A stretch of DNA of 41,328 nt from Nocardioides pelophilus (GTDB lineage: Bacteria; Actinomycetota; Actinomycetes; Propionibacteriales; Nocardioidaceae): the NCBI RefSeq assembly GCF_014180685.1, contig NZ_JACEHF010000020.1, positions 1 to 41,328 on the forward strand, in the 5' to 3' direction. The position numbers and the translations under genes were made by a program. Of the stretch, positions 1 to 41,328 are shown piece after piece. The notes under the pieces were generated by a model. The model was given only the letters and a program-made list of their open reading frames with translations, made no database searches and was not told the DNA's origin. Each line of letters begins with the position of its first letter. The stretch's first letter is position 1.

Positions 1-34
1 CCCCCCGCCCCCCCCCCCGCCGTTAGGAACTGAT

Positions 35-502
35 GTGACCGGACTCCTGATCCTCGCCCTGGCTGCGCTCGCCGCGGTCGGGTTCGGCCTCCACCGACGC
101 CGGGTCGACGGCCGCTTCGTCGCGCACCGCGACGCCAGCCCCAGCACGTGGGACCACGTCGCCGCGGCCGCGCCGTCCGCCCTGCCGGGGGAGCGAGCCA
201 CGCTCGTGCAGTTCTCCTCGGCGTTCTGCGCGCCGTGCCGCACCGCCCGTGTCGTGCTGTCCGACGTCGCCACCCAGGAGGACGGCGTCCGCCACGTGGA
301 GATCGACGCCGAGCAGCACCTCGACCTCGTGCGGGCGCTCGACGTACGACGCACGCCGACCACCCTGATCCTCGACGCGGGCGGGCACGAGCTGCTCCGC
401 GCCGCGGGGGCGCCGCAGAAGCAGCAGGTCCTCGCGGCCCTGCGCGCACCGCAGGTCGAGGAGGTCGCGCAGCGACCGTCACGAGACCGGAGGTCCGCGT
501 GA
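35..502 (+). CDS. Membrane-anchored thioredoxin-like protein
   Basis: This 155-residue protein has a hydrophobic N-terminal anchor (about residues 2-19), then a thioredoxin fold with the redox motif CAPC at residues 65-68 and the cis-proline signature RTPT (Pro108). It is probably a thiol-disulfide oxidoreductase facing outside the membrane. It overlaps the next gene (a DUF4395 protein) by 4 bp (GTGA), a pairing seen in many actinobacteria, so the two probably work together. An oddity: residues from about 140 to 152 are encoded by a copy of the dispersed palindromic repeat (454-488), so the natural C-terminus has been replaced or lengthened by repeat-encoded residues. The start is GTG at 35; the window begins just upstream, so an earlier start cannot be excluded. 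Confidence 0.85.
   Translation: MTGLLILALAALAAVGFGLHRRRVDGRFVAHRDASPSTWDHVAAAAPSALPGERATLVQFSSAFCAPCRTARVVLSDVATQEDGVRHVEIDAEQHLDLVRALDVRRTPTTLILDAGGHELLRAAGAPQKQQVLAALRAPQVEEVAQRPSRDRRSA
454..488 (+). repeat. Single palindromic repeat (family 1) inside the thioredoxin gene
   Basis: This 35-bp copy is the same sequence that forms the array at 6703-7258. Its core GGTCGC-gca-GCGACC is a perfect 6-bp stem with a 3-base loop. It is read in frame as VEEVAQRPSRD and ends 11 bp before the start of the next gene. Confidence 0.9.
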
Positions 503-933
503 CCGGCCTCGACCCCCGCGGGCCGCGCTTCACCGCGTCGGTGACCGCAGTGCTCCTCGCGGTCGCGCTGGTCGTCCCCGAGTCGCTCGCCACCGTGCTC
601 ATCGCGGTGCAGGCGGCGCTCTTCGCGATCGGCGTCGGCCTCGGCGTGCAGCGCACTCCCACCGGGATCATCTTCCGGCAGCTGGTCCGGCCCCGGTTGA
701 CGCCGCCGACCGAGCTAGAGGAACCGGGTCCGCCGCGGTTCGCCCAGGGCGTCGGCCTCGGCTTCGCGGTCGTCGCGCTGGTCGGCTACCTCACCGGCGC
801 GCTGCTGGTCGCCCAGGTCGCGGTCGGGTTCGCGCTCGTCGCGGCCCTGCTCAACGCGGTCTTCGGGTTCTGCCTCGGCTGCGAGATGTACCTGCTGGGC
901 GCCCGGTTCAGGACCGCTCGAGCAACACCGTGA
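499..933 (+). CDS. DUF4395 family integral membrane protein
   Basis: This 144-residue hydrophobic protein has about four membrane segments in two pairs (after FTASVTAV and after GVGLGFAVV). The C-terminal [11 protein letters not shown] stretch, with two cysteines three residues apart, is typical of DUF4395 proteins. The GTG start at 499 overlaps the stop of the thioredoxin gene, pointing to translational coupling. From the pairing I infer a membrane redox partner that passes electrons or thiols to or from the thioredoxin; this is not proven. Its 3' end overlaps the convergent dtd gene by 26 bp. Confidence 0.8.
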
Positions 934-1336
934 ACGGACCGTCGTTGACCGACGTCACCTGCATCATCGCGCCGAACACCCCGCGTTCGACGTGCGTGCC
1001 CAGCCGCTCGAGCTCGGCGCAGACCAGGTCGTAGATCGGCTCGCTCACCGGGCCCGGCGCGGCTGCCGTCCAGGTCGGCCGGCGACCCTTGCGCGCGTCG
1101 CCGTACAGCGTGAACTGGCTGACGACCAGCACCGGCGCACCGACGTCGGAGGCCGACTGCTCCTCACGGAGGATCCGCAGGTCGCGGATCTTGCGCGCCA
1201 TCCACGCCGCGTCGTCGGCGCCGTCGTCGTGGGTGACGCCCAGGTAGACCAGGAGCCCGGGGCCGCCGGTCGAGCCCACGACCTCGCCGTCGATGGTGAC
1301 CGAAGCCGATAGGACCCGCTGGACGACCGCTCGCAT
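908..1336 (-). CDS. dtd: D-aminoacyl-tRNA deacylase
   Basis: This cytosolic editing enzyme hydrolyses D-amino acids (and glycine mischarged on tRNA-Ala) from tRNA. It has 142 residues, the usual length. The N-terminus MRAVVQRV, the SQFTLYGD motif and the C-terminal NDGPFT motif that carries the Gly-cisPro substrate gate are all present. The start at 1336 was chosen because the family begins at MRAVVQ; the open frame extends 38 codons further upstream but without family similarity. The 3' end overlaps the DUF4395 gene on the other strand. A GACAAT box 7 bp upstream of the start suggests a leaderless transcript. Confidence 0.95.
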
Positions 1337-1343
1337 GGGGCCC

Positions 1344-1349
1344 ATTGTC
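1344..1349 (-). promoter_or_regulatory. Candidate -10 box of dtd
   Basis: On the minus strand this reads GACAAT, 7 bases before the ATG at 1336, a spacing that would give a leaderless mRNA. No convincing -35 is visible. It touches a tandem 14-bp duplication (1345-1358 and 1359-1372). Confidence 0.3.
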
Positions 1350-1372
1350 GCGGTCGTGTTGTCGCGGTCGTG
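1345..1372. repeat. Tandem duplication of 14 bp
   Basis: TTGTCGCGGTCGTG occurs twice back to back in the divergent gap between dtd and the BKACE gene. It may be a slippage product or a pair of binding sites. Confidence 0.7.
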
Positions 1373-1413
1373 CCGGAGCGCCGGATCGCCGAGGCATCTG
1401 CGACGATGTCCCG

Positions 1414-2274
1414 ATGGAACAGAGGTCAGGAGTCGTCGACCCGCAGGCACTGCTGATCACGGTCGCGCCGACCGGCGCGGAGACCTCCAAGGCCGACTTT
1501 CCGCAGCTCCCGACCACGCTGGAGGAGCTGGTGCGGACCGCGCAGGAGTGCGAGGCCGCGGGCGCCGCCATGATCCACGTCCACATCCGCGACGACGAGC
1601 ACCTCCCCACCCTCGATCTCGCCCGGCTCACCGACACCGTCCAGGCGTTGCGCGAGGCCACCGACCTGGTCGTCCAGCTCTCGACCGGCGGGTCGGTCCA
1701 CGACCCCCTCGAGACGCGGCTCAAGGTGCTCGACGCCGAGCCCGACTCCTGCAGCCTGACCATGGGTACGACGAACTTCGGCGACGACGTCTTCAGCAAC
1801 CCATGGCCGTTCGTGTGCGAGCTCTACCAGCTCAGTCAGGAGCGCCGGGTGGTGCCGGAGTTCGAGCTGTTCGACCTCGGGCAGGTCGCCGCGCTGCACC
1901 GACTGCTCGACCGCTACGGCCTGCCGTACGGCGGCCGCGTCCACTGTGACTTGGTCATGGGTGTGCCCGGCGGCATGCCCGGCACGGCGGACGCCCTGGT
2001 TGCCGCGGTCGCAGCGCTGCCGCCCCAGGTCACCAGCTGGTCGGCCACCGGGATCGGTCGGAGCACCTTGCCGGTGGCGCTCGCCTCCCTGAGCAAGGGC
2101 GGCCACCTGCGCGTCGGCATGGAGGACGTCCTCACCATCCGCAGGGGCGAGCCGGTGGAGAGCAACCGGCAGCTCGTCGAACGCGCGGTGGCGCTCGGCG
2201 AACTGGCCCAGCGACGCCCCATGACGACCACCGAGGCGAAGGAGCTCCTCGGCCTGAGGCTCGCAACGGTGTGA
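1414..2274 (+). CDS. BKACE / DUF849 family beta-keto acid cleavage enzyme
   Basis: The protein has 286 residues and belongs to the BKACE family (founder: 3-keto-5-aminohexanoate cleavage enzyme, Kce), zinc-dependent TIM barrels that condense a beta-keto acid with acetyl-CoA and split it to acetoacetate plus a new acyl-CoA. Visible signatures are [12 protein letters not shown] near the N-terminus, the metal-binding AMIHVHIRD strand, VQLSTGGS, the SLTMGTTNF segment and MGVPGGMPG. The beta-keto acid substrate varies within the family and cannot be read from sequence. The start at ATG 1414 places the first conserved strand at the normal distance from the N-terminus; an open frame continues upstream to 1345. 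It stands alone, divergent from dtd. Confidence 0.88.
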
Positions 2275-2347
2275 CATTCCGCCAGATTCGTCGTTGGATG
2301 GAGCGGGGGAAGGTCATTTGTCCTACTTGACGGAGGGATCAGGTCCC

Positions 2348-3532
2348 GTGCGGGTCCTCGTGCACGACTACAGCGGTCACCCGTTCCAGGTCGAGTTGAG
2401 CGCAGAGCTGGCGCGGCGCGGCCACGACGTGACGCACTCGTGGTGCGAGGCTCACGTCTCCGGCAAGGGCAACCTCGGCGGCCACGACGAGGTCCGGTTC
2501 GAGTCGATCGGTCAGGGCGAGGTCGTCGAGAAGCTCAGCTTCGTGCGCCGCCTCGGGCAGGAGCTCCGCTACGGCGTGCAGCTCTCCCGCCAGATCCGCC
2601 GGCTCCGGCCCGACGTCGTGATGTTCGGCAACGTGCCGGTCCCGATGATGGCCGTCGTCACCTTCTTCCTCCTCGTCACCCGTCAACCCTGGGTGTCGTG
2701 GCAGCAGGACGTGCAGGGCGTCGCGATGCGCTCCTTCGCCGGCACCAAGCTGAGCCGCGGCTTCCTGGTCTTCGCCCACGTCGCCGGCTGGGTCGAGAAG
2801 TGGTGCAACCGCAGGGCCGACGCGATCGTCGTGATCTCGGATGCGTTCCTCGATGTCCACCGCGCCTGGGGTACGGCGGACAAGACGACCGTGATCCCGA
2901 ACTGGGCGCCGCTCGGCGAGCTGGTGCCGACCCCGCGGGACAACGCGTGGGCACGGGAGCACGACCTCGTCGACACCCCCAACCTGGTCTACTCCGGCAC
3001 GCTCGGCCTCAAGCACAACCCGCGGCTGCTGGTGCAGCTCGCGAAGGCGGTCCGCGACCGCGGCACCCCCACCCACCTCACGGTGATCACCGAGGGCACC
3101 GCCGTCGACGAGCTCGCCGACGAGGCCAGCAAGCTCGACGTACCGATCACGCTGCTGCCGTTCCAGCCCTACGAGCGCCTGTCCGAGGTGCTGGGCTCCG
3201 GTGACGTCCTGCTCGTCGTGCTCGACAAGTCGGCCGGCGCCTTCTCGGTGCCCTCCAAGACGCTGTCCTACCTCTGCGCCGCGCGTCCGATCCTCGGCCT
3301 GATGCCGTCGGAGAACCTCGCCGCGCACCTCATCGACGCCTCGGGTGGCCGCGTCCTGGAGCCGAACCTCGGCTCGATCCCCGAGGCTGCCGACTGGGTG
3401 GCCGAGGTGCTCGGCGACGAGGAGAAGCGGGAGAAGCTCGGCCGCCGTGCCCGCGAGCTCGCGGAGCGCGAGTTCGAGCTCACCCTGTGTGCGACCAGGT
3501 TCGAGGAGATCCTTCTCGACGTCGCTCGCTGA
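2348..3532 (+). CDS. GT4-type glycosyltransferase
   Basis: This 394-residue GT-B glycosyltransferase has an N-terminal Rossmann half starting VRVLVHDYSGHPF and a C-terminal nucleotide-sugar half with VIPNWAPLGE, LVYSGTLGLKHNPRLL and SVPSKTLSYLCAARPIL. The layout resembles WcaI/WbuB-type transferases of exopolysaccharide synthesis; donor and acceptor are unknown. I chose GTG 2348 because family similarity begins there and GGAGG (2332-2336) lies upstream; in-frame TTG codons at 2294 and 2330 are alternatives. It converges on the SGNH-hydrolase gene with a 14-bp gap. Confidence 0.88.
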   Translation: MRVLVHDYSGHPFQVELSAELARRGHDVTHSWCEAHVSGKGNLGGHDEVRFESIGQGEVVEKLSFVRRLGQELRYGVQLSRQIRRLRPDVVMFGNVPVPMMAVVTFFLLVTRQPWVSWQQDVQGVAMRSFAGTKLSRGFLVFAHVAGWVEKWCNRRADAIVVISDAFLDVHRAWGTADKTTVIPNWAPLGELVPTPRDNAWAREHDLVDTPNLVYSGTLGLKHNPRLLVQLAKAVRDRGTPTHLTVITEGTAVDELADEASKLDVPITLLPFQPYERLSEVLGSGDVLLVVLDKSAGAFSVPSKTLSYLCAARPILGLMPSENLAAHLIDASGGRVLEPNLGSIPEAADWVAEVLGDEEKREKLGRRARELAEREFELTLCATRFEEILLDVAR

Positions 3533-3546
3533 GTCGGCCTGGCCGG

Positions 3547-4443
3547 CTACTCGAGCTGGTCGAGGATCTCCTCGGCCACCGCCTGTGACTCCTCGGGGTA
3601 GGGGTGCCACGGCGTCGCGGAGTCCTTGAGGAGCTCGGCGCCGGCGATCCAGGGTTCGTCGGCACAGATGTCGTGGCCCTCGGTCGCGTCGAAGATGTCG
3701 ACGAACTCCACGCCGACGTGATCGGCCGCGGCCGCGAGCGCGGCGTTGAACCCCTCGGCGATCCGCCGGGCGTACTCGTAGTCGCCCTCCGGCAGCGGCA
3801 GCAGCTCGCAGGTCGTGCCGGTCGGGATGATGTGGGGGTAGCCGATCACCAGCACCCGGGCGTTCGGCGCCCGCTCCTGGATCACGCGGAGCCCGCTGAT
3901 CACGTCCTGCTCGATGTCCTCGAGCCGTGCGTCGACCCCGGTCGGCCCCGAGGCCGCGTCGATGTCGGTGCACGGCGCGCCCTTGGCTGCCGAGCCGAAG
4001 AACCTCGCACACCGCAGGATCCGACCGAACATGCTGTAGTTGTTGGCGCCGAGGCGGATCGTGACCAGGTCGGTTCGTTCGTCCAGTCCCTCGGCCTGCG
4101 GCGGGTGGTCGCCGACGAGAGTGGGCTGCGGTCGCGTGATCGAGTTCGTGTTCGCGCCGCTGCAGCTGTTGTCGACGAGCACCATCCCGGTCGCCTCGGC
4201 CACCCGGTGGGGATAGTTGTTCTGCGTGCGCTGGCAGCCGTCGCGACCGTCGCGCGGTCCGGTGCGCGGTGCCGCGGTGTACGAGTCGCCCAGCGCGACG
4301 TACTGGTCGCCCTTGCCGAACGCGTACTTCTCGTCCTGCTGCGGCTCCTCGTCGGACGTGCACGCGGCCAGGGCGGCGAGCAGCAGGCCGGCGGCGACGA
4401 CGTACGAGAACCTCACGCCCAGGCCCTGAGGCGTGGGCATCAT
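3547..4443 (-). CDS. SGNH/GDSL-hydrolase lipoprotein
   Basis: A 298-residue secreted lipoprotein: a hydrophobic signal sequence ends in the lipobox LAAC (Cys28), followed by the block I motif ALGDSYTAA with nucleophile Ser54, a GANNY block near the middle, and a C-terminal WHPYP that should hold the catalytic His. It probably removes acyl or acetyl esters at the cell surface; the substrate is unknown. Four further cysteines suggest disulfides. The start overlaps the stop of the upstream DsrE-like gene (TGATG), so it is probably co-translated. ATG codons at 4443 and 4440 are both possible. Confidence 0.87.
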   Translation of the reverse strand: MMPTPQGLGVRFSYVVAAGLLLAALAACTSDEEPQQDEKYAFGKGDQYVALGDSYTAAPRTGPRDGRDGCQRTQNNYPHRVAEATGMVLVDNSCSGANTNSITRPQPTLVGDHPPQAEGLDERTDLVTIRLGANNYSMFGRILRCARFFGSAAKGAPCTDIDAASGPTGVDARLEDIEQDVISGLRVIQERAPNARVLVIGYPHIIPTGTTCELLPLPEGDYEYARRIAEGFNAALAAAADHVGVEFVDIFDATEGHDICADEPWIAGAELLKDSATPWHPYPEESQAVAEEILDQLE

Positions 4444-4805
4444 CAGTAGATGAGCGCCTGCGCGCCGTCGCGCAAGGCCTCCTCGACGAACACCGGCGCC
4501 CCCGCGATCCGGACGCCCGGCAGCACGTCGGCCTCGGTGATCTCGCGTCGCGCCGCGCACTGCCCGCACACGGTCACGGTTCCGAGCTCGAGGACGGTCG
4601 CGATCAGGTCGACCACCGGGGTGGCGAGGGGGAGGGCCAGCTCGGCGGCACGTCCGGGAACCGCCAGCCACGCGCCCTCGCCCGTGAGCCAGAGCGACAC
4701 AGGTACGCCGGACGCCGCCGCGGTGGCCGCCACCGTGACTCCCTGGTTCGCCCGTTCCGGCGCATCGACGCCGCACGTCACCTTGATCACCAGCTCGCGT
4801 GCCAT
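4443..4805 (-). CDS. DsrE-like sulfur-relay family protein
   Basis: This 120-residue protein resembles the DsrE/DsrF/YchN fold: MARELVIKVTCGVD forms the first strand, then an alanine-rich helix region, and VCGQCAARREI carries a CxxC near the expected sulfur-carrying position. Members move persulfide sulfur or have unknown roles. The start at 4805 was chosen from the first conserved strand; the open frame extends to 4937 but that part would overlap the divergent FABP-like gene. It is coupled to the SGNH lipoprotein downstream. Confidence 0.72.
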   Translation of the reverse strand: MARELVIKVTCGVDAPERANQGVTVAATAAASGVPVSLWLTGEGAWLAVPGRAAELALPLATPVVDLIATVLELGTVTVCGQCAARREITEADVLPGVRIAGAPVFVEEALRDGAQALIY

Positions 4806-4846
4806 GCCCGCCACCCTAGAGGCAGGCCCGTAGCCGTCCTGCCTCC

Positions 4847-4852
4847 TAAGAT
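4847..4852 (+). promoter_or_regulatory. Candidate -10 box (leaderless start)
   Basis: TAAGAT ends 8 bases before the GTG start of the nitrobindin-like gene at 4861, a spacing consistent with transcription beginning at or beside the start codon. No Shine-Dalgarno is visible, which fits a leaderless message. Confidence 0.35.
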
Positions 4853-4860
4853 GGTCGACC

Positions 4861-5355
4861 GTGGCCTTCGAGATTCCCGAGAACCTGCACCCCGACTGCG
4901 GACCCATCGCCTGGATGCTCGGCACCTGGCGCGGCAACGGCCACGGTGACTACCCGACGATCGAGCGGTTCCAGTTCGGCCAGGAGCTGATCTTCCAGCA
5001 GGACGGGCGCCCGTTCTTCCACTACATGGCGCGCGCCTGGATCATCGACGACGAGGGCAACAAGGTGCGCGACGCCGCCCAGGAGACCGGGTTCATCCGG
5101 GCTCGACCCGAGGGCAAGGTCGAGGTGCTCCTCGCGCACATGACCGGCTTCGTGGAGATCTGGCACGGCGAGGCCGCGGCCGGCAAGCTCGAGATCGTCA
5201 CCGACGCGGTCGCGCGCACCGACTCGGCGAAGGAGTACACCGGCGGCAAGCGCCTCTACGGCAACGTCGAGGGCGACCTCCTCTACGCCTACGACATGGC
5301 CGCGGTGGGCCAGCCCCTGCAGCCCCACCTGTGGGCGAGACTGCAACGTGCCTGA
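4861..5355 (+). CDS. Nitrobindin-like heme-binding beta-barrel (FABP family)
   Basis: The protein has 164 residues. The motif LGTWRGNGHGDYP matches the GxWxGxG signature of nitrobindins (THAP4/FABP-like, DUF1794), ten-stranded barrels that bind heme b and isomerise peroxynitrite to nitrate. The C-terminal part (YDMAAVGQPLQPHLWARL) contains a His in the position expected for the heme ligand; this assignment is from family knowledge. It overlaps the Fur-family gene by 8 bp, so the two are in one operon, which fits a link between iron/heme, redox stress and metal regulation. Confidence 0.85.
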   Translation: MAFEIPENLHPDCGPIAWMLGTWRGNGHGDYPTIERFQFGQELIFQQDGRPFFHYMARAWIIDDEGNKVRDAAQETGFIRARPEGKVEVLLAHMTGFVEIWHGEAAAGKLEIVTDAVARTDSAKEYTGGKRLYGNVEGDLLYAYDMAAVGQPLQPHLWARLQRA

Positions 5356-5770
5356 AGCGGACTGGCGCCAAGCGCTGCGGGAGAAGGGCTACCGGCTCAC
5401 TCCCCAGCGCGAGCTGATCCTGGCCGCGGTCGACGAGCTCGGCCACGCCACCCCGGACGAGGTGCTCGCCCAGGTGCAGCAGCACGCGTCGACGGTCAAC
5501 GCCTCCACCGTCTACCGCACGTTGGAGGTGCTGGAGGAGCTCGGACTCGTCCGCCATGCCCACCTGAGCGACCGCGCGCCGACGTACCACTCGACCCGCG
5601 GGCACGAGCACTTCCACCTCGTCTGCCGCAATTGCCACAAGGTCGTCTCGGTGGACGCCGAAGACGCCGCGCCGTTCGTGGAATCACTGGCCACCCGCCA
5701 TGCGTTCTCCCCAGACCTGGGGCACCTGACCGTGTTCGGTCGGTGCCATGACTGTGAAGGAACCCCATGA
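5348..5770 (+). CDS. Fur-family metalloregulator (Fur/Zur/PerR type)
   Basis: A 140-residue DNA-binding repressor. The N-terminal winged helix includes YRLTPQRELIL and the recognition region STVYRTLEVLEELGLV; the dimerisation half has the HEHFHLVCRNC metal site and two CxxC pairs (CRNC and CHDC) that form the structural zinc site. Which metal it senses cannot be decided by eye. The GTG start lies inside the 3' end of the nitrobindin-like gene, and its stop overlaps the YgfZ-like gene by 4 bp (ATGA), giving a three-gene operon. Confidence 0.92.
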   Translation: MPEADWRQALREKGYRLTPQRELILAAVDELGHATPDEVLAQVQQHASTVNASTVYRTLEVLEELGLVRHAHLSDRAPTYHSTRGHEHFHLVCRNCHKVVSVDAEDAAPFVESLATRHAFSPDLGHLTVFGRCHDCEGTP

Positions 5771-6690
5771 GCCCCCTGCTCGACCTGCCCGGCGCCGTCG
5801 CCGGTGACGGCATCGACGCGCCGGTCGCCGCTCACTACGGCTCGCTGTACGGCGAGCAGCGCGCCCTCGCCGCGGGGGAGGGGTTCGTCGACCTCTCCCA
5901 CCGGGACGTGGTGCGCATCAGCGGCCCGGACCGGCTGACCTGGCTCCACTCGCTCACGACCCAGTTCTTCGAGGGGCTCGAGCCCGGCGTCTGGACCCAG
6001 GCGCTCGTGCTCAGCCCGCAGGGCCACGTCGAGCACGCCTTCGCCGGCGTCGACGACGGCGAGTCCTTCACCGCGCACACCGAGCCCGGCACGGCTGCCG
6101 CTCTGGTCACCTTCCTCGACCGGATGCGGTTCCTGATGCAGGTCGAGGTCGCCGACGTCACCGCCGACATCGCGGTGGCCTGGCGACCGTCCGGCAAGTA
6201 CGACCTGGTGCCGCGCGACCAGCTGCGCGCGTACGCCGAGGCCGCCGGCCCGGCTGCGGGGCTCTGGGCCTTCGAGGCACTCCGGATCGAACGCGGGGAG
6301 CCGCGCTTCGGTATCGACACCGACCACCGCACGATCCCCAACGAGGTCGGCTGGATCGGTCCGGCCGTCCACCTCGACAAGGGGTGCTACCGCGGCCAGG
6401 AGACGGTCGCCCGGGTCCACAACCTCGGCCGCCCCCCGCGCCGCCTCACCCTCCTCCACCTCGACGGCTCGGAGAACCGCCTCCCGGCGGGCGGCGCCGA
6501 TGTCACCGACGCCGGCGGCAAGGTCGTCGGCCGGGTCGGCTCGTCGGCCCGCCACCACGGGCTCGGCCCGATCGCGCTCGCCCTGCTCAAGCGCAACCTC
6601 GCGACCGACACACCCCTCCTCGCCGACGGCCTCTCCTCGGCCCAGGAGATCCTCGTCGACCCCGAGGTCGGCCTCCACTTCCGCCGCTGA
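5767..6690 (+). CDS. ygfZ: YgfZ/GcvT-like folate-binding protein
   Basis: The protein has 307 residues. The signature KGCYRGQET (the K-G-C-Y-x-G-Q-E motif with the key cysteine) identifies YgfZ/IBA57-type proteins, which use a GcvT-like fold and tetrahydrofolate to support repair or assembly of certain Fe-S enzymes in the cytosol. FVDLSHRDVVRISGPDRLTWL near the N-terminus is also typical. It is the last gene of the nitrobindin-Fur-YgfZ operon; its stop is 12 bp before a long palindromic repeat array. Confidence 0.9.
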   Translation: MSPLLDLPGAVAGDGIDAPVAAHYGSLYGEQRALAAGEGFVDLSHRDVVRISGPDRLTWLHSLTTQFFEGLEPGVWTQALVLSPQGHVEHAFAGVDDGESFTAHTEPGTAAALVTFLDRMRFLMQVEVADVTADIAVAWRPSGKYDLVPRDQLRAYAEAAGPAAGLWAFEALRIERGEPRFGIDTDHRTIPNEVGWIGPAVHLDKGCYRGQETVARVHNLGRPPRRLTLLHLDGSENRLPAGGADVTDAGGKVVGRVGSSARHHGLGPIALALLKRNLATDTPLLADGLSSAQEILVDPEVGLHFRR

Positions 6691-6702
6691 CCCCGGCACC
6701 CC

Positions 6703-7258
6703 GGTGGTCGAGGAGGTCGCGAAGCGACCGTCACGAGACCCCGCCACCCCGCTGGTCGAGGAGGTCGCGCAGCGACCGTCACGAGACCCCGCCACCCCGG
6801 TGGTCGAGGAGGTCGCGCAGCGACCGTCACGAGACCCCGCCACCCCGCTGGTCGAGGAGGTCGCGCAGCGCCCGCCACGAGACCCCGCCACCCCGCTGGT
6901 CGAGGAGGTCGCGCAGCCCCCGGTGGTCGAGGAGGTCGCGCAGCGACCGTCACGAGACCCAAGGTGGTCGAGGAGGTCGCGCAGCGACCGTCACGAGACC
7001 TCCGACCCCGGTGGTCGAGGAGGTCGCGCAGCGACCGTCACGAGACCCCGCCACCCCGGTGGTCGAGGAGGTCGCGCAGCGACCGTCAAGAGACCCCGCC
7101 ACCCCGGTGGTCGAGGAGGTCGCGCAGCCCCCGGTGGTCGAGGAGGTCGCGCAGCGACCGTCACGAGACCCAAGGTGGTCGAGGAGGTCGCGCAGCGACC
7201 GTCACGAGACCCCCGACCCCGGTGGTCGAGGAGGTCGCGCAGCGACCGTCACGAGACC
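6703..7258 (+). repeat. Array of 13 palindromic repeats (family 1)
   Basis: Thirteen head-to-tail copies of a 38-bp unit start at 6703, 6751, 6799, 6847, 6895, 6922, 6963, 7010, 7058, 7106, 7133, 7174 and 7221. Eleven are full length; the copies at 6895 and 7106 are cut after the left stem arm. Most are joined by the same 10-bp linker CCGCCACCCC, others by shorter linkers. Each full unit has a GGTCGC-gca-GCGACC hairpin. The stretch from 6895 on is repeated from 7106 on with a constant offset of 211 bp, including the truncated copy and the CAA joint, so the array grew by segmental duplication. Variation is low: GAAG in copy 1, CCCGCC in copy 4, AAGAGACC in copy 9. Confidence 0.95.
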
Positions 7259-7593
7259 TCCGTTGGTTCGGCGCCCGGCTCGCCAGGCTTGAGGGCGCCG
7301 CGGTCCCTGCGTGCGCTCCAACTGCGGCTGGCAAGGTCGGACAGGTCCTCGAACCTGCCCTCGATCAACGCGATCCGTTTGGCGCGGCTCCAGCCCTGCA
7401 CGCGCTTCTCGAACAGGAAGGCGTCGAGCACCCGCTGGAACTCAGCGGCCCAGACCAGGCGGACCGGCCGTCGGCGTCGGGTGTAGGCGGCCCCGAGGCC
7501 CTCGTTGTGCTCGGCGACTCTTCGCGCGAGATCGATGGTGCTCCCGACGTAGAAGGAGCCGTCCGCGCATTCGACGATGTAGGTCCATGGCAT
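7249..7593 (-). CDS. GIY-YIG single-domain endonuclease
   Basis: This 114-residue protein is a stand-alone GIY-YIG domain (YhbQ/UPF0213-like): WTYIVECADGSFYVGST holds the paired GIY and YIG elements, LARRVAEHN has the catalytic-type Arg, and FLFEKRVQGW carries the metal-binding Glu. Such proteins cleave DNA; biological targets of the small ones are mostly unknown. The last codons (EVS and the TGA) are supplied by the end of the thirteenth palindromic repeat, so the gene reads directly into the array. Two palindromes lie just upstream of the ATG (7611-7639), and an opposite-facing repeat cluster lies beyond them. Confidence 0.9.
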   Translation of the reverse strand: MPWTYIVECADGSFYVGSTIDLARRVAEHNEGLGAAYTRRRRPVRLVWAAEFQRVLDAFLFEKRVQGWSRAKRIALIEGRFEDLSDLASRSWSARRDRGALKPGEPGAEPTEVS

Positions 7594-7610
7594 TGAGCGA
7601 GGATGCGGTG

Positions 7611-7639
7611 CCGCTCCGACGGAGCGGGTCGGCGCCGAC
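7611..7639. promoter_or_regulatory. Two adjacent palindromes upstream of the GIY-YIG gene
   Basis: CCGCTCC-gac-GGAGCGG (7611-7627) is a perfect 7-bp hairpin, followed directly by the 12-bp palindrome GTCGGCGCCGAC (7628-7639). They lie 18-46 bp before the nuclease start codon and could be operators or a 5' leader structure. Confidence 0.4.
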
Positions 7640-7688
7640 GTTGCCGATGTGAGGCGTTCCGCGTCAGCGGGGGTTGTGGACGGTTAGT

Positions 7689-7945
7689 GGTCTCGTGACG
7701 GTCGCTGCGCGACCTCCTCGACCAACGGGGGTTGGCGCGACTTCGTCGGCGTCTGGGGGTGGCGGGGTCTCGTGACGGTCGCTGCGCGACCTCCTCGACC
7801 AACGAGGTTGGGGCGACTTCCTCGACCAACGGGGTGCCAACTGACGGGGGTCTCGTGACGGTCGCTGCGCGACCTCCTCGACCTTCGGGGGTTGGCGCGA
7901 CCTCCTCGACCAACGGGGTTGGCGCGAGCCTCGACCGCCGGGGAT
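7689..7945 (-). repeat. Second family-1 repeat cluster, opposite orientation
   Basis: Full copies in reverse orientation start at 7689, 7766 and 7849; partial copies that keep only the right part (GCGAC..CCTCGACCAACGGGG) lie near 7813, 7895 and 7921. The linkers here are longer and more varied than in the array on the other side of the nuclease gene. The stretch 7594-7970 has no gene; these repeats and the palindromes at 7611-7639 account for most of it. Confidence 0.9.
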
Positions 7946-7970
7946 GGCCGGGGGCCGTTCGACCGAAGGG

Positions 7971-9023
7971 TCAGGGGACGTCTTCCGGCTTGGGGAGCCG
8001 GTCGATCTTGTTGTCCTTGAGGTAGTCCTTGAACTCGTCCTGCGAGATCGCGGCCATCAGCTCGCGGGACTTCTCGATGTTGAGCAGGACGATGCTCTGG
8101 CCGTCGGCGGAGGTGCCGGTGCCGTCGGTGTAGGCGGTCATCCACTCGACCTCGCCGGCGCCGCGGCGGATCACGTCGAACCCGAGGTCGCGGATCTCGT
8201 CGTTGGTGAAGTCGTCGTCGAGGACCAGCAGCTTGCCGAGGTCGCCGATCAGGTTGGTGACGGTGAGCGGGTTGATGCGGGTGCCGGTGCGGGTGACCTC
8301 GAAGAGCACGGTGCGCAGGAAGTTCTGCTGCCGGTCGATCCGGTCGAAGTCGCCACCGGGGAGCGTCTTGCGCTCGCGGACGTACTCGAGCGCCTCCTCG
8401 CCGTTGAAGTGCTGGGTGCCGCCGTCGGCCGTCTCGAGGTCGACGCCGCCGATGGTGTCGGTGATGTCCTTGAAGCCCTCGAAGTCGACCACGGCGACGT
8501 GGTCGATGTAGATGTCGAGGGTGTTCTCGAGGGTCTCGACGAGGAGCTCGGGCCCGCCCCAGGAGAACGCCGCGTTGAGCTTGGCCTCGCCGTGACCGGG
8601 GACGTCGACCCAGGAGTCGCGGGGGAAGGAGACGACCTGGCTGTTCTGGTGGTCCTCGTCGAGGTGCCAGATCATCATCGTGTCGCTGAGCAGGCCGGTG
8701 TCGCCCTCCTGGAGCCGCTCCCGGACGTCCGTGCCGCGTCCGTCGACCCCGACGAGCAGCACGTTGAGCGCTTCCTTCGGCTGGGTGCGGTCGGGGCGGT
8801 CGTCGCGCTCGAAGTCGGCGTCGAACCGTGGGATGTCGTCGATCTTGCTGTTGAGCGACCACACCCAGGCGCCGATGCCGACCGTCAGGACGAGGGCCAG
8901 GGCGACGAGGATCGTCAGCGCCTTGTGGCGCCGGATGAAGCCGGGTGCCGCGGCTCGATGGCTGGTCGACGCGGTCGGCTCCGACGTGGGGTCTTCGGTC
9001 GGAGCGTCTTCGCGCGGATCCAC
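7971..9023 (-). CDS. LytR-CpsA-Psr (LCP) family cell-wall ligase
   Basis: The protein has 350 residues: a short cytoplasmic N-terminus, one membrane span (about 34-56), then an extracellular LCP domain from about residue 86. Visible signatures are NVLLVGVDGRG, the LSDTMMIWHLD strand, SFPRDSWV with the conserved Arg, KLNAAFSWGGPELLV, DTIGGVDL and the GGDFDRIDRQQNFLRTV segment with the Arg-Asp pair that binds pyrophosphate. LCP enzymes transfer lipid-linked polymers (teichoic acid, arabinogalactan, capsule) to peptidoglycan. It is divergent from a large glycosyltransferase gene. The start is GTG 9023. Confidence 0.93.
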   Translation of the reverse strand: MDPREDAPTEDPTSEPTASTSHRAAAPGFIRRHKALTILVALALVLTVGIGAWVWSLNSKIDDIPRFDADFERDDRPDRTQPKEALNVLLVGVDGRGTDVRERLQEGDTGLLSDTMMIWHLDEDHQNSQVVSFPRDSWVDVPGHGEAKLNAAFSWGGPELLVETLENTLDIYIDHVAVVDFEGFKDITDTIGGVDLETADGGTQHFNGEEALEYVRERKTLPGGDFDRIDRQQNFLRTVLFEVTRTGTRINPLTVTNLIGDLGKLLVLDDDFTNDEIRDLGFDVIRRGAGEVEWMTAYTDGTGTSADGQSIVLLNIEKSRELMAAISQDEFKDYLKDNKIDRLPKPEDVP

Positions 9024-9079
9024 GTGGCGTTCTCCCGGTCTGATATCGATGGATGCGTCAGGCCGCCGGCCCTCCCACC

Positions 9080-9085
9080 TATAGT
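9080..9085 (+). promoter_or_regulatory. Candidate -10 box of the large glycosyltransferase operon
   Basis: TATAGT in the gap between the divergent LCP and glycosyltransferase genes. Transcription from it would start near 9092, which favours the ATG at 9134 over the in-frame ATG at 9089 as the translation start. No clear -35 was seen. Confidence 0.35.
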
Positions 9086-9133
9086 GTCATGGCGGCGAAA
9101 GGCGCCAAGAGGCCACCGGTTCCGGGGAGATGC

Positions 9134-12100
9134 ATGCAACGCGATGACTTCGAGGTAAGGCGCTTTCCCGGGATCGAGTCCGTCGGACTGAGCGAGTCGA
9201 GCACCCGGCTTCGGGTCGCGATCGTCACCGAGGAGATCATCGGGCCGGTGCGCAACGGCGGCATCGCGTCGACGTACTACCACCTGGCCAAGGGCCTCGC
9301 CGCGCAGGGCCACGAGGTCCACGTCCTCTTCCTCAAGGGCCCGGTCGTCCAGGACGAGACCCCGGAGCACTGGGTCGAGCGGTACGCCGAGTTCGGCGTG
9401 ACCCTCCACTACCTCCAGGTCTCGGAGATGGGGCTGTGGTGCGCGTCCCCGAACTGGCAGCGCCGCTACGCCAGTGCCTACGAGTGGCTGCGCGACCAGG
9501 ACCCGTTCGACGTCGTCCACACCTCCGAGTGGCGCGGCGGCCTCGTCTACGCCCTGATGGCCAAGCGCCTCGGACTCGCGTTCCGCGAGACCCTCTTCCT
9601 GGTCAAGACGTCGTCGCCGCACATCTGGAACCGGCACTACCAGATGCTGCCGATCACCGACACCAACCTGGTCGCGGCCTCCTACGCCGAGCAGAAGTGC
9701 GTCGAGCTCGCCGATGCGGTGATCGGGGGCTCCGCCCACCTGCTGTCCTTCATGGACTGGATCGGCTACCGGCTGCCGGAGACCAACGTCTTCGTCCAGC
9801 CCAACATCGTCGACTTCTCCAACGTGCCGGTGACCGATCGGCGGACCGGACCGCCCCGTCAGCACGGTGACGTGATCAAGAGCCGCGACCTGGTCTTCTT
9901 CGGCCGGCTCGAGGCACGCAAGGGCATCGAGATCTTCTGCAACGCGATCGACCTGCTCCACGAGCGGGGCGAGATCCCCAGCTCGGTGACGTTCCTCGGC
10001 AAGTGGGGCGGCAAGCTGCCGGCGCAGGGCGGCATGACGCCCGAGGACTACCTCGCCGAGAAGGCGGAGAGCTGGGAGTGCCCGGTGACCACGGTCACCG
10101 ACCGGAACCAGCCCGAGGCGCTGACGCTGCTGACCGAGCGCGACCTGATCGCGGTCATGCCCTCGCTGATCGAGAACTCCACCATGGCGGTCTACGAGAC
10201 CCTGGAGCAGCGGGTGGCGTTCATCGCCACGTCGGTCGGCGGCACCCCTGAGCTGATCGCCGAGGAGGACCACGCCACCTGCCTGGTCGAGCCCACGGCG
10301 CAGGCCCTCGCCGACCGGCTCGAGATCGCGCTCCGTGACGGCCAGGTCATCGCGCGCCCGCAATTCTCCAACAGCGCCAACCTCGACATCTGGTACGGCT
10401 TCCACTCCTACCTCGGCGAGCTGATCGCCGAGCACGGCAGCATCGACGCGGTCGCGCGGGTGATCGAGGGCGTCGACCGGCCGGGGGCCCCGGTGGAGTC
10501 GATCAGCTACGTCGCACTGGCGCGCCGCGGCGACTCGCTCGAGAAGCTGATCAAGGCCTGCCACGCGGAGGCGCCCGACGAGCTGGTGCTGGGCTACACC
10601 GACGTGAGTGTCCGAACGGCGATCGAGCAGGCCCAGGGTCTGCTCGAGGACGCATGCCCGAGCGTCCGGGTCGTCAACTGCCTCGGCCAGACCGCGGGCA
10701 CCGCCCTCAACACGTTGGTGGCGAGCCAGACCTCCGACGCGATGCTGGTGGCGGTGGGCCTCGGCGCGCTACCGGAGTCCGGCTTCTTCGCCGCCGCCAA
10801 GCAGGCGCTCAGCCATCGCCCGGACTCGCTGTTCACGACGTTCTTCTCCACCGACGACACCCTGGTCGGCATGCCGCTGGGCGGCGACGTCGCCTCGCAG
10901 GTCCTCACCTCGCAGGCGTACGGCGCCGAGGTGGTCGCGCTGCGCAAGGAGACCTTCGACGCGGTCGGCGAGTTCGAGCCGTACGACGCCCGCCACGGCA
11001 TCGTGCACGAGTTCGTCACCCGCGCGGCCGAGTCCGGTCACGACCTCCTGGTCCTGCCGGAGCAGCTGCTGATGTGGCCGGGGGCCGAGGTCACCGGCCG
11101 GGCGTTCAAGACCGATCAGCTCTACGCCTACCTCAACGCCAAGCCGCTCATCGACGCCTCGCCGCTGTCGCAGCGCAAGGTCCTGCTCGCGGCACTCCAC
11201 GGAGCTTCCACCCGCGGGCCCGGTGCGGTCGACGAGCGACTGCTGCGGGGCGAAGGCGCCGAGGAGGTCGACAGCCACTGGCTGATGCCGGCCACCTGGG
11301 ACACCGAGAACGTCGTCGGAGCCCGGCAGCGACGGGTGATCATCGGCCTGAACGCCCAGCAGAACGAGATCTGGTTCTACGCCCGCGGTCCGGGTGAGCG
11401 CCGCCTGCTGGTGAGGGGCGAGGTCGAAGCCGTCCAGCTGGTCACGAGCTACGGCCAGGAGGGCACGGAGGACCACGTGACCCTGTCGGTTCTCAAGCTG
11501 CCGGAGACCTGGAAGGACGGGACGTCGTATCCGCTCGTGTGGGGGACCTTTGAGGACGACGAGAAGCTGCGCACCGTGTTGGCGCGCATCAACAAGATCG
11601 GCGCGCGGACCTTCGCCATGTCCGGCCGCACTCCGGTGCTGTCGGCGCGGGTGATCACCGAGCTGATGGACCGGCACCTCGCCCGACTCGGCCAGCCGGC
11701 CGAGGCTGCCGAGCCCGAGTCCGAGACCGACGTCCTGGTCAAGGAGGCCCTCGCGGCCGCGATGGAGTTGGCTGAGGACCGTCTCGACCCCGAGCGCATC
11801 CTCGAGCACAGCCGGATGCTCCTCGAGAGCCCGCCGCCAGGGCCGCCGCCGATCACGGCCCGGTCGGGCCTGAAGCCGCCGGAGCGCCGCGAGGCGTGGG
11901 CCGAGGGTGACTGGCTGACGGGCTGGGCCTGGGACCGCGAGGACCAGAGCCGGATCCTCCATGTGGCCGTCATGCGCGGCAAGCAGCCGCTGCTGGTGGT
12001 GCCGGCCGACCTGACGGACCGGTCGCTCGAGGACGTGCCGGGCCGCGGCAAGCACGCGTTCCGGATCCCGGTGCGGCCGGAGTTCTTCGACGGCGAGGAG

Positions 12101-12271
12101 ATCCACCTCCAGGTGTGGGAGGCCGGGACGCCCGTCTACCGCGGCCGGCTCTACGTCGAGCACGATGACGAGCCGCTGCTCCGCCGCGTGCGTTCCGCGC
12201 AGGACTGGTCGGCACCCCCGCAGAAGGTGGAGACGGCGGCGACGCGGAAGCGCTGGTGGGCCCGGCGATGA
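9134..12271 (+). CDS. Large multidomain glycosyltransferase (GT4 plus GT2-like)
   Basis: The protein has 1045 residues. Residues about 28-440 are a GT-B/GT4 glycosyltransferase: LRVAIVTEEIIGPVRNGGI, DLVFFGRLEARKGIE, PSLIENSTMAVYE and TSVGGTPELIAE with the nucleotide-sugar glutamates. Residues about 455-680 look like a second GT2-like module, without a clear DxD. The C-terminal third has a globular part (VVGARQRRVIIGLNAQQNEI) and, from about 925, a GWAWDRED beta-sandwich domain of a type I have seen at the ends of glycan enzymes. It probably builds or modifies a cell-surface glycan. ATG 9134 was chosen; 9089 is an alternative. The downstream TPR-methyltransferase overlaps by 4 bp. Confidence 0.82.
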   Translation: MQRDDFEVRRFPGIESVGLSESSTRLRVAIVTEEIIGPVRNGGIASTYYHLAKGLAAQGHEVHVLFLKGPVVQDETPEHWVERYAEFGVTLHYLQVSEMGLWCASPNWQRRYASAYEWLRDQDPFDVVHTSEWRGGLVYALMAKRLGLAFRETLFLVKTSSPHIWNRHYQMLPITDTNLVAASYAEQKCVELADAVIGGSAHLLSFMDWIGYRLPETNVFVQPNIVDFSNVPVTDRRTGPPRQHGDVIKSRDLVFFGRLEARKGIEIFCNAIDLLHERGEIPSSVTFLGKWGGKLPAQGGMTPEDYLAEKAESWECPVTTVTDRNQPEALTLLTERDLIAVMPSLIENSTMAVYETLEQRVAFIATSVGGTPELIAEEDHATCLVEPTAQALADRLEIALRDGQVIARPQFSNSANLDIWYGFHSYLGELIAEHGSIDAVARVIEGVDRPGAPVESISYVALARRGDSLEKLIKACHAEAPDELVLGYTDVSVRTAIEQAQGLLEDACPSVRVVNCLGQTAGTALNTLVASQTSDAMLVAVGLGALPESGFFAAAKQALSHRPDSLFTTFFSTDDTLVGMPLGGDVASQVLTSQAYGAEVVALRKETFDAVGEFEPYDARHGIVHEFVTRAAESGHDLLVLPEQLLMWPGAEVTGRAFKTDQLYAYLNAKPLIDASPLSQRKVLLAALHGASTRGPGAVDERLLRGEGAEEVDSHWLMPATWDTENVVGARQRRVIIGLNAQQNEIWFYARGPGERRLLVRGEVEAVQLVTSYGQEGTEDHVTLSVLKLPETWKDGTSYPLVWGTFEDDEKLRTVLARINKIGARTFAMSGRTPVLSARVITELMDRHLARLGQPAEAAEPESETDVLVKEALAAAMELAEDRLDPERILEHSRMLLESPPPGPPPITARSGLKPPERREAWAEGDWLTGWAWDREDQSRILHVAVMRGKQPLLVVPADLTDRSLEDVPGRGKHAFRIPVRPEFFDGEEIHLQVWEAGTPVYRGRLYVEHDDEPLLRRVRSAQDWSAPPQKVETAATRKRWWARR

Positions 12272-13623
12272 CGGCGACCGCCGATCCGCTCGAGGCCGCC
12301 AGGTCGGCCATCGCGGCGAAGGACTGGGAGGGTGCCCGCACGCTGTTGGCCCCGCTCGCTGCGGAGTCGCCCTTCGGGCTTCAACTCTTCCTCCTCGCGC
12401 GGGCCGAGCTCGAGCTGGGCCGACCCGACGTCGCCGTCCAGCTGGTCAGGGTGTTCCGCCGGGAGCGGCCCAAGCACGTCGGCGCTTGCGTGCTTGCGGC
12501 GAAGGCGCACCTTGCGAACCGTCAGCTGGACGAGGCGGACGAGGCCGTGCGCGCCGGCCTGGCGCTCGAGCCGGACCACAACGGCCTCCGGGAGCTGACC
12601 GAGCGCGTCGCCGCCGCGCGGAGCGCCGAGGAGGCGGCTGGGTCCATCGCGGTCGTCGACAGCGCCTATCTCGCCGCGCGAGAGACCGGTCCGAGCGACG
12701 AACTGATCGCCGCCGCGCAGGTGCTGCACGAGCTCGCCCCGGGTTCCGACTGGATGCAGGACCTCGCCCAGGCCAAGATCGCCTACTTCCGCAACGCCAC
12801 CGACCTCCGCGAGGCGCTCCGCAACTACGACCCGCACCTGATCGACATCTCGACGCGCTTCGACTACGTCGCGTGGCCGAAGCGGATCCAGGAGTACGTG
12901 CGGGGCAGGTCGGTGCTCGACGTCGGCTGCGGGTTCGGCGGGTTCGGCATGGGCTTCCTGATCGCCGGCGCCACGTCGTACGCCGGCCTCGACCCTGCCA
13001 TGCCGCTCGACAGCACCCGCGCGAAGAACAAGAGGGTCCGTCAGTGGGACGACATGGGCATCACGCCGAGGGAGATCGCCGAGCAGCTGCCTGCCATCCG
13101 GCTGTTCCAGAGCACCTCGGAGGACCTGTCCTTCGACGAGACCTTCGACACGATCGCGCTGCACAACGTCACCGAGCACCTGATGCAGCTCGACGAGGTC
13201 TTCCGCGGCCTGGTGCGGCTCTGCAAGCCCGACACCAACCTCGTCTTCCACCACCACAACTACTACTGCTGGAACGGCCACCACCTGGCGCCCAACCAGC
13301 CGGCGCAGCTCAAGGTGGACGACCCCAAGCAGCAGCTGGTCTACGACTGGCGCCACATCAACGCCGTCCCCGACCTGCCGGAGAACCACTACATCCTCAA
13401 CAACCTCAACCGGGTCCGCCTCGACGAGCTGCGCGAGCTCACTGAGAGGTACTTCGAGATCGACCGGTGGGACGAGATCCCCTCGTCGATGGCGACGCTC
13501 GACCGGCTCACCCCGGAGATCGTCGACCGGGTCCGGGAGGCTGTCCCCGACATCCAGGAGCGCGAGCTCACCGTCAACGCCGTACTGGCCGTGGCGCGCC
13601 CGAAGGCTCAGGAGAACAGATGA
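12268..13623 (+). CDS. TPR-like domain fused to SAM methyltransferase
   Basis: The protein has 451 residues. About the first 130 residues form TPR-like helical pairs (LAPLAAESPFGLQLFLLARAELE style, ending LEPDHNGLREL). A class I methyltransferase domain follows, with motif I VLDVGCGFGGFGMG near residue 215 and a motif II region FDTIALHNVTEHLMQLDEVF. The HHHNYYCWNGHHL stretch is unusually rich in aromatic residues and histidine. It probably methylates a glycan made by the upstream glycosyltransferase, with which it overlaps (ATGA); its stop also overlaps the next lipoprotein gene. Confidence 0.82.
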   Translation: MTATADPLEAARSAIAAKDWEGARTLLAPLAAESPFGLQLFLLARAELELGRPDVAVQLVRVFRRERPKHVGACVLAAKAHLANRQLDEADEAVRAGLALEPDHNGLRELTERVAAARSAEEAAGSIAVVDSAYLAARETGPSDELIAAAQVLHELAPGSDWMQDLAQAKIAYFRNATDLREALRNYDPHLIDISTRFDYVAWPKRIQEYVRGRSVLDVGCGFGGFGMGFLIAGATSYAGLDPAMPLDSTRAKNKRVRQWDDMGITPREIAEQLPAIRLFQSTSEDLSFDETFDTIALHNVTEHLMQLDEVFRGLVRLCKPDTNLVFHHHNYYCWNGHHLAPNQPAQLKVDDPKQQLVYDWRHINAVPDLPENHYILNNLNRVRLDELRELTERYFEIDRWDEIPSSMATLDRLTPEIVDRVREAVPDIQERELTVNAVLAVARPKAQENR

Positions 13624-14279
13624 TCGCTCACCCCGCGTGGAGACGCGGCCTGGCGGTGATGGCAGCGACGCTGCTCATCGGCGGCCTCGCGGCGTGTGCG
13701 GAGTCCAGCGACGGATCCGACGAGTCCGACGAACCGTCCTTCGCCGACGACACGTCGAGCGAGACCCCGGCCGGCGAGTCGTTCGACCCTTCCCCTCCGT
13801 CGTCGACCAAGGACCCGACCGAGAACGGCGGATTCAAGGCGCTGCCCGACTGCGACGACCTGGCGCGGTCGATCGTCGACGGCGTCGACGTCGTCGACAC
13901 CGAGGAGGTCGAGGGCCGGTCGTGCCGCTTCACCATCGGCGAGGATCCGCTGCTGGGACGACAGACGGTCTGGATCACCGGCGGTGGTGGCGACTGGCCG
14001 ACCGAGTTCAAGGCCGACGCGCTCAACGACATGCTGGCCGAAGCCTTCGACACCGGCGACGAGAGCTACACCTCGTCGGTGACGAAGGTCCGCGCTCCGG
14101 GGTGGTCCTACGGCGTCGAGTTCGCCGAGCGGCTCAGCGAGGGCAGGCGTACGTCGTACCGGTTGTTCTCGTTCTCCGAGAACGGCGACCTGCTCACCTG
14201 CCACACCAGCGTCACCGACGCCGGCCTCGGCGCCTTCGTCGAGTGGTGCGACGACGCGCTGGCTGCCGTGCAGCCCTGA
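13620..14279 (+). CDS. Secreted lipoprotein, unknown function
   Basis: The protein has 219 residues with a signal sequence ending in lipobox LAAC (Cys26), then an acidic, Ser/Asp/Pro-rich linker (about 27-70) and a compact domain with four cysteines (PDCDDL, RSCRF, LLTCHT and EWCDD) that could form two disulfides. It resembles the DUF3558-type small actinobacterial lipoproteins in layout, but I cannot assign it. Its start overlaps the methyltransferase stop, so it is the last gene of a three-gene surface-glycan operon. Confidence 0.7.
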   Translation: MIAHPAWRRGLAVMAATLLIGGLAACAESSDGSDESDEPSFADDTSSETPAGESFDPSPPSSTKDPTENGGFKALPDCDDLARSIVDGVDVVDTEEVEGRSCRFTIGEDPLLGRQTVWITGGGGDWPTEFKADALNDMLAEAFDTGDESYTSSVTKVRAPGWSYGVEFAERLSEGRRTSYRLFSFSENGDLLTCHTSVTDAGLGAFVEWCDDALAAVQP

Positions 14280-14285
14280 CCCCTA

Positions 14286-14403
14286 GGTTTCGAGGCTCGC
14301 TGCGCTCGCACCTCAACCAGCGGGGGCCGCTGGTTGAGGTGCGACGAGCGCAGCGGGAGCCGCTGGTTGAGGTGCGACGAGCGCAGCGAGGAGCCTCGAA
14401 ACC
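14286..14403. repeat. Three copies of a second repeat family, two inverted (possible terminator)
   Basis: Copy 1 (14286-14323) runs GGTTTCGAGGCTCGC..CAACCAGCGG; copies 2 (14327-14358, truncated) and 3 (14360-14403) run the other way, so copies 1 and 3 can fold into a very long hairpin. It sits between the end of the lipoprotein gene and the end of the cysN remnant, a place where it could stop transcription from both sides. A short piece of the same family lies at 23772-23785. Confidence 0.85.
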
Positions 14404-14420
14404 AAGGCTCGTGGCGGAGA

Positions 14421-15121
14421 TCAGCCGAGGATCATGCCGGCGCCGACGGTCACGCCGGTCGCCTCGTCGATCAGGATGAACGAGCCGGTGGCGCGGTTCT
14501 TGGCGTACGGGTCGCTCAGCAGCGGCACCGTGGTGCGCAGCTGGACCCGGCCGATCTCGTTGACGCCGAGCTCCTTGGTCTCCTGGTCGCGGTGCCGGGT
14601 GTTGACGTCCAGGCGGTACTGGATGTCCTTCACCAGGGCGCGGCCGGTGCGGGTGGTGTGCTTGATGGCGAGCTTTTGCCGCGGCTTGAGCGGCGTCGTC
14701 GTCATCCAGCAGACCATCGCGTCGATGTCCTGACGCGGCTCGGGCGCGTTCTTGACCCGGGCGATCATGTCGCCCCGCGACACGTCGACGTCGTCCTCGA
14801 GGTGGACGGTCACCGACATCGGCGGGAACGCCTCGGTGATCTCCTTGTCGAACAGGTCGATCTTGGAGATCCGCGACGTCATGCCGGACGGCAGCACCAC
14901 GACCTCGTCACCGGGCTTCAGCACGCCGCCCGCGACCTGGCCCGCGTAACCGCGGTAGTCGTGGAACTCGTCGGACTTGGGCCGGACGACGTACTGCACC
15001 GGGAACCGGGCGGACGCCCACCCGCAAGTTCATCATCGCCGACACCCCGCAGCAGCAGCCGGATCAGGGTGGACTTGCCGTCTTCGACGGAGCCCGCGGT
15101 GGCGAAGCGCAGCAGATCCAT
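14421..15121 (-). pseudogene. cysN: Remnant of cysN (3' half plus a scrap of the 5' end)
   Basis: The 3' portion (14421-about 15012) matches the intact cysN at 33716-34307 without gaps and with roughly twenty base differences, only about four of which change an amino acid. At 15012 similarity breaks off: the GTPase region is missing, a 35-bp piece (15015-15049) is an exact inverted copy of 34694-34728, and from about 15050 a short 5' end reappears (MDLLRFATAGSVEDGKST read backwards). With its GTP-binding middle deleted it cannot make a working ATP-sulfurylase subunit. A 192-codon open frame remains (start GTG 14999). Confidence 0.92.
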
Positions 15122-15126
15122 GCTCG

Positions 15127-16329
<1,203 letters not shown>

Positions 16330-16331
16330 CG

Positions 16332-17657
16332 ATGAGCGGCCCGACTATAGTCGAAACACCGATCGCTGGGCTGTTGATGGTCAGTCTGCCGGTGCCGGCG
16401 GATGCGCGAGGCTGGTTCAAGGAGAACTGGCAGCGCGAGAAGATGGTCGCTGCCGGGTTGCCGGATTTCGGGCCGGTACAGCAGAACGTCGCCTTCAACC
16501 CTGCCGCGGGCACGACCCGGGGCATCCATGCCGAGCCGTGGGACAAGCTCGTGTCGGTCGCCACCGGGCGGGTCTTCGGGGCGTGGGTCGACCTGCGGGC
16601 CGGCGACGGCTTCGGCACGGTGTTCACCATGGAGCTGGGGCCTGAGTCGGCGGTGTTCGTGCCCCGCGGAGTCGGCAACGCCTATCAGACGCTCGAAGAT
16701 GCCACGTCCTACATCTACCTGGTCAACGACCACTGGAGCCCCGGCGCCGCCTATGTCGGCCTGAGCCCAGCCGACCCGGCGCTGGCGGTCGAATGGCCGA
16801 TCCCACTGGATCGGGCGGTGCTCAGCGCCAAGGACCTGAAGAGCCCACCGTTGAGCCAGGTTCGTCCAGTCGCACCCCGGCGGACGCTCATCGTCGGGGC
16901 GAACGGCCAGGTCGGCCGGGCGCTGCGGGCCGTCTTGCCCGCCGCCGTGGCGTGGGGGAGGGACGAGTTCGACGTCACCGACCCCGCGGCGTACGACGAC
17001 GTCGACTGGCGCCAGTACGACGCCGTCATCAACGCTGCTGCCTATACCGCGGTCGACGAGGCCGAGACCGACCAAGGGCGTCGCGATGCGTGGCGGGTCA
17101 ACGTGCACGCCACCGTGAACCTCGCGCGGGCGGCATTGACCCACAACCTGAGGCTGGTCCACGTGTCCAGCGATTACGTCTTCGACGGATCACGTGAGGA
17201 GCACCAGGTCGATGAGCCGTTCAGCCCGCTCGGTGTGTACGGGCAGACGAAGGCGGCAGCCGACGCAGTGGTCATGGTGGTCCCGCGACACTACATCGTG
17301 CGGACGAGCTGGGTGATCGGCGACGGCCACAACTTCATCGCGACGATGCAGCGGCTGGCGCGCGAGGGAGTCAATCCCAGCGTGGTCGACGACCAGGTTG
17401 GACGACTCAGCCACACCGAAGACATCGCGACCCGGATCGTCGAGCTCCTCGACTCCGGTGCGCCGTACGGCACCTACAACGTCACCAGCGGCGGCGCGCC
17501 GAAGTCCTGGTACGAGATCGCCCGGGACGTCTTCGCTGCGGAGGGCCACGATCCCGACCGCGTCACACCGGTCTCGACCGCCGCGTACTCGGCGGGGAAG
17601 TCGCTGGCGCCGCGACCGCGTTTCAGCACGCTGGCCGAGTCAGGTTCGGCTAGGTAG
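16332..17657 (+). CDS. Fused dTDP-4-keto-rhamnose 3,5-epimerase / reductase (RmlC-RmlD)
   Basis: The protein has 441 residues. Residues 1 to about 180 are an RmlC-like cupin (ADARGWFKENW, GTTRGIHAEPWDK, VFVPRGVGNAYQTL); residues about 184-441 are an RmlD-like SDR reductase (TLIVGANGQVGRAL, INAAAYTAVDEAE, SSDYVFDG, YGQTKAAAD). Together they would finish dTDP-L-rhamnose from the RmlB product. Such fusions occur in actinobacteria. In the cupin the usual HGF segment reads GNAY, as in the fused family as I recall it. The C-terminus stops abruptly after RPRFSTLAESGSAR; RmlD proteins normally continue for some 20-30 residues, so the end may have been trimmed. The next gene starts on the last base of the stop codon. 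Confidence 0.88.
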   Translation: MSGPTIVETPIAGLLMVSLPVPADARGWFKENWQREKMVAAGLPDFGPVQQNVAFNPAAGTTRGIHAEPWDKLVSVATGRVFGAWVDLRAGDGFGTVFTMELGPESAVFVPRGVGNAYQTLEDATSYIYLVNDHWSPGAAYVGLSPADPALAVEWPIPLDRAVLSAKDLKSPPLSQVRPVAPRRTLIVGANGQVGRALRAVLPAAVAWGRDEFDVTDPAAYDDVDWRQYDAVINAAAYTAVDEAETDQGRRDAWRVNVHATVNLARAALTHNLRLVHVSSDYVFDGSREEHQVDEPFSPLGVYGQTKAAADAVVMVVPRHYIVRTSWVIGDGHNFIATMQRLAREGVNPSVVDDQVGRLSHTEDIATRIVELLDSGAPYGTYNVTSGGAPKSWYEIARDVFAAEGHDPDRVTPVSTAAYSAGKSLAPRPRFSTLAESGSAR

Positions 17658-18538
17658 TGCGACCGCTCGTGTGGGTGTATCGGAGCACCCTGCAGAAGTC
17701 TGGTCTGTTCATGAGGGGTTACCAGCTCTCGGAGATGGCCCGCCGACACATAGGCGGCCAAGTCGAGATCGCGTACGTCGACGAGACGGGCGCCGCAACC
17801 GTGAGGGACTCGGTGATCTATGCGACCCGCAGCTTCCTCGCCGATGCGACAATCGAGGAGCTCCAGTCGCTGCGCGACGCTGGCAACGTGATCTGTGCGG
17901 ATTACCTTGACCACCCCATCAGACAGCATCTGAACGTAGTGATCGATGCATATATCGCGTCCTCCATCAACCAGGCGCAGTGGTACAAAACGCAACTTCC
18001 GCACAAGGCGGTTCATTACATTCCTCACCACGCCGACCGAGATATCGGAAACGCGCCCGCGTCGCTCCCCGAATGCCGGATCGCGTACTTCGGGGAACTC
18101 GAGAATGCGTTGCACCGCGAACTCCTGGTCAAGGATGTTGTTTTCGTGCGGACCCGATTGGTCGACCGCTCGTGGCTGGCCGACCTGCAGTTCTACAACG
18201 TCCACTACAGCGTTCGCGACTGGCGTTACCCCTCACCTGTTCGAGAGGCGAGCGCCTTCAAGCCGTTCACCAAGGGCTTCACCGCCGCAGCGTGCAATGC
18301 GAACATCATCGTCCCCGCCGACGAGTCGGACGCGTCCTACATCCTTGGCCTCGACTATCCCTATCTCCTCCCCGACACCTCCATCGAAACCGTGCGCCGA
18401 ATGATTGACTACGTCAAGGAGTCGTTCGGCGGGCCGGACTGGCGGCGGGGCCTGGACATCATGGCCGAGGCGCGACACGTATCCTCGCCTGAGTTCATCA
18501 CGTCCAAGCTTCTTGAGATGGTGAATGCTTATGCCTGA
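17657..18538 (+). CDS. Probable GT-B-fold glycosyltransferase, divergent
   Basis: The protein has 293 residues. I do not recognise a close family. It has an N-terminal strand-helix beginning LVWVYRS, a middle segment with IPHHADRD, and a C-terminal FKPFTKGFTAAACNANIIVPADES that resembles the KPxTKxxxAxxxGxPVIxxP donor-site region of GT-B glycosyltransferases. It could be a small or N-terminally reduced glycosyltransferase in this cluster. The GTG start shares one base with the previous stop. Base composition here is lower in GC than in the flanking chromosome. Confidence 0.55.
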   Translation: MRPLVWVYRSTLQKSGLFMRGYQLSEMARRHIGGQVEIAYVDETGAATVRDSVIYATRSFLADATIEELQSLRDAGNVICADYLDHPIRQHLNVVIDAYIASSINQAQWYKTQLPHKAVHYIPHHADRDIGNAPASLPECRIAYFGELENALHRELLVKDVVFVRTRLVDRSWLADLQFYNVHYSVRDWRYPSPVREASAFKPFTKGFTAAACNANIIVPADESDASYILGLDYPYLLPDTSIETVRRMIDYVKESFGGPDWRRGLDIMAEARHVSSPEFITSKLLEMVNAYA

Positions 18539-19658
18539 CCTGAGGGCAGCGACCGGAAGTGACGGCTTGTCCTACGCCGGTGACCTCAGCGACCGCACGT
18601 TCGAACCCCTCGACGGTCCGACTGCCGAAGTGATCGATCTTGGCCGCATCTCCGACGCGCTTCATGCGGTGACCTGGGAGATCGAGCATGCACCGACGTA
18701 CTCGGCCTGCGGCGTTCACATCCCGTTCCTCTTCGGACTGGTCACGCTGATCGAGCCCAGAGTCTTCGTCGAACTTGGAGTGCAGGCGGGAGCTAGCTTC
18801 TTCGGTGCGTGCCAGGCGGTGCAACGGCAGGGCTATGGCACGCGCTGTGTGGCGGTCGATGAGTGGCCCGATGATGCTTCTCCTGCCGGCAAGCTTGCCT
18901 GCGGTGAGTTCGACGATGTTCGACGAATCATCACGGACAACTATGCGGGCATCGCCGGCTACCTCCGGCGAGACTTCGCGAAGGCACGGGCGCACTTTGC
19001 GCCCGGCTCGATCGATCTCCTACATATTGCTGGATCCCATACCGATGCCGCAGCGCGCAATGACTTCACGACCTGGCTCGACAGGATGAGCGACCGCGGT
19101 GTGGTGATCGTGCACGACATCAACGAGTTCAAACAGGACTTCGGGGTGTGGCGCTTTTGGCGCGAGGTCTGCCAGCAGTACCCGTCGATGGAGCTCGGCC
19201 ACGGCCACGGTCTCGGCGTATTGGTGGTTGGCGAAAACTCGCCTCTGCGGTTGCCGGTTGAAGGGACCGACATCGTCCCGATGTCACCCGTGGTGAACAG
19301 TCAGTTGCAGGTGTTCTTCGGCGGGCTCGGTCACTTGTCCTGGAGCCAGGCCATCGGGTCCGCTGCGCGGCGGGAGCGCGAGCAGATCCTGGCCGAGGAG
19401 ATGAGGGCACTTCAAGCCCTTCAGCGGGAGCACCGCGTCGCGAGGGAGGCCTCCGACCGTCTCCGGGTGGAGCTGGCCGGCCAGGAGGCCCGGATCGTCC
19501 AGCTTCGCGAGCAGCGCGACAGGCTTCGGCTGAAGGTTGGTCGGATGTCGGAGGAGCTCGACGCAGCACAGGCGCGCGTCATTGACCTGGAGTCATCAAC
19601 CTCGTGGCGGATCACGAAGCCCTTGCGCGCCATCCGGCGGCCGGGACGCCGCGGGTAG
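18525..19658 (+). CDS. Class I SAM methyltransferase with C-terminal coiled coil
   Basis: The protein has 377 residues. A Methyltransf_24-like domain holds FVELGVQAGAS (from residue 82) and IDLLHIAGSH with VVIVHDINEF. From about residue 285 to 350 there is a long charged coiled coil, ending in SSTSWRITKPLRAI, a tail I recognise from many actinobacterial glycan-synthesis transferases and methyltransferases; it may dock enzymes to each other or to the membrane. It probably O-methylates a sugar of the cluster's glycan. The start overlaps the previous gene by 14 bp (ATG 18525, or 18531). Confidence 0.78.
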   Translation: MLMPDLRAATGSDGLSYAGDLSDRTFEPLDGPTAEVIDLGRISDALHAVTWEIEHAPTYSACGVHIPFLFGLVTLIEPRVFVELGVQAGASFFGACQAVQRQGYGTRCVAVDEWPDDASPAGKLACGEFDDVRRIITDNYAGIAGYLRRDFAKARAHFAPGSIDLLHIAGSHTDAAARNDFTTWLDRMSDRGVVIVHDINEFKQDFGVWRFWREVCQQYPSMELGHGHGLGVLVVGENSPLRLPVEGTDIVPMSPVVNSQLQVFFGGLGHLSWSQAIGSAARREREQILAEEMRALQALQREHRVAREASDRLRVELAGQEARIVQLREQRDRLRLKVGRMSEELDAAQARVIDLESSTSWRITKPLRAIRRPGRRG

Positions 19659-20005
19659 GGCTGACTCTTTGAGGCTCATCCTCCCGCAGGTGACGCCGCG
19701 TGCGGGACTTCCGCGGTCAGCAGGCAGCTCGATCTCGCCAGAGTCGATCTTGGCGAACAGTCTGCCCAGGGGGCCCTCGCGCCTAATCGTCCGCGACGTC
19801 AGCCCGAGGCGCGGCGACGTCCTCGCTGTAGTTCTTCCCAACAGTCCCATTTGGTCACGGCGGTCATCCTGGTCCTTCGATACGATCGACCCCTGCACAG
19901 ACCATTTGGTCCCGCTCCTAGGCTCCAGTTCCAGCCAATGCCGCCAGGTCGCCCGGGAACGCGTGCCCCAGGGACCAGTAGACGATCGCCCCGGAGGTAC
20001 CACCG
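19659..20005. other. Non-coding stretch with a small inverted repeat
   Basis: No convincing gene occurs in these 347 bp. GACCATTTGGTC (19900-19911) is a perfect 5-bp inverted repeat around TT, and a related half site CCATTTGGTCA lies near 19848, about 53 bp upstream; they could be operator sites for the following gene. GGAGG (19993-19997) is the ribosome binding site of the next gene. The rest could be the remains of a decayed gene. Confidence 0.45.
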
Positions 20006-21034
20006 ATGCCGCACCGCGTCCGTCTGATCTCCCTCGCCATCGCTTCGATCCTGCCGCTCGCCGCGTGCTCGAACGACCAGGGCGATCCGGCCCAGGAGCC
20101 GACGTCTGAGCCCGACGCCGCGACCACCATCTCCCTCGCACACCCATTCCCGGCCGATTCCATCCCCGGCCGAGCGGCCGAGACCTTCGCCGATCTCGTC
20201 GAGGAGTCGGGCGGGGAGCTCGCGGTCGAGGTGAGCGCCGAGGCGGAGGCCTGGGTCGGCGACGAGCTCACCTCCCAGCTGGCAGACGGCGACGTTGACG
20301 CAATCCTCGTGACCACCGCGGGCACGGGGCTCGATCCCAGGCTGCAGCTGCAATCGCTCCCCTTCCTGGCGACCTCCCCGCAGGAAGCCCACGAGTTGTT
20401 CTACGGCACGGGGCTGGTGGCGGCCTACGAGGCGGATGTCTTCCATGAGCACGGAGTTCAACCCGTCTACCAGTTCGAGGCGGGCTTCCGGGGCCTGAGC
20501 GCGAGCGGCAAGGCGGTGCGCTTGCCGGAAGACCTGGACGGCTTGAGCGTCCGGGTCTTTCCTGCGCCCTGGATGATCGAGGCGTTCGAGAGCTGGGGCG
20601 CCACTCCTGAGGACGTGCCTGCTGACAAGCTCAAGAAGGCGCTGGAGAAGGGGGACGTCGACGCCCAGGAGTCCGGGGTCCGCTCTTTCATCAGCAGCGG
20701 GCTGGCTGAGGTCCAGGACACGTTCACCGACCTTCGGCACAGCTACGCCACGTACACGCTCGTGATGGGCGACGCCGCGTGGAAGCAGCTCAGCGGCGAG
20801 GAGCGGGAGATCTTGGAGCAGGCCGCCCGCGAGGCCAGCGAGGCGAGCCAGGAGGAGGTCCAGGCCGCTGACGACCAGGCTCACGAATCGCTGGGCGACG
20901 AGGTGGAGCTGGTCGTGCCGACCAAGGAGGAGTACGCCGCTTGGCGAGCCAGCGTCCGCGACATCTACGTGCGGTACCAGCGGGCGTTCGGTAAGAAGAT
21001 CATCAGGTCCCTGTCGAAGCGCCCTGGCTCTTGA
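20006..21034 (+). CDS. TRAP-type DctP-like solute-binding lipoprotein (orphan)
   Basis: The protein has 342 residues. A lipobox LAAC (Cys21) is followed by a DctP-like periplasmic binding fold: TISLAHPFPADS, FADLVEESGGELAVEV, VYQFEAGFRGLS, LDGLSVRVFPAPWMIEAFESWGA and a helical C-terminus with AAWKQLSGEEREILEQA. TRAP systems need DctQ and DctM membrane subunits, and none is encoded nearby, so this copy may bind a ligand for another role or use subunits encoded elsewhere. ATG 20006 has GGAGG 8 bp upstream. The next gene starts at TTG on the stop (TTGA overlap). Confidence 0.82.
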   Translation: MPHRVRLISLAIASILPLAACSNDQGDPAQEPTSEPDAATTISLAHPFPADSIPGRAAETFADLVEESGGELAVEVSAEAEAWVGDELTSQLADGDVDAILVTTAGTGLDPRLQLQSLPFLATSPQEAHELFYGTGLVAAYEADVFHEHGVQPVYQFEAGFRGLSASGKAVRLPEDLDGLSVRVFPAPWMIEAFESWGATPEDVPADKLKKALEKGDVDAQESGVRSFISSGLAEVQDTFTDLRHSYATYTLVMGDAAWKQLSGEEREILEQAAREASEASQEEVQAADDQAHESLGDEVELVVPTKEEYAAWRASVRDIYVRYQRAFGKKIIRSLSKRPGS

Positions 21035-22707
21035 GCTCGCCAGTCGGAAGGATCGCCCCCGGAGCCAGCGGACGAGAAGCAGGCGAGGGTCGGCTGTTCT
21101 TCGTCACCGGGATGCATCGAAGCGGCACATCTGCGCTGGCTCGCACTCTCAATCTCCTCGGCGTCTCGCTCGGCCCCGAAGACGGGCTGATGACTCCGCA
21201 GCCAGACAATCCGACCGGCTTCTGGGAATCGCGTGCGGTGGCCCGGTTCAACGAACGGCTGCTCGAGGCGGTCGGCGGCTCGTGGGACCGGCCTCCGACG
21301 ACCTCGCCGGACTGGGCAGCATCGCCGGACCTCGACGAGCGGCGGCGAGAGCTGGTCGCGCTCCTGGCCTCGGTGCGGAGCGACGCCGCCGGTTGCCATG
21401 CCGTCAAGGATCCTCGGCTGGCGATCACCCTGCCGCTGTGGCGACAAGTGGCCCCGCCCGAGATGGTGATCGTCGCGATCCGGGAGCCACTCGCGGTCTG
21501 TCAGTCCCTCCACCGTCGCAACGGGATCCCGTTCGAGCGCGGAGCCGAACTGTGGCTGCGCTACGTGCGAGGGGCCATCGACGATCATGAGCTCCCGACC
21601 GTCATCGTCGACTACGCCGATCTGATGAGCCGCCCTCGCGATGTGGTTCGTGACCTGGCTTCCGTCTTGGCTCTCCGCCAGCCCGACCGCGCGGTCTACT
21701 CGACTATCGGAGAATTCCTCGACCCCAGTCTGAATCACGCCGATCCGGACGGCGGTGTCGGCAGCCCCATGCTCGACCGTGCCCGCGCATGCTTCGCCGC
21801 GCTGAGGATGATGCCGGTCAGCACGGACGGACCGGCCGGGGTGCGCATGGTGAGCCGAGATGCTGGCGGTCACGAGGTCGCACCCTCAGCGGAGTCCGAC
21901 ACCGACTCTTCGCGCAAGGAGGACGAGATGTCCGTGACCCCGACCCACCCGCTCGAGGCGGTGCAGGAGTACCTGCAAGGTGGTTTCGCACAGGTGGACG
22001 GATGGTGCGTTCCCCAGCTGTGGCAATCGATCCAGCCGATCGACGAGGTCCAGCGCCGCAACGGGATCGGCGGACCGATCGCCGAGATCGGTGTCTACCA
22101 TGGGAAGTTCTTCATCGGCTTGCTCAAGACCAAGCAGCAGGTGGACAACTACGCCATCGACGTGTTCTCGATGCAGCGGTTCAACCTCGATGGGGCCGGC
22201 GCCGGCAACCAGGAGACGCTCAAGGCCAACATTGCCCTCTCCGACATCAGCGTCGGGGACGTCCACTTCCTCGAGGCCGACTCGATGGCCCTGACCAGCT
22301 CGGATCTCCAGGAGATCAGGGCGACATCGGGTGGGTTCTCCATGTTCAGCGTCGACGGTTGTCACACGGTCGAGCACACCATCAACGACGTCCGGATCGC
22401 GATGGACCTGACCCGGCCCGGCGGTGTGATCTTCGTCGACGACTACTACAACGCCAGCTGGCCAGGCGTGCAGGAGGGCATCTGCAAGCTGTACCTCACT
22501 GACAGCCCACGATTCGTGCCCCTGATCGCTACCTGCAACAAGTTGATCCTGTGCCACCTCTCCTATCACGCGGAGTTCTTGTCGCACGTCAAGAACTTCT
22601 TCAAGTCGAACTTCGACGACACGCGAGTGAAGCCCGTCAGGCGGTTCGGATACGACACGCTGACGATCGTGCCCAATCTGCAGACCGGCGCTTTTCTCGC
22701 GCTTTGA
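21031..22707 (+). CDS. Sulfotransferase-like domain fused to a methyltransferase-like domain
   Basis: The protein has 558 residues. Residues 1 to about 260 are sulfotransferase-like: 5'-phosphosulfate loop GMHRSGTS (27-34), HAVKDPRL, and 3'-phosphate site IREPLAVCQS with Arg151 and Ser159; this would use PAPS to sulfate a sugar hydroxyl. After an acidic linker, residues 300-558 are a class I methyltransferase (AEIGVYHGKFF; FSVDGCHTVEHTINDVR; GGVIFVDDYY). An in-frame ATG at 21928 has a perfect AAGGAGG five bases before it, so a free 259-residue methyltransferase is probably made as well. The TTG start overlaps the previous stop; no strong ribosome site precedes it. Confidence 0.78.
   Translation: MSSPVGRIAPGASGREAGEGRLFFVTGMHRSGTSALARTLNLLGVSLGPEDGLMTPQPDNPTGFWESRAVARFNERLLEAVGGSWDRPPTTSPDWAASPDLDERRRELVALLASVRSDAAGCHAVKDPRLAITLPLWRQVAPPEMVIVAIREPLAVCQSLHRRNGIPFERGAELWLRYVRGAIDDHELPTVIVDYADLMSRPRDVVRDLASVLALRQPDRAVYSTIGEFLDPSLNHADPDGGVGSPMLDRARACFAALRMMPVSTDGPAGVRMVSRDAGGHEVAPSAESDTDSSRKEDEMSVTPTHPLEAVQEYLQGGFAQVDGWCVPQLWQSIQPIDEVQRRNGIGGPIAEIGVYHGKFFIGLLKTKQQVDNYAIDVFSMQRFNLDGAGAGNQETLKANIALSDISVGDVHFLEADSMALTSSDLQEIRATSGGFSMFSVDGCHTVEHTINDVRIAMDLTRPGGVIFVDDYYNASWPGVQEGICKLYLTDSPRFVPLIATCNKLILCHLSYHAEFLSHVKNFFKSNFDDTRVKPVRRFGYDTLTIVPNLQTGAFLAL
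21916..21922 (+). promoter_or_regulatory. Internal Shine-Dalgarno in the fusion gene
   Basis: AAGGAGG followed by ACGAG and an in-frame ATG at 21928, the strongest ribosome binding site seen in this window, lying inside an uninterrupted reading frame exactly at the junction between two domains. Confidence 0.75.
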
Positions 22708-22775
22708 ATTCTTTTAGATGGTGAGCGGTGCGCTGACGATCAGGACGCAGCCCTCGTCGCAGAACCGGCCGAGAC

Positions 22776-23660
22776 CTAGGACCCGAAGTGCGCGTCGTAG
22801 ACCCGGTAGGAGGTCTCGACGAAGCTGGAGAGGGGGAGATGGGCAACGGCCTTCTCGGCCTGCGGGACACCGTCGATGAACGCGACTTCGTTGCCCTGGA
22901 ACGTCGGTACGGACTCCAGGCCCGTGGCCAAGTCATGATGGATCCAGGGGTTCAGGGGCAGCCGATACCTTCCGAGAGGCTCCGGGGGACCCGAAACTGA
23001 GACTTCGTGGGTCAGGCCATCGTGCAACAGACCAGACGAATCGATGACCCGACGAACCAGTTCGGCCAAGGCGGCTCTCGTCGGGTGGTTGAAGGTGAAG
23101 AAGATCTGTCGATCCCAGCGGTGCTCCGCCACCCAGTCCGATATGACAACGTCACAATCGGCTTCGCGTTCTCTGAGTTCCTTCAGGCTCTCATCCGGAA
23201 CTCTGGCATACCGCTCGCGGTTGAAATCGATCGAACTATGGCGCTCGGCTGCCTCGGTAGCCGGTACGCCCTCGACCCAGGCATCGTGAACCGTGCGCGA
23301 GTGGAAGTTGCCCAACGGGCTCGGAAGCGGCCCGCCGGTGACGGCATCCTTCACGTAGACCAGCTCTGGGTTGTAGCCACGGTAGTAGAGGTTGGGCCAG
23401 ACGATGACCTTGCTTCCGAATGCGCCCTTGAGTTCGTTGTTGCGAACGAACGTGCAGGGATAGTTGTCGGCGACTCGTTGAGCAAGGATCAGGTCGCAGT
23501 CGCGAAACGTCTCGTGGGCCTCCGCTCGATCCTCGTCCTTGGCCAAGTGGACGGTCACGACTCGCTCGACGACCACATCAGGCAGCGTCGCCTGCAATAT
23601 CTGGCTCAGCGGCCCCGCTTGGCAGTTTCCTAGCATGCCGATTCTCACTTTGTGGGCCAC
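22776..23660 (-). CDS. WcbI-like polysaccharide biosynthesis protein
   Basis: The protein has 294 residues. The N-terminal IGMLGNCQAGPLSQIL has the GNCQ motif (residues 11-14) of the WcbI family, capsule proteins from Burkholderia that bind coenzyme A and are thought to be acetyltransferases. Downstream FFTFNHPTRAAL, a His-containing motif, and LNPWIHHDL also fit. It would acetylate (or otherwise acylate) the cluster's glycan. It is the only gene inside the cluster's centre transcribed leftward, convergent with the fusion gene. The GTG start at 23660 has AAGGA 7 bp upstream. Confidence 0.78.
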   Translation of the reverse strand: MAHKVRIGMLGNCQAGPLSQILQATLPDVVVERVVTVHLAKDEDRAEAHETFRDCDLILAQRVADNYPCTFVRNNELKGAFGSKVIVWPNLYYRGYNPELVYVKDAVTGGPLPSPLGNFHSRTVHDAWVEGVPATEAAERHSSIDFNRERYARVPDESLKELREREADCDVVISDWVAEHRWDRQIFFTFNHPTRAALAELVRRVIDSSGLLHDGLTHEVSVSGPPEPLGRYRLPLNPWIHHDLATGLESVPTFQGNEVAFIDGVPQAEKAVAHLPLSSFVETSYRVYDAHFGS

Positions 23661-23960
23661 GATGGCGTCCTTTCCCTCGCACTCTTCAGGACGGCAGCCT
23701 AGTATCCGTCGACGGCGGCCGAAGACCGCTCAGGCGTCGTCGACAGTATCGGAAGCCATGCTCAGAACGTGGGTTTCGAGGCTCGACGAGCGGACCCCTC
23801 CACGTATTCTCCTTGAGTTCGTTCCGATGCCCGGGTACTCAAGATCAGTGAAGCCTCCCGGTCTGATCGACGTCAGCGTAGATGGCCGATCTGCCGATAC
23901 TCTGACAGCCAGCCGGGCCCCCGAGCGGGGACAACGATGACGTTTCAAGGAGTACTACCG
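23661..23960. other. Divergent intergenic region with a fragment of repeat family 2
   Basis: This 300-bp gap between the WcbI-like gene (leftward) and a methyltransferase gene (rightward) should hold two promoters, but none is clear. GGTTTCGAGGCTCG (23772-23785) is a piece of the repeat family seen at 14286-14403. AAGGAG (23947-23952) is the ribosome site of the rightward gene. Confidence 0.5.
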
Positions 23961-24779
23961 ATGGCTCTCGACCTCGTCAGAACCCGTGCACGCGCTCTCT
24001 CCCGGGAGGCTTGGGCGGACAGACTCGTCGAGACAGCCGAGGCGCCGGCTGACGATACACCTGCGATGCCGCCTGTGGAGGTGCAGAAGTTGACCAACCT
24101 CCAATCGGGGCGTCAGACGATGGGCGGGGCAGCGGACTGGTACCGCGCCTTCTCAGCCCTTCTCGAGGCGAACGGGATCGCGATCGATGAGGATCGTCGG
24201 TTGCTGGACATCGGTGTCGGCTGGGGGCGCATGTTGCGCTTTCTCCTGCACGATCTCCCGATCGAGAACATGGCCGGAGTCGAAGTCAACCCGGCGCTCG
24301 TCGCGGCATGCCAGGAGACTCTTCCTGGCGGCGAGTTCGTCCTGATCGAGCCGAAGGACCCCTTGCCGTTCGAGGATGATTCGTTCGACTTCGTCATCAA
24401 CAACTCCCTATTCAGCCACCTCTCCCCTGAACAACATATGCACACGCTGGATCAGATCACTCGGGTGACGCGGCCAGGCGGGTATGTCATCTCAACGGTT
24501 CTGAGTCGACGTCATGTGATCAAGAGCCTCGTGGAGAACCCGACGCCCGGGCCACCGTGGTCTCAGGTGGAGGACCCGGCGGCTCTTCTTGCTTCTTTCG
24601 ACGCCGGCGAGTTCGTCTTCATGCAGACGCGCCAGGGCCGCATGGCGGACTACGGTATGGCTGTCGTTCCGGATGCCTGGATCCTGAACAATTGGGCATC
24701 GCGGCTCGAGGTCCTCGACTTCGACCACGAGGCGCCGGGTCAGTCGCTCGTGCTCGCTCGCAAGCCCTTGATCGCCTGA
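23961..24779 (+). CDS. Class I SAM methyltransferase
   Basis: The protein has 272 residues. A Methyltransf_11-like domain shows motif I LLDIGVGWGR (81-90), the acidic GVEVNP that binds the SAM ribose, SFDFVINNSLFSHL and a post-III VTRPGGYVIST. The N-terminus carries a short basic helix. It probably methylates a sugar of the glycan. ATG 23961 was chosen because AAGGAG lies 8 bp before it; an ATG at 23937 is also in frame. A strong hairpin terminator follows directly. Confidence 0.82.
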   Translation: MALDLVRTRARALSREAWADRLVETAEAPADDTPAMPPVEVQKLTNLQSGRQTMGGAADWYRAFSALLEANGIAIDEDRRLLDIGVGWGRMLRFLLHDLPIENMAGVEVNPALVAACQETLPGGEFVLIEPKDPLPFEDDSFDFVINNSLFSHLSPEQHMHTLDQITRVTRPGGYVISTVLSRRHVIKSLVENPTPGPPWSQVEDPAALLASFDAGEFVFMQTRQGRMADYGMAVVPDAWILNNWASRLEVLDFDHEAPGQSLVLARKPLIA

Positions 24780-24786
24780 CCTGCCA

Positions 24787-24815
24787 TCCGCCGAGGTCAG
24801 TCGCACCTCGGCGGA
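24787..24815 (+). terminator. Intrinsic-type terminator hairpin
   Basis: A perfect 11-bp stem TCCGCCGAGGT / ACCTCGGCGGA with a 7-base loop starts 8 bp after the methyltransferase stop. There is no T-run, as is common in high-GC actinobacteria. Confidence 0.75.
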
Positions 24816-24935
24816 GCAACGCGTGACTCCGTCGCATTCAATGACGCGCCTGCCTCCGCGGCAGCGCCCACCCAGCCACGTGGAAGACTGGTCACCGCGC
24901 CCGGGCATCTTGCGGTCCAGCGCACAAGGATCTTG

Positions 24936-25763
24936 ATGTTGATCGACCAGAGGAGCATTGTGTCCGCTGACCATGCGGGGTCGGCTGTTGCCGCCGCCGA
25001 GCCGAGCGAACGCGCGGTCATCTTCCATTACCACCTGTTCAAGAATGCGGGCACCTCCTTGGACGCCTTGTTCCAGGAGCAGTTCGCCGGGCGTTGGGTG
25101 ACCCGCGAGTTCCCTCCCCAACCGGGGGAGAACCGACGTGCTGTCAGGGACTGGATTGGCGAGACACCGGACGCCGTGTGCTTCTCCTCGCACACCGCAC
25201 TCCTCCCGCCTCCAGTCGTGCCGCGCACCCGGGTGCTCCCGGTCATCTTCGTCCGCCATCCCCTCGACCGGATCGCGTCCGCCTACTCCTTCGAACGCAA
25301 ACAGGGTGACCTCGGATTCGGTTCGACTCTCGCCAGGCACACGAGCCTCGCCGGATACGTTGAGACGCGGCTCTCACTTCCCCGAGACCGCCAATGCCGG
25401 AACTTTCACACCGCCCGCTTCGCCGACATGACGCCCGCCAAGCCCGACGACGAGCTGCCCCGTGCCCTGCGGGCTCTTGAGGAACTGCCGTTCGTCGGCC
25501 TCGTCGAGACCTTCGAGGTGTCCTTGCAGAAGCTGCAGTCGTTCCTCGAGCGGGAGGGCTTCGAAGGAATCGACCTGCGGCCGGTCAAGCACAACGTGTC
25601 GCGCGATCGTGCGTTATCGCTCGACGAGCGCCTGGACGGGATGGCTAGCGAGCTCGGAGCCGAGCTCTACGCCGAGCTCGAGCGGGCGAACGCCGACGAC
25701 CTCCGTTTCTATGCGGCGGCCGTCAAGGCCGCCGGCCAGGACACTCCCTCGGATCCTGAATGA
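24936..25763 (+). CDS. Sulfotransferase family protein
   Basis: The protein has 275 residues. The 5'-phosphosulfate-binding loop reads HLFKNAGTSLDALF (the K-x-x-G-T-S pattern, residues 33-46), and the 3'-phosphate site reads VRHPLDRIASAYSF (Arg107, Ser115). This matches the Sulfotransfer_2 type that sulfates carbohydrates with PAPS. FHTARF and HNVSRDR further on resemble the substrate-side conserved segments. ATG 24936 has AAGGA 5 bp upstream. It stands alone between a terminator and a candidate promoter. Confidence 0.82.
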   Translation: MLIDQRSIVSADHAGSAVAAAEPSERAVIFHYHLFKNAGTSLDALFQEQFAGRWVTREFPPQPGENRRAVRDWIGETPDAVCFSSHTALLPPPVVPRTRVLPVIFVRHPLDRIASAYSFERKQGDLGFGSTLARHTSLAGYVETRLSLPRDRQCRNFHTARFADMTPAKPDDELPRALRALEELPFVGLVETFEVSLQKLQSFLEREGFEGIDLRPVKHNVSRDRALSLDERLDGMASELGAELYAELERANADDLRFYAAAVKAAGQDTPSDPE

Positions 25764-25894
25764 CCACCATGGGAAGTACGCGCGTGGGCGCGATCCCGGA
25801 CCGTGTCGAGGCGTCATGATCGTGTGACGACCTGGCTGGACGGGGTCGAGCACTGCGACCCGGACGTGAAGGCGGCAGCGGATGCGCGCTGCGC

Positions 25895-25900
25895 TAGCAT
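25895..25900 (+). promoter_or_regulatory. Candidate -10 box
   Basis: TAGCAT in the gap before the giant GT2-GT4 gene. Transcription would start near 25907, giving either an almost leaderless ATG at 25910 or a 90-base leader before the GTG at 26000. No clear -35 was seen. Confidence 0.3.
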
Positions 25901-25999
25901 TGCCGCGTCATGGCCCGTGGTAAGTCGTGCCGGGTCTCGACCTGGTCGGCCCCCCCGGGGATTCGGCCGCAGGTCTCACCGCTACCGAGGGGAAAGCCA

Positions 26000-28900
26000 G
26001 TGACGGACGAGCTCCAGGTTGTCGGAGTACAGGACGGCGCGTTGTTGGTTGTCAGCGCGGCTCTTTCCTTCCAGGAGCGATTCGCGCTCGAGCACGATGG
26101 GCACACGGCTTCGTTCCGGCCGTCGGCCAAGGATCCCGGGTCCTTCCTCGCCGGAATGAACCTCCTGACTGCCGAGACGCCGGGCGCGGCCGAGTCACCG
26201 TGGCAAGCTCCGGAAGTGACGGGCGCCACTCTGACGCGCAACTCGAACCCCGAGTGGATGGTGGACGGCCAGCGCCCCTGGATGCTAGCCGTCGAGCCGG
26301 ACCTCTCCAGCGTCACGGTGACGTACGCCGACCCGATGCTCGGCACCGACCTTCCCGTGCTCGAGGGAACGGACTACGAACTGTCGGTGTACTGCGCCGC
26401 CCACCGGGCGTCGGGTCGACTTCGCCTCGCGGTATACGACCCGCAAGGTCGCCTTCTGTCCGAGGAGTCGACTCCGCTGTCCACGCGCTTCCGAGGTGGC
26501 CGCTCGTGGAACAACTACCAGAGAGCTGTCGTTCGCCTCACCGCGCCGCCTCACGCCGCGTTCGCGCGGGTACATATCGACTACATCGGTCAGGTCGACG
26601 ATCGGACGTCTGTCACGGGCACGGCATTCGTGTTCTTCTTCGGCGGCTCCTTGGTGGCTGGGCCGGGTCAGCGCGCCAGTTGGCAACCGCCCGAAGCTGC
26701 AGTTCCGCTCCTCGCCAGAGCCGCTGCAGATCACGACCGCGCCGCCGCCCTGTACGAGGCGCCGCTGGAATTGAGGGTGGCAACTGGCCCGCAAGAGGCA
26801 TGGGTCGTCTGTCTCGACGACGCGCCTGACATGCCTGTCGCGAAGTATGTCGCGCCCGACGTCGGCGAGGCCAAGGTGTCGATCGACGACTTCAACGGCA
26901 ACGCTGTGAGGCTCACGGTCGACGGGTACCCCGAGGCGCTGACCCTGTACATCGACGGCGTGCTGGCGGGAACCGCGCCAGCGGCCACCGGGAAGAAGGG
27001 AGCCGCGAGCCGTCGTACGGCCATCGTGGTGCCCGAGCAGTACTGCGACGGCAATCCCCATGTGCTCGACGTGCGCGACAGCACGGGCACTCAGGTGCTG
27101 GGGCGGAGCGTGGACGTGCTTCCTGGCGTGTTGACGCCGTGGTCGTCGATCCAGGCATACACCACCCAACCGCTGCCCTTTCACCTGGCACCGGCGGCAA
27201 GCCACCGTTACCGCGCACTACGCGACCAGATCGACCGTTTCGCGATCGCCAGCGATGGAGGCCCAACTGGACAGGAAATCGAACGCCTGGCGCAACTGAC
27301 CAGGGTGCACGCCATCCTGGAGACCGGTTTCGAAGGGCTCCGCGACTTCCCGTCCCTCAGCTTCCCCGAGGTTTCGGAGCCGATGGTCTCCGTCGTCATT
27401 CCGGTGCACAACAAGTTCAACGTCACTTACCACTGCCTGGCGGCTCTGCTCCTTGCAGGCAACGACGCCTCGTTCGAGGTGATCGTCGTCGACGACGGAT
27501 CGAGCGACGAGACGCTCCGCATCGGCGAGATCATCTCGAACGTGGTCGTGTGCCGCAACGAGACCGCCAAGGGATTCGTCGGCGCCTGCAACCGCGGCGT
27601 CGAACAGGCGCGCGGCGAGTACGTCGTCCTGCTCAACAACGACACCGAGCCCACCGTGGGTTGGCTCGACGAGCTGGTAGCGGCCTTCGACAGGTTCGAG
27701 AACGTGGGCATGGCCGGCTCCAAGTTGCTCTATCCCGACGGTCGCCTGCAGGAGGCCGGCGGGATCGTCTGGGGGTCCGGCAACCCCTGGAACGTCGGCC
27801 GCGGTGGCAACCCTGCCGACCCGCGGTATTCCTACGCTCGGCAGTGTGACTACCTCTCCGGGGCGGCACTGATGCTGCCTCGTAAGGTGTGGGACGAGGT
27901 CGGTGGCCTGAGTGAGGAGTTTGCGCCGGCGTACTTCGAAGACACGGACCTGGCGTTCAAGGTGCGCGACGCCGGCTACTCGACGTGGTTCGTCCCGCAC
28001 TCGCAGGTCTACCACTTCGAAGGCGTCTCGAACGGCACGGACGTGACCGCCAGTTCTGGGCTGAAGCGCTTCCAGGAGATCAACCGCCCCAAGTTCAAGG
28101 CCAAGTGGGTCTCGGCGTACCGCGCCAACGGCGTCCAGGGAGAGCAACCGGACCTGGCCAAAGACCGCGGCGTTGTTGGCCGTGTCCTCTTCATCGCCCA
28201 CTCCATGCCTCGCCCGGACCGCGACGCCGGTGGATACGCCTCCGTCCAGGAGTGCCGCCTGATGCAGTCTCTCGGGTTCAAGGTGACCTTCGCCCCTATG
28301 AACACGGCATACCTGGGCCACTACGCCGACGACCTCGCCAGGCTGGGGGTCGAGTCCGTGTACTCCCCGTTCGTGCTGTCCGTGCGTGAGGTGCTGGAGA
28401 AGCGCGGACATGAGTTCGATGCCGTCTACGTCACGAACTACGGGGTGGCACAGCAGGTGCTTTCGGATGTCCGTGCCCTGGCGCCGCGCGCCAAGATCCT
28501 GTTCAACAACGTCGACCTGCATTTCCTCCGTGCGATGCGGCTGGCTCAGCTGACCGGCACTCCCGATGCCTGGCAGTCTGCGGAGGCCGTGCGCGAACAG
28601 GAACTGGAAGTTATGCGGCAGGTCGACCTAGTGCTCAGCTACAACGAGGTCGAGCAGTCGGTGATCCTCAGCCACAACGGTCCTGCCTCGACGGTCGCGC
28701 TCTGTCCTTGGGTGGTGGAGACGCAGCCGCGAGAGGGGATCCCGGGATTCGAGGAGCGAGAGGGCATTGCCTTCCTCGGCGGGTACCAGCACCCGCCGAA
28801 TGCTGAGGCGGTGGACTTCTTCCTCGAGAAGGTTCTTCCAGAACTTCGGATCCAGCTACCCGATCTGAAGTTCAACATCTATGGCTCCGCTATGCCGGAC

Positions 28901-29299
28901 CGGTTTCGCGAGTTGGCCGACGATGTCGTGAACCCCGTCGGGTATGTCGAGACCGTCGACACCGTCTACCACAGCAATCGCATCTTCATCGCACCTCTGC
29001 TGACTGGAGCAGGGATCAAGGGCAAGGTCCTAGGAGCGCTGGCGCACGGCATCCCATCCATCCTTTCCCCCGTGGCTGCCGAAAGCACCGGAGTGCGAGA
29101 CGGCGTCGATTGCCTCATTGCGCGTGATCCTGACGAGTGGGTAGATGCCATCGTCCGGCTGTACTCCGATAAGGAGAGCTGGCAGCGGATGAGCGAGAGC
29201 GCCACTGGGTTCACGCGGGACAACTATTCGTTCGCAGAAGGTCGGGAGAAGATGCGCCGTGCCTTCGAACTCGTGGGGCTGTACGGCGTCCGATCGTGA
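26000..29299 (+). CDS. Giant bifunctional glycosyltransferase (beta-sandwich, GT2, GT4)
   Basis: The protein has 1099 residues. The N-terminal 420 residues look like two beta-sandwich, carbohydrate-binding-type domains (YELSVYCAAHRASGRLRLAV; VDGYPEALTLYIDGVLAG). A GT2 domain spans about 461-700 with VSVVIPVHNKFN, VIVVDDGSSDE, LLNNDTEP and YFEDTDLAFKV. A GT4 domain follows from about 727 (VLFIAHSMPRPDRDAGG; GIAFLGGYQHPPNAEAV; IAPLLTGAGIKGKVLGALAHG). It could add two different sugars in sequence. GTG 26000 was preferred because AGGGGA lies 6 bp upstream and the 30 preceding codons (from ATG 25910) look unconserved. Confidence 0.87.
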   Translation: MTDELQVVGVQDGALLVVSAALSFQERFALEHDGHTASFRPSAKDPGSFLAGMNLLTAETPGAAESPWQAPEVTGATLTRNSNPEWMVDGQRPWMLAVEPDLSSVTVTYADPMLGTDLPVLEGTDYELSVYCAAHRASGRLRLAVYDPQGRLLSEESTPLSTRFRGGRSWNNYQRAVVRLTAPPHAAFARVHIDYIGQVDDRTSVTGTAFVFFFGGSLVAGPGQRASWQPPEAAVPLLARAAADHDRAAALYEAPLELRVATGPQEAWVVCLDDAPDMPVAKYVAPDVGEAKVSIDDFNGNAVRLTVDGYPEALTLYIDGVLAGTAPAATGKKGAASRRTAIVVPEQYCDGNPHVLDVRDSTGTQVLGRSVDVLPGVLTPWSSIQAYTTQPLPFHLAPAASHRYRALRDQIDRFAIASDGGPTGQEIERLAQLTRVHAILETGFEGLRDFPSLSFPEVSEPMVSVVIPVHNKFNVTYHCLAALLLAGNDASFEVIVVDDGSSDETLRIGEIISNVVVCRNETAKGFVGACNRGVEQARGEYVVLLNNDTEPTVGWLDELVAAFDRFENVGMAGSKLLYPDGRLQEAGGIVWGSGNPWNVGRGGNPADPRYSYARQCDYLSGAALMLPRKVWDEVGGLSEEFAPAYFEDTDLAFKVRDAGYSTWFVPHSQVYHFEGVSNGTDVTASSGLKRFQEINRPKFKAKWVSAYRANGVQGEQPDLAKDRGVVGRVLFIAHSMPRPDRDAGGYASVQECRLMQSLGFKVTFAPMNTAYLGHYADDLARLGVESVYSPFVLSVREVLEKRGHEFDAVYVTNYGVAQQVLSDVRALAPRAKILFNNVDLHFLRAMRLAQLTGTPDAWQSAEAVREQELEVMRQVDLVLSYNEVEQSVILSHNGPASTVALCPWVVETQPREGIPGFEEREGIAFLGGYQHPPNAEAVDFFLEKVLPELRIQLPDLKFNIYGSAMPDRFRELADDVVNPVGYVETVDTVYHSNRIFIAPLLTGAGIKGKVLGALAHGIPSILSPVAAESTGVRDGVDCLIARDPDEWVDAIVRLYSDKESWQRMSESATGFTRDNYSFAEGREKMRRAFELVGLYGVRS

Positions 29300-29301
29300 C
29301 C

Positions 29302-29315
29302 GGTCGTGCACGACC
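29302..29315. other. 14-bp palindrome
   Basis: GGTCGTGCACGACC lies 2 bp after the stop of the giant glycosyltransferase and 42 bp before the next start. It could be a weak terminator or an operator. Confidence 0.3.
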
Positions 29316-29357
29316 TACGATGTCCCACCGCGACAGCGACTATAGGAGAGCAGATCA

Positions 29358-29702
29358 GTGAGCAAGCCGCCTGCTGGCCAAGCCGATCTTCGGCTGGAGA
29401 ACGCACTACTGACCAATGAGCTCCGTCACCTCAGGGCCGAGCTTGCCAACGTCCGGCGGCAGCTGCGCGCGGCGCGCTCTCGCGTCAAGGAGCTTCAGGC
29501 AGCAGGTGGGACCGCCGCGGCGCCGGACGATGAGGCTACGACCCCCAAGATGCGCCGGACTCGGAAGTTGGAGGCCCAGGCGCTGGACGATATGCACTGG
29601 CTGGTGAACCGGGTCGACCGCTCACCCATCGGCCCTCTGCTGCGCCGTCGCGAAGGATTCCGGACCCTCAAGCAGCGGTACGGGACGGATCCACGGGCCT
29701 GA
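29358..29702 (+). CDS. Small coiled-coil protein, unknown function
   Basis: The protein has 114 residues. A heptad-rich helix from about residue 10 to 48 (LENALLTNELRHLRAELANV) should form a coiled coil; the remainder is basic. No catalytic motif or membrane span is seen. Its coiled coil could partner with the one at the end of the methyltransferase encoded at 18525-19658, as a scaffold for glycan enzymes, but this is only a guess. The GTG start at 29358 has AGGAGAG about 7 bp upstream. Confidence 0.65.
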   Translation: MSKPPAGQADLRLENALLTNELRHLRAELANVRRQLRAARSRVKELQAAGGTAAAPDDEATTPKMRRTRKLEAQALDDMHWLVNRVDRSPIGPLLRRREGFRTLKQRYGTDPRA

Positions 29703-29780
29703 ATCCTGCCGAGCCGAGGGTGACGAGTTGCATCACCTGGTCCCGGCTACCCCGTCCGCAACGAGCGACAGGATGACCCC

Positions 29781-31103
29781 GTGCACGCTTCGTCCCGGGA
29801 GAACATGCAGAGATGTCACGACCGTTACGTGGTGCCTGCGTTCGCGGATGCAGATCCCGTCCAGGTCCTCGACGTCGGGGGGGCCGACGTCAACGGAGGA
29901 TACCGGCCGATCTTCGCCGACTCGCGCTATGAGTACCGCACGGTCGACATCGAACCCGGCGAAGGCGTCGACATCGTGCTGGACGATCCGTATGTGCTGC
30001 CGTTGCAGGATGATTCGGTCGACGTCGTCTTGTCCGGTCAGATGCTCGAGCACTGCGAGTTCTTCTGGCTGACCTTCGCCGAGATGGTCCGGGTGCTCAA
30101 GCCGACGGGACTGCTGATTCTCATCGCACCCTCGGCCGGCCCGATCCACCGCTACCCGGTTGACTGCTACCGCTTCTACCCGGACGCCTACCACGCCCTC
30201 GCGAAGTGGACCGGCTGTCAGGCCATCGAAGTGTTCCACGACGAGCGGGGACCGTGGAACGACCTTGTGGGCGTCTTCTCGAAAGAGCCGCTCGACCTGC
30301 CTGTGCCGGTTCCGGTCAAGCCGTCGACCGCGCCCGTCGATGTCCTCCGGGCAACCGAGGCCGAGGAGGCAACGCGGGGCGCCGAGTCCTATTTGGAGGT
30401 ACTTCAGCACCTGCATGACGCGATGAGTCCCCGGCTCTATCTGGAGATCGGCGTCCGCCACGGACGGAGCTTGGCTCTAGCGACCGGGACGGCGATCGGA
30501 GTCGACCCCGATCCCGATGTCCGCGTCGAACTGCCGCCGACGACGACGGTATGGTCGATGACGAGTGATGAGTTCTTCGCGTCGGCCGCCGAAGATGCCC
30601 TGCCCGAGCCAGTGGAACTCGCGTTCATCGACGGCATGCATCACTTCGAGTACGCGCTTCGCGACTTCATGAACGTCGAGCGGCGAACTCGACCTGGTGG
30701 GCTGATCGTGATTGACGACATCTTCCCCGGTCATCCCGCCCAGGCAGAACGGCAGCGGCGCACTCAGGCTTGGACCGGCGACGTCTGGAAGTTGCACGCG
30801 ATCCTCGAGGAGTACCGGCCCGACCTCGTGCTGCTCCCCGTGGATACGCACCCGACCGGCCTGCTCCTGGTCGCAGGGGCGAACCAGACAAACCGCAGGC
30901 TGTGGGAGTTGTACAACCCGATCGTCCGCCGGTTCGGCGAGGACATGGAGCCCCCTGCCGAGCGGCTGGCGCGGACTGGTGTCTTGCCGCCGTCCTCATC
31001 CGTCGTGACCGAGGCGCTCAGATTGTGCGCCGATCGCTCCCTGCCGCGTCCTCAATTGATCGCCCGGCTACGCACACTGCAGAAGTCGGCTGGGTCGTCG
31101 TGA
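29781..31103 (+). CDS. Double methyltransferase (two class I domains in tandem)
   Basis: The protein has 440 residues. The first domain is Methyltransf_11-like: VQVLDVGGADVNGG (28-41), VLSGQMLEHCEFF and VLKPTGLLILIAPS. The second, from about residue 205, is Methyltransf_24-like: LYLEIGVRHGRSLAL, VELAFIDGMHHFEYALRDF and PGGLIVIDDIFPGH. It could methylate two positions of a sugar or use one domain as a scaffold. The GTG start at 29781 has AGGA 7 bp upstream. The stop overlaps the next glycosyltransferase start (GTGA). Confidence 0.82.
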   Translation: MHASSRENMQRCHDRYVVPAFADADPVQVLDVGGADVNGGYRPIFADSRYEYRTVDIEPGEGVDIVLDDPYVLPLQDDSVDVVLSGQMLEHCEFFWLTFAEMVRVLKPTGLLILIAPSAGPIHRYPVDCYRFYPDAYHALAKWTGCQAIEVFHDERGPWNDLVGVFSKEPLDLPVPVPVKPSTAPVDVLRATEAEEATRGAESYLEVLQHLHDAMSPRLYLEIGVRHGRSLALATGTAIGVDPDPDVRVELPPTTTVWSMTSDEFFASAAEDALPEPVELAFIDGMHHFEYALRDFMNVERRTRPGGLIVIDDIFPGHPAQAERQRRTQAWTGDVWKLHAILEEYRPDLVLLPVDTHPTGLLLVAGANQTNRRLWELYNPIVRRFGEDMEPPAERLARTGVLPPSSSVVTEALRLCADRSLPRPQLIARLRTLQKSAGSS

Positions 31104-31981
31104 CTGCGCCTGCGCTCTCGGTAGTGGTGGTCGGCTACAACATGGCCCGAGAACTTCCGCGAACGATCCGCACCCTCGCCCCGGACTACCAGCGGGACAT
31201 CTCGAGCGCAGACTACGAAGTGATCGTCGTCGACAACGGTTCCACCCAATCGTGGGATTCCGATGCGCTCACGGCGCTCGGAACGAACATCATCGTTCTC
31301 CGGATGACGGACGCCACGCCGTCACCAGTGGCTGCCATCAATCTGGGGCTCGACAGGGCGCAAGGCGACCTCGTGGGCGTGTGCATCGACGGCGCCCGAA
31401 TGGCGAGTCCGCGCCTCCTCGCCACCGCGATCGAAGCCGGTCGGGTGCACCACCGTCCGGTCATCGGCACGATCGCCTACCATCTCGGCCCCGAGGTGCA
31501 GTCGGTCAGCATCGCGCAGGGATACGACCGGCAGGCGGAGGACCGATTGCTTGACTCGGTGGATTGGGAGCGGGACGGATACCGTCTCTTCGACATCGCC
31601 ACCCTGGCTCACTCCTCTGCCGACGGCTGGTTCACCATTCCGGCCGAGACGAATGCGATTTTCCTGACCCGCGAGCAATGGCGCGACCTCGGTGGCTACG
31701 ACCCGGCGTTCCTCTCGCCGGGCGGCGGGTTGGTCAACCTGGACACGTGGGCACGCGCCTGCGCGGACCCCGGCGGACAGGTCATCCTGCTGCTCGGAGA
31801 GGCCACCTTCCACCAGGTGCACGGTGGGGTCGCCACGAACTCCACGACGCCGCAGTGGCCAGCGTTCCACCAGGAGTACGTCGCCATCCGTGGACGGGGC
31901 TATGAGCGCCCCACCGGACGCCCGCTCATGATCGGCAGGGTCACCACTCACCGCATCCTCACGGATGGGATGACCTCGTGA
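31100..31981 (+). CDS. GT2-family glycosyltransferase
   Basis: The protein has 293 residues. The GT-A fold signature LSVVVVGYNMARELPRTI, VIVVDNGS and INLGLDRAQGDLVGVCIDGAR are present; the usual DxD is replaced by the IDGAR stretch, and the later acceptor-side aspartates (GGYDPAF; GGLVNLDTWAR) are seen. It may use a metal-poor or modified donor site. It overlaps the double methyltransferase and the next methyltransferase, so the three form one translationally coupled unit. Confidence 0.8.
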   Translation: MTAPALSVVVVGYNMARELPRTIRTLAPDYQRDISSADYEVIVVDNGSTQSWDSDALTALGTNIIVLRMTDATPSPVAAINLGLDRAQGDLVGVCIDGARMASPRLLATAIEAGRVHHRPVIGTIAYHLGPEVQSVSIAQGYDRQAEDRLLDSVDWERDGYRLFDIATLAHSSADGWFTIPAETNAIFLTREQWRDLGGYDPAFLSPGGGLVNLDTWARACADPGGQVILLLGEATFHQVHGGVATNSTTPQWPAFHQEYVAIRGRGYERPTGRPLMIGRVTTHRILTDGMTS

Positions 31982-32655
31982 GCAACGACATGCGGGCCGC
32001 ACCGGTGGGTGACCGGGCGTTCGAGTCCGCGATCCCCGCGCAGGTCCTCGATCGCATCCAGCACGGAACCATGCGGACGACCTACCGCAGTGTGCCGTTC
32101 TACAAGAGCCCGTTCGACATCTCCCTCTATCTGGAGCTGCTGGGAGCCCTCGCCCCGCGCACCGTGATCGAGATCGGAACGAAGTTCGGGGGCAGCGCCC
32201 TGTGGTTCGCCGACATGATGACGGCTCAAGGGATCCACTCTCCCCGCGTGCTGTCGATCGACATCGAGCCCCTCAGCGAGGTGGTGGACCCCCGCATCAC
32301 CTTCATCACGGGCGACGCCAAGCGACTCGACGCAGTGCTGCCGCTCGACCTTCTCGAAGCCCTACGTCATCCCTTGCTGGTTGTCGAGGACAGCAGCCAC
32401 ATGTACGCCGAGAGCACAGCCGTGCTCGAGTTCTTCCATCCCGTGCTGGAAACCGGCGACTACATCGTGGTCGAGGATGGCGTGGTGAATCAGTTGTCCG
32501 GTGAGCAATACCGCCGTTACGAGAACGGCCCGAACCGTGCCGTCGCCGACTTTCTCGCTGTGCACGGGCCTGATTACGAGATCGACGCCGACCTGTGCGA
32601 CCGGTTCGGGCGCAACGCGACGTACAACCCTAACGGGTGGCTCCGGAGGCGATGA
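31978..32655 (+). CDS. CmcI-like (cephalosporin hydroxylase family) methyltransferase
   Basis: The protein has 225 residues. VIEIGTKFGGSALWFADM (64-81) is motif I, and LLVVEDSSHMYAESTAVLEFF and GDYIVVEDGVVN give the CmcI-type metal-binding acidic and His residues. Despite the family name, members near glycan genes are usually sugar O-methyltransferases (rhamnose methylation in mycobacteria is an example). The start overlaps the previous stop (GTGA). It ends the rightward operon and converges on rmlA. Confidence 0.85.
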   Translation: MSNDMRAAPVGDRAFESAIPAQVLDRIQHGTMRTTYRSVPFYKSPFDISLYLELLGALAPRTVIEIGTKFGGSALWFADMMTAQGIHSPRVLSIDIEPLSEVVDPRITFITGDAKRLDAVLPLDLLEALRHPLLVVEDSSHMYAESTAVLEFFHPVLETGDYIVVEDGVVNQLSGEQYRRYENGPNRAVADFLAVHGPDYEIDADLCDRFGRNATYNPNGWLRRR

Positions 32656-32656
32656 T

Positions 32657-32671
32657 CCGACGGGTCGTCGG
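32657..32671. terminator. Weak hairpin between convergent genes
   Basis: CCGAC-gggtc-GTCGG lies between the ends of the CmcI-like gene and rmlA. The 5-bp stem is short, so a terminator role is uncertain. Confidence 0.25.
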
Positions 32672-32699
32672 CGAGAAGTCACTCCAAGGGCGCGCCCCG

Positions 32700-33590
32700 T
32701 CAGAAGTGTGAACCGCTCTCGACTGCTCCGAGGGAGATCAGACGAAGGAGGTACTCGCCGTACCCGCTCTTGCGGAGAGGCTCAGCACGTTGGGCGAGGT
32801 CAGCGTCGGAGAGCCAGCCTTGACGCCAGGCGATCTCCTCCGGGCAGCCGATCTTGAGGCCCTGTCGGTGCTCCACGGTGCGGATGAACTCACCGGCCGC
32901 GCTGAGCGAGTCGAACGTGCCGGTGTCGAGCCAGGCCGTCCCCCGGCGCAGCACCTCGACGTGGAGCCGGCCCTGCTCGAGGTAGAGCCGATTGAGATCG
33001 GTGATCTCGAGCTCCCCCCGGGCCGACGGCTTCAAGCTCCTGGCAAGGTCGACGACGTCGTCGCTGTAGAAGTACAGGCCGGGCACCGCGAAGCTGCTCT
33101 TCGGCTGCGCGGGCTTCTCCTCCAGAGAGATCGCCCTTCCTGCTGCATCGAACTCAACCACGCCGTAGTCGACGGGATTGGCCACTTGGTAGGCGAAGAT
33201 GAGGCCGCCGTCGACCGTCTCGAAGCGTTCGAGCTGACTGCCCAGGCCAGCGCCGTAGAACAGGTTGTCGCCCAGGACCAGCGCGGCGGCCCCGCCGTCG
33301 AGGTGATCCGCGCCGAGGATGAAGGCCTGTGCAAGGCCGTCAGGCGACGGTTGCTGGGTGTAGCTGATGTTGACGCCCAACCCGGAACCGTCGCCCAGCA
33401 CCCGCTGGAACGCTGCCGCGTCGTGCGGGGTGGTGATCACCAGGATGTCGCGGATGCCCGCCAGCATCAGAGTGGAGAGAGGGTAATAGATCATCGGCTT
33501 GTCGTAGACCGGCAGCAATTGTTTGCTCACCCCGGTGGTGACCGGGTGCAAGCGGGAGCCTGTCCCGCCGGCCAGGATGATGCCGCGCAT
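32700..33590 (-). CDS. rmlA: Glucose-1-phosphate thymidylyltransferase
   Basis: A 296-residue enzyme that makes dTDP-glucose from dTTP and glucose-1-phosphate, the first step of dTDP-rhamnose synthesis. The N-terminal LAGGTGSRL with the catalytic Arg, [17 protein letters not shown], the VLGDNLFYG segment, the [17 protein letters not shown] stretch and [10 protein letters not shown] are all as in RmlA. It is oriented opposite to rmlB and rmlCD, which lie 16 kb away at the other end of the cluster, so the pathway genes bracket the accessory genes. Confidence 0.96.
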
Positions 33591-33600
33591 GGGCCTGACA

Positions 33601-33630
33601 CTATTAGGTGCGAACTATTCAGCCGGTCAA
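33601..33630 (-). promoter_or_regulatory. Candidate rmlA promoter
   Basis: On the minus strand TTGACC (33630-33625) and TAATAG (33606-33601) are 18 bp apart, 10 bp before the rmlA ATG at 33590. This resembles a vegetative promoter and suggests a nearly leaderless message. Confidence 0.4.
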
Positions 33631-33666
33631 GCGGGGCAGTCCGGCTTTCGGCTGGGCAGGAGACGC

Positions 33667-33699
33667 CGAGAGCCCCGCGCCGGGGGCGCGGGGCTCTCG
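33667..33699 (-). terminator. Strong terminator hairpin after cysN
   Basis: A perfect 15-bp stem (CGAGAGCCCCGCGCC and its complement) with a 3-base GGG loop lies 17 bp after the cysN stop. It separates the cysDN transcript from rmlA, which continues in the same direction. Confidence 0.8.
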
Positions 33700-33715
33700 T
33701 CTGGTTCGGCGGTCG

Positions 33716-34975
33716 TCAGCCGAGGATCATCCCGGCGCCGACGGTCACGCCGGACGCCTCGTCGATCAGGATGAACGAGCCGGTGGCGCGGTTCTTGGCG
33801 TAGGCGTCGCTCAGCAGCGGCACGGTGGTGCGCAGCTGGACTCGGCCGATCTCGTTGACGCCGAGCTCCTTGGTCTCCTGGTCGCGGTGCAGGGTGTTGA
33901 CGTCCAGTCGGTACTGGATGTCCTTCACCAGGGCGCGGCCGGTGCGGGTGGTGTGCTTGATGGCGAGCTTCTGCCGCGGCTTGAGCGGCGTCGTCGTCAT
34001 CCAGCAGACCATCGCGTCGATGTCCTGACGCGGCTCGGGCGCGTTCTTGACCCGGGCGATCATGTCGCCCCGCGACACGTCGACGTCGTCCTCGAGGTGG
34101 ACGGTCACCGACATCGGCGGGAACGCCTCGGTGATCTCCTTGTCGAACAGGTCGATCTTCGAGATCCGCGAGGTCATGCCGGAGGGCAGGACGACGACCT
34201 CGTCGCCGGGCTTCAGCACGCCGCCCGCGACCTGGCCCGCGTAGCCGCGGTAGTCGTGGAACTCGTCGGACTTCGGCCGGATGACGTACTGCACCGGGAA
34301 CCGGGCGTCGATCAGGTCGCGGTCGGAGGCCACGTGGACGTGCTCGAGGTGGTGCATCAGGGTGGGACCGGAGTACCAGTCCATGTTCTCGGAGCGGTTC
34401 ACGACGTTGTCGCCGTTGAGCGCCGAGATCGGGATGACCTCGAGGTCGGGGATGTTCAGCTTGGTGGCGAACTGGGTGAACTCGGCGTGGATCTTCTCGT
34501 AGATCTCCTCGGAGAAGTCGACCAGGTCCATCTTGTTGACCGCGAGCACGAGGTGGGGGACGCGCAGCAGCGAGAGGATCACCGCGTGCCGGCGGGACTG
34601 CTCGGTGAGGCCCTGGCGAGCGTCGACGAGCACCAGGCCGAGGTCGGCGGTCGAGGCGCCGGTGACCATGTTGCGGGTGTACTGCACGTGGCCCGGGGTG
34701 TCGGCGATGATGAACTTGCGGGTGGGCGTGGCGAAGTAGCGGTAGGCGACATCGATGGTGATGCCCTGCTCCCGCTCCGAGCGCAGGCCGTCGGTCAGCA
34801 GCGCCAGGTCGGTGTAGTCGTAGCCCTTGGCGTCGCTGGTGGCCTCCACGGCCTCGAGCTGGTCCTCGAAGATCGACTTCGAGTCCAGCAGCAGCCGGCC
34901 GATGAGGGTGGACTTGCCGTCGTCGACGGAGCCCGCGGTCGCGAACCGGAGGAGGTCCATGTTGGTCGTGCTCAT
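33716..34975 (-). CDS. cysN: Sulfate adenylyltransferase subunit 1 (GTPase)
   Basis: The protein has 419 residues. The GTP-binding motifs are intact: GSVDDGKST (15-23), DTPGH (92-96) and NKMD (147-150), followed by EF-Tu-like barrels. With CysD it forms ATP sulfurylase, which makes APS from ATP and sulfate, driven by GTP hydrolysis. It has no fused CysC (APS kinase) domain. Its start overlaps the cysD stop by 1 bp (TGATG). Its 3' half is nearly repeated at 14421-15012 on the other side of the glycan cluster. APS can feed sulfate reduction and, via PAPS, the sulfotransferases encoded within the cluster. Confidence 0.96.
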   Translation of the reverse strand: MSTTNMDLLRFATAGSVDDGKSTLIGRLLLDSKSIFEDQLEAVEATSDAKGYDYTDLALLTDGLRSEREQGITIDVAYRYFATPTRKFIIADTPGHVQYTRNMVTGASTADLGLVLVDARQGLTEQSRRHAVILSLLRVPHLVLAVNKMDLVDFSEEIYEKIHAEFTQFATKLNIPDLEVIPISALNGDNVVNRSENMDWYSGPTLMHHLEHVHVASDRDLIDARFPVQYVIRPKSDEFHDYRGYAGQVAGGVLKPGDEVVVLPSGMTSRISKIDLFDKEITEAFPPMSVTVHLEDDVDVSRGDMIARVKNAPEPRQDIDAMVCWMTTTPLKPRQKLAIKHTTRTGRALVKDIQYRLDVNTLHRDQETKELGVNEIGRVQLRTTVPLLSDAYAKNRATGSFILIDEASGVTVGAGMILG

Positions 34976-35889
34976 CAGAAGTAGCCTTCCTTCTTGCGGT
35001 CTTCCATGGCTGCTTCGGAGAAGCGGTCGTCACCGCGGGTCGCGCCACGCTCGGTGACCCGGGCCACGGCGACCTCGGCAATGATCTCGTCGATGGTGCT
35101 GGCGGTGCTCTCGACGCAACCGGTGAGGGTCAGGTCGCCCACGGTGCGGAAGCGGACGGTGCGCTCCTCGGCGACCTCGCCCTCGCGGCACGGGTTGTGC
35201 TCGCTCTCGCTCAGCAGCATCCCGTCGCGCTCGAAGACGCGGCGCTGGTGGGAGAAGTAGATCGAGGGGATCTCGATGCCCTCGCGACCGATGTAGTCCC
35301 AGATGTCCAGCTCGGTCCAGTTGGAGATCGGGAAGATCCGCATGTGCTCGCCCTCGTGGATCCGGCCGTTGTAGAGGCTCCAGAGCTCGGGGCGCTGCAT
35401 CTTCGGGTCCCACTGGCCGAACTCGTCGCGGTGGGAGTAGACCCGCTCCTTGGCGCGCGCCTTCTCCTCGTCGCGCCGGCCACCGCCGAACGCGGCGGTG
35501 AAGCCGTTCTCCTCGATGGCGTTGAGGAGGGTGCCGATCTGGTGCCGGTTGCGGCTGGTCTTGCCGTCGTCGACGACGATGCCGTCGGCGAGCGCCTGCT
35601 CGACGCTGGCGACGATCAGGCGGACGCCGAGCCGGTTCACCCAGTTGTCGCGGGTGGCGAGCACCTCGGGGAAGTCGTAGCCGGTGTCGACCTGCAGGAC
35701 CGGGAACGGGATCTTCGCCGGGTAGAAGGCCTTCTCGGCGAGGCGCATCATGACGATGGAGTCCTTGCCGCCCGAGAACATCAGGACGGGCTTCTCGAAC
35801 TCGGCCGCGACCTCGCGGAAGATGTGGATCGACTCGGCTTCCAGTTGGTCGAGCTGGCTCAACCGGTAGTCAACGTGGGTCTGGGACAT
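34975..35889 (-). CDS. cysD: Sulfate adenylyltransferase subunit 2
   Basis: A 304-residue PP-loop ATP pyrophosphatase: MFSGGKDSIV gives the PP-loop (39-44), with LQVDTGYDFPEV, FGGGRRDEEKARAKERV and FPISNWTELDIWDYI further on. It is the catalytic subunit of ATP sulfurylase, in the cytosol. The start at 35889 was chosen for the family N-terminus MSQTHVDYRLSQLD; an ATG three codons earlier is possible. The first gene of the cysDN operon, divergent from the DUF4143 gene, with an inverted repeat between them that may control either side. Confidence 0.96.
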   Translation of the reverse strand: MSQTHVDYRLSQLDQLEAESIHIFREVAAEFEKPVLMFSGGKDSIVMMRLAEKAFYPAKIPFPVLQVDTGYDFPEVLATRDNWVNRLGVRLIVASVEQALADGIVVDDGKTSRNRHQIGTLLNAIEENGFTAAFGGGRRDEEKARAKERVYSHRDEFGQWDPKMQRPELWSLYNGRIHEGEHMRIFPISNWTELDIWDYIGREGIEIPSIYFSHQRRVFERDGMLLSESEHNPCREGEVAEERTVRFRTVGDLTLTGCVESTASTIDEIIAEVAVARVTERGATRGDDRFSEAAMEDRKKEGYF

Positions 35890-35941
35890 GCCGAGCATCG
35901 TGCCATGCGCAGCCTGCCAAGGTGACATCGGCGAGATGCGT

Positions 35942-35955
35942 GTAGACAAATCTAC
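35942..35955. promoter_or_regulatory. Inverted repeat between cysD and the DUF4143 gene
   Basis: GTAGA-caaa-TCTAC is a perfect 5-bp inverted repeat with a 4-base centre, a shape typical of dimeric repressor operators. It is 53 bp before the cysD start and 34 bp before the DUF4143 gene. A TACGCT box (35976-35981), 7 bases before GTG 35989, is a candidate leaderless -10 for the rightward gene. Confidence 0.45.
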
Positions 35956-35988
35956 GAGTTTGGCCGTTCCGGACCTACGCTGCTCCCT

Positions 35989-36822
35989 GTGACCGCCGAC
36001 TTCGTCGCCCGCCTCGGGTCGCGCGCCTCGGTGCCGGAGGAGGTCCACTCCCGGTGGGGAGTGGCGGAGTACGTCGCGCTCATGGCTCGCGAGGACGGGA
36101 TCGACGAGGAGCTGCACCAGCTGGCGTACGGCGCCGCGCGGTCCCTCCGCCGGCTCGACCCCGCCCGGTTGCTCGCGCTGATCACGGCGATGGCGCGGCC
36201 GCCGTCGGCCGAGCTCAACAAGGCGGCGCTGGCGAAGGCCTCCGGGATCCCGGCCACCACGATCGCGCCGTACGTCGACGTCGTCGAACGCCTGGGCGTG
36301 GTCCGGCTGCTGCCCGGGACGCGGGCCTCGGTGGCGAAGCGGGCGGTCGGACGTCCGCTGGTCCTCTTCGAGGACCCGGCCGTCGCCCGGCACCTGAACG
36401 GGGTGAGCGCTCGACAGCTCGCCGAGCTCGACGGCCGCCGACGGCTCGCGCCGCTGCTGAAGAGCGTTGCCCTCCTCGAGCTGCTGCGGCAGCGGGAGAC
36501 CAGTGCGGTGGACTACCGGCTCGGCCACCTGCGGGAGCGCAACGGCCTGGAGGTCGATCTCCTCATCGAGCTCCCGGACGACACCGTCTACGGGGTCGAG
36601 GTCCGGACGGCGGCCGGCTACCGCCCCCACCAGTTCCGCGCGCTCGAGGCGCTGGCCACCCGCGCGGGATCGCAGTTCCGTGGCGGGATCGTGCTCAACA
36701 CGGCGCCCGTCGGGTTCAAGTACCGGCCCGGCATGTGGGGCCTGCCGATCTCGTCGCTGTGGGACTGGGACGCGGTCCAGCAGCCTCGCCCGTTGCAGGA
36801 CGTCCTCAGCCGAGCTGGTTGA
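35989..36822 (+). CDS. Orphan DUF4143 protein lacking the AAA ATPase part
   Basis: The protein has 277 residues. LLALITAMARPPSAELNKAA, the SGIPATTIAPYVDVVERLGVV winged-helix part and RPLVLFEDPAVARHLNG match the DUF4143 C-terminal region of the AAA_14-DUF4143 proteins; NGLEVDLLIELPDDTVYGVEVRT resembles the nuclease-like fold (D-x(n)-E-V) at their end. The N-terminal AAA domain normally present is absent: the first 60 residues have no P-loop. It may act as a DNA-binding or toxin-antitoxin-like module on its own, or be a decayed form. It overlaps the convergent RCC1 gene by 17 bp. Confidence 0.65.
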   Translation: MTADFVARLGSRASVPEEVHSRWGVAEYVALMAREDGIDEELHQLAYGAARSLRRLDPARLLALITAMARPPSAELNKAALAKASGIPATTIAPYVDVVERLGVVRLLPGTRASVAKRAVGRPLVLFEDPAVARHLNGVSARQLAELDGRRRLAPLLKSVALLELLRQRETSAVDYRLGHLRERNGLEVDLLIELPDDTVYGVEVRTAAGYRPHQFRALEALATRAGSQFRGGIVLNTAPVGFKYRPGMWGLPISSLWDWDAVQQPRPLQDVLSRAG

Positions 36823-38518
36823 ACCAGGCCGGCACGCTCGCCTGACCGGCCTGGTTGCGGCCCCAACACACCACCCTGCCGGACGGGCGGACGCCACAGG
36901 TGTGGTCGGTACCCGCTTCGACGGCGACGAACTTGCCCGGCGGCGGGGAGGCCTTGCCCCAGCTCCCGGCGCCCCAGCACTCGACCGTGCCGTCGGAGGC
37001 GAGGGCGCAGGCGTGGTTGTTGCCGGCGGTGAGGCTGGTGAAGGTGATGCCGATCGGGACGTCGGTCTGGCCGGCGGCGTTGTTGCCCCAGCAGACCAGG
37101 AGGCCGTTGGTGCGGAGCGCGCAGCTGAACGCGGACCCGGTGGCGACGGCGTCGAAGACGCCGACCGGCGGGGCGCTCTGGCCGGAGCTGTTGTCGCCCC
37201 AGCAGGCCACCGACCTGCTGATCCGCAGCGCGCAGGTGTGCGCACCACCAGCGGCGACGGTGGCGAAGGTGCCGGCCGGCGGGGTGGCCTGGCCGTTGCT
37301 GTTGCGGCCCCAGCAGATGACGGCGCTCGTGATCCGGACGCCACAGGTGTGGTTGGCGCCGGCGCTCAGGCTGGTGAGCACCACCGCAGGGGCGGTGGTC
37401 TGCCCGTCGGCGTTGCCGCCCCAGCAGCGGGCGGTGCCGCTGGTCCGCAGCGCGCACGCGTGCGACCCGCCGACGCTGACCATCGTCGACCGGGCACCCG
37501 CCACGCCGCTCACGATGGCCTCGGTGCCCCAGCACACCACCGTCCCGTTGGCCTGGAGGCCGCAGGTGCTGGCCGCCCCAGCGCTGATCCCCGCCCGGCC
37601 CAGGACGTCGTCGAACGCGCTTCCGACCTGACCGTCGCTGTTGTTGCCCCAGCAGGCCGGGATCCCGCTGGACCGCACGGCGCAGGTGAAGTACTCCCCG
37701 GCGCTGATGGCGGTGAAGGTGCCGAGCGGCGCGCTCGACTGACCGAAGTCGTCGAGACCCCAGCAGGTCACGACGCCGGTGCTCACGATGCCGCAGCTGT
37801 GGCTGTCGCCGGCGGTCAGGCTCGTGAACGTCCCGGCCGGCGCGGCTGTCTGGCCGTCGCCGTTCGCGCCCCAGCAGGCCACGGTTCCGCCGACCCGAAG
37901 GCCGCACGTGTGGCTCCCGCCGGACGCGACGCTGGTGAACGGGCCGGCCGGCGGGGAGGATTGGCCGGACGAGTTGGAGCCCCAGCAGCTGATGGCGCCG
38001 GTGAAGCGCACCCCGCAGGTGTGGTGGGCGCCTGCGCTGACCGAGGCGAAGACACCGGAGGCCGGGGTCGCCTGGCCGTTGTTGTTGTACCCCCAGCACG
38101 CGACCGCGTGGTTGGTGCGGACGCCACAGGTGTGGTCGGTGCCGACGGACACCTCGGTGAAGGTCCCTGCCGGGGCGTTGAGCTGGCCGAACGTGTTGTC
38201 GCCCCAGCACCTGACCGTGCCGCTGGTGCGGAGCCCGCAGGTGTGGATGCCGCCGGCGCTGACCGCGGTGAACGTGCCGGCAGGTGGGGCGGCCTGGCCG
38301 AAACCGTTGTGACCCCAGCAGGCCACGGTGCTGTCGGCCCGCAGCCCGCACGCGTGCGCGAAGCCGGCGCCGATGCTGGCGGCGACCACCTCGGGTGCCG
38401 TCGCGGAGAGGGCACGCTCGTCCGCGCCCGCCGGAGGAGTCACCAGGGCAGGAGCGACGAGCAGCAGGACGCTGCACGGCACCGTGAGCAGAAGCGCGAG
38501 ACCACGACGTACGGACAT
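36806..38518 (-). CDS. Secreted RCC1-type beta-propeller repeat protein
   Basis: The protein has 570 residues: a signal peptide (cleavage near residue 30), then fourteen RCC1-like repeats of about 37 residues, each with the form HTCGLR..G.V.CWG.N..GQ. Each repeat holds two cysteines, one in the C-G/A-L/V-R part and one in CWG, about ten residues apart, probably a disulfide per blade, which fits an extracellular location. Fourteen repeats equals two seven-bladed propellers. RCC1 repeats bind proteins or carbohydrates; the ligand is unknown. AAGGGG lies 6 bp before the ATG at 38518. Confidence 0.88.
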
Positions 38519-38687
38519 GCTGTGCCCCTTCGGCCACCGCGCCCCGACGGCGCCGTCGCCACTCGTCACGCTAGATCAATCCCGCGCCGGGCGCGTCCGT
38601 CGAGCGGATGATCTGCGTCGGCAAGTGTGCAGCCCTCGTTCGCCTGCGGGCCCTCGGCCGGACAGATCGGTCGGACACCGTCGAGGC

Positions 38688-39872
38688 ATGAAGATCGCCA
38701 TCGTCGGCACGGGGTACGTCGGTCTCTCGAACGCCGTGATCCTGGCGCAGCACCACGAGGTGGTCGCCGTCGACATCGACCCGGCGCGGGTCGACCTCGT
38801 CAACGAGCGCGTGTCACCCATCGAGGACCCGGAGCTCGAGGACTACCTCCAGACCCGTCCGCTCGACCTGAAGGCGACGCTCGACCACGAGCTGGCCTAC
38901 GCCGGCGCCGACTTCGTGGTCGTGGCGACGCCGACCGACTACGACTCCCGCACCCACTTCTTCGACACCTCGACCGTCGAGAAGGTGATCAGCCAGGTGC
39001 TCGACGTCGACCGGGACACCCCGGTCGTGATCAAGTCGACGGTGCCGGTGGGCTTCACCGAGCGGATGCGCCGCGAGCATCCCGGCGCGACGATCATCTT
39101 CTCGCCGGAGTTCCTGCGCGAGGGCCGGGCGCTCTTCGACAACCTGCACCCCTCACGGATCGTGATCGGCGCCTCGGCCCGTTCCGGCGCCGCGCTCGCT
39201 CTGGGCAAGCGGTTCGCAGAGCTGCTCGCGGCCGGCGCACTCGACGACGACGTACCGGTGCTGGTCACCGAACCGTCGGAGGCGGAGGCGATCAAGCTGT
39301 TCGCCAACACCTACCTCGCATTGCGGGTCGCCTACTTCAACGAGCTCGACACGTACGCCGCCACGCACGGCCTCGACACCAAGCAGATCATCGAGGGGGT
39401 CGGCCTCGATCCCCGGATCGGCGACCACTACAACAACCCGTCGTTCGGGTACGGCGGCTACTGCCTGCCGAAGGACACCCGGCAGCTGCAGGCCAACTAC
39501 CGCGAGGTCCCGCAGAACCTGATCAGCGCCATCGTCGAGGCCAACACCACGCGCAAGGACTTCGTCGCGGCCGACATCCTGCGCCGCAAGCCCGCAGTGG
39601 TCGGCGTCTACCGGCTGATCATGAAGTCCGGATCCGACAACTTCCGGATGTCCTCGGTCCAAGGAGTGATGAAACGGATCAAGGCCAAGGGCATCGAGGT
39701 GATCATCTACGAGCCGGAGCTCGACGAGGACTCCTTCTACAACTCAGCGGTGGTGCGCGACCTCGACGAGTTCAAGTCGCGGGCGGACGTCATCATCGCC
39801 AACCGGCGTACCGATGTCCTCGCCGATGTCGCGGAGAAGGTCTACACGCGCGACATCTACGGCCGCGACTAG
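38688..39872 (+). CDS. ugd: UDP-glucose 6-dehydrogenase
   Basis: A 394-residue cytosolic enzyme that oxidises UDP-glucose to UDP-glucuronate with 2 NAD. N-terminal GTGYVG (7-12) binds [15 protein letters not shown] and [21 protein letters not shown] are typical, and GGYCLPKD contains the catalytic Cys259. The short length matches the bacterial Ugd type. UDP-glucuronate is a common precursor of capsule and surface polysaccharides. It is divergent from the RCC1 gene across a 169-bp gap without a recognisable promoter. Confidence 0.93.
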
Positions 39873-39878
39873 CCACAT

Positions 39879-39897
39879 CTGCGCGAGCGCGTCGCAG
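39879..39897. terminator. Weak hairpin between convergent ugd and TauE genes
   Basis: CTGCG and CGCAG flank a 9-base loop in the 34-bp gap between the two convergent genes. The stem is short, so this is uncertain. Confidence 0.25.
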
Positions 39898-39906
39898 TCG
39901 ACGCAA

Positions 39907-40938
39907 TCAGGGGTTGCGGCCGCTCGGCGCCTTGCGAGCCGCGTTCTTCCGGGGTCGGCGGTCGCCGGGCAGCTTCTCCAGCTCGGCGACGGTGGGGGCG
40001 CCGAACATGGGCAGGCCGTGCTGCTTGCGGAGCATGCCCCACACGACCGGGACCAGGACGAGCATGGCGACACCGACGCCGGCGACCACGATCGCCTCGA
40101 GTGTGTCGTGACCCTCGCCGAAGGGGTGCAGTCCGGCCTTGAAGAGCAGTGCGACGCCCGACATGGTCAGCACCACCACGATGCCGCGGCGGATGTAGGA
40201 CTGCGGCACCCGTGGGGCGATCCGGCTGCCGATGATCGTCCCGGGGACCGAGCCGACCACCAGCGGGATGAGGAGCGCCCAGTCGAGGCCGTGGATCAAG
40301 ATGTTGGCGACGGCGGCGCTCAGCACGAGCGGCACCGCCTGGACGAGGTCGGTGCCGACCAGCTTCACCGCCGAGAGCCCGGGGTAGAGCATCAGCAGCG
40401 CGATCATGATCACCGAGCCCGAGCCGACGCTGGTGATGCCGACCAGCAGGCCGCCGAGCATGCCGACCAGCAGGGTCGGCACCGGGCGGATCCGGGGGTT
40501 CTCCTCCGGGGTCGCGGCGCCGCTGCGCACCCGGCGCAGGTTGATGTAGAGCCGCAGGGCGTAGGTCGACGCGGCGAACAGCAGGGCGATGCCGATGCAG
40601 AGCTTGAGCGTCTTCTCGAGCTGGGCGGGGTCGTCGGTGAGCCCGTCGACGAGGTAGGGCCCCACGAACGCCATCGGCACCGACCCGGCGATCAGCCAGG
40701 CGGCGAGCCGGAGGTTCGGTGATCCCTCCTTGGCGTGGGTGAGCGCGCCGCCGGTCTTGTAGACGGCCGCGGCCGTCAGGTCGGCGGTGACGATCGAGGC
40801 GGTGTGGCCGACGCCGAGGAAGATCAACGCGGGCGTCATCAGGGCCCCGCCACCCATCCCGGTCAGGCCGACGACGACGCCGACGAAGAAGCCGGCGGCG
40901 ACGATCGAGAGCGCCGTGAGGGTGAGCAGCTCACTCAT
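39907..40938 (-). CDS. TauE/SafE-family sulfite/sulfonate exporter
   Basis: A 343-residue membrane protein with about eight membrane spans in two halves, each opening with the family's glycine-rich motif: GLTGMGGGALMTPALIF in the first and GITSVGSGSVIMIALLM in the second. Such proteins export sulfite, sulfoacetate or related small anions. The C-terminus is cytosolic and basic. It fits the sulfur theme of the neighbouring cysDN and sulfotransferases, though family members also carry other anions. The start at 40938 overlaps the upstream phosphatase stop (ATGA). Confidence 0.87.
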   Translation of the reverse strand: MSELLTLTALSIVAAGFFVGVVVGLTGMGGGALMTPALIFLGVGHTASIVTADLTAAAVYKTGGALTHAKEGSPNLRLAAWLIAGSVPMAFVGPYLVDGLTDDPAQLEKTLKLCIGIALLFAASTYALRLYINLRRVRSGAATPEENPRIRPVPTLLVGMLGGLLVGITSVGSGSVIMIALLMLYPGLSAVKLVGTDLVQAVPLVLSAAVANILIHGLDWALLIPLVVGSVPGTIIGSRIAPRVPQSYIRRGIVVVLTMSGVALLFKAGLHPFGEGHDTLEAIVVAGVGVAMLVLVPVVWGMLRKQHGLPMFGAPTVAELEKLPGDRRPRKNAARKAPSGRNP

Positions 40939-41328
40939 GGGGTGATCCTTCCGGAGCCCGTCAGTCGGGGCATGACGACGCGCAGGAGGCCATCGATCTG
41001 GTCGGCGCACTGCTCGGAAGCAGCGCGACCGCGGTTGAACGGGTCGCTGACCTCGTGCGCGGCGCTCGAGCCGGCCCGCCGGTGACCGGCGAACGCGATC
41101 AGCTCGCGGCCGACCAGGGACTGGTCGATCCGGGAGACCGACTCGGCGAACTGGCCCAGGGTGAAGACCTTCCGGAACGCGCCCGGAGCCTCCTCGAGCA
41201 CGAACTCCCGGTGGCTGGTCTCAGCGGTCAGCACCAGGTCGGCCGCCTCCACGAGCTCCCGGGTCAGCCGCCGGCTGCGGAAGGCCGCGATCGGCTCGTT
41301 GCTGGACCCGCGGCGGGCCAGGGCCGCC
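40935..41328 (-). CDS. Low-molecular-weight protein-tyrosine phosphatase family (5' end outside window)
   Basis: The visible 130 or so C-terminal residues resemble the LMW-PTP/arsenate-reductase fold: SRRLTRELVEAADLVLTAETSHREFVLEE matches the DLIL and following segment, and EVSDPFNRGRAASEQCADQIDGLL contains the DP general-acid motif. The N-terminal CxxxxxR catalytic loop lies outside the window. Wzb-type members of this family control polysaccharide export kinases, which fits the setting. The frame is open to the window's edge at 41328. Confidence 0.78.
   Translation of the reverse strand, partial: AALARRGSSNEPIAAFRSRRLTRELVEAADLVLTAETSHREFVLEEAPGAFRKVFTLGQFAESVSRIDQSLVGRELIAFAGHRRAGSSAAHEVSDPFNRGRAASEQCADQIDGLLRVVMPRLTGSGRITP

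Follow-up and report, generated by a model that had tools for sequence, protein, structure and literature searches.

Outward-facing hairpin repeats frame a small GIY-YIG nuclease gene in Nocardioides: a probable nuclease-site pair

The window analysed here, a stretch of 41,328 nucleotides from Nocardioides pelophilus, carries the gene of a small GIY-YIG nuclease, located between two open reading frames and flanked on both sides by copies of a palindromic repeat of class A (Table 1). The downstream copies are direct and register-aligned. A full 36-mer with zero to two mismatches recurs eleven times among them (starts at 6705, 6753, 6801, 6849, 6924, 6965, 7012, 7060, 7135, 7176 and 7223), two truncated copies lie near 6895 and 7106, and a 211-base duplication at 97% accounts for part of the array. 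On the upstream side, half copies of the repeat sit between and beyond three full ones. In both arrays the GGTCTCG end faces the nuclease gene, and the hairpins therefore point outward. An earlier note on this DNA had described thirteen direct repeats beside the gene, reverse copies on its other side and a 114-residue GIY-YIG protein encoded between them, all of which is borne out. It had also described a nuclease framed by inverted arrays. The framing is confirmed, with the amendment that the downstream array is not separate from the gene, as its innermost repeat supplies the last 10 bases of the coding sequence, TGA stop included.

Table 1. Positions of the nuclease gene and class A repeats in the window and, preceded by a locus handle, of the framed DUF222 genes in the same genome.
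Feature	Position	Strand	Remark
Class A hairpin repeat array, 13 copies (11 full, 2 truncated)	6692..7258	-	downstream of nuclease, pointing away
Innermost downstream hairpin	7223..7258	-	overlaps nuclease gene end at 7249-7258
GIY-YIG nuclease, 114 aa, single domain, UPF0213-like	7249..7593	-	PF01541 E 2.5e-17
Innermost upstream hairpin	7689..7724	+	95 bp before nuclease start codon, pointing away from gene
Second upstream hairpin	7766..7801	+	
Third upstream hairpin	7849..7884	+	1 mismatch
Further dispersed copy of class A repeat	453..488	-	1 mismatch
Framed DUF222 copy	L006: 6086-7678		
Framed DUF222 copy	L007: 6710-8304		
Framed DUF222 copy	L008: 234-1810		
Framed DUF222 copy	L009: 1518-3099		
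Framed DUF222 copy	L369		

The repeat is abundant in the genome as a whole. With up to three mismatches allowed, the 36-mer has 117 + 121 occurrences in 4.64 Mb (343 contigs), and its reversed control has none; clustered arrays also form elsewhere, away from the nuclease. Folding predictions give an imperfect hairpin for the unit, whichever strand is taken. A CRISPR-like array was considered, given a unit spacing of about 48 bases in places, and was rejected because the bases between the repeat cores are near-identical too and because the same repeats occur at many other places in the genome. No match was returned by an Rfam scan of positions 6500 to 8100, by PADLOC, or by a query of viral contigs for exact copies of the class A hairpin. 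A bias of the hairpins with respect to replication strand was also rejected, on one genome (G056: 61 events, best split 36 against a shuffled mean of 37.4). A comparable local array occurs in a relative (L141, G034:C33:316651-317008), where seven tandem class T hairpins at 53-base spacing directly follow the nuclease gene.

GIY-YIG is the sole domain found in the nuclease, with PF01541 spanning residues 1 to 72 of 114, and the size fits UPF0213-like proteins (about 90 to 115 residues). The closest solved relatives by sequence are UPF0213 proteins, namely 1zg2 (BH0048; E 5.8e-14) and 1ywl (E 2.7e-10), which also rank first and second in a Foldseek search with the nuclease model. PHROGs and NCBIfam gave no match for the nuclease. 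The AlphaFold2 model, built from 26 sequences, has a confident core (pLDDT 95-98 over residues 1-80). It resembles the catalytic domains of SLX1, UvrC and I-TevI with Z up to 7.6, a range that could reflect a common arrangement only; VIA-align places SLX1-type chains above UPF0213, within the tied range. Y5, Y15, R25 and E62 are invariant in the 26 sequences and are the putative catalytic Tyr, Tyr, Arg and Glu of the active site. At one related locus (L071), the nuclease frame continues through several repeats into a C-terminal tail of repeated GFRDGAGAPPQPPSS-like units, so that repeats can be translated. Broken or partial nuclease genes (L139, L158, L159, L160, L163 and L164) keep hairpins on one or both sides, and the flanks thus outlast the gene.

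Framing by outward hairpins extends across the genus. Relatives of the nuclease are present in 72 of 118 Nocardioides genomes, which together provide 112 loci, some of them fragments; the window and a second nuclease of the same genome (L009) are included, and one locus of genome G099 is left out. When the motif is required to have complementary bases at positions 1 and 4, an outward hairpin lies on both sides of 87 of the 112 loci and on one side of 19. The six unframed loci are L091, L104, L126, L152, L161 and L165, of which L161 and L165 are fragments. Across the 112 loci, the first downstream hairpin lies a median of 16 bases past the stop codon, and the first upstream hairpin a median of 81 bases before the start codon.

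Control placements and neighbouring genes behave differently from the nuclease. Among the first 81 loci, a relaxed motif based on the repeat ends finds hairpins on both sides at 64, on one side at 14 and on neither at three, compared with 3, 102 and 1515 of 1620 random placements. A strict motif finds nuclease genes framed on both sides at 51 of 81 loci and on one side at 18, and the corresponding figures for neighbour genes are 0 and 27 of 626. A motif-free comparison leads to the same contrast: an inverted match between the flanks scores at least 18 at 55 of 80 nuclease loci (one locus being omitted for a short flank) versus 2 of 2400 placements, a score also reached by 1 of 618 neighbour genes. 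The inverted-repeat test and the ends-based motif superseded an early position-weight scan, which had fixed on one class seen in 17 of 81 loci. Inward-facing copies are found near the nuclease as well, with at least one at 40 of the 81 loci.

The two hairpins at a locus agree in their ends far more than in their full sequence. They share the same end class at 83 of 87 loci (shuffle maximum 28) and are identical throughout at only five of the 87, so these are not the fixed identical terminal inverted repeats of insertion sequences. The conserved ends have the form GGTYTCG-A/T-x ... x'-CTCRACC. In a set of 138 distinct framing repeats chosen without requiring pairing, positions 9/-8 are paired in 126 (shuffle maximum 65), as G-C, C-G or T-A; positions 4/-4 are paired in 136 (shuffle maximum 90) and positions 1/-1 in 124 (shuffle maximum 105). 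Kinship alone can beat such shuffles, but three pair types at one position across several clades would be hard to obtain other than by base pairing of the ends. The inner stem is variable and often imperfect: the fold falls below the 5th percentile of its own shuffles in 54 of the 138 repeats, and the median z for the whole repeat is -0.81. The framing hairpin is very short in one nuclease clade (L132, L133, L140, L145, L148 and L151), at 19 bases (GGTCTCGACAAGCTCGACC with variants), and is perhaps a minimal site.

Ordinary bidirectional terminators, or structures at the mRNA ends of the flanking genes, would also fold and lie close to stop codons, as these hairpins do just past the nuclease stop. 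Such structures would hardly be expected upstream of the start codon, where hairpins occur too, or to follow the class of the nuclease they flank, and no T run comes after the hairpins of the window. Taken together, these features make terminators a scarcely credible explanation.

The class of the repeats follows the nuclease at the level of phylogeny and within single genomes. Mapped on a nuclease tree of 99 columns, built by a quick method and with many weak forks, repeat class requires 24 changes against a shuffled mean of 65, and none of 200 shuffles is as low; nuclease phylogeny, which the earlier note had proposed to compare with repeat variants, does track repeat type. Two or more nuclease loci are present in 32 genomes; 24 of these have at least two labelled loci and differ in class at all of them, five repeat a class, and three have fewer than two labelled loci. 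The genome of the window is one of the 24, with the window nuclease framed by class A and that of L009 by class G, and it holds 265 class A copies, 151 class G copies and none of class T.

Copy number is likewise linked to the class of the nuclease. A nuclease is assigned the class of its own flanking hairpins, which means that a cognate genome can never have zero copies; copies within 2 kb of a nuclease locus were therefore subtracted, and only the excess elsewhere counts. In the 118 genomes, class A copies then have a median of 48 where a cognate nuclease is present (n=28), 1 where the nuclease is of another or unassigned class (n=44) and 0 where there is none (n=46). The medians are 17 (n=19), 0 (n=53) and 0 (n=46) for class T, and 44 (n=21), 0 (n=51) and 0 (n=46) for class G. 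Cognate genomes differ from those with a nuclease of another or unassigned class with p of 5e-9 (A), 1e-10 (T) and 3e-10 (G) in a test that ignores species relatedness. Before subtraction, the cognate medians are 51 (A), 23 (T) and 49 (G), and genomes with a non-cognate nuclease do not differ from nuclease-less ones (p 0.20, 0.36 and 0.61). Reversed-pattern controls are zero in every row among those listed. The link persists among the 35 genomes with at most four contigs (p 3e-4 for A, 2e-7 for T and 2e-5 for G), and the 11 of these that are nuclease-less have at most 13 copies of any class.

Exceptions to this link exist. One genome in a single contig (G012) has 55 class A copies and only a class G nuclease. 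Twelve of the 46 nuclease-less genomes (G004, G006, G008, G016, G020, G041, G048, G076, G096, G102, G109 and G112) hold at least 20 copies of a class; all are drafts of roughly 20 to 460 contigs. A Pfam GIY-YIG search of these twelve returned 27 matches, all in frames of at least 274 residues and none like the nuclease of the window. Either loss of the nuclease or missing assembly could account for them. In genome G099, the 65 class T copies called for a class T nuclease, and a fifth nuclease on contig 3, outside all counts, fits, having class T hairpins on both sides and the LAKKDF motif of class T (K-type). The pairing of nuclease and repeats proposed in the earlier note stands in part, and it largely withstands the refuting conditions that the note itself set. 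Nucleases seldom lack repeats (6 of 112 loci unframed), and repeats without a nuclease are few (median 0 in nuclease-less genomes for each class), with the twelve drafts and G012 remaining as exceptions.

It is conceivable that the nuclease is inert toward the repeats and merely sits where they pile up. Repeats do cluster in arrays elsewhere, as such a hot spot or hitchhiking account expects, but neighbour genes in the same loci are unframed on both sides (0 of 626), and the account gives no reason for class matching, end covariation or the specificity of copy number. We consider it very improbable. The outward framing, the matching of flank classes, the covariation of the repeat ends and the link between copy number and nuclease class together point to a matched nuclease-site pair with a RAYT/REP-like layout and an unrelated enzyme. 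It is probable that the GIY-YIG nuclease and the hairpins form such a cognate pair.

Residue 90 of the nuclease is a candidate for a recognition residue. Where position 9 of the repeat is G, residue 90 is R in 44 of 45 nucleases, the remaining one being gapped; where it is T, residue 90 is K in 20 of 20; and where it is C (33 nucleases), residue 90 is G (17), R (7), T (6) or S (3). In the AlphaFold2 model the residue opens the last predicted helix (90-97), and confidence falls off there. Since this link rests on one or two well-supported independent contrasts, below the reach of significance, it may reflect shared descent.

The same hairpins also enclose a second type of gene in this genome. 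One HNH/DUF222 subfamily (PF02720, with HNH matches in PHROGs; genes of the 13E12 type) has five full-length copies here, each with outward class A hairpins on either side. Four of them (L006-L009; 82-90% alike in DNA) were met through a search for repeat-bearing loci, and the fifth (L369; 78%) was chosen by protein alone; in protein, the five are 78-100% alike to L006. Four further copies, also met through repeats (L017, L018, L019 and L023), run off the end of a contig and have framing hairpins on the side that is present. Of the 13 DUF222 matches here, five were picked by protein alone: L369 is framed on both sides, and of the four more distant picks (54-57%) none is framed on both sides and two have one upstream hairpin. 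In four DUF222-like genes of genome G073 (C1:352955, 1053790, 1258936 and 1549648), a class G hairpin lies inside the matched frame, 574-580 bases from its low end, and another class G hairpin lies 200-280 bases upstream.

These genes raise the question of whether the HNH/DUF222 protein moves the repeats, with the GIY-YIG gene as one passenger. The five framed copies speak for this, as do relatives, in which 17 of 26 subfamily loci (one of the 26 being L338 of this genome) have an outward hairpin within 500 bp, usually upstream. The hairpins at DUF222 loci, however, are not of a single class (A then G at L340, G then T at L341), whereas those flanking the GIY-YIG gene match. Framing is also absent or one-sided in the distant copies, and 21 of 22 of the best general Pfam DUF222 matches are unframed, the other being framed on one side (22 analysable of 30 loci). 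Moreover, four genomes (G002, G018, G036 and G115) have 6-13 subfamily members yet none of the three repeat classes. Movement of the repeats by the DUF222 protein is therefore improbable, and the HNH/DUF222 gene is read as cargo or a favoured neighbour and not as the partner.

The position of the nuclease unit is shared by close relatives and rarely by others. Nuclease pairs with at least 80% identity have a neighbour gene in common in 32 of 43 cases, and pairs at 70-80% in 12 of 251; one pair at 92.7% (L130/L141) has no common neighbour within 4.5 kb. The left neighbour gene of the window is found in 29 other genomes with no nuclease or hairpin within 1.5 kb, although the right neighbour does not lie beside it there, so this only shows that the position is not shared. 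Such patterns fit a unit that relocates, or one that is frequently lost and then acquired anew, and do not by themselves demonstrate transposition. Among 1952 non-syntenic nuclease pairs, DNA matches mostly end inside the coding part and thus say little about cassette ends; a match extends as far as the upstream hairpin in 135 of 1839 cases and as far as the downstream hairpin in 114 of 1710. Some nuclease pairs stop at the hairpins (L062/L064). Between the DUF222 copies L006 and L009, the match stops 8 and 14 bases outside the hairpins, and other DUF222 pairs continue into arrays.

Similar framing is found beyond the genus. Among the best 80 of at least 581 relatives in a scan of named genomes, outward hairpins lie on both sides in 25 of 30 Nocardioides and 28 of 50 others, and on at least one side in 30 of 30 and 37 of 50, respectively. 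In the same 80, the inverted-flank score is at least 18 in 22 of 30 Nocardioides and 34 of 50 others, one of which (L259) scores through a run of N, versus 2 of 800 placements. The 50 others include Cryobacterium, Arthrobacter, Gordonia, Agromyces and Chloroflexota. Three relatives in Bacteroidota (L294, L300 and L301; Bizionia and Winogradskyella) have a frame of similar style built from another short inverted sequence, GGCTTCGACTACGCTCAGCC or close variants of it.

The most serious competing explanation starts from Ssn, reportedly a small, site-specific, single-stranded GIY-YIG nuclease whose cognate sequence is present in hundreds of copies. A guard of this kind would cut its site in single-stranded DNA that enters the cell. 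The dispersed copies would serve to mark or guide natural transformation, and they would be maintained by selection or recombination without being spread by the nuclease. A single-domain GIY-YIG protein with many dispersed cognate sites, as Ssn in Neisseria is reported to be, agrees with this explanation, as does the reach of similar framing into other genera and phyla. On its own, however, a guard leaves the two inverted framing copies and the tandem arrays unexplained, and we regard it as a real possibility that is nonetheless rather unlikely.

In the mechanism that we favor, the gene and its two outward hairpins would make up a single unit, in which a small GIY-YIG nuclease is accompanied by the sites that it recognises. 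The enzyme would most likely bind to the folded single strand of the hairpin through the conserved ends, tolerating many stems, and would then cut at the hairpin ends. Both recognition of folded single-stranded DNA and cleavage are suggested by the GIY-YIG fold, by analogy with RAYT and by the reported properties of Ssn. Dispersed sites of the same class would depend on their cognate nuclease over evolutionary time. Finally, cleavage may promote the copying of hairpins, and of segments bounded by them, into new locations, as RAYT/REP systems do; this last step is the least certain, and we put it a little short of an even chance. A broader proposal would make these units a second, HUH-independent class of REPtron across actinobacteria and beyond, in which the GIY-YIG nuclease reads the folded hairpin ends by a simple residue-to-base code (R90/G, K90/T) and drives the copying of hairpins and hairpin-bounded segments, the HNH/DUF222 gene being cargo. 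As a whole, this proposal is speculative and would more probably fail than hold in one or another of its parts.

Dispersed hairpin repeats are common yet poorly explained in high-GC genomes such as these. If every class relies on a small nuclease of its own, the origin, copy number and spread of the repeats become testable, and the many natural nuclease-site pairs, together with paralogues within one genome, can act as controls. The pairs are also a source of small nucleases whose predicted hairpin specificities differ.

Searches of the literature for the GIY-YIG/repeat pairing, Ssn, UPF0213 and the letters of the repeat found no paper on the pairing, in a coverage that omits most subscription journals. 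Nor did they bring up an account of inverted framing in which the ends match, of copy numbers specific to a class, of a link to residue 90 or of HNH cargo. The earlier note had known of no description of such a pairing, which is probably wrong given that the Ssn family has reportedly been published. That study, by Chenal, Veyrier and others in Nature Communications in 2025, is reported to cover Ssn in Neisseria and many homologues, each with its own sequences. The likeness to Ssn, as reported, lies in a high-copy dispersed cognate sequence, represented here by the 265 class A copies of this genome and the cognate medians of 48, 17 and 44. UPF0213 proteins, also called YhbQ-type, share the sequence family and the single-domain fold of the nuclease; 1zg2 and 1ywl are listed as hypothetical, with no function or repeat named. 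The HNH/DUF222 genes resemble the GIY-YIG gene in that these hairpins enclose members of one subfamily here. Unlike it, they encode a different nuclease fold, show no class matching and are mostly unframed in relatives.

The closest parallel in layout is with RAYT, or TnpA-REP, genes. In two descriptions, such genes are flanked by two palindromic repeats in inverted orientation, and REP elements have a conserved head and a palindrome kept by complementary changes, with flanks that may differ and many dispersed copies (PMC2817692, PMC8266576). The units described here are alike in having inverted palindromic flanks (both sides at 87 of 112 loci), paired ends, differing flanks and many dispersed copies. 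They differ in the enzyme, which is a GIY-YIG protein without a Y1/HUH (Transposase_17) domain, and in the head, which is GGTYTCG and not of the GTAG or CGTC type. Because the same layout is combined with an unrelated enzyme, the nuclease and its hairpins are REPtron-like in layout without being members of the RAYT family.
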